Origin: Leishmania mexicana MHOM/GT/2001/U1103
Lineage: Eukaryota; Euglenozoa; Kinetoplastea; Trypanosomatida; Trypanosomatidae
NCBI RefSeq assembly: GCF_000234665.1
Contig: NC_018324.1
Location: 1,353,942-1,417,941, forward strand
Direction of reading: 5' to 3'
DNA length: 64,000 nt
Position numbers and translations under genes: made by a program. Positions 1 through 64,000 of this stretch are shown piece after piece. Positions within the stretch are counted from its first letter, which is position 1; the number at the start of each line of letters is the position of its first letter. The notes under the pieces are model-generated. The model searched no databases, was not told where the DNA came from, and worked only from the letters and a program-made list of their open reading frames with translations.

Positions 1-336
1 TGATACAAGGACGCAAACAAAAGCATCCCACGCACTGCATCACGTCTCTAGCTGTGATACGCGCCGTGCTCCCCATCCACGAAGAGAGAAGAGCACAAGA
101 GAAGAGAACCATCGCCACAGCGGCACACTCATCGGGAGAGAGAATCTACGAGGTGCGCTGGCCCTTGCCTACCTCCACCGCTGAGGCAAACGCGCGCACG
201 GGTGCACGCACACATACGCGCACATGCGCGCCATCTAATCTATCGAAAGGAGTGTGCGCGCACCCACACCGACAGGGGGAAGAAAAGGGAATCAAAAAAA
301 AAGCGCAAGCGTAAAAGGGCAGGAGCTTGAAGCGCG
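1..336. other. Gene-free flank (3' UTR side of the first gene)
   Basis: No ORF here has coding character. It is low-complexity DNA with CA/CG-rich stretches and an A run near 293-302. It lies just downstream of the minus-strand gene ending at 337, so it is probably 3' UTR or intergenic spacer. Confidence 0.6.
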
Positions 337-3300
337 CTACATGTTTGCTGGCACGCTGACTTTCCTTGCACGCTCCCTCGCGCTCGCTGAGCTCGCCTCC
401 GTGCCCGCGACAACAGCACGCTGCCTGTTTGCGTGAGGTGTGAGTTGGCGATCGGAAAGAAGACGTCGAACCGTGTCGACCGCCTCTGTCGACTCCAACT
501 CAACCGCCGTCACCAGCTGAGCGTTGCACCGGATGACCAAGCAACACTCCGCCCGGTGAACCTTGCTCTGGTGAATCACTCCGCTGTTGTAAGCGCGAAG
601 ACCGCACCACACCTCCACCGTGTCCGCCCACCGTATGCACACCTCACACGACGGGTTACTTGCATGGACACTGTTGTTCCCGCTGCTGTTGCTACTGCGT
701 CCTAGCAGCATCGAGGCCCGCGCCAACATGGGCGGGTGCACCTTGTCCAGAGTAATGCGGAAGCAAACTGCCGCCGATGTGGAAGACGACGGAGGCAGCC
801 GCTCAATGCGCAGCCAACGGCGCCCAACACCTCGGCGCGACGCATGGTGCTTCCACACTGCAAGCCCCTGTACCACGCACTGCCTAAAAGCCGAGGAGCT
901 GTTGCTACCGTGTCCGCCGTCAGGCCGCGTGAAACTGCGTTGCCGCGGGCGGCTACGATTGCGGTTGCTATCGTGCGCCTCTTGCAGAGGCAGCGCAGGC
1001 GTTGCGCGGGGGCGAGAGCTCGACGAAGAGGACGAGGACGACCGTGATGAGTGTGTGGGGGCTGGACTATGGAAAAGTGCGCAGCTCTGATGCGGCGGCA
1101 GTGACGACGGCGGCAGCGGGGCGCTGCTCCCAGATGCGACCGAGACAGTGTCCTCCATACACTCCGCGACGGCCGCGCCGGCGGGTGAAGAGACGTGCTG
1201 TGGGCGGCAACTCGACGGGGGCGCAGTGGATGAGCGAAAGCTTCGCTGGGAAGCCGTAGAGTTCTGCGATTTCATCTCAGCCGCAGATTCAGTAGAGGCC
1301 TCCGGTGCGGCAGTCGCATTGCTCCGTAGGCACGAGGACGGCATCACTGAAAGCACGGCGGAGGAGGACATCGGAAACACTGCCGTGCTTAGCCGTCGTC
1401 GCTCATGCACATCGGCGGTAGCACTGCGGCGTGGCTTGACATCGAGAGATGATGAGACGCCGGCAGAGGCAGCAGCCTTTGACCAGAGACTCCTGTTTTG
1501 AGACGGCGGCGGCGGCGCGGACGCTGCTGTGGCTGTGTTCGCAGTACTGCTACCGCTGCTCCTGCTACTGGTGGTGATGATCGCGCCTCCGCCCCGCTGC
1601 GTGGAGGAGGCAGCATGGGCCTCATGGCTGCGTTGCCCAGAGCGCAGAAGCAGCCGGGGCACGAAGGCAGAGGTGGGACGCTGCAGCAGTGCGTGCGTCG
1701 TGGCTGGCGGAAGAATAGAGGGTCGACTGAACGGTTCTGAGTGTGAGGGAGACAACGACGCGGTGGCGAAAAGATGAGGCGGATGCAGCTGTGGTGATAC
1801 ATGAGCGCGCTCGTCGCGCCGCCAATGTGGGAAGAATGCGGTCGTGAACTCTGTGCTGTAGGTCCGTGTCACTGCAGCCGAATCCGCCTTTGCCGGCACC
1901 GTCGTCCGTTCAGGGAGATGGGAGCTCGAATTGGGGTCTAAGGCGCCGAGGGGCGTTCTCTTCCATGATTGCTGCTGCGGCTGTCGTGTATTCCTGCGGT
2001 GCGCATACGAGCCAGGGTCGAGAAACGACTTGGAAGGGTCTGGCTGCCGCATCTGCCAACATGGCGCCCCTTTTGCCGAGTCCTTCGACATTGCCTGAGC
2101 GCTGCCGTCGCACGACGGCGCACGACTGCTGGCCACCGAAGCGGCTGGGGTGCTGTTGCGGCTTTGATACTGACCAGCGAGGGTCCATGGGAGAGTACCC
2201 AGCAGCGAGGTGGCGGCCCACAGCACGGCAGGGTCTGAGTGGGCGTACAGCGACTGCGGCGCGAATGGACGGGGATGAGGATCAGGACGGTTTTCTGCCA
2301 CTGCCTGCGACACCTCCTGGGCCTCCGCCAAGGGGATTTGTCGCAGCACGGAGGACGACTCGTGGCAATGGCGCCTCTGTGAGGAGGTTCCCGCAGTTGA
2401 GACAGGAGAAGAGGTGCGCTTGTCAAACTTCGTAGACTCGAGAAGGCGTCCCTGGACGTTCTGCTGCGTTAGTGGCATCAGCGCGTGCACAGCATCTTCG
2501 AAGCCTTCCCTGTCGCAGCTCTCGGTTTCGCGGCAGCGCGCGGTGCCAGCGAGTGAAGTGCTCAAGTGCGCATTAGCGCTAAAGTCGGCATCCGTGGCGG
2601 GAGGCGGGGAAGGCAGAGGCGAAGGAGGGCCTCGGGGCGAGGTGCCAGCGGAAGATGAGCAGAGACTGGGAGAGATGGAGGGGGCCAGGACGATGGTGCG
2701 CACCTTGCGTGGCGGCCACGGCCCACCTAACGGCGGAGGCGCTGAGCCCGCGGCGGTGGCTGACTTTGGTGGAGGGGGCGGAATGCGTAGCGCACGATCG
2801 ACGCAAACGAGTTTCGGGACATCGCGGCCCTCGGTAGGGTCAACAGCCTCTATCCAGGAAGAGCTGCTTCGGTCTGTACTCGGGGACCTCTCGGCGCGCG
2901 GCCTCGTTGCCGACCGCTGGGGTGGAGAGCGCAGCAGCTGTTGCTGTGCCTCCCCCGCGGCGTCCTCACTTCCCTCAGACCACATTCTCGTCGAGGGGAG
3001 CGGCCTCGTGGGCGTGCGCCGCTCCTTTGCACCGATAAAGCGACCGTTCCCGACGTTGTCGCCCACGCCTTTCCCGCCACTGCTACAGGCGCTTCTGCTC
3101 GTCGTGACGCCCACCACCTCCTCGAGAGGTGCACCCGCTCTGGTGACAGGACCCTCGCAGTGGTCCTCGACGTTATACAGCGATGGTGGGAGCATCACGC
3201 GCGCCGCAGTACGCTGCTGCCGTTGCAGGAGTTGCGGGAGTACCTCGGCAGCGGTGCCTAGCTGCTCATAACGCAGCCGCACCGCCGCGATCCGGTGCGT

Positions 3301-3912
3301 GTCAGAGCCGTCGGAGCACCCCATGAAGCGCAGGTGGAGGTAAAGGCGCACCGCTTCTACGCCTGTCGCAGGCGTAGACGAGCTGATTAGCACGGCGAGA
3401 TGATAGAATGTGCGCAGGGGAACCGTTGTCGTGCACACACCAGCCGCCCCACTCGCAGTCAAATTCCACTCTGTCACCACTACAGGCCGCAGCGAGACCC
3501 CGTCCAGCCGTTGCGCGCTGGTCGCCAGACTTACCACGCAGCGAGTGGGAAAACAGCGGCCATCGACGAAGAGTGGGGTGGCAGAGATGCGCAGCACCGA
3601 CGTCGATGTGGAGGCAAAGAAGGGTGGTCCCAGGTTCGTAATCTCGCACGTGGCGGTGGTCGGACGCGTTCGCACGGATGGGTTCAGCCAGTAGCGCAGC
3701 CCTTCAGCGGTGGGGTTCAGCGCCGCCGAATCGGTCCCCTCGGCTTGCGATGGATGCACCGTGTAGAAGCATGCGTCCGCCCCAGCACCTGTGAAGTGCA
3801 CAAGGCGCTCTAGTGCATCCAAGGAGCAGCCTGGCTCGCAGGCAACGGAGGAGGATGGAGAAGAGAAGAAGGGCGGTGAGAAGTGCTCTGGTGCACAAGA
3901 CTGCAGCTGCAT
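337..3912 (-). CDS. Large Ser/Pro-rich hypothetical protein (1191 aa)
   Basis: I do not recognise a family. The ORF runs from an ATG at 3912 to 337. The first ~220 residues look folded, with alternating hydrophobic stretches typical of beta structure. Residues ~240-1000 are low-complexity: Ser, Pro, Arg and Gln rich with poly-Ser runs, probably disordered. The last ~150 residues are ordered again, with several Cys and Trp residues (for example CEVCIRWADTVEVWCG). No signal peptide or membrane segment is seen. A likely trans-splice acceptor lies 21 nt upstream. The two ordered ends joined by a long disordered linker resemble trypanosomatid-specific scaffold or cytoskeletal proteins, but that is only an impression. 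It is the most promoter-distal gene of the minus-strand unit seen here. Confidence 0.8.
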   Translation of the reverse strand: MQLQSCAPEHFSPPFFSSPSSSVACEPGCSLDALERLVHFTGAGADACFYTVHPSQAEGTDSAALNPTAEGLRYWLNPSVRTRPTTATCEITNLGPPFFASTSTSVLRISATPLFVDGRCFPTRCVVSLATSAQRLDGVSLRPVVVTEWNLTASGAAGVCTTTVPLRTFYHLAVLISSSTPATGVEAVRLYLHLRFMGCSDGSDTHRIAAVRLRYEQLGTAAEVLPQLLQRQQRTAARVMLPPSLYNVEDHCEGPVTRAGAPLEEVVGVTTSRSACSSGGKGVGDNVGNGRFIGAKERRTPTRPLPSTRMWSEGSEDAAGEAQQQLLRSPPQRSATRPRAERSPSTDRSSSSWIEAVDPTEGRDVPKLVCVDRALRIPPPPPKSATAAGSAPPPLGGPWPPRKVRTIVLAPSISPSLCSSSAGTSPRGPPSPLPSPPPATDADFSANAHLSTSLAGTARCRETESCDREGFEDAVHALMPLTQQNVQGRLLESTKFDKRTSSPVSTAGTSSQRRHCHESSSVLRQIPLAEAQEVSQAVAENRPDPHPRPFAPQSLYAHSDPAVLWAATSLLGTLPWTLAGQYQSRNSTPAASVASSRAPSCDGSAQAMSKDSAKGAPCWQMRQPDPSKSFLDPGSYAHRRNTRQPQQQSWKRTPLGALDPNSSSHLPERTTVPAKADSAAVTRTYSTEFTTAFFPHWRRDERAHVSPQLHPPHLFATASLSPSHSEPFSRPSILPPATTHALLQRPTSAFVPRLLLRSGQRSHEAHAASSTQRGGGAIITTSSRSSGSSTANTATAASAPPPPSQNRSLWSKAAASAGVSSSLDVKPRRSATADVHERRRLSTAVFPMSSSAVLSVMPSSCLRSNATAAPEASTESAAEMKSQNSTASQRSFRSSTAPPSSCRPQHVSSPAGAAVAECMEDTVSVASGSSAPLPPSSLPPHQSCALFHSPAPTHSSRSSSSSSSSSRPRATPALPLQEAHDSNRNRSRPRQRSFTRPDGGHGSNSSSAFRQCVVQGLAVWKHHASRRGVGRRWLRIERLPPSSSTSAAVCFRITLDKVHPPMLARASMLLGRSSNSSGNNSVHASNPSCEVCIRWADTVEVWCGLRAYNSGVIHQSKVHRAECCLVIRCNAQLVTAVELESTEAVDTVRRLLSDRQLTPHANRQRAVVAGTEASSASARERARKVSVPANM

Positions 3913-4897
3913 GACTGAGTCGTGTCTTGACTACTTCCCACCCACATACACACAAAGAAAAACGAGACACAGGACAACGGCGGCGACAACGGTGTCAAGC
4001 CTGATGGTGCTGTAGTGTTTCGCGGTTCCTCGTTATGCGATCACGGGTAGGGTGCGCTCTTCGGTGACCGCGCAGTCTACGAGGTAGACGATTTGCGCAT
4101 ATCAGAGGCACAGAAGGGCGAGAAGTCTGCCCGAACGTCAACGTCTGCACAAAAGTGCGCGCGTCTGTGAGCGAGTGAGATGCATCCGGTTGCCACCAAG
4201 GAGCAAAGACAAGGAGCAAAGACGAGGAGCAGTGCAGAGGGGTGTGGCAGTAAGAGATGGTAGAGAGGGCACAGGAGGCTTCGACTTGCTCCGTGCTCTT
4301 CATTCGATATCTGTGTGAGCTCCAGTAACGAGAGCGCAAGGGTGTGCGCGCTGTAGAGCACCAGCACACGAACACATCTGCACGAACGACTCCCACCGCC
4401 CGAGAAACAACAGGGGGCGGCGGAAGGGAAAGGATATGCACCAGCGCAACACTGGAAAGGGAGCGTGCCGCTTGTGGGGAGAAAGAGAGATGTGTAAGTC
4501 GCAAGGCAAAACACGCGCAGCCAAGGCGCTGTTGCTTGGAATCCTTTCCAATGGTGGGCTTTCCTTTCCTTGTCGGTCCTTTTCTTGTCTTTCAAGGTTG
4601 CATGGCAAGACACAGTCACGCTCGCATGAGCATGTGGGAGAGCGAAGAAGGGATGGTGGCATGCTTGTGATCATCAGGCCTCGTCGACGTACACCACTCC
4701 TCTTCCCAGTTACCGACTCATCAAGATCATCGAAAGCGTCTCCCTCAAGGTGAGGTGGGCGAAGAGGAGGGAGGGATCTGTCACATCACTTTAGTCGCCT
4801 GCCCATCAACACCAGTTTCCCTTCCCTGATGCACATACACGCGCAAACAGCACTGCTGAGACTATCTAGGCACCGCTCAGCATGCACATGCCCTGCC
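3913..4897. other. Intergenic/UTR spacer
   Basis: No supported gene. It should hold the 3' UTR of the NDUFAF6-like gene to the right and the 5' UTR of the 1191-aa gene to the left. In minus-strand sense it carries pyrimidine-rich tracts suitable for trans-splicing. Short ORFs on both strands are low-complexity. Confidence 0.6.
3934..3935 (-). promoter_or_regulatory. Candidate spliced-leader acceptor (AG) for the 1191-aa gene
   Basis: In minus-strand sense a T-rich tract (about 3945-3970) is followed by the AG dinucleotide at 3935-3934, 21 nt before the ATG at 3912. No other ATG lies between. This is the expected geometry of a trypanosomatid trans-splicing site. Confidence 0.5.
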
Positions 4898-6790
4898 TCA
4901 GCTCCTCTTCCGCTGTGTCTGGGGAGCGCCTGAGCCGACACCGCTCGCCATCTTGTAGTGCGAGCCGCGGTGCGCGAAGGAGGTGTTGATGTACGGCAGC
5001 GGTGCCGACTCATCCACGAGCCGCTCGATGCTCTGGTACCGCTCCCACTCCCACCGCTTCTTTAGGCGATACCACGTGAAGCCGGCGTTCTCGATGTTGT
5101 GGTCCGCGAACATGGCACTCACGTTGAAGTCACGCCGCTGCAGAAAGCCGAGATAGTAGTTTGCGTAGAGGCACTCCATGACAATCGGCCACGCCTTGGG
5201 CGGAACGTCTTTAGCGCATTTTTGCGCGTGCAGCATCTCGTCCTTGACAATGCACATGACGTCAAAAAGGACCTTGCGCACGGCGCGATCACGAGACGCC
5301 AGAGGAATGTTCTTGAGCAGTCCGAGGTTCACGTGGTTGTCCGCGCAGAGGTCGGCGGGCAGCATCGTGAAGCCGAGGCGCGCGTACTTTTTCCAGAACA
5401 TCACACAATGGTTTGTCAGCCCGGTTGCACGGCCAATGTGGGTCATGAGGTGCTCCGTCGCCTCGTCTTTTATGTGCGTCACCTCAAGCAAGGAGTTAAA
5501 GAAGTAGCCGTAGAACTTGTCGAAGTGGTCGAAGAGCTGCTGCACGTTTCCGGGTTGCTGAATGACGCGCAGGCGGGCATCAGTGAAGCCGCGTACAAAA
5601 GCCTTCGTCATATGCGGGTTGCGCTCCACGGCGGCGGCGAAGGGGCGCAAGACGGGGTGGGAGTCGGTGAACTGCCCCGTGCACATCTTCCGCTTCTCCA
5701 TGATTGCGCCAACGGACTCTTTCCAGAAGATCAGCTTCATACCAGCGCCGGTGCTCTTCATTCCGTGTTGCGAGTGCACCTCGAGCATAGACCACCGAGC
5801 CTTATTCAGCGACATCGCCAGGTTCCACAAGGCGTAGTAGTCGCGCCGCATCGCTTGGTCAGGGTATCCCATCTCGCCAATGCGGTAGTGAAAGAGGTCG
5901 AAGTCACGCAGCTCATCTTCCAGCTTTATGTAATCCACCTCAGCGGAACCGATGGCGGTGCCGGTGGCCTCGGCGCGATCGGCGCTCGCCTCGTTGATGC
6001 GACGCCACATATCCTCCTTGCTCAGCTCGTTCTGTGGGAGGGCGCGGTAGTAGTCTGCAGCCTCCTTGTTGCGCATAACGCGGGAACCGTCTGCCGTAAC
6101 GCGGCTGACACCCTTCGCGCTGTCACTCTGCGGGCATGGGGAGGACGAGAGAGAAGAGGTGGTCGGTCGTGCTGTGACCCCGATCGCCGCTGCTGCTGCC
6201 GCCGCCGGCCTCGCAGCGGATGCCGAGGGTGGGGAGCTCAGCGACTTAGGGTCTGCTGCAAGACTCATTGGGGACTTGCGCGGCGTCACATTCAGCGCTG
6301 CTGGTGGGGCACGACGTGGCAATGATGAGGTATGGGAAGCCGGCTCCTGAGCATGGCGATGCGCTTCGGTACCAGTGTGAGGGGGAGAGGGAAACTTGCC
6401 GGTCATGGCCACCGAAGTCATGTACTCTGCTTGAGCAGCCTGGATAGCGGCCTGGCTGCCGGGCTGCTCGCATGGTAGCACACCCCCGCCGTCGGTTCGG
6501 AAAGTGACATCTGCTTTTTCGTGCGCCGGCTTCACGAAGGCAGAGATGGAGCCCGCATAGACGCCGATGCCCTGGAAGCCTTCACTGAGGCCCATCTCTC
6601 GGGAAAGACGAACGCCTTGTGGTGTTTCTGTCTGCGGTGCTGTGGTGGCAGCAGCCGATGTCTTCGCAGTGGTAAAAGTACAAGAGGGCGGAGAGGAGGC
6701 TGTAGACTGGCGGCGCAGCGCAGCGGGGAAGACAGGGTAGTGCCTCGTCGATACCGCACCAACGGCGCGGGCCGCACGAAAGGATCTCAT
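4898..6790 (-). CDS. NDUFAF6-like protein (squalene/phytoene synthase fold), probably mitochondrial
   Basis: The 630-aa protein starts at the ATG at 6790. Its N terminus is rich in Arg, Ser and Ala (MRSFRAARAVGAVSTRH), as expected for a mitochondrial presequence. Residues ~30-240 are low-complexity. Residues ~295-590 align by eye with NDUFAF6 (C8orf38) of the trans-isoprenyl-diphosphate-synthase family: the order of MKLIFWKESV (351-360), a segment around HIGRATGLTN (451-460), MLPADLC, and the VPPKAWP-to-RRDFNVSAMF end all correspond. The Asp-rich metal-binding motifs of true squalene or phytoene synthases are absent, as in NDUFAF6, so prenyl transfer is unlikely. NDUFAF6 is a matrix assembly factor for respiratory complex I. 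The role here is inferred from family membership. A second complex I assembly-factor-like domain is encoded at 59724-61607. Confidence 0.75.
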   Translation of the reverse strand: MRSFRAARAVGAVSTRHYPVFPAALRRQSTASSPPSCTFTTAKTSAAATTAPQTETPQGVRLSREMGLSEGFQGIGVYAGSISAFVKPAHEKADVTFRTDGGGVLPCEQPGSQAAIQAAQAEYMTSVAMTGKFPSPPHTGTEAHRHAQEPASHTSSLPRRAPPAALNVTPRKSPMSLAADPKSLSSPPSASAARPAAAAAAAIGVTARPTTSSLSSSPCPQSDSAKGVSRVTADGSRVMRNKEAADYYRALPQNELSKEDMWRRINEASADRAEATGTAIGSAEVDYIKLEDELRDFDLFHYRIGEMGYPDQAMRRDYYALWNLAMSLNKARWSMLEVHSQHGMKSTGAGMKLIFWKESVGAIMEKRKMCTGQFTDSHPVLRPFAAAVERNPHMTKAFVRGFTDARLRVIQQPGNVQQLFDHFDKFYGYFFNSLLEVTHIKDEATEHLMTHIGRATGLTNHCVMFWKKYARLGFTMLPADLCADNHVNLGLLKNIPLASRDRAVRKVLFDVMCIVKDEMLHAQKCAKDVPPKAWPIVMECLYANYYLGFLQRRDFNVSAMFADHNIENAGFTWYRLKKRWEWERYQSIERLVDESAPLPYINTSFAHRGSHYKMASGVGSGAPQTQRKRS

Positions 6791-7725
6791 GGGGCGGAGG
6801 GAGGGGGGACGGGGGGCGTCAAACTACACAAGTCGCGGCGATAATCAGCAGGTACACGATAGCGGGTAAAAACAGACGTCTAGGCCACGCGGATGATGAC
6901 GCTGGTGCAACGTGTAATGTCAACAGTGGAGAAAAAAGGAGAAGGGAAGAGAGAGAGGCTGCTGGTGGGCCTTGCACGGAAACCTCTGATGATAGAGACA
7001 TACGTGTGACGATGCGTCCAGCTCCACAGAGCCGACACCGGCGCACGAAAGAGTTTCGTGGCGAACAAGTGCTTTACGACGCCGGCGGAGATTCGGAGGG
7101 GTAGGGGGTGGGGCAGCGAAAGGGATTCGAGAAGAGGTGGATAGAGCTGGTAGAGCTGATAGAGGCCTAGCTCGCGCATGGGACAGTGTTACTTGGGGTG
7201 GGGTTGCACCAAGCGCGGAGAGACTAGGCTTCTTTCCCGGAGCAGCGGTGGAAGGAAAGGTGCAAGTTTCCGGCCCCTCACAGCTGCTGCGGGGAAGGAG
7301 AGACGTGCCGAAGGGAGAAAAGAGAGAAGGAGTGGGATGCGTACACACAAGACATGTCCGGAACAGCTGTATGCTGCCGACATAACTCTCCGGCTTGCTC
7401 TCCCCATTCGCTCCATCACCTTGCTCTTCCATGGCCTGCACAGTCAAGCCATCGCAGCACACAACACACCTTCCTCGTCCTCCTCGCCATAACTCAAGAG
7501 AGGGAGGGGGTGGGGAAAGTTGCCGTTGTTCGCGTAACGAGACCTGCCACAGAGCATCACGCCTGTACGCTTGCGTGAGATAAAAAGCAGAGAGGGAAAG
7601 AGGAATGGCACGCGCTGCAAGCGATGCGGCAGAGGTGCACTGCAGACACAGGGGAAGCGAAAAAGATACGCATGCGCAGAGACACGGACTTGGGGCACGC
7701 AATGTCCGCGCAATGAACGCATGCC
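6791..7725. other. Intergenic/UTR spacer
   Basis: No supported gene. Purine-rich on the plus strand, hence pyrimidine-rich in the transcribed sense. It includes segments around 6925-6960 and 7300-7340 that could serve as polypyrimidine tracts for the gene ending upstream. Confidence 0.55.
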
Positions 7726-8385
7726 TCAGGGCCTTTGCTGCGCACTCGTTGAGTAGCGTGGGCTCTCGGCCGTGTCTCTATTCTGAAGCAGGCACTGCTC
7801 GTCCTTCAACCTCGCGAGCAGCACCTCCGCATCTTGCGGAGTCTGTATGAGTTCAAGAAGCAGATGGGAGGGCACAAGGGACCATAGAAGCGACAGGTCG
7901 CTGTCTGGCGGTGTCAATGGTACAGAGCTAGTCGGCACACCCGCACGCTCAGCGGCACTGCGATAAACTCTGCTGCCACAGACGAATCCGCCACCACGCA
8001 CCTTGTTGCAGTGCCTCTGCTGCAACAGAGCTGCCCGGTAGCGACGCGTAGGGAAGCAGTGTGGACCTATGTGATAGGTGGCGCAGAGTCCACCCCCGCA
8101 CCCGTGTGCCGTGTTGGCGACGCAGGGCGACGTCAGTGAAGTTCCCGCCGCGCGGACACTGGTGATGCCGCGGCTGTTGCGCTGGTATACCGCTGCTTCA
8201 TTAAAGGTGAGTGTCTGAACAACTTTGCGGGGCGTTTTGTTCTGCCGCAGTAAGGCTGCGCATGCGTCGCTACATACGTGCGTGCAAGTGCCTCCCGGGG
8301 AATGAAAAAGCGATGCACAGCGTCTGCACGCTTCAAGCTGCAGTGCGCACAGATCATGCGACGAGCACGAGAAGGCGTTGTCCAT
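7726..8385 (-). CDS. Small Cys-rich protein with a putative zinc-binding N terminus (219 aa)
   Basis: I do not recognise the family. The ATG at 8385 opens a 219-aa ORF. The first 50 residues contain eight Cys (C7, then CRRC and CTHVCSDAC), spaced like a treble-clef or FCS/HIT-type zinc knuckle. A second Cys/His-rich part follows in the middle (TAHGCGGGLC, HIGPHCFP, RHCNKVRGGGFVC). The last ~60 residues are predicted helical and rich in Leu. No signal peptide or membrane segment is visible. The ordered Cys pattern and the absence of simple-sequence bias argue for a real gene. A zinc-dependent nucleic-acid or protein-binding role is inference only. Confidence 0.6.
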   Translation of the reverse strand: MDNAFSCSSHDLCALQLEACRRCASLFHSPGGTCTHVCSDACAALLRQNKTPRKVVQTLTFNEAAVYQRNSRGITSVRAAGTSLTSPCVANTAHGCGGGLCATYHIGPHCFPTRRYRAALLQQRHCNKVRGGGFVCGSRVYRSAAERAGVPTSSVPLTPPDSDLSLLWSLVPSHLLLELIQTPQDAEVLLARLKDEQCLLQNRDTAESPRYSTSAQQRP

Positions 8386-10474
8386 AATGTGCTCTTACGG
8401 GGAGAGGGGTCGAGGAAAGCTCACACGCGATGTAGTGATTAGGAAACCGTACGTGTTCAAAGGAGAGCGCCGAGGCTAATGTTGGCTGCGCGTCACTGAG
8501 TGCGTGCTGGCCGAGAATGCACGTGTGAGACAGCGTGCGTGGGAGTCAGCACGCCGTTTCTTCGCGTATTTCCAATCTTTCGGGCTGCATAAAAGAGCAA
8601 AAATGAGAGATTTCATCGCCGATGCAGCCCAAGGCGCTGCTTAGGGAGTGATAGAGATGATCTTGAGAGGATAGCCGGAGAGAGACACACACATGGGTGG
8701 GGAGTGGGGTGGAGGGAAGTGGAGAAGATAGGGGAAAAAAGTTGCAGGCAATATGGCGACGCACAAGCAGAAGGAAAGCCAAAGCCAAGGGTCAGCGCTG
8801 CAAGAACCCTCCACCACACCACGCCACGCCTCCCTTCATCAGAGAGGGGGTCTCAGACTTGTCCTCATCTCTGTCCGTCACATTATCGGATCGCGGCCAA
8901 TCGGCGTGCCAGCCAAGGAACGGCAAGCTGTTCTTAACCCCCCCCCTTCGTGCAAAGCCTCTCTGTTCGCGTGCACCTCTTCCGAGATGGAGTGATGAGA
9001 ATGAAGGCCGCCAACAGACGCAAGCCCGGCAGGGAGAGGAGGAAAACTCCTCGCAACCGCAAGTAGAGAAGTCATCAAAAGAGAGGGCCAACCAGCCCAA
9101 CAAATGTTGGGCGACCGCGTTTGGAGAGGTGCAGGGATGCAAACAGTATGTGTATTGCAGCCGCGCCGTGCTGGCCGCAGGCGCTCATCACCATTCCGCC
9201 ATAATTGGGGTGGACAAATCGCGCGGCGTCTTTGCTACGCTCGCGGGTAACATGTATCCGCTAAGCAGACGCCTGGGCGAGGGCTAGACCTCGTCCACTC
9301 CCCCCATAGTCGCACTTATCCGTGTTAATGCATCAGCTCTGCATTTCGATTAGGTCCATCTGGGTGTACGCGCCGCCCGTCGTCGGTGCTCCGCCCAGCG
9401 TCGGGGTGAGCAAGGAGGCCCGAAGAAACAACCTGAGCGGTGGCCTGTGCGCTCCCCGACGTAAGCTGCATAGCCGATTGATGTCGGGTCCGCCAGATTG
9501 CGGTGCGTAGGGGTCGGGAGAGGGGTAGCGGGGCACGGCCGAGCACCGGCCTAGAATACATGCAGTAGCCCCTCCTCAATAGCTGCGCTCGAAGTCACCT
9601 ATCCTTCGACTAGCGCTGAGGAGAAAAAGAATGTTGAGGGAGGTTTGTCACCGCCCAGGTCGCATTGCGGCAATCGGAGGTGGCCTTCGCCGACTCGGCC
9701 TTGCGCTTCAGCCGCCGTGGTTCTCAAGTCGTCATCTTGCTTCTCCTTCCCTGCCGTCTGCTGAGTTGCATGTTTGCAAACTATGATGGAGACTATTGTG
9801 CGTGGCGGGTGAGCGGGGCTGCACCACCTCACCGAACACTTCTTGTCTGCCCAGAGGCGTACATGCAGGGAGGAGGTCAGCTAAAAGAGTTTCAGTCCCA
9901 TTCATGTGCACGCACACGACTTCGCACACAATCCTACCTTGCCTTCGGCCCGGCATGGTCGCCCCCCCCCTCTCCATATGAACGCGAGTATTCGTGCTTC
10001 GCTTTGCCCAATCATCGTTCAAACGCCCCTGAGAGGTGTAGCGGCACGCTGTAAGCGTGCACGGTGTGTGCACAACCGCACCACAGAAAAAAAGAAAGCA
10101 AAGAAACAAATATGTGTTCAGAGCGGCTGGCACACGTGTGCGAGGGATGCAGAGCGGCAGAAAGGGGAAAGGGAGGGGGGAATGCGGCCGCGCAGGACAA
10201 GCCAGTAGCGCTTACAATACAAGCACACGTATATGTGGTCGCGTATCTGTGGATATCAGCGTGCACGTCATCGCCTTCCTCCCCCCAAATCCGACCTCCA
10301 TCACAGCAGTTCACGAGGGGACAGAGGCAGGTGTGTTCCATCCTTCATGCAGTCACAAGTGCGAGAGCCCAATAATAGGAGTGTAAAGAGCAGCAGCGCT
10401 ACTGCAGTTTCCCGTGTTCTCATCACGTGGATCGATCAGTGAGGAGTGCCTTCGCACAGTCCAAGCTGCGCCAC
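8386..10474. other. 2.1-kb spacer with a higher-complexity island
   Basis: No supported gene. It is mostly UTR-like sequence with homopolymer runs (C run near 8939, C run near 9963). The part at about 9240-9830 differs: it lacks microsatellites, is mixed and GC-rich, and reads more like degraded non-UTR sequence. See findings. Confidence 0.5.
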
Positions 10475-12292
10475 TCACTTCATTAGCGCACTCACCACCA
10501 CCTCCGGCTCGATCACCTTCAAGTCCTGGTAGGTCTGCCCAACGCCCACGAACACGATGGGCTGACCGAGTTCGTACACCATGGAGAGCGCTGCGCCGAC
10601 CTTGTCGTCGATCGTGTCGAACTTGGTCAGCACAATGCCATCGATACCGCGCGACCGAGACCCGACAGGCGCGAAGTCCACGAGACACTGATTGAACTTG
10701 CGCAGCTGATCGATGCCATTGTTGCCCACTAGAGCCTCGCCAACAAAGAGGACGAGATCCGGTTGATTGTCATGGATGAGCTTTGCCAAGGCTCGCATGC
10801 GAGACTCGTGATCCTGCATCCTGCCAGCCGTGTCGACCATTACTACGTCGATGTGCTGCTTGTTTGCCTGCGCCATTGCTGCCGCAGCAACGGCGGAAGG
10901 ATCGGTTCCGTAGCCTAGCTGAAAGACAGGGACCCCCAAGCACCGCCCGTGCACCCCTAGCTGCTCCACCGCACCATGTCGGAAGGTGTCGCCGGCGGCC
11001 AAGAGGACCGAATTACCGTTCTGTTGCAGCCAATAGGTTATCTTTGCGAGGGACGTAGACTTACCCACCCCATTCACGCCGCAGAGGACAATGGAGTAAG
11101 GTTTCCCGGCGGCCTTGGCAGCGGCCACGTCGCGTAAGAGGTTCACCTCGCGCTTCGGCTGCAGAATGCGACGCAGCGAGGCCATCATGGCGTCCTCGAC
11201 GGTCTTGTAGAGCGAGTCGAACGTGCCGAGCCGCTTGCCAGCTAGGGAGGCCTCGACAGACTTGCACACGTGCTCGGCAACCTCCACGGCAACGTTCTTC
11301 GCAATGAGCTTCTCGCGCAAGTCAGGGATGATGTTCTTCAAGTCCTCTGCGTCTACCTCTCGGGTGCCGACATAGGAGCGCAGCCACGTCGCCAAGCGAC
11401 CACGCGACTGCCCCTCCCACTCTCGCTCCTTCACCGGGGCAATAGCACCATTAGGCAGGCGCTTGATGTACGTCTCGCGCTGTATGCTAGCCTGCGCCTG
11501 CAGCTCCGCCTCGGTTGCCTTCTTCTCGTGTAACTGCTTCTCCACCATGGGGTCGTGAACGGCCCCGGGGTTGTCCCACCTGGTCGGCTTCTTGCCACGC
11601 TTCTTGGCCGAGCCGCTGGATGCCGCCGCCTCCGATGCACCACTTGCATTGCTCTTTCCAGGACCGCCGCCAATAGTGAGACGACGACCATCTTTAGTCA
11701 CGATAACCTTGCCTGCATTCTGTGTGGCGGGCTGCTGGGGGCTGTCCCCATACACGTCGTCGTCCGCGTCGTCCTCCTGCGCGGAGACGCTGTTGCTTGC
11801 CTCTCCCGCGGCACTACTGCTACCGCTGCACGCAGCCTCATCCCTATCCTCGCCTTCTACGCCATGCCGCGAGGCCGCCTCCTCGCTGGCATTGAACTTC
11901 GCGAGCAGCGCGGCGTACTCCGCACTGAACTCCATCAAGTTTGCGGCCGGCACCTGCTTGCTGCTCCCTTGAGTGTTGAAAAAGAAGTCCTGCTGGGCAG
12001 TTTGCTTGCCGTATTTCTTAGCAAAGGTAGTTGCGATGTCGCGCAGAAAAACGTGCATGTAGTGCGGCTTGAAGAACTTGGGATACACCGCGACGACGAA
12101 GAACCTGGCGTCGTTCTCCAAGGTCCACCGCAGCTGGTAGTCGTCCACGTTGTATTGCGCGTGACCCGCACGATCCTCTAGCAGCACTTCCTGGATCAGT
12201 TTGTTCACCATGGTACGCCGCCCTGTTTCGTGGGTTGTACACTGCCACAGCACCACGCCGCTGTCGCTCACAATCGACAGTGTATCAATCAT
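10475..12292 (-). CDS. SRPRA: Signal recognition particle receptor alpha subunit (docking protein, GTPase)
   Basis: This 605-aa protein has the full SR-alpha architecture. Residues 1-125 form the longin-like SRX domain that binds SR-beta. Residues ~140-270 are an acidic, then basic, linker. Residues ~290-390 are the N domain, and ~395-605 the G domain. GTPase motifs are intact: G1 GVNGVGKST (405-413), DTFRHGAVEQL (435-445), G3 DTAGR (487-491), G4 TKFD (556-559) and a closing GVGQ (~583). The usual Ala in DTFRAGA is His here. The protein docks SRP-ribosome complexes at the ER membrane and hydrolyses GTP together with SRP54. Length is close to other eukaryotic SR-alpha proteins. The ATG at 12292 gives the expected SRX start. 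Confidence 0.95.
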   Translation of the reverse strand: MIDTLSIVSDSGVVLWQCTTHETGRRTMVNKLIQEVLLEDRAGHAQYNVDDYQLRWTLENDARFFVVAVYPKFFKPHYMHVFLRDIATTFAKKYGKQTAQQDFFFNTQGSSKQVPAANLMEFSAEYAALLAKFNASEEAASRHGVEGEDRDEAACSGSSSAAGEASNSVSAQEDDADDDVYGDSPQQPATQNAGKVIVTKDGRRLTIGGGPGKSNASGASEAAASSGSAKKRGKKPTRWDNPGAVHDPMVEKQLHEKKATEAELQAQASIQRETYIKRLPNGAIAPVKEREWEGQSRGRLATWLRSYVGTREVDAEDLKNIIPDLREKLIAKNVAVEVAEHVCKSVEASLAGKRLGTFDSLYKTVEDAMMASLRRILQPKREVNLLRDVAAAKAAGKPYSIVLCGVNGVGKSTSLAKITYWLQQNGNSVLLAAGDTFRHGAVEQLGVHGRCLGVPVFQLGYGTDPSAVAAAAMAQANKQHIDVVMVDTAGRMQDHESRMRALAKLIHDNQPDLVLFVGEALVGNNGIDQLRKFNQCLVDFAPVGSRSRGIDGIVLTKFDTIDDKVGAALSMVYELGQPIVFVGVGQTYQDLKVIEPEVVVSALMK

Positions 12293-13222
12293 CCTGCCTA
12301 TACCGCTGACGCTCTTTCTCTTGGTTGTTCTTAAAGCTGCACTAGCGGCACATCAAGTGGAACATGCGAACACCGTACGTGTGTACGTGTGTATGTGTAC
12401 GGGGGGGGGGGGGTAGAGTCAGTGAAAGGCAATGAAAAAGGAAGACAGACTCACAGATTGGCAGGCATGAAGAGACACCGCTACCCACCACACACACAGA
12501 GACACCTCACTCGCTCTCATCGCTGATGGAATGGGAGTCTGTTAGACGCAGGAACAAAAGCGCGCGGGCCCCTTGTGTGTGCGTGTGTGTGTGTGTGTGG
12601 GAGGGGGAGGGCGTAGTAACGCTGCGGAGATGGGTATCACAGAGGGTACGTGCGTATACAGCACTGGTAAGCACTCGCTAACCTCACAGCTTGACATGCA
12701 TGAGGCAGTGGCGCCCTTTTTTCGTTGCGCTTCGCGCTAGCTTATGACGCCGTATCAGTATGCTGTGCTGCCTTCTCCGCAACTCATCAACTCAGCCTAG
12801 CGCGATTGCCGTCAATTATGTAGTGTACCCTCACCTGCAGTATGCATCACTTCTTTTTCGCCTTTGTTACTGTTGTTGCTGGAAGCTGTGGAGTACAGCT
12901 TCGCCTTTCGTTCAACGTGCCAGTCGATGGAAGCAACCGCGAAACGGAAGAGGACGGGACGGGCGCCTCACTATACAGAGAGAAAAAGACACACGCACCA
13001 CACGGAAACAGATAACAGCATGCAACAAGCCCCAGAGAAAGCGCACAACCTTAAGTTCATCCGTGGGAGGGAGCCAGTGGAGACAAGGAACAAGTGAGAA
13101 CAGCGAGTGAGATACACGTGAACGTTTTAGAAAGCGCACACACGGGGGACAGCAACTATAACTTGGTCGTCGGCGTTGCAGCACACGTCCATCACGCAAA
13201 GCGAGGTGGAAGGGGGGAGGGT
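12293..13222. other. Intergenic/UTR spacer with G run and GT repeats
   Basis: No supported gene. It contains a 13-base G run at 12401-12413 beside GT-rich sequence and a (GT)n tract around 12574-12599. Both are on the plus strand, so the minus-strand transcript would carry C and CA runs. It should contain the 5' UTR of the SRP receptor gene and the 3' UTR of the DUF2009 gene. Confidence 0.6.
12401..12413. repeat. Poly(G)/poly(C) run
   Basis: Thirteen consecutive G on the plus strand, about 110 nt upstream of the SRP receptor start codon. In the minus-strand transcript it is a C13 run, either in the 5' UTR or just before the trans-splice site. Confidence 0.9.
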
Positions 13223-14626
13223 TCAATCGAACCCCGCAAAGCCTGTCAACACGAACGCGTCGTAGTACTTCTTCTTGTGCAGCTGATGGCACCAGTTCCA
13301 CGCGGATGTAAGCCTTCCGTCGATACAACTGCCGCCGTCGTCGCCAGAACCGTCAAAGGCGTGCTTGAAGAAGTCGCTCAGGATCATCATCATCAACTCG
13401 GCGTAGCTATGATACTTGGAACGCAGCAGGTTTCGAAGACCGGGGTAGTTATCGTACTCGTGCGCCACCTGCGGCTGCCCTTCCTCTTCCTCGTCCTCCT
13501 CGTGGAAGACGTAGCGCAGCGCATGCAGCGTCTGCACAACCGGTTTTACCAGCCGAGGGATGACGGTGTACTTGTCGATGAACACCAGAGGGTTCGGCAC
13601 GTCGCGATCGCCGAGGTGAATTACCTTTATACCAACCCATCCACCCATGCGCTGCTCCGTGTCGCGCACGAGGCGAGACATGACCCCGTAGCTCCTCGGT
13701 GCCGAGCACATGCGGTGAAACCCCTGCCCGGTGTTCGATACGACGTATTGACCCTGCCCCTCCACGAGCATGTCGTCCTCGGCGGCCTCCCACAGATTCA
13801 AAATATTCTTTTGCACGTTTTCCCACAGCAGCAGCGACTCGGCGACGTACTGACAGTGCGTCGCGTGGCTGTGCGTAAAGCAGGCACCGCCGCGGCCGTG
13901 GCGAATGGAGATGCTATAGACGTCGTCCGATGGAAGAGACTCAAAGTCGCGGCTCAACCAGCGCCGCAAGGTACGAAGCGGCCGCGTGTTGAACTGAATG
14001 AACGAATACACATCGTCAATGCTGCGCAGGCAGTGCTCGATGACCTCCTTCCTGTGCCCATCGCCTTTCCCGTAGCGTTCGATGAGGCTCTGCATGCCAG
14101 CCTGCTTCTCAGCCCCCTTCCGTTTCAGATAATCAGTGCGGACGACCTCGTCGTCAGCGAGGGTCTCGCAGTGGATACTAGAGAGGGCCGCCTCCACGGT
14201 CCGCACCGGTATGACGAGCGTGCTTTGAATGGCAAGAGCGCGCTGAATAGACTGCTTCTGCACATCCTGCAGCATCATCATTAGCTTGCCAAACTCTCCG
14301 CGGTGACTGAAGGGGTTCAGGCGTTTGTGGCGGCGCATAATCTCAAAGAGGTCTTCCAGCAGCGGCACGACCGTGGCCACCTTAACCTCCCCTGCGAGGA
14401 AAGAGTTCTTCACGGAACGTGGAATGGCATCCGAGGCAATCGCGAGTCCGACAACGATGTCGATGAACTCGCGCATAGCCACTTCCATACGGCCCTCCTT
14501 CCCATAAGGGCGCATGAAGTCATCGACATCATCCGTATACTCACTCACTTTCAGTGCCGCCACTATGAGCTGCAGCTTCTGCCGCTCCAGGTCCGTCAGC
14601 CGGAGAGGGTATTGAGAGAAGTGCAT
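13223..14626 (-). CDS. DUF2009 / UPF0652 family protein (467 aa)
   Basis: The protein matches the conserved eukaryotic DUF2009 (UPF0652) family as I know it. Diagnostic blocks are the HRGEFGKLMMMLQD segment (~108-121), RHGRGGACFTHSH (~242-254), SNTGQGFHRM (~297-306) and WVGIKVIHLGDRDVPN (~330-345) followed by FIDKYTVIPR. The ORF starts at an ATG at 14626 and covers nearly the whole family length. The family has no established biochemical function that I know of; it is widespread in protists, plants, fungi and animals. The conserved His residues in the middle block could bind a metal, but that is speculation. A short acidic run (HEEDEEEEG) near residue 375 looks like a lineage-specific insertion. 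Confidence 0.85.
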   Translation of the reverse strand: MHFSQYPLRLTDLERQKLQLIVAALKVSEYTDDVDDFMRPYGKEGRMEVAMREFIDIVVGLAIASDAIPRSVKNSFLAGEVKVATVVPLLEDLFEIMRRHKRLNPFSHRGEFGKLMMMLQDVQKQSIQRALAIQSTLVIPVRTVEAALSSIHCETLADDEVVRTDYLKRKGAEKQAGMQSLIERYGKGDGHRKEVIEHCLRSIDDVYSFIQFNTRPLRTLRRWLSRDFESLPSDDVYSISIRHGRGGACFTHSHATHCQYVAESLLLWENVQKNILNLWEAAEDDMLVEGQGQYVVSNTGQGFHRMCSAPRSYGVMSRLVRDTEQRMGGWVGIKVIHLGDRDVPNPLVFIDKYTVIPRLVKPVVQTLHALRYVFHEEDEEEEGQPQVAHEYDNYPGLRNLLRSKYHSYAELMMMILSDFFKHAFDGSGDDGGSCIDGRLTSAWNWCHQLHKKKYYDAFVLTGFAGFD

Positions 14627-17105
14627 GGCTACGTGCTGTTGCTTCGATCCTGTGTGTCTTGTTCAATGGCCTCTACACCGACGCACAGTCGCTCCCGTGG
14701 AAGAGAGTTTTGCGCGTGAGCTGCTATCTATTCAACAAAAGAGAAGACTGCGGCGCCACCGTTATCCACTTCTTCCACCGCACACACTCGCACCCCCACG
14801 CGCCACGGCTGGCCGCTTCACGAGAAACGGACTGTCGAGTGACGGAGCACTGCCGTGGCCAACAAGCTTCTCTTCCTTTACCAGCTTCTGCGGGTGCCTC
14901 AGTGTATGGGCCCGGCACGTGCAAAGGGAAAAAGAGAAGACAAGAGGCGGGGGGAGGGTGGGGGTAACACCGTCAGAAAAACAGGAAAAGAAACCGCACG
15001 CACGCGCACCTGCCGAGAGGGTACCACTTGTGTGCTGTTGCTGCGGCGCGCCACGTGTTGCGAAGACCTCTCCAAATGAGGGTGAACAGAAAAAGGATGT
15101 GAGAGATCGTGTGTTTGTGTGTGTGTGTGTGTGTCAAATTATAACGGACGGACCGCCTGTTTCTCTACGTTTGTTTGTCTCTGCGGTGACCAAAACGGCG
15201 TGCGCTCACGAAACCGAACAGATGCACGCACACGCACGGATACGCGCGGAGGAGCAGTCTCTCTTTTTTTTTGTGCCGGTGCACCTGTTCCATTTGACCA
15301 TCTACAAGATCATAAAACAGGGTACAACAAGGGGGAGGGGTGAGTAGGAGACGCGGAGACGGAAACGATGGCAAAGCGAAGCAGTGCACGCCATGAAAGG
15401 TGCGAAGAGAGAGAGACGTCGCTACGGAAGCACTAGTTGCTGTCGGTGATCTCATGTAGCTGTGTTCATACAGTAGTGTAGGTCAAAGACGAGGAACGGC
15501 ACCATGACGATGCACGCTGCGGCGTAAAGCTCGCATGCTGCAAACTCACTGCATCCTCCGTACACCTGGCGGTAGTACAAGAGCAGCAACCGTATTATTG
15601 TTGCAGCTGCATGCGCAGATGCATTTACGTGTGTCCTAGTGCAGGATCCACTCTGGGAGTGGCTCGAAACCTCTCGTGTATACAAGCACAGTACCTTTCC
15701 TATTGCGCGTGATTTGCCTTGCGTGCGCCTCCACCTCCTCCCAGGGTTGGCGTTTCTCTGTGTCGCTGCCTTGCCGGTTGTGTAAGGTCCCCAGTTGGGA
15801 ATTGGTGTCCCCTTTTTCCACTGTCGAGACGAGTGGCAATGCAACAGTGAAAGAACACACACACGCACACCCACACACACAAAAAAATCAATGGCACGTT
15901 CACCGATGGACATTGAAAGGGATGAGAAGACAGAGCAGGGCAGTCACAGTCGATGCGTATGGACAAGGAAGGGGCACGCGGCCCTGGCCTCGCCTCCTCC
16001 CCCCCCCTCCTCTCCTCCTCTCCACACTACCTTCCCTTCCCCCCCATCTACTCGTTAATCTCTTCGACGCCGACTCGAGCCAACCTACTCATCTGTTTCG
16101 TCGACTCTGCCGCACTACGCGCGCACGCCGCGAGAAACGAACTTTTCACATTCAGAGCCTCCGTGGGGAGTGTGTGTGTGTGTCAACATGCGGCAACACC
16201 TCCGCGACGGTTTCACACAACCATAGAGAGAGGGGAGTCCGGTGGAACCGGTAGGAGGAAGCACTAGGAAACCACACACAAAAACGTCTCGCAGAACACG
16301 GCGAAAAAGAGAAGTAAAGAAACCAAGCACGAAAGGAGAAGCGCGCATGCTGATATATAGACACGTAAGCCCATGCGCGTGGAGATGGACAACCCGAGAC
16401 AAGACGTAGTGTGCCGCGTCAACTGTATGCATATAGAGTTTGATGGAAACACGTGAGGGAGGACAAGGGACAAGGAGACACCTGATGTACTCCCCTCCTT
16501 TCTTTCTCAGTGTATGTATGTATGTATGTGTGTGTGTGTGTGTGTTTCTGTGCGGTAGATGTGTGTGGGTGGGTGGGTGGGGGGAAGTTGACGTTATAGT
16601 ACCGCAGATAAAAGGAGGAAAAGTGAAGATCACGAAAGCAAGAAGAAAAGAGGGATGGCAAGAGCTCCTCATCGCATCACCACCAGCACACATAAAATAT
16701 ACGCTTCGCGAGATGGTGACTGTTACACCTGCTAAGCACTAAGACGGCGGTGGCAGCAGAGGAGCACAAGCGGCAAAAAAAAGGAAGCGGTAGACAAGAG
16801 AATGAAGGAGAAAGTGAGGCATCCTCCTCCTGGCCACCGGCGATGGCCACCGCTCCCTCCCCTCTGCTTGTTGCACGTGCTCTTCAAATAGATACAGGAG
16901 TGGCAAAGACAACGAAGGCAGCGGTGGTGTGCGGCTTGAAAGGCATCAAGAAATGGATTGGGTTCCACTATCGCACTCCCACTGCAACCGTATCCCCTGC
17001 CTCCATCCCTCCTGCTTATGCAGGTATTGACCTCCAGCGTTGGCCCTTTCCTTCTCCACATTCGCGTCACAGGAAGGCTGCAGTGACGACGCGGTCGCTG
17101 GCAGT
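14627..17105. other. 2.5-kb spacer with microsatellites and a G-quadruplex motif
   Basis: No supported gene on either strand; predicted ORFs are low-complexity. It contains (GT)n at about 15114-15134, CA repeats near 15857-15882, GTAT/GT repeats at about 16511-16543, and four G tracts at 16567-16584. The part at 17000-17105 is probably 3' UTR of cysteine synthase. Confidence 0.6.
16567..16584 (+). other. G-quadruplex motif (GGGT repeats)
   Basis: Three GGGT units are followed by a run of six G, which satisfies the four-tract G3 rule with 1-nt loops. It is on the plus strand, the template strand for the minus-strand transcription unit. Confidence 0.7.
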
Positions 17106-18107
17106 TTAGTCCTGCAGCTCCGAGGCATCGACGACGGGCAGGGAAGACACCTCGTCCCGAACGCTCCTGTAGAGCGCGGTGGAGAGGTAGCGCTCACCGA
17201 AGGACGGAATGATCGTCACGATTGTCTTGCCCTCCATCTCCGGACGCTCCGCGATCTTCAGCGCCGCGTAAACGTTGGCGCCGCCAGAGAAGCCGCAAAA
17301 GACCCCGTCGCTGCGTGTGAGCTTCAGTGTCATCTCAATGGCATCATCACCTGCCACGCAAAACACCTCGTCGATGAGGCAGCGGTCGAGCACGTCCGGC
17401 ACAAAGCCTGGACCGATGCCCTGAATTTTGTGCGGGCCCGGTTTTCCACCCGACAGCACAGGCGACTCCGTCGGCTCCACGGCAACGATGCGGGCATGAC
17501 TGCCCACCTTCCTGAGCGCCCGCGCCACACCTGTGAGCGTGCCACCCGTTCCGACGCCGGCTACGAAGCAGTCGACATTGTGGCTCGTCTGCTCCCAAAT
17601 CTCAGGCCCCGTGGTTTCCTCGTGTATGAGGGCGTTGTACTTGGTTGCGAACTGATCTGCCAAGACGGCGTTGGGGTTCGCGGCGACGATTTTCTTGGCC
17701 ATGGCCACGGCACCCTTCATGCCGAGAGCGGCAGGCGTGAGGATTACCTCGGCGCCGAAGATACGCAGCAGGCAGCGGCGCTCGAGAGACATGGATTCGG
17801 GCATCGTAATGATGACCTTATAGCCACGAATCACACCCAAGTGCGCAAGCGACACGCCCGTGTTTCCACTGGACGACTCGACCACGATAGACTTGCCAGG
17901 GATCAGCTTGCCCTCCGCCTCGGCTTTATCGTAGATGGAGAAGCCGAGGCGATCCTTCACGGACGCCATCGGGTTCTCGCACTCCATCTTGAGCACAATC
18001 TTTGCCTTGGTGTTGTTCAGCTTGTTTAGGTACAACGCCGGTGTCTGGCCAATCAGCTGATCGATGGACTGCGCCACATTTTTCGTCTTGTCGAACGGTG
18101 CCGCCAT
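17106..18107 (-). CDS. CS: Cysteine synthase (O-acetylserine sulfhydrylase)
   Basis: This PLP enzyme makes L-cysteine and acetate from O-acetylserine and sulfide. The 333-aa sequence shows the PLP lysine K51 in NPMASVKDR, the substrate loop SSSGNTG (78-84), the phosphate-binding GTGGT (186-190) and the late CGFSGG segment that contacts the pyridine nitrogen. Length and motifs fit bacterial/plant-type CysK/OASS enzymes. No N-terminal targeting peptide is visible, so it is probably cytosolic. Leishmania and T. cruzi have this de novo route, whereas T. brucei lacks it. A clear trans-splice acceptor lies 38 nt upstream of the ATG at 18107. In Leishmania it supports cysteine and trypanothione supply alongside reverse trans-sulfuration. 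Confidence 0.97.
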   Translation of the reverse strand: MAAPFDKTKNVAQSIDQLIGQTPALYLNKLNNTKAKIVLKMECENPMASVKDRLGFSIYDKAEAEGKLIPGKSIVVESSSGNTGVSLAHLGVIRGYKVIITMPESMSLERRCLLRIFGAEVILTPAALGMKGAVAMAKKIVAANPNAVLADQFATKYNALIHEETTGPEIWEQTSHNVDCFVAGVGTGGTLTGVARALRKVGSHARIVAVEPTESPVLSGGKPGPHKIQGIGPGFVPDVLDRCLIDEVFCVAGDDAIEMTLKLTRSDGVFCGFSGGANVYAALKIAERPEMEGKTIVTIIPSFGERYLSTALYRSVRDEVSSLPVVDASELQD

Positions 18108-18772
18108 TTCTTTTGTTTTCCTCTTCTTCGAGCGACTCTGTGTCCCTGTGCGTGTGTGGGGAGGGAAGGGAGGGGGGAGGTGCGGGGTATCCAGCTATCA
18201 CGTGAATAGAGGAGCAGAGAGAGGCGGTTGTATGTGAACGCGTGTGGTTGGTTCGAATGCTCCTTTGGATGATGGGATCACGTGAAGAGGGAGGGGTGAG
18301 GGTGCTGGGAAGAGAGCACCATGCGCGGAGACGACAAAGGCGACAAAACAGGATAAAGTCAGTCAGGGAATCTCGAGGACATGAGGAACGCAGTTCATGG
18401 CCACGGTGGCAGCGGGGATTGATGCGCAGCCAAGAGCAAAGCTGGACACACTTCAAGGATGATTGGAAAGATATCGTGTGGGCGGCGTTGTACAGGAACA
18501 ACCTCGATGCAGCGGGGCATCCGTCTCTCCTACCTTTCACGCGACTCATCCGCCAATGTAAAGCTGATGGAGGGGAAGGGGGGAAGAGAAATCAGCGCTC
18601 GGGGTAGTGGAGGCTGCAGGCGGCTCCGTCCCCGAGGTGCGTAAGTTTCTTTTTCGCGTTGCTCTTTCTTCTGTGTAGCTGTGTGGAGCACGCTGCATTG
18701 TATCGCAGCTATCTAGTCAGCGAAAACGAACAACCCAGCACCTGTAGTAAAGGGGGAGAGCAATGGCACGGC
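18108..18772. other. Intergenic/UTR spacer
   Basis: No supported gene. It holds the short 5' UTR and polypyrimidine tract of cysteine synthase on the left, and the putative 3' UTR of the 474-aa gene on the right. Confidence 0.6.
18146..18147 (-). promoter_or_regulatory. Candidate spliced-leader acceptor (AG) for cysteine synthase
   Basis: In minus-strand sense, a nearly uninterrupted C/T tract (18158-18186) is followed by ACACACGCACAG, with AG at 18147-18146. This leaves a 38-nt 5' UTR free of ATG before the start at 18107. Confidence 0.6.
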
Positions 18773-20197
18773 TCAAAGCGGGAGCTCGTCCGTCGCCGCC
18801 AGCTGCACGCCACGCTGCATCGCGGCAAAACGCTCCTGTGCAAGCTTCATCACTTTCGGGAACTGCTTCAGGTGAAGCCTGATCTTCCGTGGAGTCGGCC
18901 AGTGGGCCCACACACAGTTGCGCTTGTTGCCACGGAAGATGATCTCCATTAGGTGGCAAGTGGCACAATAAGGACACTCAGAGCTGGCGTGTTTCGCCGG
19001 GTCAGCGTAGCGCGCGTGGTACTGCGACATGCAAGCGATATGTCCACTTGCCGTTCTCATCGGAATCCCGTGACGGGTCTGAGTGACGCCAGTGAAGGGG
19101 CGTGCGCCGCCGCTGGTTCGCTGTGCGGTCTTGAGAATAGAACGGAACGGAGGCGCCACTACCGGTGCTGCCTGCGTGCGGCGAGTTGGCGACTCTTCTT
19201 CGGCCGATGCGCACACGGTGCGAGTCGGAGTGCATGTTACACCTAGCAGCTCGCCGAGCTGCACCTCCGCATCATCGTCAACCCGTTTCTCATCTGCGGG
19301 TTGTGACTGCTGCTCGTCCCTCAGCACACTCTCACTGGAAGCCGCCGGTGCTCCAGGCACGTGTAAAACCCCGACCGGCTCCGGGTACAGTGGCGTAAGG
19401 TCACGGCAGGTCGCAAACTGAAACGGCACGGCGGCACTCGCGTGTCTAACCAATGTGTCGAGCGTTGTCAGCTCAAGCGTATCTGCGGAGGAAGAGGAAA
19501 CTGCAGACACAGGAAGCTCTTGCACAGCAGAACGCAACGCCTCCGTTGCCACACTATCCAAGCAGTCGCACAGCGTCAGCACGCCGTCCACGGCGACCTG
19601 CCGCATCTCGGGTGCGAGGCGCTCCCACCGATGTACAATGATGCGCCACGAAAGCAGGTCCATGAGCACCTGAAGAGACGGAAAGCAGCCGTAGTAGAAG
19701 CGAATTATACGCCGTTCCTCCAGCGTGCGCAGGTTAGGACGGAGGCAAGCTGCCAGTTGTGCCAGTCGTTCGTCCTCGGGTGTCCAGAGTGTCAAGCGAA
19801 TGGCTGCCTCGGCCAGTGCAAGAAACGCCAGCATGTCCGCTGAAGCCTGCGGCATGGGAAAGTCCTCCTGGGCAGCATGGCGGAGAGCGGCTGGTGAGTT
19901 AGCAGACGCCGTCTGGCTTTTGAGAGACGCGGCGAGCTGCTGTGCGAGCCCGTCGGCGAGTGCGTTGCCAGAGTCGCTGACGCCGTCTTCCGCCTTGGCC
20001 CTCTTTGCTGGTGGCCGCTGCTGCCCTTGGGAGGAAGAAGCTGGTGGCTGACTCTCCGCATACTTTGCCTTCGCCACCTCCAGCCATTGATAATAGGAAA
20101 AACTGTGCGATGTCTCAGATGGGACAAGCAGGCCGTCGCGCCGCTGCTGAAGAGCACTCATTGCACAGAATTTTTCAAACGTCTTCTCGACGCTCAT
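18773..20197 (-). CDS. Hypothetical protein with C-terminal Cys/His cluster (474 aa)
   Basis: I do not recognise the family. The ATG at 20197 opens a 474-aa ORF. Residues ~55-70 include PAKRAK, a plausible nuclear localisation signal within a disordered Gln/Ser-rich stretch. Residues ~115-275 are Leu- and Ala-rich and probably helical. A low-complexity linker follows. The C-terminal ~75 residues are rich in potential zinc ligands (CMSQYH, then CPYCATCH) followed by a Lys/Arg/Trp-rich tail (WAHWPTPRKIRLHLKQFPK). The spacing CxxCxxCH with an upstream CxxxxH suggests a metal-binding module. A nuclear or RNA/DNA-binding role is plausible but is inference. Confidence 0.75.
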   Translation of the reverse strand: MSVEKTFEKFCAMSALQQRRDGLLVPSETSHSFSYYQWLEVAKAKYAESQPPASSSQGQQRPPAKRAKAEDGVSDSGNALADGLAQQLAASLKSQTASANSPAALRHAAQEDFPMPQASADMLAFLALAEAAIRLTLWTPEDERLAQLAACLRPNLRTLEERRIIRFYYGCFPSLQVLMDLLSWRIIVHRWERLAPEMRQVAVDGVLTLCDCLDSVATEALRSAVQELPVSAVSSSSADTLELTTLDTLVRHASAAVPFQFATCRDLTPLYPEPVGVLHVPGAPAASSESVLRDEQQSQPADEKRVDDDAEVQLGELLGVTCTPTRTVCASAEEESPTRRTQAAPVVAPPFRSILKTAQRTSGGARPFTGVTQTRHGIPMRTASGHIACMSQYHARYADPAKHASSECPYCATCHLMEIIFRGNKRNCVWAHWPTPRKIRLHLKQFPKVMKLAQERFAAMQRGVQLAATDELPL

Positions 20198-22513
20198 TGT
20201 TGTTTGCTCTCTCTCTTTGTGGGTGTATGTATGTCAGGGTGGGAGAGGAGAGGGATGCGCGCGCGAGCGCTTCGTTTTTCTTCGCTTGAGGAGGGAGACG
20301 CGGTGGACGGTGCCAACGACAGGAACAAAAAAAATGCGCCGCCGCTTCTAGTGTGGGGGTGGCATGTTCAAAAAGCATGTGAAGATGGGTCGCTCAGCAT
20401 GGAGAAGACGTGAGGGGCAGCAGAGAGTATTGGGAGTGCGCAGGGATGCAGCTTTCCTGGACCAGCATAGTGGTCCTCACTGTAATGACCATACATGCAA
20501 GCACACACGTACACAGAATGCAGTGGGGCATGGGAAAGAGGGCGTATGAGCCACCTCCACCGTAGACCGTAGTCTCTTAATGACGACTCTATGAGAAAAA
20601 GCGAGGAACTAAGCACTTCACCAAACCACTGGAGCGTGTTGTTTGGTCTTCGCAGCGGTGGAAGCGCGCACACACACACCTCCCCCCTCCCCCTTCTGGC
20701 GCACCATCGACTATTTTTTTTATTTGTTCATAAGGGGGAGGGAGGGAGGAAGTACTGGAATAAACCACACGATATCCCCAAAACTCCTGCGCGAAAAATA
20801 GACTCATCAGAGAAATCATCCGGTTACGCGGACATCGTAGCAGGTGCAACCAAGAAAAGAGAGACGGGAAGAATTGGGAGAGAGCGTGCGAGCGAGAACG
20901 GAAAGCAGAAAACAAAATAAAGGCAAAGGAGCGCACATCTATAGTTTCCGCACAGTGACACACACAGAGACTGACCGACCGACCGCCAGCTGCCCTGGGA
21001 GGTTGAGAAACACGTGCGCGCGATGCTGAAACCCATCTGTTGTACTCTCAGAAGCAGACACTTTGAAAAAGGCGGTAAAAAGGAGGTGGGGGACAACAAC
21101 AACAAATGAAAGAATAAAAACGATAAAGAGAGCTAGAAAAACGAGAAGGTGCGTGGCGAGCGAATTCGGCGGACGGCCAGGGGTATAAGCCCATCCAACA
21201 CAGACACACTTGCGGGGCGAGGACACACCTAGCTCTGTATTGTGTCTTGTGGTTTCCTCACGTACTCGAACGTGCGTGTGTGTGTGTGTGTAGTTCACCT
21301 TCCCCGCCCCGTCTCTGCCTCTACGCCTTGTCAAGCGTATCAGTTCTGTACTCACAGCCAACCTCTCTCACATGCGAGACGCAGCGGCGATATTCGGTAA
21401 AATGTTTTATACGAAAGACAGAAAAGAGGATACTACGCATCACATGTCATCACTCAGCACAAACAGCGTTCTTGCCTCTCTCCGCAGGTGATTACAGCAG
21501 TGGATGCCTTTGGTGTCCGTGTTAAATGCACGTTAGTGCGTCCCCTCTGTCGACACACAGCATCAACATCACCCATCATGCATCCGCAACTCCGCACGCC
21601 ACAGGGAGGAGGGGAGGGGGGCTAAAGTGAGAAAGGAAAGTCAGACATGAACAGAAGATAAGCGGAAGTACGAGGTCAAACATAAAATGAAAAGAGGGAA
21701 GTCGATCACCGGTCGTGCACCCTTTATATGCATCCTCACGGGGTATATGAACATGCCTGAGGAGGGAAGGGGAGGTGCAACAACATGCGCTGGCAGCAGA
21801 GGAGCCCACAGGAACATGGCTCTCACACCCGAGTGCAAACAAAAAGAGGAACGGAGTGGGTGGTGGTGGACGGAGATGAAGAGACCAGGGGAAGCCCGTG
21901 AGTCGCCGCTCGACCAGAAACACACAAATGGAGAGAAGCAGGAGGGAGTACGGCAGTGGCGAGGGAACTCTCGTCAGCATCAAAGCCACAGCAGACGGGG
22001 AGGACGGAGTCGGGACAATGTAAAGAGAAACACACAAACACACGCGCGCAGAGCAAAAAGATGTTCGAGCACACGCAACGTACGAAGTGAACTATTTTAT
22101 CACAAAGGAAAGCAGGGGTGACGTGTCGGACAGAAGAGAGAGTGCGAAAGAAACGGAAGGTGACCAAACAAGAACGGAAAGAAACGAAACGCTGCGAGAG
22201 CGCAGGCAGGGAAATCGCCTCGCACACGACTGCATTGCAATGTAAGCCGTGCCGGATTGTATATGTGGACGCATTCATCCGGCATTTCCCAATGATTGCC
22301 TGCATGTGTGTGTGTGTGAGTGTGAACGGAGAGCGATATTTCAGACACTGCAAGTACGCCGCTTCTCGGCGTCTCCACACAGCCCTTTCCCTTTCACTTC
22401 CCCTTCTCCCATTCCCCCATCCAATGATCTTGTCTCGCCCAATGCCGTTACTGACCCCTCTTTGCCGCAGCAAAAACGGAGACACGCGCACAAACGAGCC
22501 GAAGACAGTAGGA
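20198..22513. other. 2.3-kb spacer
   Basis: No supported gene. Features are CA/GT microsatellites (about 21272-21290, 22306-22318) and poly-T/poly-A runs. All ORFs have simple-sequence character. It is probably the 5' UTR of the 474-aa gene plus a long 3' UTR of the F-box gene. Confidence 0.55.
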
Positions 22514-24160
22514 CTAGGCCACCCTCCCCCGAATGAGAAGCTGCAAGTGCAACCACCAGCCATTGTAGCACAGCGCTGATACCGTCCACAGCAGCGAGGA
22601 GGACACGACACCGAACGCCATCCAAGAGAGCACCTCTACGCCTGTGAAGGACTGCGGTAGCATCAAGAAGCAGCCTGCTCCCGCTGGGCCAACTCCACCG
22701 TCCACGGCTGAGGTGACCTTGACGGTCGTCACAAACGGATCCGCCGCGGCTGTAGACGAGACTTCGGGCAGTCGCATCCCAAACGTGTAAACGCAGCCGA
22801 GTCCGCCCTCCACCGCCTCCACGAGCGGATGGAAGTTGTCGCCAGCGCCATCCGAGAGGCTCGCTGTGACGAGCGATACCTGCTGACGCCACAGCACATA
22901 GCATGACGGACGCCCAATCGAAATCCACCTCGTCAGCGTGAGATCGGAGGAGAGCAGCAGCATCCTGTCAAGGTCTTGGTGCTGCATGTAGACGAGGTAC
23001 GTGACGCGGCTCACGGCGATGCGGACGCTCTTGATGGTTACGCAACTCGGGACAATGGCATTCAGATCGATGGCCCGCAACTCAGTTGTCGGCCGCCGCT
23101 TTGGCCAGTAGCTCACCGTGTGCAGTCGTACCTCTCGGCAGTTCATCACGGCGTACTCGTCACGATCCTCGCATGGGCTGCCGTAAACGTCTCCGCAGCT
23201 GCTGTCCACAAAGTCCGAGCACGAGGACGAAAGAGAGGTCAGTCGTTCCGCCACCATTTCAGGGCAGTTACTGGTCTTGAGCAGACGCACACCGTCCTCA
23301 TTGGCGCACAGAGCAGAGCTGCTGCCCATCCAAAACGTTCGCCAGGCGGCGCTGCTGGTGCCCAGGTAAAAGTGCAAGGGTAGCGCCGGGTGGGTCGTAT
23401 CCATGTGAGCAAGAGTGCTGCCGCTAGTGCTCTCACTGCAGCTGCTGAAGGGATCAGGCAACGGCACAATTTGCGCGCGCAGGTGGGTCGCTACGAGGGC
23501 GGACGGCAGCTGGTTCGACGCTGCGCTGTAGGTGCCCCCATGCTGCTTGGGGTCGACTCGGGTCATTTCCCACCAGCACGCAATGTGAACGCTGGCGGTG
23601 CAGAAGAAAACGTGGCGATTGTAGTCGAGTAGAAAGTGATCGCCGTCTGGAGACGCGTAAAACCCGTCTGTCCCGACCGGCACCTCAATCATGGCCTCGA
23701 TGAGGCAGTCAAACACGTGCAAATCCCCTTCGCGCGTTTTGCACAGGAGGAACCGATTCCCGCTAAAGTGCACGAGCGAGGATGGGAAGGCAAAACACGC
23801 AGGAAGCTCCTTTTGATGCTCTACCAAGTCCCCATTGTCGTCCACCAGCTGCGTGTACAGGTAGCATTCCATTTCGTCGATGTTAGATGTGTCTGTGCCG
23901 CTGCGCACGAGCACCAGAAGCCTCTGCTCCCTCTCCAGAACACCGAGAGCCAAAATCTGACTAGGTGGAGCAAGCTCGACGTAGTTGTCTTTCAGGCATG
24001 GCCACACCAAGTACCTCTTCTCTTCATACGATATGAACGAGTCGCTGACGATCTTCCAACACAAATGCGAGACTCCGCTCAGCGCCATGAGTTCCCTCTT
24101 CGTCAAGTAAGACGCAATGAGAAGCAGAGTGTCGGTGCATTCCATCCTCACGAGCCGCAT
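22514..24160 (-). CDS. F-box-like protein (548 aa)
   Basis: The N terminus (residues ~5-48) reads as an F-box: a conserved Leu/Ile pattern ending in CWKIVSDSFISYEEK. F-boxes bind SKP1 and recruit targets to SCF ubiquitin ligases. The remaining ~500 residues show alternating hydrophobic strands and scattered Trp, compatible with a beta-propeller substrate domain, although I see no clear repeat motif. A hydrophobic C terminus (VSSSLLWTVSALCYNGWWLHLQ is split by polar residues) could be the last propeller blade or a tail anchor. The start is the ATG at 24160; a second in-frame ATG six codons later would preserve the F-box. The substrate cannot be inferred. Confidence 0.7.
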   Translation of the reverse strand: MRLVRMECTDTLLLIASYLTKRELMALSGVSHLCWKIVSDSFISYEEKRYLVWPCLKDNYVELAPPSQILALGVLEREQRLLVLVRSGTDTSNIDEMECYLYTQLVDDNGDLVEHQKELPACFAFPSSLVHFSGNRFLLCKTREGDLHVFDCLIEAMIEVPVGTDGFYASPDGDHFLLDYNRHVFFCTASVHIACWWEMTRVDPKQHGGTYSAASNQLPSALVATHLRAQIVPLPDPFSSCSESTSGSTLAHMDTTHPALPLHFYLGTSSAAWRTFWMGSSSALCANEDGVRLLKTSNCPEMVAERLTSLSSSCSDFVDSSCGDVYGSPCEDRDEYAVMNCREVRLHTVSYWPKRRPTTELRAIDLNAIVPSCVTIKSVRIAVSRVTYLVYMQHQDLDRMLLLSSDLTLTRWISIGRPSCYVLWRQQVSLVTASLSDGAGDNFHPLVEAVEGGLGCVYTFGMRLPEVSSTAAADPFVTTVKVTSAVDGGVGPAGAGCFLMLPQSFTGVEVLSWMAFGVVSSSLLWTVSALCYNGWWLHLQLLIRGRVA

Positions 24161-25979
24161 TACCGAAAAGCAATGTATATATATATATATATATATATGC
24201 TTGTGTATATGTACGTATATGTATGTATATAGAAGAGAACTGACAGAGGCGATCTCAAGACCACAGATGCCGCGAGAGGCAGCCTGGAGCCTCTCTCTAC
24301 ACTTTGTGTGCGTGTGCGTGTGTCAGGGAGGGGGGTGGGGGCAGAGACAAGACAGCCGCAAGCACCCGTAGAGGGGAGTAAAATCAGGTACGGCAGGATT
24401 GGCGACAGCGTTGAGGCCCTGCAGCCACATCACAGAGGGACGCGATAAAAATGCACTGCGTACCTCACTTGCGAGCGAGATAAGCGACTGCGCGCGCACG
24501 AGGCCAAGTAGAGGGCAAGAAGATGCGCGCTGCAGTGGCAGAAGAGTAGCAACCTGTCATGAAAGGGGTGAGCAAAGAAGGACACGCAGAGAGGGGAGGG
24601 GAGGCAAGGCAAGGGCGAAAGTGAAAGAGATGGAGAGGCGGGGGAAGGAGGGAGAGTACAGTAGACGTAGGGAGAAGACGAGAGTGGTGCGTTGATGTAG
24701 TGCTGTAGCACCGAAGTACTTGCGTTTGTGCAGACATGAGAGAGACGCGTTGGAAGGAGGGAAGGAGAAGGGGACTACTCACAGGCCTTTCGCCACACGT
24801 GTGTCTGATGCACAAGAAAAGTAAGACGGGAAAGGTTCGGAGTCGGACGTCGTGCAAAGCACTGCCACTCCCAGGAGCATCTGCGGTTGGGTACAGCGGG
24901 CAATTCGCTAACCGTTCCCGACTTACGACGCAGCACACAGAAACACAGTAGCGCAAGAGTTTGACATACGTAAGCACCACCTGTCCTATTCCCGCTTTCC
25001 GCGTGTGTGTGTGTGTGTGTGTTTTGCTTCTTTTTTGTGTTTTTTTTCATCTCGCGCCGATACGGTACCTTCACCCACTCTACCCACTCTTTCGCCCTCG
25101 CCCACACAAAACGCATACACGCATACATAGACTTATAGAGCCGTGCGGCTGTGTGTGTGTGTGTGCGTGTTTGTGTCGCCGTTTCCAGGCGAGACACATA
25201 CACGGTGAAAAGGAAAGAGAGAAGAAAGGCGGAGAAGACACAAGCATCGCACAAGGAGAAAAATAAACAAGCACACGCGCATGCATACACACACAGACAC
25301 ACACAGACAGACGCAGACACACACACGCACGAAAAAAAGAAAAGAAAAAGGGAAGGAAAACAAGACAAAAGTACGCTATCCATCGTACGTGTATATATAC
25401 AGATGATAGAAGCGAAAAGACGGATCGGTGATGCGCTTTGCGTATGTGTGTGTGTGTGTGTGTTTCGCTCTTCAGGGGGAGAAAAGCGTGTGATCTGGTG
25501 GCCGCGGGTGTGGGTAGGTGCGTGTTTGGTAACTGGCATGCGACACGACGTACCCTCTGCGTCCTCTTTCTCTGCCTTGAGCGAGTGGGGACGGGTAGGG
25601 AGGGAAGGGCTGGGGAGAAAAAGATAGGGACAAGAAAGGGCAGGTAAGGAGAGCAAGGAGCGCACGCCTAGAATACATCAGATGGAAAGAAGGATCGAGG
25701 GGGAATGAGAAATAGAAAGAAGGAGACGAGTGGCCCTGCGAAGCAGACCGAGTAAGGGGAAAATGAGGGCGGGCGGGGGAGGGGGCTCCACTCCGGCAAA
25801 TGTGCATCAAGTGACAAGGTACAAAAATCTTCAAAAAACAATATGCGCATATATATATAATAGTGCTGAGAAGCACACCAGCACATGCCCACGCGGCCGC
25901 CAACACGGGCTCATGGCCTCTCCACACCCGCTTCACCCCTCCTCATGCCTGTTGCACGTGAAGCTTCATCTTGTCTCTT
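24161..25979. other. 1.8-kb spacer with AT and GT/CA microsatellites
   Basis: No supported gene. It contains (TA)n at 24176-24198 directly upstream of the F-box gene, GT repeats at about 25002-25022, 25149-25165 and 25443-25463, and CA repeats at about 25267-25331. It probably holds the 3' UTR of the EF-hand gene and the 5' UTR of the F-box gene. Confidence 0.6.
24176..24198. repeat. (TA)n microsatellite
   Basis: Alternating TA over 23 bases, 15 nt upstream of the F-box start codon and therefore within its 5' UTR or splice region. Further TATG/TGTATA repeats follow to about 24231. Confidence 0.9.
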
Positions 25980-26291
25980 TTACCACTGCGCAAGGCTGAG
26001 CACGAAGCACGCGAACTCTTCGTAGTTCAGGGATTCCTCGTGCGTCGCGGCATGCTTGCGCACCATTTCGTCAAGCTCCTTATCAGAGAGGTCCACACCG
26101 TAGTGCTCGAGACCCATGTAGAATCTCTTCACCACCTCCACCGAAACGGCGCCGCTGTGGTCCACGTCCAGAGAGTCGAACAGGTCCTGGATGCGGTTGT
26201 CCGTCACCGGCAGCCCACCGATGTTGTTCTCGACCTCTTCGTAGGTCAGGTGGCGGTTGTTGTTGTGGCCGGGGATGAGGCTCTGCTGCAT
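25980..26291 (-). CDS. Small EF-hand-like protein (103 aa)
   Basis: The 103-aa product has two helix-loop-helix units. The first loop DVDHSGAVSVEV (residues ~42-53) fits EF-hand positions 1, 3, 5 and 6 but has Val at position 12, with Glu one residue earlier, so calcium binding is uncertain. The second loop (~81-92, THEESLNYEEF region) lacks the acidic first positions and is probably non-binding. The ORF is open further upstream but has no other ATG, so the ATG at 26291 is the start. A CTTTCTCGCAG acceptor lies only 2 nt upstream of it. It resembles small calmodulin-fold subunits found in trypanosomatid cytoskeletal assemblies; the partner is unknown. Confidence 0.8.
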   Translation of the reverse strand: MQQSLIPGHNNNRHLTYEEVENNIGGLPVTDNRIQDLFDSLDVDHSGAVSVEVVKRFYMGLEHYGVDLSDKELDEMVRKHAATHEESLNYEEFACFVLSLAQW

Positions 26292-27948
26292 GGCTGCGAG
26301 AAAGGTGTTTAGTAGGGGGAAGAAAAGGAGCGTAAGACACGTAGTAACTACACTGAAAAGAGAGTAGTGGCGGGGGGATGCTTGGACGGTGGGTGCGTCG
26401 TGTACGATTCCAAACAGAGTCTTTGATGCGAGAGAGCAGGGTTGCGACAGAGAAAGAGCTGACTTCGATGAGATGGGTGTGCACGAACGCAGGCAAAGAA
26501 CAAGAGAGCGAGAGTAGGGCAGAGGGCAAGGGGCAGAGAAAGGAGTGGCTGGGCAGAGGGTCAGGCGCACAGAGATGTACACCTGTGCACTCTTTGCGCT
26601 GTTTCAACCGTGGAGTGAGAGAGAAGAAGAGAGGTGCAGCTCAGCGTCCTCATCTCTCGTGCAATGTCACGTGCAGGCAAGATCTGCGAACGCCTGCCCC
26701 CCCCCCCAAAAAAAAGGCATCTTGCCCGTATTCCAGCAAGCAGCCAATGCTACCAGGTGTCTTGGGCACAGAGAACGACGGAGCTTCACGGAGCAATCGG
26801 CGCTTTGAATCCTCCTGCATGCACTTCTTTTCTTGTTGCTATCTGTCATTCCTTCCACGCGGGCTGTCGCCGATTGTACTTGCGACACACATGTAAAGGG
26901 GAATTACGCAACGGAGCAGCTTTACGCACCAACCACCCAGTCAAAGCACACACAAATCACGACCAGACCTGAGAGGGGGAAAAGGGAAGCACGAAAAAAA
27001 AAGAAAGAATACAGAAGAAACTGCAAAAGAATGCGGAGGTACAAGAAAGGGAACGGCGTGCTAGAAACGTGAAACCGAAAAGAAGACAGTGGGCGCCTGC
27101 GGCTGGTTTGCGTGCGTGTAGATGAAGAAGCAAAAAAGGATAAAGAAAGGGCGACACATCCACACACACACACACACACTAACGAATACGCAAACACGCG
27201 AAAAAAAAAAAGAACGGCAGCAGAACGACGCCATGTCACGAACCATCGAACTAGCATGTGTAGGGGTGAGGGGCAGCGGTCCATCACCAAAAAGCACCAC
27301 GTATGCGTGCATACGTGTGCAAAACAGAATTATGGCGTATGTGGTGGGAAAGGAGGAGTAACAGAGAAACCGGAGGTGCGGACGCAGAAGCGTCGCAGGA
27401 CGACCGCGAGACAAGTCAAATATAAAAAAAAAGCAAAGCACTCTTAGCAGCAGTTGAAAGGCGGCAAAGATACCCATACTGGCGTGCGCATGCGCCACGG
27501 TAGTGGCGTCTCCTGGACACTGCGTATGCCCCGCAGGATGGCAGCAAAGACCCGCTGCACAATCAAAAGAGGGGGGGGGCACTCACCCACCCACAAACGA
27601 AAGAACATCTGGTGGGTGGGTGGTTTTTCTACCACGTCGCAGCTCCGCAAAGAGTGAAATACGAACGAATACACACACCAAGCCGACAAGCCATCCCCTC
27701 TCAGCGTCCAGCACCGCGCGACACCAGAATCAGGGGAAGAGACACTACGACGTAAAACGAAAAGGGCACTGTGCACACGAAAACAGAGGTTCAGGATACG
27801 CACACAACGCAATAATAATTAAATAAAAGAAAAACAGTTGGAGGTAGGTCGAATACAATCTGGACAAAACCGAATCCATATGAAACGAAAGAGGAGCAGA
27901 AGAAAAGGCGCAGAGCAGTTCCTTTTTTTTATTACTTGCTTTTTGACC
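26292..27948. other. Intergenic/UTR spacer
   Basis: No supported gene. It contains adjoining C11 (26697-26707) and A8 (26708-26715) runs, and CA repeats near 27162-27179. The segment up to 28860 should be the long 3' UTR of the 28861-29754 gene. Confidence 0.55.
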
Positions 27949-28522
27949 TGTCCGTTCTCTGTCATGGAAGATGAGGTCACGCTCACCCCATCCCCAGCCT
28001 GGCACAGGCCCCACCAGCGTGGTGCAGAGCAGCTGTGTACAGAAGTGTTACAGCAACGCGCAGCCCCAGTTATCGGAGCACGGCGGCTGCCGCACAGTCT
28101 ACCCAGCCCGCCCCGCAGGTAGCCTCACAGCCGCTCCCCCATCATGCCGGTCGCCACCTGGTGCATCCCCCTCGGCGTGGCTCATACCCCGCACCAGTGG
28201 GCGGTGAGGGCCGGGTGGGATGCGTCGGAATCACGGTGGCACCTCGCCTGTCACATGAATGGCCCGAGCACGTTGGCTGTCGCGGAGCGCTCCGAAGCCA
28301 TGCTATCCAGGACCTGACTGCCGGTGTCAGTAGCGGTGAATCGCACTGGCTTCCCCTCGCCGTAGGTGCTCGGCCCTTTCACCACGAGAAGTGGCTCGGC
28401 ATTTGGCAGGGGGATCGAAAGGGGAGGAGGCTGCTTGGCTTCCTTCCACACAGAGTGGGGGCGCTGGACCCTGGATACCATGCTGAGGTGTCTCCCGCCA
28501 TCAGGGATCCCGCAACCGAATA
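27949..28522 (+). mobile_element. SIDER-like degenerate retroposon, copy 1
   Basis: This 574-bp segment is almost identical to the reverse complement of 33436-34009, with the same length and only a few substitutions. Size, lack of a conserved protein and the A-rich end after the repeat (AATAAGAATAAAGATGA) match the SIDER family of truncated ingi/L1Tc-related retroposons of Leishmania. I could not verify the 79-bp retroposon signature. Taking the A-rich end as 3', this copy points right, antisense to the transcription of its host. It sits in the presumed 3' UTR of the membrane-protein gene. A 162-aa ORF across it appears in both copies and is probably fortuitous. Confidence 0.65.
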
Positions 28523-28860
28523 AGAATAAAGATGAGCCATCAGCAGACAGCATCATTCAGTAGGCTCTTTGGGTGCTTTCCAGGCTCAGCTCTGGCAAAC
28601 CAAAAAAAAAGAAAAGAAGGTCACCGGTGCCGTCGAAACACGATGCAGCACTGCGGTAACACCTGCACAGCTTTCTTGGCAGAGACTAAACTAAGCGAAA
28701 AAAAAAAAATAGTGGGCTGAGTCGCACATGAAAGGTGACGTGGGAAGAAAGGAGACGGAAGCAAAGAAGAAGCGCAGCAGGCTGAGGCAATAAAAGCAGC
28801 GAAGTACCCAGCAGACAAAAGCCTTTTGTGCGCAACGGGGAAGAGGACGTCAGCACGGTC
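28523..28860. other. Spacer between SIDER-like copy 1 and the membrane-protein gene
   Basis: No gene. A-rich runs occur at about 28603-28612 and 28700-28710. It is the proximal 3' UTR of the gene at 28861-29754. Confidence 0.6.
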
Positions 28861-29754
28861 TCAGAATGGTGGATGGAGAAAGGAGAGTTGCGCATACGGA
28901 GGAGGAGATTGCGCTTCTCTTTGCGGTGCCTCCGTTGTCGTAGCCGGGTAGTACGAGGGCAAAATCTCGGAGTAATTGTCGTAGCCGTCTGTAGTCGACA
29001 GCGGGGCGCCGCGGCGGTAGGAGCTAGGGCACTGCACGAACGACTCCGGTGAACCCCATCCGTCAAAGGTTTCTGAGAACGAGTTGCCGGCCTCATAGTT
29101 GGCGTCGCACGCGTAGTCTACCTCGCCCTGATGTCGCGGAAGCATCTCATGCCAGTGCCGCCGATGATGTCGCGATGATGCCGAGAACTGTGAGTTCGGG
29201 GCGGCTGACATGGTACTCATGTTCACGAGATGGTTCAGCAGTGCTTGATTTTGGCGCTGCGCCTCCAACTGCGCGGCCAACAGCTGTTGTTGGAGTGCTG
29301 CCTCCTCCTGCGCCTGCATCTGCATCTGCTGTAGTTGCAGCTCTTCTTGTCGCCGAGCTTTCTCATTTGCGGCTGCTGCCAGGGCCTCCGCCCCCTTCGC
29401 CTCTTCCTTGGCACGTCGTCGTCTCTTCCGGTAGCAGCAGAATGCAACTATCCCGCACAACGCAGCCAACGCAACAGCAAGGGCCACGATGATGACCAGG
29501 ATACTCTTGTCTGCCAAGAAGAATGTAGTGCCGTCGGTGGAGTTACTAGGTGGCTGCGTTGACGCTTGACTGTTGCAATAATCATAGTTGCCGCCGAGCA
29601 CGTCTTGGTTTAACCAGTCCGTGTTCCAGCCAGCATCGCAGTCGCAGGTGAGCGTGGCAGAATTCCACACTCCATGATTGCAGTTCACGTTGGAGTCCGT
29701 CGAGGTCGTCGTCGCCATTGCTTCAGAGGAGCCCACGAGAAAAACGCGGTGCAT
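28861..29754 (-). CDS. Single-pass membrane protein with short Cys-rich ectodomain (297 aa)
   Basis: The first ATG of the frame is at 29754, giving 297 aa; an ATG at 29718 would give 285 aa. The N-terminal part has an EGF-like pattern: CNHGVW, then CDCDAGWN, and a later Cys, with Asn-linked glycosylation-type sequons nearby. A strong transmembrane segment follows (ILVIIVALAVALAALCGIVA) with CCYRKRRRR as a stop-transfer sequence. The cytoplasmic tail begins with a Gln/Ala/Glu-rich coiled coil of ~80 residues, then a Ser/Tyr/Pro-rich region with PPPY near the end. No strong signal peptide is seen, so topology (N-out) is inferred from the basic flank. It could be a surface or flagellar adhesion-type protein; the function is unknown. 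Confidence 0.75.
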   Translation of the reverse strand: MHRVFLVGSSEAMATTTSTDSNVNCNHGVWNSATLTCDCDAGWNTDWLNQDVLGGNYDYCNSQASTQPPSNSTDGTTFFLADKSILVIIVALAVALAALCGIVAFCCYRKRRRRAKEEAKGAEALAAAANEKARRQEELQLQQMQMQAQEEAALQQQLLAAQLEAQRQNQALLNHLVNMSTMSAAPNSQFSASSRHHRRHWHEMLPRHQGEVDYACDANYEAGNSFSETFDGWGSPESFVQCPSSYRRGAPLSTTDGYDNYSEILPSYYPATTTEAPQREAQSPPPYAQLSFLHPPF

Positions 29755-30228
29755 TACCTTCAACTCACCAATCGAAAAAGGGGTAAAGCAGCAAACGGCT
29801 GGGGCACTCAAAATGAAGTAGTCTGTGCGAGTCGTGAGAGAGAAGCAAAGATGTCAACTGTGTAGCGTTGAGGCACCAAAGAAGGTGGCAATGTTGCGTG
29901 CCAAGGCGGTGAAGGTAAACGCATGCAACGTCACAGGAAACCCAGACGGTGGATGTGAGGCAAAGGTAAAGCCGAAATAGCAGCGGTGCTCGCAGCGCGG
30001 AATGAGAGAGGTTTCATATGATAAAACAGCCAAGGATAGGTCGAGGTTTGGCGAGGGCAGCTTCGCTGTTGCGCAGCGACACTCCATTTCATCACGAGGT
30101 TGTACAGAGAAAACATACAAAAAGGGGGTTGCCTCGGCTACCTTTCGCCCGCTATCCTGTAAACATTTTCGTTTTTTTTTCTTTCTACAGAGGGATAGAA
30201 GAGCTTGTGTTGCAGTCGTGATGAGTCT
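29755..30228. other. Intergenic/UTR spacer
   Basis: No supported gene. A T run occurs at about 30172-30182. Short ORFs on either strand show no coding character. Confidence 0.55.
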
Positions 30229-30594
30229 CTACGCCACCTCGCCTTGAACGGTGGCGGCCCGCATCTCCAGGACGCGCGTGCGAACCTCTAACGCCTGCAG
30301 CTCAGCATAGTCTTTGTGGGCATCGATCTGCAGCACCTTGAGAGCTGCTATCTCCTTCTCTCGCAGTTGCGTGTCTGCAAGACGCACTTTGGCGTTGCCA
30401 AGTTTGGCTTTCGCCTGCATTGCCAGTTTGTTTCGGAACAGCCCTTTGAAGAGCGACGCCTTCGTCTCGTACTGCTTCAGCACCATCTCTTTTGTGCAGT
30501 TGCTAGGATTCAGCTCGAGAATCTCGAAGCTGTTGCTGCAGGCAAGAATTCTCTCGGCCTCCCGTGTGGCTTCGTCCGATATCACAAGCGCCAT
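30229..30594 (-). CDS. Small J-domain-like protein lacking HPD (121 aa)
   Basis: The N-terminal ~65 residues follow a J-domain pattern: NSFEILELNP, a helix KEMVLKQYETKASLFKG, then a Lys/Ala-rich helix. The His-Pro-Asp tripeptide that stimulates Hsp70 is replaced by SLFKG-type residues. The rest is a charged helix (LREKEIAALKVLQIDAHK). The layout resembles DNAJC8/Spf31-type small proteins, in which a J domain is followed by a long charged helix, but without HPD it could not act as a classical co-chaperone. The ATG at 30594 is the only good start. Cellular role is unknown. Confidence 0.65.
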   Translation of the reverse strand: MALVISDEATREAERILACSNSFEILELNPSNCTKEMVLKQYETKASLFKGLFRNKLAMQAKAKLGNAKVRLADTQLREKEIAALKVLQIDAHKDYAELQALEVRTRVLEMRAATVQGEVA

Positions 30595-31089
30595 CTGCTA
30601 CACATGGGGGAGAAGGGCGTTTGATGATGAGGGAAGATATACAGGCGACGGGGTAATGTATCTTCCGTTTTTTTAGAGGGGGAGAAAAGAAAGGGTTGAG
30701 GAAAGGGAGAGTGGTGGTGGTACGTGCAGGATGAAGACAAATGGGGGTGAGGTGAGGTGAGGTGGGGGAGGGGGGGAATCCGCAAGATTGGGATCCAAGT
30801 GAAAAGGCGTTGCGTGCGAACATGACGGACGCATATCAGCCTGCATTTGGACAATCCATGAGGTGCAATCTTGTCAAAGATGTCGCGAAGGATATCAGTC
30901 GCACTGCGCGTTGCACGAGGTGCTTCTACTCTTTCAGTGTTGGTGTTACGTGAACGGCCAAAGCAGCAGTAGAGGGATTGGCGACGAAGGGGGTGCATCA
31001 CGAGAGGCGAAAAGGGCATGAGGACGAAAGTGCGGCTACACGGAGAAAAAGCGAGACCGCCAGCTGGAGTCACGTTTACTATCCGCGCT
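30595..31089. other. Intergenic/UTR spacer
   Basis: No supported gene. It is purine-rich on the plus strand around 30672-30780 (GGTGAGGTGAGG repeats), that is a C/T-rich tract in the minus-strand sense, suitable for trans-splicing of the J-like gene. Confidence 0.6.
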
Positions 31090-32271
31090 TCACCACAACA
31101 GGTTGTTTAGGTCGTCACCGGGGATCAAGTCCATGCCTAAAAAAGAGCCCAAGTGAAGTTGCAGTTTCTTTGTGTAGCTCGCTCTGTTTGTACGGGGATC
31201 AACCACCCACTGCACCACAGTGCCGTCACTCGAGCAGGCGGCAATAACAATCACAGATGAAACAGGCGGAGCAGCCAAAATGCAGATGGAGTTGAAAATG
31301 TTCATGAAAGAGAAGCAGCGGCGACGGGTGACGAACTCTTTGCACACAAAGCACGTTTGCGGGTCAGGGACATATGTGAGAGCAATGGTCTCATCCTCAG
31401 ATGCGCTGGCAAGCCACTGAGAGTCATCCGTGAACTTTCCAGCTGTGGGGGTGTAATCGTGGGCACCCGTGATAAGCGCCATCGGCTCCAGGCGAAGGAC
31501 ATCCTCCCCGACGGCGCGAGTGGTGTTATCTGACCGGGGGCGGTATAGGGCAATGAGCGACGTTCCGCTGGAGATGGCAATGAGGCCACTGTAGTAGCTT
31601 ACCTCGAAGAGCTGAATGCTCTCTCCTAGTGAGTAGTCGACCCGCGAGATAAGGGAGCCGGCGAGCACATCCCACTGGCATATCACCCCGTCGTCGCCCG
31701 TGCTGAAAAGCTGCAGCGCAGGTGACCTGCCGCGTGCGAATTTGACGAAGCGAACCCAGTCTGTGTGGCCTGCGAAATGGTGAAGGGGCTTCAAATCGGA
31801 TGTCCACACGGTGACCATGGCCGTACCACCACCGGTTGCGATGTACTTGCCGTCAGGTGTGCACGAGATACAAAGTACGTTTTGCGCGTAGCTGCTGGAA
31901 ACACAATCCTCCGTCACTCCCAGACTTCCGCCTTCAAGGTAGCAGATGCCATTGGAACTGCAGACAAGCGTACCCTCAGGTGTCACTGCCACACCGGAAA
32001 TCTCGCTTGTTAGTCCGTTTGGAATCGTACATATGGGCCACAATGTGTTGCCTTCGCAGCTGATGGTCTGAATGCCATCACGCGAGACAGCGATGAGCGC
32101 CTCTGTCGAGAACATGTAATGTGCTATCGAGGATAGTCGGATAGAATCCAGCTGTCGATGCAGCAGCAGTGAGCAGAGAAACTGTCGCGCCGCAGAGCCT
32201 GGAGTGGGCTTATCCCGAAAGGCTGCGCTTCGCAGCGTGTAGCGGTTCACTGTGTCGATGATTTCCTGCAT
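31090..32271 (-). CDS. WD40-repeat protein (393 aa)
   Basis: The 393-aa protein has several WD40 hallmarks: SCTPDGKYIATGGGTAMVTVW, FAGHTDWVRFVKF, LFSTGDDGVICQWD, DDSQWLASASEDETIAL and CSSDGTVVQWV. Five to seven blades are plausible, so the chain is essentially one beta-propeller. The first ~45 residues are an alpha-helical extension (MQEIIDTVNRYTLRS). A Cys-containing insertion (DPQTCFVCKEFVTRRRC) sits in a late blade. WD40 propellers are protein-interaction platforms; I cannot assign this one to an orthologue. The start is the ATG at 32271. Confidence 0.85.
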   Translation of the reverse strand: MQEIIDTVNRYTLRSAAFRDKPTPGSAARQFLCSLLLHRQLDSIRLSSIAHYMFSTEALIAVSRDGIQTISCEGNTLWPICTIPNGLTSEISGVAVTPEGTLVCSSNGICYLEGGSLGVTEDCVSSSYAQNVLCISCTPDGKYIATGGGTAMVTVWTSDLKPLHHFAGHTDWVRFVKFARGRSPALQLFSTGDDGVICQWDVLAGSLISRVDYSLGESIQLFEVSYYSGLIAISSGTSLIALYRPRSDNTTRAVGEDVLRLEPMALITGAHDYTPTAGKFTDDSQWLASASEDETIALTYVPDPQTCFVCKEFVTRRRCFSFMNIFNSICILAAPPVSSVIVIAACSSDGTVVQWVVDPRTNRASYTKKLQLHLGSFLGMDLIPGDDLNNLLW

Positions 32272-32745
32272 GCTTCCAGAGTTTATCTTGTCCAGTAGAA
32301 CAATGTGCTATTGTGACAATCAACCTAAGCAGAGGCCTTTCCTTCTGTTTGGTCCCGCCGTGTACAGTCACAAGGGCATTTCTTCCGGAAAAGTGCAGAA
32401 ACGATCGCGATACTTTTTCTTTAGGAGGACGTGGAGAGGACGAGAAGAAAAGTAGTGGATGGCAAAATACCCACTGGAGAGCTGAACGGTGAGAACGAAG
32501 GAAGACCAACTGAGCGCTGCCAAAGAGCCGATTAGAGATACTACACAAACAGGAGTGGTCACTTTCTAAAGCACCGCTTCCTATTCCTCTCCGAGGCGGA
32601 CGTCGACAGAGCATTGGGGCAGTGTGCCATATGCATTTGTGACCTTTTTTTGGTGTGTGTGTGTGTGTTGGAGGGGGGGGGGCTGCACCCAGCCTACAAA
32701 TGTGTGATACGTAGCGTATTAGCCTCAACGACGAGGCAGAGATTC
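32272..32745. other. Intergenic/UTR spacer
   Basis: No supported gene. It holds a GT run and G9 run at about 32653-32680 (plus strand). It would provide the 5' UTR of the WD40 gene and the 3' UTR of the 197-aa gene. Confidence 0.55.
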
Positions 32746-33339
32746 TCACTTCCAGAAAAAGAGGCGCTTCATCAACGGCTTCGAATCAGTGCTCTCTGCT
32801 GAGGTAGGCACAACACTTTGCTCTTTCATGGGGGCCTGCATGCCCATGATCTTGCGCTCCTGCAGCGCAACGTACGGCTTGTACCTTGTTTTGTCCTTCT
32901 CCGGCTGTGGAAGATTGAACTCCCTAATCACTCCCGGGTCTGTTATTTTCCATCCGTACACTGGGCATGGTTCACCAGTAAGATACGGATGAGTGCTGGG
33001 ATTCGGCGGCTTGCCGCCTCGAAAATACAGCTTGTTACCGCTTTTGTGCCACACACCCTGAATCATCATATTGAGCACACGCGGGACTTCGCTAGGGTTT
33101 CTTCGAAGGTTGCCACGAAGTTTAGAGAGTGGGTGTGTGCGATTCAGCCCAATGCCGAACCCCGTTCCATCGGCGCCGTGGTCCATCCACGCAGGCCATT
33201 TGTTCTCTCGTAGAATGTTCTTTGTCTTGTCAAAGCGCCCGCGATCCTGGTCATAGGGAGTGTCATGGAACGGTTTGGTGAAAGGGTAAACTGACGGTGC
33301 GTTATGAAACACAGCCCGCCTCGGGCCTGTGCACAACAT
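32746..33339 (-). CDS. Basic hypothetical protein, possibly mitochondrial (197 aa)
   Basis: I do not recognise a named family. The protein starts at the ATG at 33339 and is basic, aromatic and Pro-rich throughout, with no low-complexity stretch. The N terminus (MLCTGPRRAVFHNAPSVYPF) could be a mitochondrial presequence. Motif-like segments are NKWPAWMDHGADGTGFG and GWKITDPGVIREFNLP. This composition is common among kinetoplastid-specific mitoribosomal and respiratory-complex subunits, so a mitochondrial structural role is a reasonable guess but unproven. Confidence 0.75.
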   Translation of the reverse strand: MLCTGPRRAVFHNAPSVYPFTKPFHDTPYDQDRGRFDKTKNILRENKWPAWMDHGADGTGFGIGLNRTHPLSKLRGNLRRNPSEVPRVLNMMIQGVWHKSGNKLYFRGGKPPNPSTHPYLTGEPCPVYGWKITDPGVIREFNLPQPEKDKTRYKPYVALQERKIMGMQAPMKEQSVVPTSAESTDSKPLMKRLFFWK

Positions 33340-33435
33340 AGCAAAACGACTCGAAAGCTACTGAGAACATAGAAACAAAACAGGAGAAGGATAAGTCACA
33401 TGAGTAGAATCAGTCAGTATTCAAGCATTTTACCG

Positions 33436-34009
33436 TATTCAGCTGCGGGATCCCTGATGGCGGGAGACACCTCAGCATGGTATCCAGGGTCCAGCGCCCC
33501 CACTCTGTGTGGAGGGAAGCCAAGCAGCCTCCTCCCCTTTCGATCCCCCTGCCAAATGCCGAGCCACTTCTCGTGGTGAAAGGGCCGAGCACCTACGGCG
33601 AGGGGAAGCCAGTGCGATTCACCGCTACTGACACCGGCAGTCAGGTCCTGGATAGCATGGCTTCGGAGCGCTCCGCGACAGCCAACGTGCTCGGGCCATT
33701 CATGTGACAGGCGAGGTGCCACCGTGATTCCGACGCATCCCACCCGGCCCTCACCGCCCACTGGTGCGGGGTATGAGCCACGCCGAGGGGGATGCACCAG
33801 GTGGCGACCGGCATGATGGGGGAGCGGCTGTGAGGCTACCTGCGGGGCGGGCTGGGTAGACTGTGCGGCAGCCGCCGTGCTCCGATAACTGGGGCTGCGC
33901 GTTGCTGTAACACTTCTGTACACAGCTGCTCTGCACCACGCTGGTGGGGCCTGTGCCAGGCTGGGGATGGGGTGAGCGTGACCTCATCTTCCATGGCAGA
34001 GAACGGACA
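33436..34009 (-). mobile_element. SIDER-like degenerate retroposon, copy 2
   Basis: This is the inverted partner of 27949-28522: 574 bp, nearly identical and colinear, with no visible indel. It points left, in the direction of local transcription, and sits in the presumed 3' UTR of the tectonic gene (34243-36000). Its downstream edge diverges from copy 1 immediately after GAATA, into A/T-rich sequence, as expected at the 3' end of an A-tailed retroposon. SIDER2 elements in Leishmania 3' UTRs have been linked to mRNA instability, so this copy may influence tectonic mRNA levels. Confidence 0.65.
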
Positions 34010-34242
34010 CGCTGAAGAACAAAAAGGTATCGGTTTGCTGGATAAGGGCAGCACCTTCATTTCGTCACAGTAATTAATAGAAACTTGCGGCTCTACTTGC
34101 CGCTGAAAATCAGCGCACTATTTTTTTTTTGGCGAGTCGCATACAAAGCAAGTGCACAACATGATAGTACTAAACCTGGCTAGCTTTTCATTTGCGGTTG
34201 CCTGTAGCGAAAGGGAAAGGATTCTATGAGGACAAACTCACT

Positions 34243-36000
34243 TCACACCGGATGTGAACTGCGGAACGGGTAGAAGATACTGTCATCAAGAGGTGGCAGA
34301 ATTGGGGGCGCGACAATCCTGTGCATAATAGTTGCCTGTGAGTTGGGGTCATATCGTGAGAAGCTCACTTTGAAGGTGAGCTGCTGATAAGAAAGTGCAT
34401 CTCCGTTGAAATTTGTCTCATTCCATATTTGAAAGGTTCCAATAATGGGTGAAGCAAACGCACCGACTATGATGTCTTGTGGATTATACTCGGCACCGGC
34501 ACGCGCCACCACAAACTGGTAATGTAGGCCCACCGTAATGTTGCTGCACTGACGACTGTACGCGTTGTAGGTACCACTGGAGGGAGTGAGGGCATTTGAT
34601 AACCCACTGATAGAAATCCAGCTCGTTGTGTCGTTTGTGAGAGCATCATTAGTAACACCTATTTGATCCAGAATGGTGGGAATACCATCGACAGTGACGT
34701 TGATCAGGGCAGCAAGGAGGTGCCCAGTCCCAGTGCTACAAATGTCTTGCAGTTCAGATTCGTTCATCAAAACTAGACACCCACTGCTGATGATAGAATG
34801 CAGGAAACTAGCTCGTTTCCACTGATTACTGCCGCACAGCCTGCCACCAGCTGGCACTACAAATCCACTTTCTCGCTCCAGGATAGCACTCTTCTCGCCC
34901 TGGTTGACTAAAGTTCCAGAACGAATTTTGTCACCAGAGAGATACCCCGGAGTTGCTGCAAAAATATTCCTCGGCACAGTTGCATTTTCGCTGGTGAAGG
35001 CGGCCTCGAAAGATAATGCAACGTATTGCATTAGCCCAACGCTACCCAGAGTAACGTTAAGGACTGCCTCTATCAGTTTTCCGCTTTCATTTGAAGAGTA
35101 GGAAAAATGTGCTTCAAGGTCAATAATTGCGTTGTTGCACGTCTTGGCGTCAGAAATTGTTGCGTAAGTGCTTGTCGCGGGAACAAAGGTGGGATCGAGA
35201 CTGTCCAGTAGCACACCGGATGAGTCGTGAAGATTCAGCGTCACGGGCACAAATTCAGGAACACTGCTGTTATATCTCAGCGTAGCCTGTAGAAAGAGGT
35301 TCTGGTACTTTGCTACTGGAAACAGCAAGCATATTTGAGCGCCATTTAACGTACATGAGGTGCCTTTGATGGAATCCAAAAAACCGACATTTCGCCCGAT
35401 GGCGCTGCACGAGCCATCGCTCATAGTGGTCGGCAGTTGGAACGGAGCTACACGGCGATACGAAGGACTTCCGCTGATTACCACGTATTTCACCATTTTC
35501 AAAGGATCGCCTACCCCGTATGGCTGACTGACGGTAACCGGTTCTGTGGGGGTGGTGGGAAGCAAAGGCTGTCGAACATCTGTAGGCACTCTGAAATACC
35601 GGTAGAGCTCGCTGGGATGATTTGTCCTAATAACGCAGACGGCGTTGTAGCCTTGCAATTTCTTTTCGATGTAAGTTGCATCTTTTCTGTTGATTCGCTT
35701 CAGAGAAGTGGCTCGGTCCTTTGGGTAGCAATAATCTAAATATGGAGAGCTGTACTTTTCAGGGAGGCAGTAGGAGAACGCTGCTCGAGCACTGGCGTCG
35801 CAATCCTCATCACAACAACAGAAAGAATCACAAATACCTCGAGTAACGTCGCAAACACACTCCCCTAAATAAGGAGAGTTCAAATTACGAGCATCTGGTG
35901 TGCTGGTCGGGACGTTAGCCCAGTCCACCGGTACCACTACGATTGGATAGGCAAATGCAGAGGTGGTAAGGAGCAGCAGACACAGGAGTCCTTGCAACAT
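34243..36000 (-). CDS. Tectonic-family ciliary transition-zone protein (585 aa)
   Basis: The ATG at 36000 (the frame extends to a GTG at 36009) gives a signal peptide, MLQGLLCLLLLTTSAFA. The Cys-rich block GECVCDVTRGICDSFCCCDEDC-type (residues ~46-67) is the signature of tectonic proteins (TCTN, DUF1619). It is followed by a Cys/Tyr motif (YLDYCYPKD) and ~450 residues of predicted extracellular beta structure with paired Cys and many Asn-glycosylation sequons. Tectonics are part of the MKS/transition-zone complex at the base of cilia and flagella. No C-terminal membrane anchor is evident, so the protein would be lumenal or secreted-type and bound to partners. Codon use is less GC-rich than in the outer genes. 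A SIDER-like element lies in its presumed 3' UTR. Confidence 0.85.
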   Translation of the reverse strand: MLQGLLCLLLLTTSAFAYPIVVVPVDWANVPTSTPDARNLNSPYLGECVCDVTRGICDSFCCCDEDCDASARAAFSYCLPEKYSSPYLDYCYPKDRATSLKRINRKDATYIEKKLQGYNAVCVIRTNHPSELYRYFRVPTDVRQPLLPTTPTEPVTVSQPYGVGDPLKMVKYVVISGSPSYRRVAPFQLPTTMSDGSCSAIGRNVGFLDSIKGTSCTLNGAQICLLFPVAKYQNLFLQATLRYNSSVPEFVPVTLNLHDSSGVLLDSLDPTFVPATSTYATISDAKTCNNAIIDLEAHFSYSSNESGKLIEAVLNVTLGSVGLMQYVALSFEAAFTSENATVPRNIFAATPGYLSGDKIRSGTLVNQGEKSAILERESGFVVPAGGRLCGSNQWKRASFLHSIISSGCLVLMNESELQDICSTGTGHLLAALINVTVDGIPTILDQIGVTNDALTNDTTSWISISGLSNALTPSSGTYNAYSRQCSNITVGLHYQFVVARAGAEYNPQDIIVGAFASPIIGTFQIWNETNFNGDALSYQQLTFKVSFSRYDPNSQATIMHRIVAPPILPPLDDSIFYPFRSSHPV

Positions 36001-36043
36001 CACGGGCACGAGAATCCTAAAGAAATGCGCCAGAAACGAAAAA

Positions 36044-36400
36044 TAAATCAGTTCACCGCACAGGAAGATGTCAGAAAAAGGAAGGAAAGTGGTACTTCGT
36101 GAGAAAGTGAAAAAATCCCAGTCGCTGTAAATACGTTTGATCCTCAGGTCTTAGCATAAACCAGCATTTATGATTTAACAGGATATGTAAATCTCATAGT
36201 ACCGCTTATAAAAACTATGATGATCACGTTCTGCATTCTAGTAATGCACCTTCGCGGGGAGTTTTGCTTCAATAGAGTTTTGGATCTACACGCGATACAA
36301 ATGTGTTATACGCCCCACGCCAGAGCTTCCATGAATGTGTATAGCTTTGCGTCTACAATCGCGCGCTGGCCCTTTTCCGCGTATCGTTTGACCACATCTG
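36044..36400. repeat. Left copy of 357-bp direct duplication at the gap
   Basis: Bases 36044-36400 match 36501-36857 at an offset of 457 at both ends and at all internal points I compared. The copy includes the stop codon and last ~30 codons of the Nudix gene (36306-36400). It stops exactly at the N run, which indicates overlapping contig ends rather than a biological repeat. Confidence 0.9.
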
Positions 36401-36500
36401 NNNNNNNNNNNNNNNNNNNNNNNNNNNNNNNNNNNNNNNNNNNNNNNNNNNNNNNNNNNNNNNNNNNNNNNNNNNNNNNNNNNNNNNNNNNNNNNNNNNN
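36401..36500. other. Assembly gap (100 N)
   Basis: Exactly 100 N, the conventional placeholder for a gap of unknown size. It is flanked by the 357-bp duplication. Confidence 0.99.
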
Positions 36501-36857
36501 TAAATCAGTTCACCGCACAGGAAGATGTCAGAAAAAGGAAGGAAAGTGGTACTTCGTGAGAAAGTGAAAAAATCCCAGTCGCTGTAAATACGTTTGATCC
36601 TCAGGTCTTAGCATAAACCAGCATTTATGATTTAACAGGATATGTAAATCTCATAGTACCGCTTATAAAAACTATGATGATCACGTTCTGCATTCTAGTA
36701 ATGCACCTTCGCGGGGAGTTTTGCTTCAATAGAGTTTTGGATCTACACGCGATACAAATGTGTTATACGCCCCACGCCAGAGCTTCCATGAATGTGTATA
36801 GCTTTGCGTCTACAATCGCGCGCTGGCCCTTTTCCGCGTATCGTTTGACCACATCTG
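36501..36857. repeat. Right copy of 357-bp direct duplication at the gap
   Basis: Same sequence as 36044-36400, starting at the first base after the gap. This copy continues into the complete Nudix gene. Confidence 0.9.
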
Positions 36858-37431
36858 AAAGTGCATTTAACGCGCTCTTGGGTTCAGAAATAGGAATCAT
36901 GAGAACCTCAATGTCTTCCCCATCATCCAGGCGTTGTTTTGGTTTCTGATTTTCTGCGCGCTCGCCGTCAACGTCAAGACGCACCAAAACGCAACATGAG
37001 TCAGTGAGGCCAGGCTCCGTGGAGAGAGGCGGTGAAATAGACACGATGCCAGCTTCATCTACAACAAAGCCAGTTTCCTCGTGCATCTCACGAATGGCAG
37101 CTTGACCAGCGTTTTCGTTCTCGTCCACCAAACCGGCTGGAAACTCCAAGCAAACTGAGTCCACTGGTGGTCGATACTGTGCAACAACAACAATGAACCT
37201 CTCGCTGCTTCTCCGTACCACGGCACAGATTTCGACGGCGTCAACCGGGATTGGTGCCGGGGAGCGTTCAAAGGCACTCACAGGCGTGGATCGGGTGGTC
37301 CTCTGCACCATTTCCCACTTATTTCCTGGATGCGCACCATCGCCACTGGCGGTGTATGAGAGAGCACAAAGTCGTGTGAATTTCAGCCCACTGACGACCT
37401 CGAGTCCCGTTCTGACATAGGTATGCTTCAT
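36763..37431 (-). CDS. Nudix hydrolase, ADP-ribose pyrophosphatase-like (222 aa)
   Basis: A perfect Nudix box GX5EX7REUXEEXGU lies at residues 100-122 (GLVDEN to EETGF). Upstream AQYRPPVDSVCLEFPAG and downstream LSTEPGLTDSC are typical of the ADP-ribose/sugar-nucleotide pyrophosphatase branch (NUDT5-like), which cleaves ADP-ribose to AMP and ribose 5-phosphate with Mg2+. I chose the ATG at 37431 because it begins the family-like N-terminal strand; the frame stays open to 37602 but that extension is Pro-rich and unlike a Nudix protein. No targeting signal is obvious. It is the first minus-strand gene left of the strand switch. Confidence 0.9.
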   Translation of the reverse strand: MKHTYVRTGLEVVSGLKFTRLCALSYTASGDGAHPGNKWEMVQRTTRSTPVSAFERSPAPIPVDAVEICAVVRRSSERFIVVVAQYRPPVDSVCLEFPAGLVDENENAGQAAIREMHEETGFVVDEAGIVSISPPLSTEPGLTDSCCVLVRLDVDGERAENQKPKQRLDDGEDIEVLMIPISEPKSALNALSDVVKRYAEKGQRAIVDAKLYTFMEALAWGV

Positions 37432-37515
37432 GGTCTGTGTTGCTCTCAAAACAGAAAGGACCTGAAGCTGGATATGGAACTGTGAAGGTGCTTTAAAGCG
37501 TTGAGGTCTAAGACT

Positions 37516-37517
37516 CT
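37516..37517 (-). promoter_or_regulatory. Candidate spliced-leader acceptor (AG) for the Nudix gene
   Basis: In minus-strand sense, a C/T tract (37546-37521) is followed by CACAAG, with AG at 37517-37516. This leaves an ATG-free 84-nt 5' UTR before 37431. Confidence 0.5.
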
Positions 37518-38309
37518 TGTGAGGAGGGGGAAACGGAGGTGAGGAGACCGTCAGAAGTGCACCGGGTGGGTGAAGAGGAAAGCTTATCAATGTCATTGGC
37601 AATTCTGCTGGAGGAAAAAGAGAAACCAGGAGCTCAAGCAGCTTGTCGGGCTCTTTATCCCCGCGCTCTACCGTCGCTCAGGTACTCTGCGTTGGAAAAC
37701 ACACAAGAGATATGTGTGTCCACTGCTTGGAGGAGTGAATTTGCAGCATCGGCTTCTGACTTGTTGGTACGCCCCCCCCCCTTCCCTTCACCACTATGCG
37801 AAGCTCTTTCGTACTCGACAAGAACTATCTCTTGCAGGTGCTCATAAGGCATTCCAGCGTGTGCAGCCACTTCTCGAAGCGCCTCTGTCCGCTCCGGAAA
37901 CACTTGATCAGGCAGTTTTTCTGAATATATCAGAAACGCCTTCAGTGTAATAAACGTGACGTAGGGGTGAAACTGAGTTTTTGCCCCAACACCATAAAGA
38001 GGACGTGTACATGCGCCGTCGAGTTGATCATTGCAAGGAAACTAAAAAGCTCAAGCCCTGTCAAAAAGGGGTATTTCGCGTCCTTTTTTGTATCACTGTG
38101 TTCTGGGACGCGTGTTTTCAGCGGCGGAGAGGAAATCCGTTTTGCACATTGCCGGGCCTTTTGCATCTCTGTGAAGGAACGCATAGTCGTGCTCGTTTGC
38201 GCTCAAAGGCAATCTCCACCCTCTGTTTGTCTCACCTCTTCTTCGTTCATATTATTGATGATTACATTGGCAACACTTTCGTTTTTTTTTTGCTCCTCTG
38301 CGCATCATC

Positions 38310-38311
38310 AG
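38310..38311 (+). promoter_or_regulatory. Candidate spliced-leader acceptor (AG) for the first plus-strand gene
   Basis: The tract of ten T and CTCCTCTG (38282-38299) is followed by CGCATCATCAG, with AG at 38310-38311, 25 nt before the ATG at 38336. Confidence 0.6.
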
Positions 38312-38335
38312 AAACAAAGAAATCTCGTCTGTGTA

Positions 38336-39277
38336 ATGAAGGCAACGTCGGGTCGAGCCCCCCTTCTTCGGATGCTTGACGACTGTCAAGTCTTGAGTTT
38401 TCAGCGCAGGTGGCATCTCATTAAAGGTGACAGAAAACAAAATGAAGAACTGAAAAAGGTTGAATTCGCACCCACCTTTGAGCATGACCAAATCGTCAAA
38501 GGCGCTGAAAGTGGCCCCTCCGCCGGCAGCTCGACAACTGGCGATGAGCCAACGGAGCCACTGTCGGAAGGTCTGACGAACACGATGGGGGAAACACCGT
38601 ATCGGGTCAGTTGGTATGACTTTCAAACTGTGAGTCCTGCGAAACGGTTTACTTACTGGGTATACCGTCGCTTGCGTGATCTGCCACCTGAGTGGCAGGA
38701 GTACTATCGCAGAATGGTGTATCAAGAAATTAGCGCTAGCCGGTACGTGAACCAAACGTGGGATTGCTTTATGATGGTTGTTGATGGGTATCGAAAAGCG
38801 AAATGGGTACTTCGAAAGTACGGTGTGAAGGTCGACGAGAGCCTTATACCGAGACCATACAACAATTTCTGGGAAGAAACCACACACGAGGAGCGTGTCT
38901 GGGCCCACCGGCGGTCTCATCAAATGAAAGAGCTACAGGCGCTGCAGCGCGACGATGACGAAGCAGTCTTCGGAGCGAGCATGATGAATCGGAACGAAGT
39001 TTCTTATACGTCAATCAAAAACCTTCAGACTGGAATGCAAGGTGGAACGCCTCTTCACGCTCACGACCTACCTGCGCCAAAAGAATCAGAATTGAGAATG
39101 TCGCGTCAGGATGAGGAAATGAGTAGTGCTCTCATGTCGAGCATCGAAGATGACAAGCTGTGGAACCCAGTGCTGCGATCTCGATTGCACACACAGCGTC
39201 AGCGAGCAGAGGCGGAACTTTACGGCTTTGAAGATGAAGATGATGACGAAGCTGCTGCTGAAATTCAGCGAAAGTGA
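38336..39277 (+). CDS. Hypothetical protein, first gene of the plus-strand unit (313 aa)
   Basis: I do not recognise an orthologue. The frame is open from 37967, but no ATG in this frame is close enough to the splice site until 38336, so I start there (MKATSGRAP). Residues ~95-175 form a charged, aromatic helical block (FTYWVYRRLRDLPPEWQEYY, then RMVYQEISASRYVNQTWDC), which loosely recalls LYR-type helical proteins of mitochondria. The C-terminal third is acidic and ends in a short Asp/Glu-rich tail (FEDEDDDEAAAEIQ). No membrane segment is seen. LYR-family membership is only a suggestion. Confidence 0.75.
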   Translation: MKATSGRAPLLRMLDDCQVLSFQRRWHLIKGDRKQNEELKKVEFAPTFEHDQIVKGAESGPSAGSSTTGDEPTEPLSEGLTNTMGETPYRVSWYDFQTVSPAKRFTYWVYRRLRDLPPEWQEYYRRMVYQEISASRYVNQTWDCFMMVVDGYRKAKWVLRKYGVKVDESLIPRPYNNFWEETTHEERVWAHRRSHQMKELQALQRDDDEAVFGASMMNRNEVSYTSIKNLQTGMQGGTPLHAHDLPAPKESELRMSRQDEEMSSALMSSIEDDKLWNPVLRSRLHTQRQRAEAELYGFEDEDDDEAAAEIQRK

Positions 39278-39647
39278 GCACAATGGGCTTATCCTTTTCT
39301 CCTAAGTCAATGTGTATTTTCTTTTGCTTCTTGCAACGCAGAAAGGAAAAAAGGAACGTTTATCCAGCAACAGGCACCGCAGCCTGTGATGCTGCGCGAC
39401 TTCATGAGGTGGTAAAAAAGAACAAGTAATAATGCTTTTTGGCTGATCTAGTGCAGCGCTTGCACATGCCGAGATGGCGGGTAAAAGCTCGACCCTCTTT
39501 ACGATTTCAAAAAAAAAAATGCAGCGTTTCCGTCTCTTCTCCTTCCTCTTGCGGTTGCTGGCGCTTTTTGTATGCAGAACAAAACCACACACTTTCAGCC
39601 ATATCAACAAAGGCCATCCCGTTTGCACCTTTTTTTTCTTGCGGAAA
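39278..39647. other. Intergenic/UTR spacer
   Basis: No gene. It includes A9 (39510-39518) and the C/T tract 39527-39550 that precedes the splice acceptor of the calmodulin-like gene. Confidence 0.6.
39576..39577 (+). promoter_or_regulatory. Candidate spliced-leader acceptor (AG) for the calmodulin-like gene
   Basis: CTCTTCTCCTTCCTCTTGC followed by GCTTTTTGTATGCAG places AG at 39576-39577. The first ATG downstream is the chosen start at 39648. Confidence 0.55.
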
Positions 39648-40115
39648 ATGGCAGACCTTCTTTCTCTTCAACAAATTACTGAGCTTAAAGAAGCCTTTTC
39701 CGCATTTGACGTTGATTGTGATGGTAGCATTACTGTGGATGATTTGGAGCAAGTGTTCAGTTCCATTGGTCACAAAGTGTCCAAGAAAAGGCTGCAGTCG
39801 ATTTTATGTGAAGCTGACCTAGACTCCAACGGGGTGATCGACTTCCCGGAGTTTCTCACGCTTGTCGCCACTAAGCTGAACGACCCGGAGGAAAAGGAGC
39901 TTGAAATGCGTCGTGCGTTTCGCATGTACGACCTAGGAAACACCGGATTCATCACTGTGTCCAATCTGCGCTTTGTGATGGGGCGCCTTGGCTGTTTCCT
40001 GACATCACAACAGGCATTCGACATGATTAGTGAGGCGGATGCGGATGGCGACGGAAAGCTCAGCTTTGACGATTTTCGTCGTGTGATGACTGAGGGATGG
40101 GGCGCAACGCCTTGA
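39648..40115 (+). CDS. Calmodulin/centrin-like four-EF-hand protein (155 aa)
   Basis: The protein begins MADLLSLQQITELKEAFSAF, very like calmodulin, and has four EF-hands. Loop 1 is DVDCDGSITVDD, loop 2 DLDSNGVIDFPE, loop 3 DLGNTGFITVSN (missing key acidic ligands) and loop 4 DADGDGKLSFDD. Loops 1, 2 and 4 should bind calcium, although loops 1 and 4 end in Asp rather than Glu. Loop 3 is degenerate. It is not calmodulin itself, which is nearly invariant, but a divergent relative, of the kind found as flagellar or cytoskeletal light chains. The ATG at 39648 is preferred over the upstream open frame because it follows a good splice acceptor. Confidence 0.85.
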   Translation: MADLLSLQQITELKEAFSAFDVDCDGSITVDDLEQVFSSIGHKVSKKRLQSILCEADLDSNGVIDFPEFLTLVATKLNDPEEKELEMRRAFRMYDLGNTGFITVSNLRFVMGRLGCFLTSQQAFDMISEADADGDGKLSFDDFRRVMTEGWGATP

Positions 40116-40683
40116 CTCAACCTGGAAAACATGTATCATTATTTTTACCCCTTTCAGTTTATCTTTGCATGTTCTTGAACGTGAAAACTTTTGTGCTGGG
40201 CCTGTTTGGAGAGAGCACCTCTCGTTCATCTTTCCCCCCTTTGTGACATGTGTTATTATTATTGTCCTTACTCTTTCTTTTGTTGCTTGAAGCAGAGTAA
40301 AACGGGGGAAAGAAACATCGGGTATCTACTAGTGGTGACGTATATCAGTTATGTCTTTCTGAGAGGCCTTGAAAGCTGCAATTTTCTTGGACGCGTTCAT
40401 GAGCACTTGTATACGCTATACTTTGCATTTGCGAGCTTTTCCATCTTGAGCTGCATTCACGTTGTGGGCACCTGTGTGTGTGCACGCCGGCTCTTTGAGA
40501 AGGCGATGGTGCCGCTCTCTGTACATAAAATCGGCACTCTTTCTCTTATCCGCTTTTTGCTTCCCGCAATCACTCCTTCACAGGTTCGAAGTACGCATTC
40601 GCGCCACACTCTCATTTTTGCCTATTTCGCGATGCGAAACATACATGAAGCCACTGTATTGCAGTTTAGGTTAAGTGGAAGAG
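40116..40683. other. Intergenic/UTR spacer
   Basis: No supported gene. A 177-aa open frame in this stretch runs into the kinase gene in another frame and has no recognisable domain. T-rich tracts occur at about 40255-40290. Confidence 0.55.
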
Positions 40684-43617
40684 ATGAGCTGCGCCTCAGC
40701 GAGAACACCCATCGAAAAATATGATATACACGATGCTTTCCTGGCCCTGAGTGTCCTGAGGAAGCTACCAGAGTACACGAGGGAGCTGGAAGAGAGCTCT
40801 TCAGAGATGTTGTACCGAATCATTTATAGATCGATTTACGCCGCCCGATGGTACTACCGCCGCTACTCCCGGTATAGGGAATTCGTTCATTTACTCAGCA
40901 CATATACGGAGTGTATTGCTGTGAAATCATTCAACCCTGCACACCGAGTCGCGGAACTACTTGCAGCGCACACTTCACAACTTCATACTCCGCAGCTATG
41001 GCAGCGGCTGCCGCTTCCCCTTGTCGCTTCTCTTCTTCTTGCCGTGATTTTCTGCATTGCGACGGTGATACTTATCAGTATTGGAGAAGATTGCTGTCGA
41101 AAAGGGGATGTTGCTGCGCTGATACTGAGCTGTGTGAGTGTCGTGTGCCTATGTGCCCTGTTTCCACTCATTTATGCATCCCTAAAGTGGCGCGGATACA
41201 GAGGACCGGAGCGGTTTGTGGACTGGATGGTGCGAATGGCCTGTGACAACGCTCAAAACCAAAATTCTTACTACAACCCACTGTCGGACCGAATTGAACT
41301 CACCGAGCAAGCGATAGTCGAGGACACAGATGCGTTCCTTGTTGAAACCGACACTGCCCATCGTAACCGAAGTGCTATCGCGATGCTCTTAACAGAGGCC
41401 ACCGAAGACGAGGGGAGTGTTGTCTTGCGGAGCAGAGGCCTTCCTCCTGCTATGATCGGACTGAACCCCATCTATAGACATATGATAATTATCATGACGG
41501 ACTTTGATGGGAAGGTCGTAATGTGGAGCGATGGCGCGGCTACTTGCTTCGGCTTCAGTGCGCGAGACGTCGAGGGGAACAATATAAATTCTCTTCTCTA
41601 TGGCGAACGATCGGTGGAGCTCTACGCAACAATGACTGAAGCTGCAGTGAAAAACTTGGACCTCTCAGAAAAGGTCCTCACCATGGCACATATGAGTTTG
41701 GGCACACTCTCTATCAGCGCAACAGTGGTTGTCAGCCGAGAGGCCAAATCGAATCGGTCCGTGGGGTTCACTCTCATCGGGTCTGTACGCTCCGATGAGC
41801 TGTCGCAGACGCAGACGGTGCTGCACTCTTTTTTTGTGACAGAACTGTCGCAGCTGTCTGTCAAGGACAGCCAATTTCGACAAATTGTGGACTGCTTGCG
41901 GTGGAAAAACCTGCGCGACCTCTCCGCGCTGGCGAGGGACTGGAGAAGCGCGCACATTCGGCAGCTGCTGTCCGAGGTCATCAAAGGGAGGCAGCGCTAC
42001 GTGAGCGTCGAGGTCGATCCAAAGGTAACCGAATTGCCGCCTATTCTCTGCGACACGGCGGGCGTTACTGCTGTGCTGAATCGCACTTTTGAGCTGTTCT
42101 GCGAAAAAATCAGCGTTCGCGTTGAGCAGAAACGCACGACCAGTGCGGTGTACCAGCTCATTGTAGTTTACCGTCATGACATGTCTGGGCTCAACCGAAA
42201 TACCTTGATGGGCATCACCCGATCTGCAAATGACCTTGGTGGCATTGTAGTCGACTCCCCCGGCACACTAAAGCTGTTGCTGCCCTTCATGGTGAAGGAT
42301 GAGGTAATTCAAGCCTTGAAGCCTCAAGGCGCCGCTGCACAAAAGCCAATCGGACACGACCCCCTCATTGTGCTGCTCTTGGAGAAGAACGCTGTGCACC
42401 GTCACAACATATCTGCCTCCATCTGGAGCTGCGGCCATTCTCTGCGGCTGATTGAGAACGTTCGAAAGGCTTTGCAAGCCATCGAAGGATCGACCGACCT
42501 CGGTTGCGCTATTGTCGACGTCGACGTGAAAGGCTTTGACCGCGTGATCGAGGCACTGCTGGCGAAGCACATCTACATAATCGAAACCTCTGAGGCGCTA
42601 GACGGCGGTGCAAAACGCGGTGATGCCCTTCTGAAGAAGCCGATTTCGAATGAGGCGCTCCATAAGGAGTTAGAGAGGGCCACCTACAAGTGCGAGGAGG
42701 CGAAGCGTGCCGGTGTGGAGCTGCTGAAGCGGCGAGAGGTGTTCGGAAAGGTGCGCAACAGTCCATGGACACAGGGCCGTCTGCTCGGGCGTGGTGGGTG
42801 CGCTGCCGTATACGAGGCGACTTCCACCCTGACGGGCGGAAAAATGGCTGTCAAGATAATCCGCGTTTCTGGCAACTTTGAAGAGCGCATCGACGAGTTT
42901 ATGAATGAGATTGGGATTCTGTGTCAGTTGACACATCCGAACATCATTCATTACTTTTACTGCGAGCGAACCGAGACAACCCTCAACCTCTTCATGGCGA
43001 TGGCTGACCAGGGTACGGTGGCCGACCTTATCAAGCGCTGCCCACAACTGCCCGAGAACCACGTCGCCACCATCATGAAGCAACTTCTGCAAGCGGTCAA
43101 CTACTTGCACGAGTGTGGCATTATCCACCGCGACATTAAACCAGGCAACATGCTCATTTCGCAAGGGCAGCTGAAGCTGTCTGACTTTGGCACAGCCACC
43201 ACGAACGTTCGAGAGGGCACGGTTGGCACCATCAGCTACATGGCCCCAGAGGTCGTTGACGGGAAGCCGAGCGGTAAGGAAAGCGATATCTGGTCGATCG
43301 GCTGCGTCGTCTGCGAGTGTTTGCAGATCAAGCGTTCTGGTGATGGCTTGCTTGGCTATGGCGCACCAGAAGAGTACCCAAGTGATGTATCCGCTCAGGC
43401 GATCGACTTCATCAAGGCCTGCATGCAGAGAAATCCGTCAGAGCGCGCAACAACTGGCACGCTGCTGCTGCACGACTTCATTGTACATCTCGACCAAGAG
43501 GTGTCACAGCTGGCTGAGGTACTAGCCGAGACGTCGCCAAACGACGAGGGGGCAAAGCCACCTAAAGCCCGCAGCAGTTTCAGTGACTCCACCGTCATCA
43601 GCTGGTCCTTCGACTAG
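40684..43617 (+). CDS. Membrane STE11-type protein kinase with PAS and two-component-like domains (977 aa)
   Basis: The first ATG is at 40684 (the frame opens at a GTG, 40675). Residues ~112-133 and ~143-165 are two membrane helices joined by a short loop. Residues ~263-370 resemble a PAS domain (MIIIMTDFDGKVVMWSDGAA). Residues ~452-535 mirror a degenerate HATPase_c fold (LCDTAGVTAVLNRTFELF, then NDLGGIVVDSPGTLKLLLPF). Residues ~560-668 mirror a receiver domain, with a candidate phospho-Asp D612 and a Lys-Pro at 652-653. Residues ~695-936 are a complete kinase: G-loop GRGG, K724, HRD (D817), DFG (834-836), APE (854-856). It resembles the membrane-bound STE11 kinase RDK1 of T. brucei, a repressor of life-cycle differentiation; orthology is my inference. 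It would act as a sensor-linked MAP3K-like enzyme. Confidence 0.88.
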   Translation: MSCASARTPIEKYDIHDAFLALSVLRKLPEYTRELEESSSEMLYRIIYRSIYAARWYYRRYSRYREFVHLLSTYTECIAVKSFNPAHRVAELLAAHTSQLHTPQLWQRLPLPLVASLLLAVIFCIATVILISIGEDCCRKGDVAALILSCVSVVCLCALFPLIYASLKWRGYRGPERFVDWMVRMACDNAQNQNSYYNPLSDRIELTEQAIVEDTDAFLVETDTAHRNRSAIAMLLTEATEDEGSVVLRSRGLPPAMIGLNPIYRHMIIIMTDFDGKVVMWSDGAATCFGFSARDVEGNNINSLLYGERSVELYATMTEAAVKNLDLSEKVLTMAHMSLGTLSISATVVVSREAKSNRSVGFTLIGSVRSDELSQTQTVLHSFFVTELSQLSVKDSQFRQIVDCLRWKNLRDLSALARDWRSAHIRQLLSEVIKGRQRYVSVEVDPKVTELPPILCDTAGVTAVLNRTFELFCEKISVRVEQKRTTSAVYQLIVVYRHDMSGLNRNTLMGITRSANDLGGIVVDSPGTLKLLLPFMVKDEVIQALKPQGAAAQKPIGHDPLIVLLLEKNAVHRHNISASIWSCGHSLRLIENVRKALQAIEGSTDLGCAIVDVDVKGFDRVIEALLAKHIYIIETSEALDGGAKRGDALLKKPISNEALHKELERATYKCEEAKRAGVELLKRREVFGKVRNSPWTQGRLLGRGGCAAVYEATSTLTGGKMAVKIIRVSGNFEERIDEFMNEIGILCQLTHPNIIHYFYCERTETTLNLFMAMADQGTVADLIKRCPQLPENHVATIMKQLLQAVNYLHECGIIHRDIKPGNMLISQGQLKLSDFGTATTNVREGTVGTISYMAPEVVDGKPSGKESDIWSIGCVVCECLQIKRSGDGLLGYGAPEEYPSDVSAQAIDFIKACMQRNPSERATTGTLLLHDFIVHLDQEVSQLAEVLAETSPNDEGAKPPKARSSFSDSTVISWSFD

Positions 43618-44332
43618 TCTCTGCATTCTCATTTTTCGTACTATTCTTGTTATGCTGCTTTTCTTCCGATGAGCGGAAGTTTGTTGTACTGCTCCCCCTC
43701 CCCCTTTTCTTTTTCACTGCCGAGGCGTCTGTTGCGATTGGCTTCCAGGAGCGTGATGCACACACATCTGCGCCCAGAGACACCCATCTGCAGCGGCTTT
43801 TGAATCGGCAACGACGTCAACAAAGAGAGAAAAAAACAGCGTTCTGCTATGCAGCCTCGCAAAGGTGTCTGAGAAAAAAATGTAACGCTCCTGAACACAC
43901 ACTTATTTGCCCCAGGTGCTTCCCCCCTCTCTGGAAATCGCCGGTAGGAGGCGTCCCCTTCATGGAACACGGTCTGTTCTGAATGTCATGGTGCCGCCCC
44001 TTCGCTTCATCTCTCTCACGGAGCTGCAGCAGCGAACTTCACGGGTGCTGTCGAATCGACTCTCACGAGCGTTTCCGTTTTCCACAACACACAGCAACCA
44101 ATGAGATGGTTCTCCGCCTCTAACGCACACCACCACCGCCTCCCCACCGACTTGGTGTTCTCTCCCCTTTTTTCTTCCCTCGCTCTCGTGTCTTTTTCTT
44201 TCTGGTGGGCCCTGTGCAGTCCTCGATCCTTTTCCGTGTTACAGACCACCCCCCTCCCCCACTTCTTCCCGCTCGCACCACACACCTGACTTCATTCGCA
44301 CGGTCATACTATAGATCCTTCTCTGTTGCAGA
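43618..44332. other. Intergenic/UTR spacer
   Basis: No supported gene. It is pyrimidine-rich, especially 43695-43720 and 44150-44280. It contains the splice region of the nucleoporin-like gene. Confidence 0.6.
44313..44314 (+). promoter_or_regulatory. Candidate spliced-leader acceptor (AG) for the nucleoporin-like gene
   Basis: The C/T tract 44247-44280 is followed by TACTATAG, with AG at 44313-44314, 18 nt before the ATG at 44333. A stronger-looking CTCTGTTGCAG ends at 44331, only 1 nt before the ATG. Confidence 0.4.
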
Positions 44333-47300
44333 ATGGTGGTGGGGCAATCAGGGTCAACAGCACAAGGGAGTTCGCCGAGGCTCTCCACGTCGCTGCAGGA
44401 GGCTTTCCTGCGCTACGATCCCAAAGAACGTCGGTGCAGTGCCAATGGACCAGCGGTAGAGGAAGCACGTCCGATGCTGGGGAGCCGATACTTCAACATG
44501 GACCACCTCGCCCTGTGGAAGCCGTCGTTGCTCGCGTCTCTGGGCGAAACATGCCGTCGCGCCGTTTACGTGAACGAGTATCATGCACTTCTGTGTAGTC
44601 GGCGACTGGTTCTGGTGAATAACAAAGGCCGGTACATCGTCTTCCCCCCTTTTTGCGACACTCTGAAGGACGCTTACGTGGAGAGGGTATCCAAGACGTG
44701 CACGCTAGTGCTTGCAGCCGTTGCATCTGGCGTTCACGTGGCCCTTGTTCGGGACTCTGACAGCCGGAAAGCTGATACGCTCCAGAGCACCTTTTGCCCT
44801 ACCGCGTCTGCCGTCGCCTGCATTCACCACTTTGGTAAGAACTTCTACGGCTTGTGCTGTGAGAACTGCAGCGTGGAGGGGTTGGCAATCACGCTGGACA
44901 ACACGGACTCGCTGCACCCTGAGCTGCATGCGAATGTGTTGCCCAGTCGATACGGCTGGGTCCAGGCAGCGTACGACTACCTGTCCCCGAAGAGGTATGT
45001 GCACAGCCTCTTCGACCGGCATAGGGGGTATCTCCTGATGCTCTCCAACCGTAATGTGTCGCTGTGGATGTACAGCGACGAAACTGATCTGCAGCTCGAG
45101 TGCTCTGCCGCGCTTCCCCAGGAGGCGGTTGTAGCGATTGTGCCCCCGTTGCAGGATGAGTATGGAGAGACGCAGGTGGCTGTCCTCATCACCAGCAGCG
45201 GCGGCCGTGTACCGGTGCATTTGCGCACCACGGCAGGCAAGCGCGGAACCTTGCGGTCGCTCTCCGTGGGTGAGTTGCGTGGTCTCCCTAGTGGAGTGAC
45301 GAACACGGTGATCTCACTGGCATGCGCGTGCGATTCGTCGCTGCTTTTGGCGGACCAGCTCACCTCGTCTCTGCTTCTCGTGACTCGTTGCGAGCCGTTT
45401 TGTGAGGCACCTGTCAGTTCCACGACGCACGTTGTCACACAGCACTTCCTAGGCAAGCCTATCTGCGGCGTCGGGGTCGAGAGGAGCGTGTGCGATGGCG
45501 GCAGCTTTCTCACCTTTGTTGTGTACTGCGGGGACTCGATGATTGTGCGTCTGGGCCGCATGCCCCGTGGCCAACTCCTGCAGCGACAATTCGCGGCCTC
45601 CGTCACGAGTGGGATTGATGCGGTCAGCAAGCTCGAGCCGCAGGCGCGGGTGGTCCTTCTCCTTGACGCGGTACTAAGCGGCCTCCCAATCTCGTACCTG
45701 TCACAGTCCCTCGAACCCCTTCTCCGCCCGTGGACGGTGACAGTGTGCGGGGTGCGCCTGTCAGATGGCGCTCGTGGCATCATCCAACATACAATGCGGG
45801 GCTTGAGTGAGCTGTCGCGTTTGTGCTTGTCGTTTCACTACTGGCGACTGACGGAGGAGCTGGCGCAGTCGAGGTCTAGACTGGAGAAGAGTAGCACCAT
45901 TCTTACCGAGGTGCTGAACCGTGGCGGCTGGCTGGATTGCCCCACGCGGCAGAGACTGGAGTGGGACGATGACGTTCTGGTGCGCGCAGACGGCAAGCTG
46001 ACGGACATCAGCGCTGTGGACGCCCAGGCAGAGGTTCTGCAGCTGCTGCTGTCATCTGCGAAGCACGCTACAACGATCGCGTGGCTTTACGACTTGCTCC
46101 TGCAGACCGGCACCACCTATCGATTTCCTGGTCGACTGGAGGACCTACTATGGAGGAGCGACCCGGTAGCGGTGCAAGTGTCGCTGTGCATGGATCTACT
46201 GGCAAGGCACAACAAGGACATCACGGACAAGCTCCTGCAGAAGGAGCACGTGCTGCCGCAGCGCTGCCGCCTCGCCGCGACCCTCCTGTCACTGGTGTTG
46301 GACAAGGCGCTCGAGCCTGTCATGACATATACACGACGGCACATCCTCGACATTGTGCAGTATGATCTTCTCTCGTACACGACGGACCTCCTCGAGTCAA
46401 GCTTCCCCACCTCGCAGCCCCGCATCCGCCTCCTGGTCTACCGCTACCCGCACGATCACAGCGTCTCATCCGACATTTTGTCGATGGTCGAGACCATTTC
46501 TTCAACTGGCGATCTTTACCACACACTGGTGACCATTCTTGGCGACGCGGCGTGCGACAGCGAGCTGAGCTCCGTCCTGCTCGACTGGATGGAGTGCCAC
46601 ACCCTCGCTGACCATCGGATTTTGACGTTCGCGAATGTTGTCGTGGACATGGGACTCTGCGTCGACCCGGCGCACACCTTGACGGGGCGTTTCTTTTCGT
46701 CGATCAAGCAGCAGGCGAACGGAAACGTGCAGCAGGCGGCGCTGCGGTTTGCCGATCTGGCGCGCAGCAATCTGTCTGTACCCCTCGACGGACGACTTCT
46801 CGCCATAGAGCACGCCATCACTGCCGTGCCGTCGGACGACAATCGACTGATTCAGTTCCTGTTGCTGCTGCAGCAGCAGCTGGCCAGTCTCATCGCCGAG
46901 CACTTGGCCGTCGGCAAGGATCTCGTTTTTGCGCGCGGCACCGTGGAGGCGGATCTGGGGGCGCTGCGGGAACACTACGTCAATGAGAACTCTCTCTTCG
47001 AACTGGCTGGACGCTACAAAGTGCTGGGCGGGTGCAGCATCCAGCTTGACTTGCTGAAGATCCACTCAGACTCTCCCGAGCTGCTGATTGCCAATGCGCT
47101 GACCGGTGTGCTGACGTTCCTCAAGGCTGTGGGGCTGTCTGCGCCACAGGCTGTGCAGCGTGTTCTGCGGGAGTACCTCGGCACATTTCAGGCCCCATTG
47201 CCCCTCTTCCCGTTTGTTGAGTTTCTTGCCTTTGATGGCCAATCTCCAGCCCTGGCCATGGACGAGCTGGAGAAGGTCGGCGTGCCGCTGCCCACGATTT

Positions 47301-47563
47301 TTGACACCTTCATGAGCTTGCTGGATGGGCACCGCAATCCGCTTTTTCAGATTGGTGACACGGTGCTGGCGCTGGGGCAGCTGGTGCCGAAGATCAGCCC
47401 TACTGTTCAGCACATCTGCGCAGCACACTTGCTAGAGTGCAGCCGGAGCATGCTAGCAGGAGAGCAGCGCGCCATTGCGTTGACGGAGGAGGATGTGCAC
47501 ACCATCAAACACATCGGAGACGACATGCGGAAGCTATCGCAGGGGAGCCAGACAGCATTCTGA
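44333..47563 (+). CDS. Nup155/Nup170-like nucleoporin (1076 aa)
   Basis: The chain is organised as a beta-propeller (residues ~60-430) followed by an alpha-solenoid to the end, the architecture of Nup155/Nup170 inner-ring nucleoporins. Family-like stretches are LVLAAVASGVHVALVRD, YVHSLFDRHRGYLLMLSNRN and AVVAIVPPLQDEYGETQVAV followed by a Ser-Gly-Gly-Arg turn, which correspond in order to Nup155 blades. T. brucei has an equivalent, Nup144. It would sit in the scaffold of the nuclear pore. No FG repeats, signal peptide or membrane segment are seen. Assignment is by eye and moderately secure; another propeller-solenoid coat protein (for example a vesicle-coat or IFT component) is the main alternative. 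Confidence 0.65.
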   Translation: MVVGQSGSTAQGSSPRLSTSLQEAFLRYDPKERRCSANGPAVEEARPMLGSRYFNMDHLALWKPSLLASLGETCRRAVYVNEYHALLCSRRLVLVNNKGRYIVFPPFCDTLKDAYVERVSKTCTLVLAAVASGVHVALVRDSDSRKADTLQSTFCPTASAVACIHHFGKNFYGLCCENCSVEGLAITLDNTDSLHPELHANVLPSRYGWVQAAYDYLSPKRYVHSLFDRHRGYLLMLSNRNVSLWMYSDETDLQLECSAALPQEAVVAIVPPLQDEYGETQVAVLITSSGGRVPVHLRTTAGKRGTLRSLSVGELRGLPSGVTNTVISLACACDSSLLLADQLTSSLLLVTRCEPFCEAPVSSTTHVVTQHFLGKPICGVGVERSVCDGGSFLTFVVYCGDSMIVRLGRMPRGQLLQRQFAASVTSGIDAVSKLEPQARVVLLLDAVLSGLPISYLSQSLEPLLRPWTVTVCGVRLSDGARGIIQHTMRGLSELSRLCLSFHYWRLTEELAQSRSRLEKSSTILTEVLNRGGWLDCPTRQRLEWDDDVLVRADGKLTDISAVDAQAEVLQLLLSSAKHATTIAWLYDLLLQTGTTYRFPGRLEDLLWRSDPVAVQVSLCMDLLARHNKDITDKLLQKEHVLPQRCRLAATLLSLVLDKALEPVMTYTRRHILDIVQYDLLSYTTDLLESSFPTSQPRIRLLVYRYPHDHSVSSDILSMVETISSTGDLYHTLVTILGDAACDSELSSVLLDWMECHTLADHRILTFANVVVDMGLCVDPAHTLTGRFFSSIKQQANGNVQQAALRFADLARSNLSVPLDGRLLAIEHAITAVPSDDNRLIQFLLLLQQQLASLIAEHLAVGKDLVFARGTVEADLGALREHYVNENSLFELAGRYKVLGGCSIQLDLLKIHSDSPELLIANALTGVLTFLKAVGLSAPQAVQRVLREYLGTFQAPLPLFPFVEFLAFDGQSPALAMDELEKVGVPLPTIFDTFMSLLDGHRNPLFQIGDTVLALGQLVPKISPTVQHICAAHLLECSRSMLAGEQRAIALTEEDVHTIKHIGDDMRKLSQGSQTAF

Positions 47564-48956
47564 CGGCATACACGCCTCCAACCCCACTCCAAACTTCTTT
47601 TTTGTTGGCTGCTCCCGCTCGTCAGTTTTCTTTCTTTTCTGTGGGGTTTGCCCATAGCAAGGAGACGCACCACCTTCACGGGAGGCGGTCACTCCTCATT
47701 GCCACCCCTCCCCATTTCGGTGTTGTCTAATCCCCGCCACCTGCCAGAGGCCCGGGGAATCTAATACAGAATGAAAAGAAGCGGAATCGCAGCTGTGCCT
47801 TTTACCGACCGCCGTCATTCGTCAACGGCGAAGCGCTTCTGTCAGTCTCCCTCCTCTTCCACAGAAGCACAACTGACTTTGGCGAACAGTGCCGCCTCTC
47901 TCTCCTTTACATGCGAGCTTCTCGTGCAGAGGAGCCACGTTTGCGGGAGGAGTTTAGATGCCTCTTATCATGATACACTGGTTGGGTTTGTGTGAGTGTG
48001 TCGCAGAGGCCTTCTTACTCAACGCCCTCTATCCCTTCCCTTTCCTCTCTTGTGCCTCCACTTTCTGAATATCTTTCTCGCTTCCTTCACCCCGTGCTCA
48101 CTCATGCCACAACCTGCCACCGTTTCCTCCCCACTCGGTGACGCCCTCTTTCCCATCCCTCCCCCTCCCCCTTTCCTGCCTCAACGTATGCCGTCACGTA
48201 TCCGCAGCGTACCCTACGTTTTCTTTTTGTTTTGTTCTTTGTCTCTCCTCCCTCTGTCTCCACTTTCCCTCCTTTTCCATCGTCCCTTTTTTTGTTTCTT
48301 GGAAAACAGCCCTTGGTATCACCGACTTCAGAGGGAAGAGGGCCCGACCTTTTACCTTCCGTCATCTCTCACTTCGCCTTTGCGTTTTACGTCACTCTTT
48401 GTGTTGTGGTTGCCAGCTCACACGACTTCATACGCTGTCTGACGCAGACACGTACACGCAGGCCTCCTCCCCTCCTTGTCTTGACCGCATCGCACTTCAG
48501 TGCGGTTGCCATCATAGGCCCTTCCTAACCCACCCACGCCCGCTTTTCCACAGACCCCTGCTACCAACCTCAAAGGAAAACCCAACGACGACAAAAAAAA
48601 ACGTACTAATCTGAATCGCACCACCCTCGTAAGATGCGGTGGGCACAACCACACATTCCGTTACGTCATTACTACTGATTTTTTCTTTTTCTTTTTTCGC
48701 CTGCCCTCGTTTTTCTCTGAAAGGTGCCGCCACTGTTCCCACCACTCGGCCTTCTTGCACTCTTTGCGCCTCATTTCTTTCCTCCGGCTTGACGGAATCG
48801 CGCTTGCGCGCCGTGTTTTGCCGATCGCCGCTATATACACAAGTGCGCACATATACGCGCACTTCAACCTCTTCACTCAAAGGCAGAAAGGGAGTGCGTC
48901 GCGCGGGGAACGCGTTGGATGGCTGGCAACCCTGCTTTTACTTCCTCTCTCCACCA
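47564..48956. other. Intergenic/UTR spacer
   Basis: No supported gene. It is strongly pyrimidine-rich (about 48000-48330), as expected upstream of a plus-strand gene. ORFs here are low-complexity Ser/Leu/Phe translations of C/T tracts. Confidence 0.6.
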
Positions 48957-49541
48957 ATGCTCCGTCTCTGCCTTGCACTGCGCTCTGCTAGCGTGCAGCG
49001 GAAGCCGCACCTTTTCCGTATCGACCTGACTTCGAAACACACCCCAGGTCACCTCTACCTTGCTGATCGCGCCGTCAAGTCTACTGCTGCGGACCCATGC
49101 TTTGTGTGCCTCGACAACGCCATGGCATGTCAGACAGCGGATTCGAACGCTGCGGTCGTGCTGCGCAGCTGCATGACAAAGGGCCGGGAACTCTTCCAGT
49201 ACGGGCGGATGCGCTTTCAAGGCATGAGTGCTGCCCTCGTGTTTCGTCACAACCACCTCGTCTTCCAAGGCATCGGCGATGCTTCCGTGCAGGCTCTTGA
49301 AATGTCGTTGCAGCACAAGGACATTTTTGCGCTACTGGGCGGCATTAGTCCGCAGGAGAACATACCGGAGTGGGCGCGCGCTGTCGAGAAGGCCATCGCC
49401 GAGGGTGACGTGGAGTACGTTGCGGAGGAGATGCTGCTGCAGCTGCGGTGCGCCACGGACGGCTGCACTTCAATTGTGGCAAAGATATCCAAATTCTCAG
49501 CAGGTCTGCCGGAGCCGCCGAGCTATTCCCATGCCCTGTAG
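48957..49541 (+). CDS. Hypothetical protein, possibly mitochondrial (194 aa)
   Basis: I do not recognise the family. The frame is open from 48639, but the only usable ATG is at 48957. It starts MLRLCLALRSASVQRKPHLF, a plausible mitochondrial presequence. The body has a balanced composition, with beta-like segments in the middle and a helical acidic C-terminal half (WARAVEKAIAEGDVEYVAEE). Three Cys lie in the first half (CFVCLDNAMAC). An out-of-frame ATG at 48919 lies upstream. The gene precedes a 7.8-kb stretch without genes, so its 3' UTR may be very long. Confidence 0.7.
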   Translation: MLRLCLALRSASVQRKPHLFRIDLTSKHTPGHLYLADRAVKSTAADPCFVCLDNAMACQTADSNAAVVLRSCMTKGRELFQYGRMRFQGMSAALVFRHNHLVFQGIGDASVQALEMSLQHKDIFALLGGISPQENIPEWARAVEKAIAEGDVEYVAEEMLLQLRCATDGCTSIVAKISKFSAGLPEPPSYSHAL

Positions 49542-52500
49542 GGAGACGGCACAGAAGAGAACCGAGAAGGCGTTGTTTTGAGAGTTTTGTTTGTGTTTTG
49601 TATTAGCTCTTTTCTCTCGTGCGAAAAAAAGGACGCAAGGAGGAGGAAGCCGAACACGATATCAGGAGGAGCCAGCGGCTACGCAAAGGAAATGGCGGAT
49701 CTTCATTATCTCAACGTGGCGCAGGTGTGCTCGCCGCATGTCATTTTCGACCCCTGTACGTTACGTAGGTAAACCTACACAAGGGCAAAATAGAGGCGTC
49801 CCGTCACGAACCTGTGCGAGCCTGACTGTGTGGAGGCCAGACTGAGGTCACAACCTCCCTCCCCACCACACGCATACGCGCATATTCTCCGATTTACGCC
49901 TGTTTGCCGAGGCCCAGTCACACACATGCACACTTGAGTAGCTCAAAGCCGCACTTTCATTGATAGCAACACCGCCAGCACACACACACACACACGAAGT
50001 GATGAACAATAAACACTATTCCTTTCTCTCCTCTTTTTCTATCTGTGGGTGTCCGTGTATCACAGAGAGAACTTTTTTCTCTCTTCGTTCGCATGTTTTT
50101 TTTCCCTTTTTCCGTCGCCTGGTTTGTTGTTTTGTGCGGTTCTTTTGCCGTTGTCTCACTTTCCTCCCCCTTCTCGTTTTGCGTTTCATTCGTGGTCAGC
50201 AACCACGCGCTCTGTTCTTGCGACTCTCCTTGCTTTACGTTTGTTTCTTGTGTAAACCTACTACATGTGTGTGTGTGTGTGTGGATGTGTGTGCTCCGCT
50301 GTCGTGTGGAGCCTTCTTTCTTTTTCTCATTGGGCGGTGGCGGTGATTCGCTCTCTCTCTCTTTTCTGTATGCTTGTATCTCTCTTTGTTTCGCTCCTTT
50401 TGGCTCTTGTTCTCCCGCATGTTCTTCGTCTCACGCTGCCATTCCTGTTCTCTTTCACCCTCCTTTTTTCTGGTTTCTTCGCCCTCTCTCTCTTTACTTT
50501 TCACTGCCCGTCTGGCTACCCCATCTCTCTCTCCCCCGTCTGTTAACTGCTTTACTGCCTCTCCCCCTCCCTCGTTCCCGTCTTTTGTTTCTTTTCGCCC
50601 CACACCCACAATGCTTACCCCTCGGTCAACTTCGCCATTCCGTCTCAGAATGTGTGTCACCTCAGTCGAGAGAGAATGTGTGTGTGCTTGTGTGTCCGTG
50701 TATTTGTTGGCTTGCTCCTGCCTTCTCTCTTCTTACTGTGTTGGTGCACGCCGTATTCATGTATGCCTGAATGTAGCTATGGCACACCCATCTCTCTATC
50801 CTTTTATCAATGCACTTCCTTTGGCATGGATTAGCGAAGTATCCTCCCTTCCGTGATGTTGCCTTGTTTTCCCTCTTGCCCTGCCGCCACCCATTTGTGT
50901 ACCTTTTGCGCATATATGTATATCTCTATGTATTTTCTATCCATGTAGCGCCTCATCATGCGGCGATTGTTCAGTGCTCCGGTACCGGCGAAACGGAAAA
51001 CAAAAAAATGACAGTTATAAGCGCAATGATCGAAAAGGAAGTTGAAACAAAGACGCGTCTTTTTGTTCTGGCTCCCCCTCTCCCTTTTTTGTGCAAGTAG
51101 TGCATGTCGGGGAGGAGTTCCAAGTGGGGACGGACGAGAGAGCGCAAGCAACCAAACAAACACCACGTGCTAGTGAAGGTGTGGTTGAATGGGCGTGTGA
51201 TCGCACAAGGGGGAAAAAAGGCGTGAAAGAATCGGCTGCGCAGGAGACTCCCCCCGAAACAAAAAAAGGACGCGAACAAAAATGAAAGACAGATGCAGGC
51301 AAGATAAAGAGTAATGCACTGGCACGTCAATCAGCCACACCCAGATAGCATTAAGCAAATGTGTGAGGAAAGTGGAGGAGGTCGTCGACAGTACTGAAGA
51401 AACAGAAAACAGGAAAAGCACCGGACACCTGTACACCACTGTCTCGGCGCCTACTCTTCTCTAGAGCGTTTTTTTTTTCTGTGTCGCCAACCTCTTCGCC
51501 CTCCCTCCTTTCCGCTTCCCTCCCCCCGTTTTTCCGTCTGAAGATGTCTCTCTCTGTCTGCGTGACGATGTGCTTACATGTTTGTTCGGGGTGTCACTCT
51601 GCGTTCATGCTCCAGGTTTGTGTGCCTTTGGAGACATATATATGGATTCGTGTGGTTTGGCTGTGCTCTGTTGGGCGAACAACGGCAGCGGAAGCTCCCC
51701 CTCCCCTCCCCCAACAAAAGGAAAGACAATAGGAAAACGAAAGACGAATGAAGTGAATAAAACGCGAAAAGAAAAACGAATGGGTGAGGGGAGAAGGTCA
51801 GAAAAAAAAAGCACACGGACAGAGCGCATGAAACTCTTCTTGATTTTTTTTTCTGCGTGTGTGCTGTGCTGGTATCACGCGGTTTGACAGTGAATCATCG
51901 ATGTTGTCTCGGGTGTGCGCTTTTTCTTGGTTAACTTTTCTGCCATCTTTCCAGCAGTATCTTTCCCTTCCTCCGTCTCTTCTTTGTTTCCGTTGGAGCC
52001 ATGTCCTCCGTCCGCCTTCTTGCGCCTCCGTCTGTTTTTCTCAGGGCTCGATTTGTCTTCTCTCCATCTCTCCCTTTTTCCTTTATTTTTTCCCTATTTT
52101 ATTTTAATATGCCTTTTCGTTCTCGTTTTCGTTTTTTTTTTTCGCGTGTGTGTGTATGTGTGTGTGTATCTTTGTGTCGTTGGATTGATTAACGTTTCTG
52201 TTGCTCAGCTCGCACTGGCTAATGAGCGATTTCGCATAGCAGAGACCGAGCAGAAAGGGAGCAGCACGAGGCACAAGATACAAATCAAGCGTTTGGGTTG
52301 CGTGAAAGGCAAAAAAAAACTAAAGAAAAGAAATGTGAGGAGGAGAAAAGGAAGTGCATCAGAGAGGTGACTGTCTTTTTTTTTTTGAAGTGTCGTGCTT
52401 TCTCGTGTATCTGCCGATGCACTGATCAAGGTGAAGAAGGCACGCAAAAAAAAGAATAGTAGTGGCTCTCTTCTTGAATGCTCTCTCTCACCCTGCGTGT

Positions 52501-55500
52501 CTCTCATGTGCATATGCTCCTTTACGTGTGCTAACTCTGTCGTGATTTCGTTTCGCCTTCGCCTGCTTTTCTTCTCATTTTTCACCCGCGCTCTTTCGAA
52601 CCTCACTGTATATCTGCGTGTCCCGGTCTGTGCATATGTATGTGTAGTCGTTGAGGTGGTATCTTGCAGGCGGAGAGGAGATAGTCTCTGGGGAATGGAA
52701 AGCTTGGCCTGAAGGTATAGGCGAAACGATGCTGGGAGTTCGCCCCCCTCGCCCATTCGCCGCTTCATCGTCCTTTTCTTCCACCATCTTCCTGTACGTC
52801 TGCGTGTATGCTTCGCTGTGCGTGCTTCTACCTCGTTTTCTTCTTGAGCATTGCTCATGGGGGGTGAGGAGGCGGCGGCGCTTTCTTTTTCTTCCTTCCT
52901 CTTTGTGAAGCCGCCCTTCTCACAGCGACAGAAGTAAACCTCCACCTTTTTTTCCTTAGATGATTGTACTCCACATTACACTGCAATGCGCAGAATCACC
53001 TACACGGCCCCCAATATGTGGGCGAACGGTACTTATTGGCGTGCTGTCACACGCGCCATCTGCAGACAGCAAGGCAGCTCTGTTTTCGGCGTCGGGTTTT
53101 GTCCCTCTATCTTTTAATGTTGTGGCGGCCCGTTTTTCACGAAGAGATGGCCTGCCGCCAGAAGTAAAGAGGGTCAACAAGGCGTGCGACAAACCAGCGC
53201 CCATCACGCGCCTATGTGTGCGTAGGTGTGTTTCGTGTCAGCGTGCGTTTAGGATCTTTTGTAGCCAATCAATACGTGCTCTTTCGTCACATGCTTTCCA
53301 CCCCTCCTCCCCAACTCTCATCATCATTTCCCTCCCTTCATCTCTCTTTCTCGTGTTTAAGTGAAGTCCCCTTTTGCTTTGCTTTGCTTTGTTTGGTTTG
53401 TTTTGTGCGCCTTCTTCTCAGACTACGCTTTTGCGTGAGCTGAAAAACAACAACAGAAAAGGCACGGAAAAAAAACGAAAAAGAGTCGCTGTGCCTTCCT
53501 GCCCTCCCCATCTCATCTATCTCGCCTCTCACTCTCCCTCACTCTACTTTTTTTGGTGGGGGAGGAGGTGTGTGTGTATGATGCTGTACTTTGGGACTAC
53601 ACGCGCACATATACACGCTAACAGACGCACGAACACAGCCTTCAGCTCCTGTGTCTTGCCGTTTTCTTTTTTCCCCATTTTTATTTCTATTATTACTCTC
53701 CTTTCTGTGTGTCCTTGTGTTCCATACAGAGCGTACGTAGGAATGCCCACCAGGCGTGTTGCAAGGCATCCCAATACATCCGTGAACGTCACAGTGCACC
53801 TACCTGTCGCTCTTTTTTTCTTTCTCTTGGTCTGCCTCTCTTTTGACGACATGCGAAACAACGAAAAAAAGAAGGAAAAGCGATGCGGCTACTTCAATAA
53901 GTATGCTGGGCGCACCGTCTGCGTTGATAGTGCCGCGCAACACGCGCGGCGCGCGAATCTGCTCCACTATCTTCTTTTTTCCTGTGTTTCTCTGCCTTTC
54001 GATTCGGATGTTTCTCGTTTCTGTATTTCTCTCGTCTGCTGTCTTGCTTCTCATGGTTGCTCTTGCCGTGCTAGCGTGTCAGCGGGCCTCTCTGCTTCCC
54101 TTCTGCCACCTCTCCTTCTTCCAGCTAACCGTATCTTCTCAACAGTCATTCCAGCTGTCGTTCACTATCCACCCCAGTGCGAGTACAGACGACGTGCAAA
54201 AAAAAACAGCAACAAGGGGAACGGTTGTGTGTGACCCGTGCAGCATCACCCGGAGAATACGATGACGAAGGGCAAGGAAGACGAACGAGAGGCAGAAAAA
54301 GAGAAGATATATATAAAATAAAGAGGTAGCGCCTGCGCACGTATGTGCGCTCATGGTTATACCACCTTCAATGAACTGAGCACTGTCACCTGCACCTACT
54401 CGCAGGCGCACACTAGGACTCATAGGAAAACGAAAGGGGGTGAAGGACAGTGTATCTCGAGCTCTGTGCGGACTCACATGCCTGATTTGCACACACAGCT
54501 ACAGATTACACTGAGCCATCTGCCAGAAGAGGAAAAGCCCCACACCTCAGCATGCTTACCTTTTTTTTTCCAATATGTTCTTGCTTTCTTCTGCCATACA
54601 CGTGTGTGTGTGCCTCTTCTTTAGTTCAACTTTTTTTTTCTTGTTCAATGTTGCTCTCTTCTCTGTTTGCTTCTGTGTTTCCACTGGATGAGCCTTAATT
54701 TGGCAAGGAGGCCCGTGAGCACAGTTGTACCAATCTGGAGTACGGTGCACCAAATGTGTTTCTCTGCGTGTGTTTGTGTGTGTGCGCGCGCTTTTTTTTC
54801 TATTTACACCGCTGTGTAATTTGTGTACTTGTTTCCACCTCGTTTTTGTGCAACCTCTTGCCCCTTTCCTTTGCTTCCACTCTCCTCCTCTCCTCTCCTC
54901 TCCTTCCCTCTCCTTCCCAACGCAACCTCGCCCTTTTTTCCCGGACCTTCCGTCTTTCTCCGTGCGGAGAGGGGAAGGGAGGAGTTGGTAGAGGTGTGAC
55001 GAGGCTTGTGCAAGGGGAGGGGAGGGAGGGGAAGTCAAAGGTAAGGGAGCGTTGCAGGCAGACAGACAGGCTGCTTGATAGACAGGTGAGAGACAGAGGC
55101 TCGACGAAAAGAACACAGAAGCAGCCCCAAGAGAGGTAGGTGGTATCTCTTGTCTCTTCCCTCACTCTCACCGTCATGTCTCACCTCTTCCCTCCACCGC
55201 GTCATATAACGCTGACCGGAGACGTTTCCACGTCTTCTTCCTCCCTCCCGCACTACTCCACGCTTTGCCCCGTTCTCCGGCTCCTCCCCTTACATCGCCC
55301 TTCTCAGTCCAAGCTCTGCATTCAGTTGCTGCTGGTCAGCCAAAGAATAACACAAGCAGGCACCACTGTCTCTCATGTGGTACAGCGTGTGCGCGTGTGC
55401 TTGCGTATGTGGGGGGGGAGCGGAAGATGGAGAGAGAGGGGAGAGGGGAGAGGGGGGAGGGAATGCAAAGCCGCCGCCATTTTTCTTCGTTTCCCTTTGC

Positions 55501-57330
55501 GTTTTCGACCTATGACTTTCTGCCCCCTCCCCCTCCCTCCCTCCTCCTCCCTTCCCTCATCTCGCCCTCCACTACTCCCTTCTCATCTTCTTACGGTTTA
55601 TCGTCTCCCGTGTTTACTGGACGTGCGTCTACGAGCGTACGCAATATGCATGTGAGGGACATGTGCGTAGGGCGTGCGTGTTGCGTGTCTTTCCAGAGTG
55701 GGCCGTTCGCGACTTCTACCAGGATAAGAGAACGAATTCAATGGCCCGCAGATGCGGAGGCCTCAGCAAGCAACGGAAGCGAAGAGACGACGACGATGCG
55801 GGGGAGAGGGAGAAAAGAAGGAAGTTTTTTTTGAAAAACAGCAGCAGCAGCAGCAGCAGAAACCGCAGCGCGTTCAACACGTGATCACTGACATGACTAA
55901 AAAACGATGAATTTATATATGTGAACGTGTTTCACTGCAGATGCTTGTATACGTTGTGGATGCCCCTGTGCCAGCTGCTCTCTGCTGCTGTTGTCTCTGT
56001 TGTCGGTCTCTCTCCCTCTCTTGCTTGCTCTAACTCTCTCTTGGTTTCCTTCTCCTCACAATCGACGCCAACTGACCTTCGTGTTGCTCATTTTAGCTGC
56101 GGCTCACTCTCACACACACACACACACACATACCCACACAGAGTTTCTCCCACACTTCCAGCATTGCTTGCGCTTTCCGCCTTCCTTTTGGTTGATGAGG
56201 TTCTTTTGTCGGTTGGCGAGTTCGTTTGGTCGTTTTTTGTTTCTTGTTCTTTGCTCTGTTTCACAAGCACTGCTTCTTTTTTTTTTGTGTGTGTGTATGG
56301 TGCCGGCTGCTTTCCTCCAGTGCATCTCTGTCTGTCTCCGTCTCTGTGTACCGTACGACATCTTCGTACATGATATATATCTATATCTATATATCTATAT
56401 CCATGGAACTTAATAGCGTTCCGTTGTCCTCTTCCTTTTTGTTTATTTTTTTTTTGCACTGCCTTAGTGTCGGCTCCTCCTTTGTTTTGTTTTTCCAACG
56501 GCGGATATCTGCGAATATTTTCTGTACCAACCGACGAAGGGAGAGAGAGAGGGACCGGCCGAAAAAGACGCGCGCGTGCATACACAGGCTTGTGCGTTCC
56601 GCGTGGATGCGCGTGGCGTCTCCCTCCCTTTTGCGCTGTCTCGCTCTACGACACCGTTCCTTCCTCTGTCTGCGTCTCTCCACCACTTTCTTCTCTCTTG
56701 TTGTGTACGGATTCGTATTTGCATGGGCAGACCCGCAGACAGACAACCGTGAAAAGAAAAGGGGATGCGAAGGAACGAACAAGGTGAGGCGTACGCCTGC
56801 GTGTGCGAGGTCCTCACAACAGTAACAAAATCAAGCCAAAGAATGCGTTGCCCCTCCTACAGCACTGCGACACACGGACTGCGTCAGGCGCACACCATTG
56901 CTCGATCTTTCTTTGCGTAGAGATAAAGAACGAAGGAGATTGCTGCAAGCTCCTCTTCCATCTTTCGCGTTCCAGTTCACTAGCACGAAACCCACACACA
57001 CCCAATCTTTGCCTCTCTCCCTTGGTCTTTATGCTCGTGCTCCTTGTCCGCTTTCTTCATGCGCGACGAACCACTCTCTTTCGTTTTCGATCACCGCTGT
57101 CTTGGCCGGCATGTTCTTGCTTAGCGCCAACCAGGCCGTTGCACGCAGGCCGGCTCACGAACATCCTTGGCTCGCACCTCCGCAGGGTTCACCGGCTTCG
57201 CTTTTTCGCAGCCACCCGTACACACAGTTCCACACAGATACATGCACACAAACACACAGCCGCAGACATCCCCTCCAATTCCTGTGTTTAACGACGAACA
57301 AGGGACAGTGCTGGGCTAGCTGGAATTCCG
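49542..57330. other. 7.8-kb gene-free region
   Basis: I see no convincing CDS on either strand over 7.8 kb, about three times the next longest spacer. The plus strand is C/T-rich almost throughout, with many T runs (for example 51470-51478, 52131-52141, 52376-52385), GT/CA microsatellites (49978-49994, 50266-50280, 56113-56129) and CAG7 at 55839-55859. All long ORFs are translations of these simple sequences. One segment at about 52960-53215 is of higher complexity. It may be a very long 3' UTR of the 194-aa gene, a long 5' region of CLP1, or contain unrecognised noncoding RNAs. Confidence 0.6.
55839..55859 (+). repeat. (CAG)7 microsatellite
   Basis: Seven perfect CAG units in the gene-free region, preceded by a T run and an A run. 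Confidence 0.95.
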
Positions 57331-58686
57331 ATGCCGCCAAAGAAACGTTCCTCGCGCCGTCTCACGCTGAACGCCGGTGAAGAGTACACCCTTATCGGGG
57401 ATGGCGCCGTGCAAATAACACTCCAGTCCGGTCTGCTGGATGTGGCCGGGGTGATGCTGGACGCAAACCGCCCCTATACCTTTTACCTGCACACGGATCG
57501 ACAGACCATCACGCTCTTCACGCTGGAGGGAGCGGCGTGTATGCTGTCGAGTGACAACAGAGTAGACACCCAGCGAGGTGTGGCACGGGCGGGCAAGCTG
57601 GTGCAGATGACGCGGCGCACTATTCTCGCGGCGAAGCGCACAAAGGTGCTCGTCATTGGTCGCTCCCGCAGTGGCAAGACGCTCGCAGCACATACTCTGT
57701 GCAACCTGCTCATGCGCTACGGCAATGACAAGAAGAGCGTGTTCTTGATGGACTTGAATGCGGAGTCGAACTGCCTATTCGCCCCAGGGTGCGTGTCTTG
57801 CATCCAGGTCTCCGAGGCTCCTCTTTGGCCGGGGCTGACGGCGAGCCCGAAGCTTCTGCCGCTTTCCCTCTACACCGGCGCCGCCGTTCGCCCGTCTGCG
57901 AGCAACGTGAACTCGCTTCTGCACTACTACGACCAGCTGCATGAAACAGTCATGGGCTACATTCAGGAACTAAGCGGGGCGGCGGCCGCCGCCCAGCAGC
58001 AGTCGCCGTCGCCGTATGCGCCGTCCCTTAACGAGACTCAATCGCACGTCGTCGTCGATGCCCCTGCGCCGCTGGCAGACCTGCAGGAGGGTGTTTGGTA
58101 CAAGAAGCTCATTGAAGTACTCTGTCCGTCGCACGTGGTGATCGTCAGCAGCCGCGAGGACGGCGAGGAGAGGTGGTCCACCTTTCTGCAGGAGGATGTG
58201 CAGCGGGTGCTGCCAGATTGTGAGTTTCTCTTCACCGACCCAGTTGCCCACCTGTGTGAGCGTTCGTCGAGTCGTGAGTTGTTGAGGGAGTACTTCACCG
58301 GCACCCCGTTCTATTCCCTGGGCTGCTCTAAAGTGGTGGTGCCGCTCAAATCACTGACGTTTGTGGAGGAGGCGGGGGAGGGCTTAGCGCCTGGCAGCGC
58401 TGACGGTGTCCTTATGCGTGTGGTGCACCCCGACGCGTCGTTCCAAGCTCTCGTCTGTGCTCTTTCCCACGCGGAGCTTCTCGAGGAGGCGCCGTTGGCC
58501 CCGATCGCTGGCCTGGTGACGATTGTGTACGTCGATGAGAAGAACGAGGAGGTGGCAATGCTAATCCCGGCCGCAGAGGAGCCGCTGCTGCGACGCTTGA
58601 TCATTGTGCCGCAGTCTCGCTACCGCGACACGTTGAGGATGACGAATGCGCAAGTGACGACAATGGAGGAGTACGTGGCAGTCTAA
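57331..58686 (+). CDS. CLP1: CLP1-like pre-mRNA/tRNA processing factor (451 aa)
   Basis: Three domains fit CLP1. Residues ~15-75 form the N-terminal beta domain (GEEYTLIGDGAVQITLQSG). A P-loop domain carries Walker A GRSRSGKT (110-117). A C-terminal beta domain spans ~310-451. CLP1 belongs to cleavage factor II for mRNA 3'-end processing and, in animals, to the tRNA-splicing endonuclease complex as an RNA 5'-kinase. The segment after strand 2, usually D-V-G-Q, reads DLNAES (141-146), so a catalytic motif is altered. Low-complexity Ala/Gln residues (~215-225) interrupt the core. Kinase activity is doubtful, as in yeast Clp1, where the protein binds ATP but does not act as a kinase. The ATG at 57331 gives the normal N terminus. 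Confidence 0.85.
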   Translation: MPPKKRSSRRLTLNAGEEYTLIGDGAVQITLQSGLLDVAGVMLDANRPYTFYLHTDRQTITLFTLEGAACMLSSDNRVDTQRGVARAGKLVQMTRRTILAAKRTKVLVIGRSRSGKTLAAHTLCNLLMRYGNDKKSVFLMDLNAESNCLFAPGCVSCIQVSEAPLWPGLTASPKLLPLSLYTGAAVRPSASNVNSLLHYYDQLHETVMGYIQELSGAAAAAQQQSPSPYAPSLNETQSHVVVDAPAPLADLQEGVWYKKLIEVLCPSHVVIVSSREDGEERWSTFLQEDVQRVLPDCEFLFTDPVAHLCERSSSRELLREYFTGTPFYSLGCSKVVVPLKSLTFVEEAGEGLAPGSADGVLMRVVHPDASFQALVCALSHAELLEEAPLAPIAGLVTIVYVDEKNEEVAMLIPAAEEPLLRRLIIVPQSRYRDTLRMTNAQVTTMEEYVAV

Positions 58687-59723
58687 GTTTAGGCTGCTGC
58701 TGCTGCTGGCAGTGGTGGTGGCGGCGCGGAGACCGATGGCGTAGCACGTGTACTTTTGCCTTTAGTGAACATCATCTGTCGCTATTTCTGTCCGTGCCAC
58801 CTTACGCGTGTATATGCGTGCGTGCGTGGGCGTATACGCCAGATAGGCGCGCGCCTCCTCCTGCGCGACGGCGGTGTCTTCTGGCCAACTCCTTTCTTCC
58901 CTTCGGCGCGACACAGTTGACTTGTGTGGGTGAGGGATAGCAGAGCAGGGGAGGAGCAGAGAGAGAAAGAAAATACGATGTGCAAACGTGTGCTTCGGAG
59001 AGACGATAAACCGCGCGCGCCTGGTGGGTGTGTCGGACCCCGGCCATTCTTTTTCTTTTTTTTCTGTTGTTCCTCCGTGGCCTCGACGTGAGCCAAGTGA
59101 GAGGACATGCGCGGCCCTCCAGTCGCCGTTTAACACAAGAAGCAAAACAACACAGAAAGATAAAAGCACGCACAAACAGAGAACCACGCATACACAAACA
59201 CGCGTACGTGCGGGCAAGGTGATGCCCCATACGGCGTGGAGATTGGCAGGGGAGGGCTCTTTCTGGCGTTGCCGACCCCAGACAACGAAAGGAGAACTGA
59301 AGGATGTGTGTATGTGTGGCTTCTGTGTCGCGACGATGCACTTGGCCACAAAAGCCAAGGCGACTAAAGAACTCATCCTATGCGCAAAACGGAATCACAG
59401 GCCTCATCTCTGACTCTCTCCCTCTTGTGTCACCTGACTTACATCATTCGCCCCCTGCGCCTCTGCCGTTTGTCTCTCTCCTCCATGACGTAGAAGTCCG
59501 TGCATTCACGGACAACCATACCGGTACGTACACGCAAGCACGCAAGGGAGAGGGACCCGTGCTCCTAGCCGTTGAGCTTTTGTGGGACCTTTTCCACCAC
59601 CAACACCGCTCCCGTCTTGGCTTGCTGCGTCTCTGTCGAGGTGTTACCCTTCCTGCACCGTCGCCTGCTTTTCGTTCTCTCCTCGCTGTCGCTGCATTGT
59701 AGTGCAGGTGGCGGTGCGCCACG
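58687..59723. other. Intergenic/UTR spacer
   Basis: No supported gene. CTG-rich sequence directly follows the CLP1 stop (58693-58710). The last ~80 bases form the polypyrimidine tract and splice acceptor of the next gene. Confidence 0.6.
59701..59702 (+). promoter_or_regulatory. Candidate spliced-leader acceptor (AG) for the NDUFAF3-like gene
   Basis: A C/T-rich tract (59646-59690) is followed by CTGCATTGTAG, with AG at 59701-59702. The ATG at 59724 is the first ATG downstream, giving a 21-nt 5' UTR. Confidence 0.6.
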
Positions 59724-61607
59724 ATGCGAGCCAGCGTGCGCGTGCGCGACACGCACAAGATTGGATGGCGCACGCGGGCAAAGCGTGCTGTGGAGCGCGC
59801 CATCCACAAGTATGTCCCCGACCCGCGCGACAACCCGCTCACAGAGCTGCCAATGAACTCAGAGGCTTACTCGAAGACGCATCAGCAGCAGGAGGGTAGC
59901 GTGCGCATCGGCATCCGCCCTGGACAGTCGATCGAAGATTACATGGCGGAGCGTGACCGGAAGTGGCTCGATCAGCAGCGCCTCATTTTCGAGCAGCGCG
60001 TCAAGGAGGACCACCTTCCGACTACCAAAGATGGCCTTCCATTCGTCGGTGCAGGTTCGCGAGAGCACTACATGAACATCGACTCGGCGAACAAGCTTGT
60101 GCACACCCCTGAGCCGAAAGACTACGAGATAGACGAGGAAACGGTGCTGCTGCGGCGCCAACTACAGGTGGAGAATGAGGCCGAGTATCGCAAGTTCGTG
60201 GCGGAAGCAAAGCGATCCGACATCGCCGCACAAGAGACGCGCAAGCGGCGTCTCCCGCACCCAAGTGACCCAAACTACGACCCCTTCAAGCTGACGCCGG
60301 GGTACCGTCCGCAGGATAGCACGGCGCTGGCGCAATGGCTGAAGCGCCAGCGGGAGTCTGGCAAGTCGGCAAGCGGCCTCTCGCTGCAGACGAAGGAGGG
60401 CCAGGAGCGTTTCTACAACGAGGAAAAGATGGCGACACAGTACAACGCGAACCCGTTCGCCAATCGCATCGAGACGCCGCGCGGCATGTCGACGATGCGC
60501 GTTACTGCGTACTCCCCCGACAGCGTCTTCATCAACGACAGGGAGGTGATCGGGTCGTGCATCGTGACGGAGAAAGGGTACTACCACTGGAATGTGGGCA
60601 GTTTTGAGGAGGTGAATGAGCGGACTCTCGCGGTGCTGCTTCACATGTACCCGGTGCCGGATGTGGTGTTCCTCGGCACTGGCCGAAACCTGCACTTCAT
60701 CGACGAGGATCTGCGCATCGCCTTTCAGAAACGCGGCACGGTGATTCACTGCTTGACCACTCCCCAAGCATGTGGTCATTTTGGCGTCCAGCTCTCCGTG
60801 TCACGCCGCTCCGCCCTGGCGATCATCAACCCTATCCCGACCAACGGCTACGGGGTGGAGTGCTTTGGCGACTTTGTGGAGAACGACATGTTCTCCTTGT
60901 CCGACACCCAGCTCGGCATTTCACCGATGCGCCAGTTTTCGCCGTCCCTCTTCCGGCAGAACAAGGTCGCGGAGAAGTACAGGGCAACCCAGGGCACCGG
61001 TATTGGCCCACAATATCACCAGCTAAGCGACGGTCGTCTTGTGCGTCCTGGAACGAGCCACACAAAGCTGCTGCCGATGCTTGAGCCGGGCGAGACGGTG
61101 GACTGGGAGAAGCTCCCGTCTTACTACCATTGGTACCCGAAGGAGGAGCTGCACGACTACATCGAGAACACGACGTGGCGCGAAATCAAGGGCAGGCCGA
61201 CCGGCGAGCCGCTGGAGAAGCGCCTCAGAAAGGCGATATCCGGCGGCACCTTCGAGAAGGACGAGACCCCGGAGCCAGACCTCATGCCGTGGAACTCGGC
61301 CACGATACCGATCACCAAGTTTCCACACGAGCGCAACGACGACGAAATCGTCGTCGTGGACCCCAAGACAGGCCGCATCATCGGGATGGAGCGCGAAACA
61401 TACGAGCGCTGGAAGCGCATGATGGAGGAGCGCCGCGCGGGCTTGCCCGAGAGCGACCCGGTCGAGTACGATCAGGAGCGCTACGTTACCAACAAGGACG
61501 GTGTCGTCTTCGACCTCTCCAAGATGAAGTACCGGCCTATCTTCGAGGGACGCTGGAACGCGCGCCGGCAACAGAGTACCGGGCGCACGAACCCAATCAT
61601 GACATAG
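59724..61607 (+). CDS. Protein with NDUFAF3/Mth938-like (DUF498) domain (627 aa)
   Basis: Residues ~259-372 match the Mth938/DUF498 fold of NDUFAF3: SVFINDREVIGSCIV, HWNVGSFEEVNE, PDVVFLGTGRN and CGHFGVQLSVSRRSALAI occur in family order. NDUFAF3 assembles the Q module of mitochondrial complex I together with NDUFAF4. Here the domain sits inside a much longer, highly charged protein: a ~250-aa N-terminal arm and a ~250-aa C-terminal arm rich in Arg, Glu, Pro and Tyr, without low-complexity repeats. Such extensions are typical of kinetoplastid mitoribosomal and respiratory assembly proteins. The Arg-rich start (MRASVRVRDTHKIGWRTRAK) suits mitochondrial import. Exact role is inference; see also the NDUFAF6-like gene at 4898-6790. 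Confidence 0.8.
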   Translation: MRASVRVRDTHKIGWRTRAKRAVERAIHKYVPDPRDNPLTELPMNSEAYSKTHQQQEGSVRIGIRPGQSIEDYMAERDRKWLDQQRLIFEQRVKEDHLPTTKDGLPFVGAGSREHYMNIDSANKLVHTPEPKDYEIDEETVLLRRQLQVENEAEYRKFVAEAKRSDIAAQETRKRRLPHPSDPNYDPFKLTPGYRPQDSTALAQWLKRQRESGKSASGLSLQTKEGQERFYNEEKMATQYNANPFANRIETPRGMSTMRVTAYSPDSVFINDREVIGSCIVTEKGYYHWNVGSFEEVNERTLAVLLHMYPVPDVVFLGTGRNLHFIDEDLRIAFQKRGTVIHCLTTPQACGHFGVQLSVSRRSALAIINPIPTNGYGVECFGDFVENDMFSLSDTQLGISPMRQFSPSLFRQNKVAEKYRATQGTGIGPQYHQLSDGRLVRPGTSHTKLLPMLEPGETVDWEKLPSYYHWYPKEELHDYIENTTWREIKGRPTGEPLEKRLRKAISGGTFEKDETPEPDLMPWNSATIPITKFPHERNDDEIVVVDPKTGRIIGMERETYERWKRMMEERRAGLPESDPVEYDQERYVTNKDGVVFDLSKMKYRPIFEGRWNARRQQSTGRTNPIMT

Positions 61608-62693
61608 GCGCTGGAAATGGTTTGTGGCTGCAAGCGGTGAGAAGAGGGAGATGGAAACTCACGAGGAGGGGGAGGGGGACGGACAATGGTGGTGCCTAAG
61701 TGCTCATTTATGTCTTTTCCAAGAGCCAGTGCTCTTCTCCCTGGATCTTCTCTATCTTTTCTCACTCGCGCCTGCAGCGCTGCCCGATCTGTTGCTCGTG
61801 TGCGTACGTATCTCGTTCTCTGTGTGCGTGTGCTCTTCCTCGTGTCTCTCCAGCTTTCAGTTTCTTAATTCTTGCTCGCCTCCACGCACGCACGCTGGAC
61901 AAGGCCAGATGGCGAAGTCGGGTATCTGCTACTGCTTTTTCCTTCTTCCTGCTCGGAGACCGAATGCGGTGCGGAATCGATGGGGACGGTACGGCAGGAG
62001 GCAATGATGGACGTATGGTCAGTGCGCGGAGCGCGGGTGGCGGTGGGGGCGGTTTTGTGTGCTTTGTGCATCGCTTCTGTTCACATTGAAGCTCGCCGAC
62101 GCACTTGCGAGAACGGAAGAGGTGACACATCACGAAAAAGGGAAGGCGAGGGGGGCGGCGAAACGCCACCAGTGGGGTGGGTGGCTAGGTGGGGAAAGGG
62201 CTTGCGGCAGCAGTAGATTTGTCAAGCGCGCAGTGCTCGGGTGTTTGATGTGCGTTCGCATCCCGGCGCTTGTGTGATTCTCTGCCTTGTGATGAGCCGC
62301 GTCCCGTTCATGTTGGCCGATTGCGCGTTGCGCACATCCGTGGCCGTCGAGGGACGTCTTCTCTGCTCGCTGAGACACACCCGAAAGGGACCGTTCCACG
62401 TTCGTACATTCACTTCGAACTAGAACTCGGTACATTTTCTTTCTTCCCCCGTTTCTGCTCACCTTTCTCGTGTGCTTCTCCCCCCTCGTTCTCTCGTGCG
62501 TATTTTCTTTTTATTCCCCGTGTATGGGATTTGTGTCAGACGGTAACGGCAGAGTTTTGCACACCCGTCCTTCTCTGAAAGGGAGCTGCGGACGCTCACC
62601 ACTGAGTCGACGCTGTGCGCCCGTTGTATTGGCTTTGAATCAGCTTCTACACGAACGCACGCGTACAAGACTTCGGACGGACATGGGGAGGCC
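61608..62693. other. Intergenic/UTR spacer
   Basis: No supported gene. The right part carries a long C/T tract (62438-62518) followed by AG at 62538-62539. An out-of-frame ATG at 62683 precedes the next gene. Confidence 0.6.
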
Positions 62694-63239
62694 ATGCTTG
62701 TCATTGAAGGAACGAATGGCCCACTCTTTAGCGTAGCTAAGTCGGCGGCCGCCATCGCGTACTTGTCGACGCACTACCCTCAGTGCAAAAAGCGCGGCTC
62801 TGGGTGGCAGCTGAGCGTCGAAGAAGTCAGCCTGCTTCAATCCCAGCTGCGGCGGACCGACGGCGTGCATTTTGCGTCTGCGGACACAAAGGAGCAGTTT
62901 GAGGTACTCCGCAAGAGATACGCACGAGACTGTGTCGTGTACGCCGCTCTCACCATAGACCACGGCTACAGGCTCCGCCATGGAAGCCAGTTTGGCGCCA
63001 ACTACATCGGCTACCAGGATGTGGGGACGCACGGCGAGTGCCTGTTGTTCACTGGGCCGCTCGCTGAGCTTGAACAAGTGCGGGCCGTGCGCATCGCGCG
63101 AAGTGTGGGGAAGCGGGCGATGTTGGTGACCCTGCAAGAGGGCGACAGCGGCTGCTCACCCACCGTTACTGTGACGGACCTCATGGCTGATTCTTTCACC
63201 GACCTCCGACGTCCGCACAAGTCATGCCGAAACGAGTAG
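62694..63239 (+). CDS. tRNA-splicing endonuclease-like subunit (SEN family, 181 aa)
   Basis: The C-terminal half resembles the catalytic domain of tRNA intron endonucleases: YAALTIDHGYRLRHGSQFGA is followed by NYIGYQDVGTHGECLLFTG. Candidate catalytic residues are Y107, H113 and K140, in the canonical Tyr-His-Lys order, although the Tyr-His spacing is shorter than in Sen34/Sen2. The N-terminal ~60 residues contain the short LSVEEVSLLQ helix often found before this domain. The enzyme would excise the intron of tRNA-Tyr, the only intron-bearing tRNA known in these parasites. Length is that of a minimal archaeal-type subunit. CLP1 lies two genes upstream in the same unit. Confidence 0.75.
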   Translation: MLVIEGTNGPLFSVAKSAAAIAYLSTHYPQCKKRGSGWQLSVEEVSLLQSQLRRTDGVHFASADTKEQFEVLRKRYARDCVVYAALTIDHGYRLRHGSQFGANYIGYQDVGTHGECLLFTGPLAELEQVRAVRIARSVGKRAMLVTLQEGDSGCSPTVTVTDLMADSFTDLRRPHKSCRNE

Positions 63240-64000
63240 GGGCGGCGCGTGGGGACTGCGCGACGCACTGGAGCGTATGTGTCGATGTCTAGCATTCACT
63301 CAACTCCTCCCCCTCCCCCCGCACAAACACATACACTCGGTGTATGTCCTAATGCATCTTCCTAGCAGCCAATATGCGGGACTTTTCGAACCCATTTGTT
63401 CTCTGCTAATCCGCTCTGTGTTTGCTTGTGTCGTGGTGGTGGAGGGATCCTCGGTGCCTTTTCCCCTCGAGATGCCGCGAATTGTTGCCTGCTATGCAAC
63501 GAAACATGACACCTTTTTCGTCTTGTGGGCGTGGTGCTCCTGTGCTGCGCGTCGGTAGCGGACGGACTGGAGATGATAGCGGCGAGAGAGACAAGGGCTG
63601 TGGTGCACTACTCGTGCTACTCTTCCTTAGCCTAGCGCACTCAAGGGCAACACACAACATGCACAGCGTGGCCATGCTCACAGCGTTTTGGGCGGTGACT
63701 AAGCAACACGGCCTGAACTCTTGAATGTGGACGGCATCGTGGCGGTATTGGAGCCCCCCAGCCGTGGTGCACTCTGCGCTCACGCCTCTCGCCGCACTCC
63801 CCCTTTGTGCGTTTACAAGGAATGCACCCGTACCCTGCTCCAGCCTCTCTCTCTGTCACCTCTCACCACTCTCCTCCTGCCCGCCTGCCTCACCCCTTTT
63901 TCTGCCTCGCCTGACTTTTTATGGTTTCGTTTTGGTCGTCTGGGCGGGGTGCTTCCACCCCTGCCCGCTCGCTGTCCCGCTCACCTCCACTCCTCCCCTT
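63240..64000. other. Right flank, no gene seen
   Basis: No supported CDS. The last ~170 bases (63835-64000) are strongly C/T-rich, which suggests a polypyrimidine tract upstream of a plus-strand gene beyond the window. Confidence 0.55.

What the first reader, a model, noticed from the sequence alone, without database searches (positions are those of the whole stretch)
40684..43617. Two-component-like modules fused to a complete STE11 Ser/Thr kinase
Between two N-terminal membrane helices and a normal kinase domain, the protein contains segments that follow, in order, PAS (~263-370), a histidine-kinase-type ATPase fold (~452-535, ending DLGGIVVDSPGTLKLLLPF) and a receiver domain (~560-668). 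The ATPase region lacks obvious N, G1 and G2 box residues, yet the receiver-like part keeps a candidate phospho-acceptor D612 at the end of a hydrophobic strand and a Lys-Pro after the last strand. Trypanosomatids are generally considered to lack two-component signalling. This could be a hybrid-histidine-kinase remnant whose phosphorelay output was replaced by a MAP3K-type domain. Seen: the residue patterns. Known: the domain families. Inferred: homology and loss of function.
Basis: partly seen in the sequence, partly recalled or inferred. Interest (0 to 1): 0.8.

Follow-up and report, generated by a model that had tools for sequence, protein, structure and literature searches.

The report
Membrane kinase with degenerate two-component cassette
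This Leishmania gene makes a membrane-anchored protein kinase that carries, in front of its kinase domain, a worn-down copy of a bacterial-type signalling unit; a similar trypanosome kinase was published in 2021, but this gene seems to belong to a larger family of such fusions.

Summary

Novelty is limited: Jensen et al. 2021 described this arrangement in T. brucei Tb927.9.3120 (DAK). The gene is not RDK1. It may not be DAK either: a paralogue on contig C26 fits DAK's kinase coordinates better, and no row named T. brucei or T. cruzi came up in three protein searches.

New here: paralogues on C26, C15 and C20 show the same order of domains, with strong to weak support. The C15 one (probably LmjF15.1200) keeps every receiver active-site position. 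Whole-genome searches found no canonical Response_reg, HisKA or Hpt domain.

The parts
40684..43617 (+). whole coding sequence, 977 aa
   Evidence: homologues of 753-1080 aa
41020..41076 (+). hydrophobic helix 1, residues 113-131
   Evidence: Kyte-Doolittle 19-residue maximum 3.09
41116..41172 (+). hydrophobic helix 2, residues 145-163
   Evidence: maximum 2.70; two helices in this region in 23 of 24 proteins (P0016, 753 aa with a short N-terminus, has none)
41470..41793 (+). PAS domain, residues about 263-370
   Evidence: Pfam PAS/PAS_9 in 22 of 22 members at E <= 1; NCBIfam sensory_box 23.6 bits, cut-off 22.9; PAS structures
41794..41955 (+). DHp-like helices, residues about 371-424
   Evidence: helices 370-389 and 396-419; H381 is H in 21, Q in 2, T in 1 of 24
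41956..42303 (+). histidine-kinase-type ATPase fold without lid, G1 and G2, residues about 425-540
42349..42711 (+). receiver (REC) domain, residues about 556-676
42382..42387 (+). E567-K568, aligned with CheY D12-D13
   Evidence: E 24 of 24, K 23 and R 1 of 24
42517..42519 (+). D612, aligned with the CheY phospho-acceptor D57
   Evidence: 24 of 24
42586..42588 (+). T635, aligned with CheY T87
   Evidence: 24 of 24
42637..42639 (+). K652, aligned with CheY K109
   Evidence: 24 of 24
42649..42750 (+). long helix 656-689: receiver helix 5 running on to the kinase
   Evidence: AlphaFold2 model
42769..43482 (+). Ser/Thr kinase domain, residues 696-933; K724, D817 and D834 conserved
   Evidence: Pfam 5.9e-58; catalytic residues 22 of 22

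Best explanation
The gene encodes a two-helix membrane protein whose PAS-DHp-ATPase-receiver cassette descends from a hybrid histidine kinase and now works as a regulatory arm of the fused STE11-type kinase. Shown by computation: the folds, their order, and their conservation across trypanosomatids and bodonids. Inferred: the ATPase fold no longer binds ATP in the usual way (lid, G1 and G2 missing); the receiver is not switched by Asp phosphorylation, because the aligned Asp13 metal ligand is Lys/Arg, and it is held in one state by contacts among K568, D612 and K652; PAS signals or dimer changes pass through the DHp-like helices and receiver, and down the helix 656-689, to release or hold the kinase. 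This would be a one-chain counterpart of the yeast Ssk1 receiver acting on the MAPKKK Ssk2.
For: Fold matches. Profile match above all shuffles for receiver and ATPase fold. Ordered match of the cassette profile (kinase left out) to the C26 paralogue, E 3.2e-11 in one stretch from PAS to about the first receiver strand. NCBIfam's TorS model matches residues 515-621 across the ATPase-receiver joint, E 0.005. Receiver profile against PDB sequences: SdrG receiver E 0.0036 and the AHK5 chain 0.023 are the two best of 8 rows at E <= 10. Within the cassette the receiver has the highest mean majority fraction (0.71 against 0.63-0.69 for PAS, DHp and ATPase and 0.45 for the linker). Kinase catalytic residues kept 22 of 22. 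Precedents: unphosphorylated Ssk1 activates Ssk2/22 by relieving autoinhibition (PMC3644883, passages); CheY D13K/Y106W is used as a constitutively active form (PMC11528121, passages).
Against: No kinase, binding or phosphorylation data. D612, T635 and K652 would not need to be invariant in a purely structural module, so some receiver chemistry may persist. H381 is H in 21 of 24 and could be a displaced phospho-acceptor. The D13K effect is not general: in EpsW, D13K gave no activity (PMC4671073, passages). The model gives no reliable domain arrangement (pTM 0.38). The ATPase profile match covers 45 columns only.
Confidence: 0.66

Rival explanations
1. A still working, phosphorylation-switched receiver: D612 is phosphorylated by an unknown donor and this switches the kinase.
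For: D612, T635, K652 and E567 are invariant in 24 of 24 and align with the CheY active site; the paralogue L012 keeps E-D, D, S and K.
Against: The aligned Asp13 is Lys or Arg in 24 of 24. The whole genome has no match to Response_reg, HisKA or Hpt at E <= 0.001, so no canonical donor is visible; HATPase_c has 6 matches, none of them this gene.
Confidence: 0.17
2. A working hybrid histidine kinase with an unusual His (H381) and ATP site, passing phosphate to D612.
For: H381 is H in 21 of 24, and by eye a His stands at a similar place in L013 (sequence).
Against: No G1 or G2 box or lid; the residue aligned with the N-box Asn (N466) varies among N, T, S and V in the orthologues (sequences, alignment). 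H381 is Q or T in three members.
Confidence: 0.04
3. The cassette is only a scaffold (dimer or membrane-anchoring module) with no signalling switch.
For: Catalytic boxes are lost; such modules often serve as dimerisers (general knowledge).
Against: Active-site-like residues of the receiver are invariant over the distance from Leishmania to Bodo, more than a bare scaffold would need.
Confidence: 0.13

Closest known systems
DAK, dual ancestor kinase, T. brucei Tb927.9.3120 (PMC8519429; outline, sections 12 and 15 and passages seen)
   Same: TM helices, PAS, DHp-catalytic-receiver cassette and C-terminal ePK; DHp His reported mutated, receiver Asp present; conserved in T. cruzi, L. major and B. 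saltans according to the paper.
   Different: Orthology with the window is not settled. DAK's kinase is aa 737-980 (244 aa). Pfam gives 744-987 (244 aa) for paralogue L013, 696-933 (238) for the window and 714-951 (238) for the T. grayi window-type protein. The start alone does not decide: P0008, a window-type protein, starts at 737 by alignment.
LmjF15.1200 (PMC1266030, passages)
   Same: Very large STE kinase with cyclic-nucleotide-binding and PAS domains; probably locus L012, on contig C15 with cNMP_binding, PAS and kinase.
   Different: No TM helices; long tail after the kinase; the paper's passages do not mention a receiver or HK part.
Yeast Sln1-Ypd1-Ssk1-Ssk2 and S. pombe Mcs4-Wak1 (PMC3644883, passages)
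   Same: A receiver acts on a MAPKKK.
   Different: There receiver and MAPKKK are separate proteins and the receiver is phosphorylated by a relay.
HK-ePK fusions such as Dictyostelium DhkG (PMC1420674, passages)
   Same: Histidine kinase and ePK domain on one chain.
   Different: DhkG is catalogued there as a histidine kinase, and the paper says that all 14 Dictyostelium HisKs have a C-terminal receiver; here the cassette looks dead and the ePK is C-terminal. Fungal Rim15 (PAS, kinase, receiver) is a further analogue that I recall and did not check.
ETR1 and plant phytochromes
   Same: Best structural matches of the ATPase fold and of the PAS-HK block. ETR1 signals to a Raf-like MAP3K, CTR1 (recalled).
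   Different: No Ser/Thr kinase on the same chain; different sensor parts (recalled).

Membership tests
Receiver (REC) domain | CheY-like fold | tested here: met
Receiver (REC) domain | phospho-acceptor Asp, Thr/Ser after strand 4, Lys after strand 5 | tested here: met
   D612, T635, K652 align with D57, T87, K109 of CheY; 24 of 24
Receiver (REC) domain | acidic pair that binds Mg2+ (CheY D12, D13) | tested here: not met
   E567 and K568; K 23, R 1 of 24. Hence filed as a receiver-fold domain, not as a phospho-competent receiver.
Receiver (REC) domain | match to Pfam Response_reg | tested here: not met
   no match for the segment or for P0001
Receiver (REC) domain | phosphorylation changes its output | not testable with these tools
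   needs biochemistry
Histidine kinase | Bergerat-type catalytic fold | tested here: met
Histidine kinase | N, G1, G2 boxes and ATP lid | tested here: not met
   not seen in the sequence; position 466, aligned with the N-box Asn, varies among orthologues; no HATPase_c match
Histidine kinase | phospho-acceptor His in DHp | tested here: inconclusive
   H381 is H in 21 of 24 but no H-box pattern surrounds it
DAK (Tb927.9.3120) orthologue group | TM-PAS-DHp-C-R-ePK order | tested here: met
   against PMC8519429
DAK (Tb927.9.3120) orthologue group | orthology to Tb927.9.3120 | tested here: inconclusive
   no T. brucei sequence at hand; no row named T. brucei or T. cruzi (about 8000 candidates scored in each, several rows unnamed); kinase coordinates fit paralogue L013 better
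RDK1 | sensor-like region, then adenylyl-cyclase-like region, before the kinase | tested here: not met
   PAS-HK-receiver found instead; definition from PMC8519429 section 15
STE11-type kinase | active ePK domain | tested here: met
   Pfam 5.9e-58; K724, D817, D834 in 22 of 22
STE11-type kinase | STE11 rather than another STE or ePK family | tested here: inconclusive
   the 60 best PDB rows are mostly STE20-type kinases, MEK1 and PLKs, with one MAP3K (MEKK2) among them; no family tree against named STE families was made

The most novel reading that the evidence does not exclude
Kinetoplastids carry a family of at least four STE11-type kinases (window, C26, C15, C20:2.94 Mb; MEKK1-like C2 as a fifth whose cassette has decayed), descended from one ancestor in which a hybrid histidine kinase was fused to a MAP3K. 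In the window type the receiver is locked by a conserved Lys/Arg in its metal site, a natural counterpart of CheY D13K. In the C15 type (cyclic-nucleotide-binding, PAS, HK-like, receiver, kinase) every receiver active-site position is kept, so that Asp phosphorylation may still work there in a genome without a recognisable canonical histidine kinase or Hpt protein.
Probability: 0.3. Interest if true: 0.8.

Novelty: new member of a known kind. Interest (0 to 1): 0.52.

Why it matters
If right, trypanosomatids did not simply lack two-component parts: they kept them inside MAP3K-type kinases, as switches for a kinase family that is expanded in these parasites. A Leishmania-specific member (LmxM.15.1200, probably L012) is reported to have a loss-of-fitness phenotype in establishing sand fly infection (PMC7618733, passage). 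The window protein gives two sharp predictions that can be tested in purified domains (no Mg2+-dependent phosphorylation of its receiver; phosphorylation of the C15 receiver), and it would show how a receiver evolves into a fixed regulatory domain.

Tried and rejected
RDK1 as orthologue: rejected on published architecture. LmxM.36.1530 as the window gene, suggested by its reported lysosome and flagellum localisation: rejected, it is a NEK kinase (PMC13211308, passages). MEKK1-like C2 (L014) as a cassette carrier: not supported, its receiver-like stretch scores 10.8 and 10.7 against shuffle maxima of 17.5 and 19.3. A mixed MAFFT alignment of paralogue and E. coli receivers placed the active-site residues badly and was not used. 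A first kinase tree with 22 rows had badly cut domains for L013 and L018 and gave weak support (36/71) for the group, with L023 next to it; the second used best domains and dropped 4 of 22 rows for long branches (L017, L023, L025, L026). Direction of transfer (bacterial or eukaryotic source of the cassette) could not be decided: the best PDB sequence matches are one bacterial and one plant receiver, both weak. All three protein searches went to the window family, so the paralogues have no orthologue alignments.

Results against my reading: of paralogue receivers against the window receiver profile, L013 (16.1, shuffle maximum 27.7) and L016 (18.9, maximum 20.9) do not exceed shuffles; only L012 does (20.7, maximum 16.7). 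Against E. coli receivers L012 (24.6, maximum 16.8), L016 (28.3, maximum 21.8) and L013 (20.1, maximum 16.1) do, in 50 shuffles each, with hhalign probabilities of only 22.7, 46.4 and 5.5. In one search the best stretches of L012 and L016 are their PAS parts. The ATPase part of L013 alone finds no match (score 12.4).

Full report
WHAT IS THERE. The window lies in a 32.0 Mb genome (G000, contig C20:1353942-1417941). The frame 40675-43617 (+) gives a 977-aa protein from the first ATG at 40684. It has two hydrophobic helices (113-131, 145-163), PAS (Pfam 267-321), and a kinase domain at 696-933 (5.9e-58) with K724, D817 and D834 conserved in 22 of 22 aligned members.

HOMOLOGUES. Three protein searches (about 8000 candidates scored in each) gave 23 further proteins: Leishmania, Porcisia, Leptomonas, Strigomonas, Angomonas, Trypanosoma grayi, T. 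theileri, T. melophagium, Bodo saltans, and unnamed ones. One source calls a member 'CheY-like chemotaxis protein/PAS domain-containing protein' (P0009), so an automatic pipeline has seen the receiver. No row is named T. brucei or T. cruzi. E567, D612, D614, T635, S636 and K652 are identical in all 24; position 568 is K in 23 and R in 1.

SEQUENCE PROFILES. hhalign of 16 of the 24 receiver segments against 10 E. coli receivers: Prob 94.2, score 46.3, 111 columns, against a maximum of 19.1 in 100 column-shuffled controls. The printed alignment sets E567-K568 against CheY D12-D13, D612 against D57, T635 against T87 and K652 against K109. The ATPase part scores 27.3 over 45 columns, shuffle maximum 17.9 of 100. 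Against PDB sequences the receiver profile finds the SdrG receiver (0.0036) and the AHK5 chain (0.023) as the two best of 8 rows. NCBIfam's TorS model spans the ATPase-receiver joint at 515-621 (E 0.005). Pfam Response_reg and HATPase_c give no match, so the domains are real but diverged.

STATE OF THE PARTS. In the ATPase fold I see no G1 or G2 box; only a short stretch separates the G1 position from the 'LGG' strand, so the ATP lid is missing; position 466, aligned with the N-box Asn, varies among N, T, S and V. H381 in the first DHp-like helix is H in 21 of 24 but lies in no H-box pattern. In the receiver, the acceptor Asp, the Thr and the Lys are kept, while the Asp13 metal ligand is basic in 24 of 24. 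CheY D13K/Y106W is used as a constitutively active form (PMC11528121, passages), whereas the equivalent change in EpsW gave no activity (PMC4671073, passages). Receiver helix 5 runs as one predicted helix, 656-689, to the kinase.

GENOME CONTEXT. In the whole genome, Response_reg, HisKA and Hpt have no match at E <= 0.001 (the controls ring in 12, 12 and 8 of 14 genomes). HATPase_c has 6 matches, none of them the window gene. PAS (PF00989) has 4 matches over the cut-off, and three of them lie in the paralogues described next; the window PAS is not among the 4.

PARALOGUES. A search with P0001 gave 48 places. I fetched 15 further loci. With the cassette profile (kinase left out) against 214 proteins (36 E. 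coli, 178 Leishmania ORFs of at least 200 aa), the best after the window itself are L013 on C26 (3.2e-11, one stretch from PAS to about the first receiver strand), L012 on C15 (2e-5), E. coli TorS (9.7e-5) and L016 on C20:2.94 Mb (0.0081); the next is 1.1. None of the other 12 fetched loci (L014 and 11 more) came below E 1. L012 and L016 have cNMP_binding and PAS domains before the cassette; L013 has two hydrophobic helices. Aligned with CheY, L012 keeps E-D, D, S and K. L014 (C2), perhaps the MEKK1 gene, shows no significant receiver. In a kinase tree of 18 rows (4 long ones dropped) the window family, L012, L013, L016 and L014 lie on one side of a branch with 95/95 support, in 94% of 200 bootstraps; with 22 rows and poorer cuts support was weak.

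LITERATURE. Jensen et al. 2021 (PMC8519429; outline, sections 12 and 15 and passages seen) found a DHp-catalytic-receiver cassette, PAS and TM helices in Tb927.9.3120, named it DAK, and reported the tagged protein in the ER. They note the mutated DHp His and the retained receiver Asp. It is the one paper holding 'dual ancestor kinase' or 'Tb927.9.3120'. Parsons et al. 2005 (PMC1266030, passages) described LmjF15.1200 with cyclic-nucleotide-binding and PAS domains and no T. brucei orthologue; this fits L012. Searches for two-component or receiver terms with trypanosomatids listed no other paper that I could see describing this family; they cover open-licence PubMed Central only, and of the 36 papers, 15 were listed.

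IS THE WINDOW GENE DAK? Open. For a separate paralogue: DAK's kinase (737-980, 244 aa) equals L013's Pfam span (744-987, 244 aa) and differs from the window type (238 aa in Leishmania and T. grayi); and no T. brucei or T. cruzi row came up for the window type. Against: P0008 of the window type also starts at 737, the database may lack or hide those species, and both types share the order of domains. The M3 peptidase at C26:549942, which I recall as LmjF.26.1570, would put L013 near LmxM.26.1730, a kinase reported in lysosome and flagellum together with LmxM.02.0570 (PMC7902614, passage); this identification rests on recall.

MECHANISM. Most likely a cis-regulatory arm: PAS and membrane helices sense, a dead HK core dimerises and transmits, and a receiver held in one state by K568, D612 and K652 docks on or releases the kinase. 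Shown: folds, order, conservation. Inferred: everything about activity. The nearest tested logic is Ssk1, whose unphosphorylated receiver activates Ssk2 by relieving autoinhibition (PMC3644883, passages).

VERDICT.

Noticed in passing
L012 (C15:429500-439000), ORF 2609-9433 (-); receiver 6893-7261 (-): Very large kinase with cNMP-binding, PAS, HK-like and receiver-like parts; the receiver keeps E-D, D, S and K at the CheY positions. Probably LmjF15.1200. Perhaps the most interesting member of the family.
   Followed up: partly
L013 (C26:590500-599500), ORF 2341-5415 (+): 1025-aa paralogue with two hydrophobic helices, PAS, HK-like and receiver-like parts and a C-terminal kinase; may be the true DAK orthologue.
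   Followed up: partly
L016 (C20:2937500-2947000), ORF 98-7816 (+), open at its 5' end in the locus: Second cNMP-binding, PAS, HK-like, receiver-like kinase, with long low-complexity inserts; receiver has A-D, D, no Lys.
   Followed up: partly
L014 (C2:222500-232000), ORF 4234-8508 (-): Two-helix kinase, perhaps the MEKK1 orthologue (LmxM.02.0570); groups with the cassette kinases by kinase tree but shows no significant receiver.
   Followed up: partly
G000:C29:1208315-1208554 (L035): The one PAS match over cut-off in the genome outside these kinases, in a 656-aa frame; perhaps the PAS-PGK (recalled).
   Followed up: no
window 36.0-38.0 kb: The long ORFs are mostly on the minus strand up to about 37.6 kb and mostly on the plus strand after about 38.0 kb, as at a divergent strand-switch region; the kinase gene would be near the start of the rightward gene array.
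   Followed up: no
window 44333-47563 (+): 1076-aa ORF directly downstream of the kinase gene, without a Pfam match at E <= 0.001.
   Followed up: no
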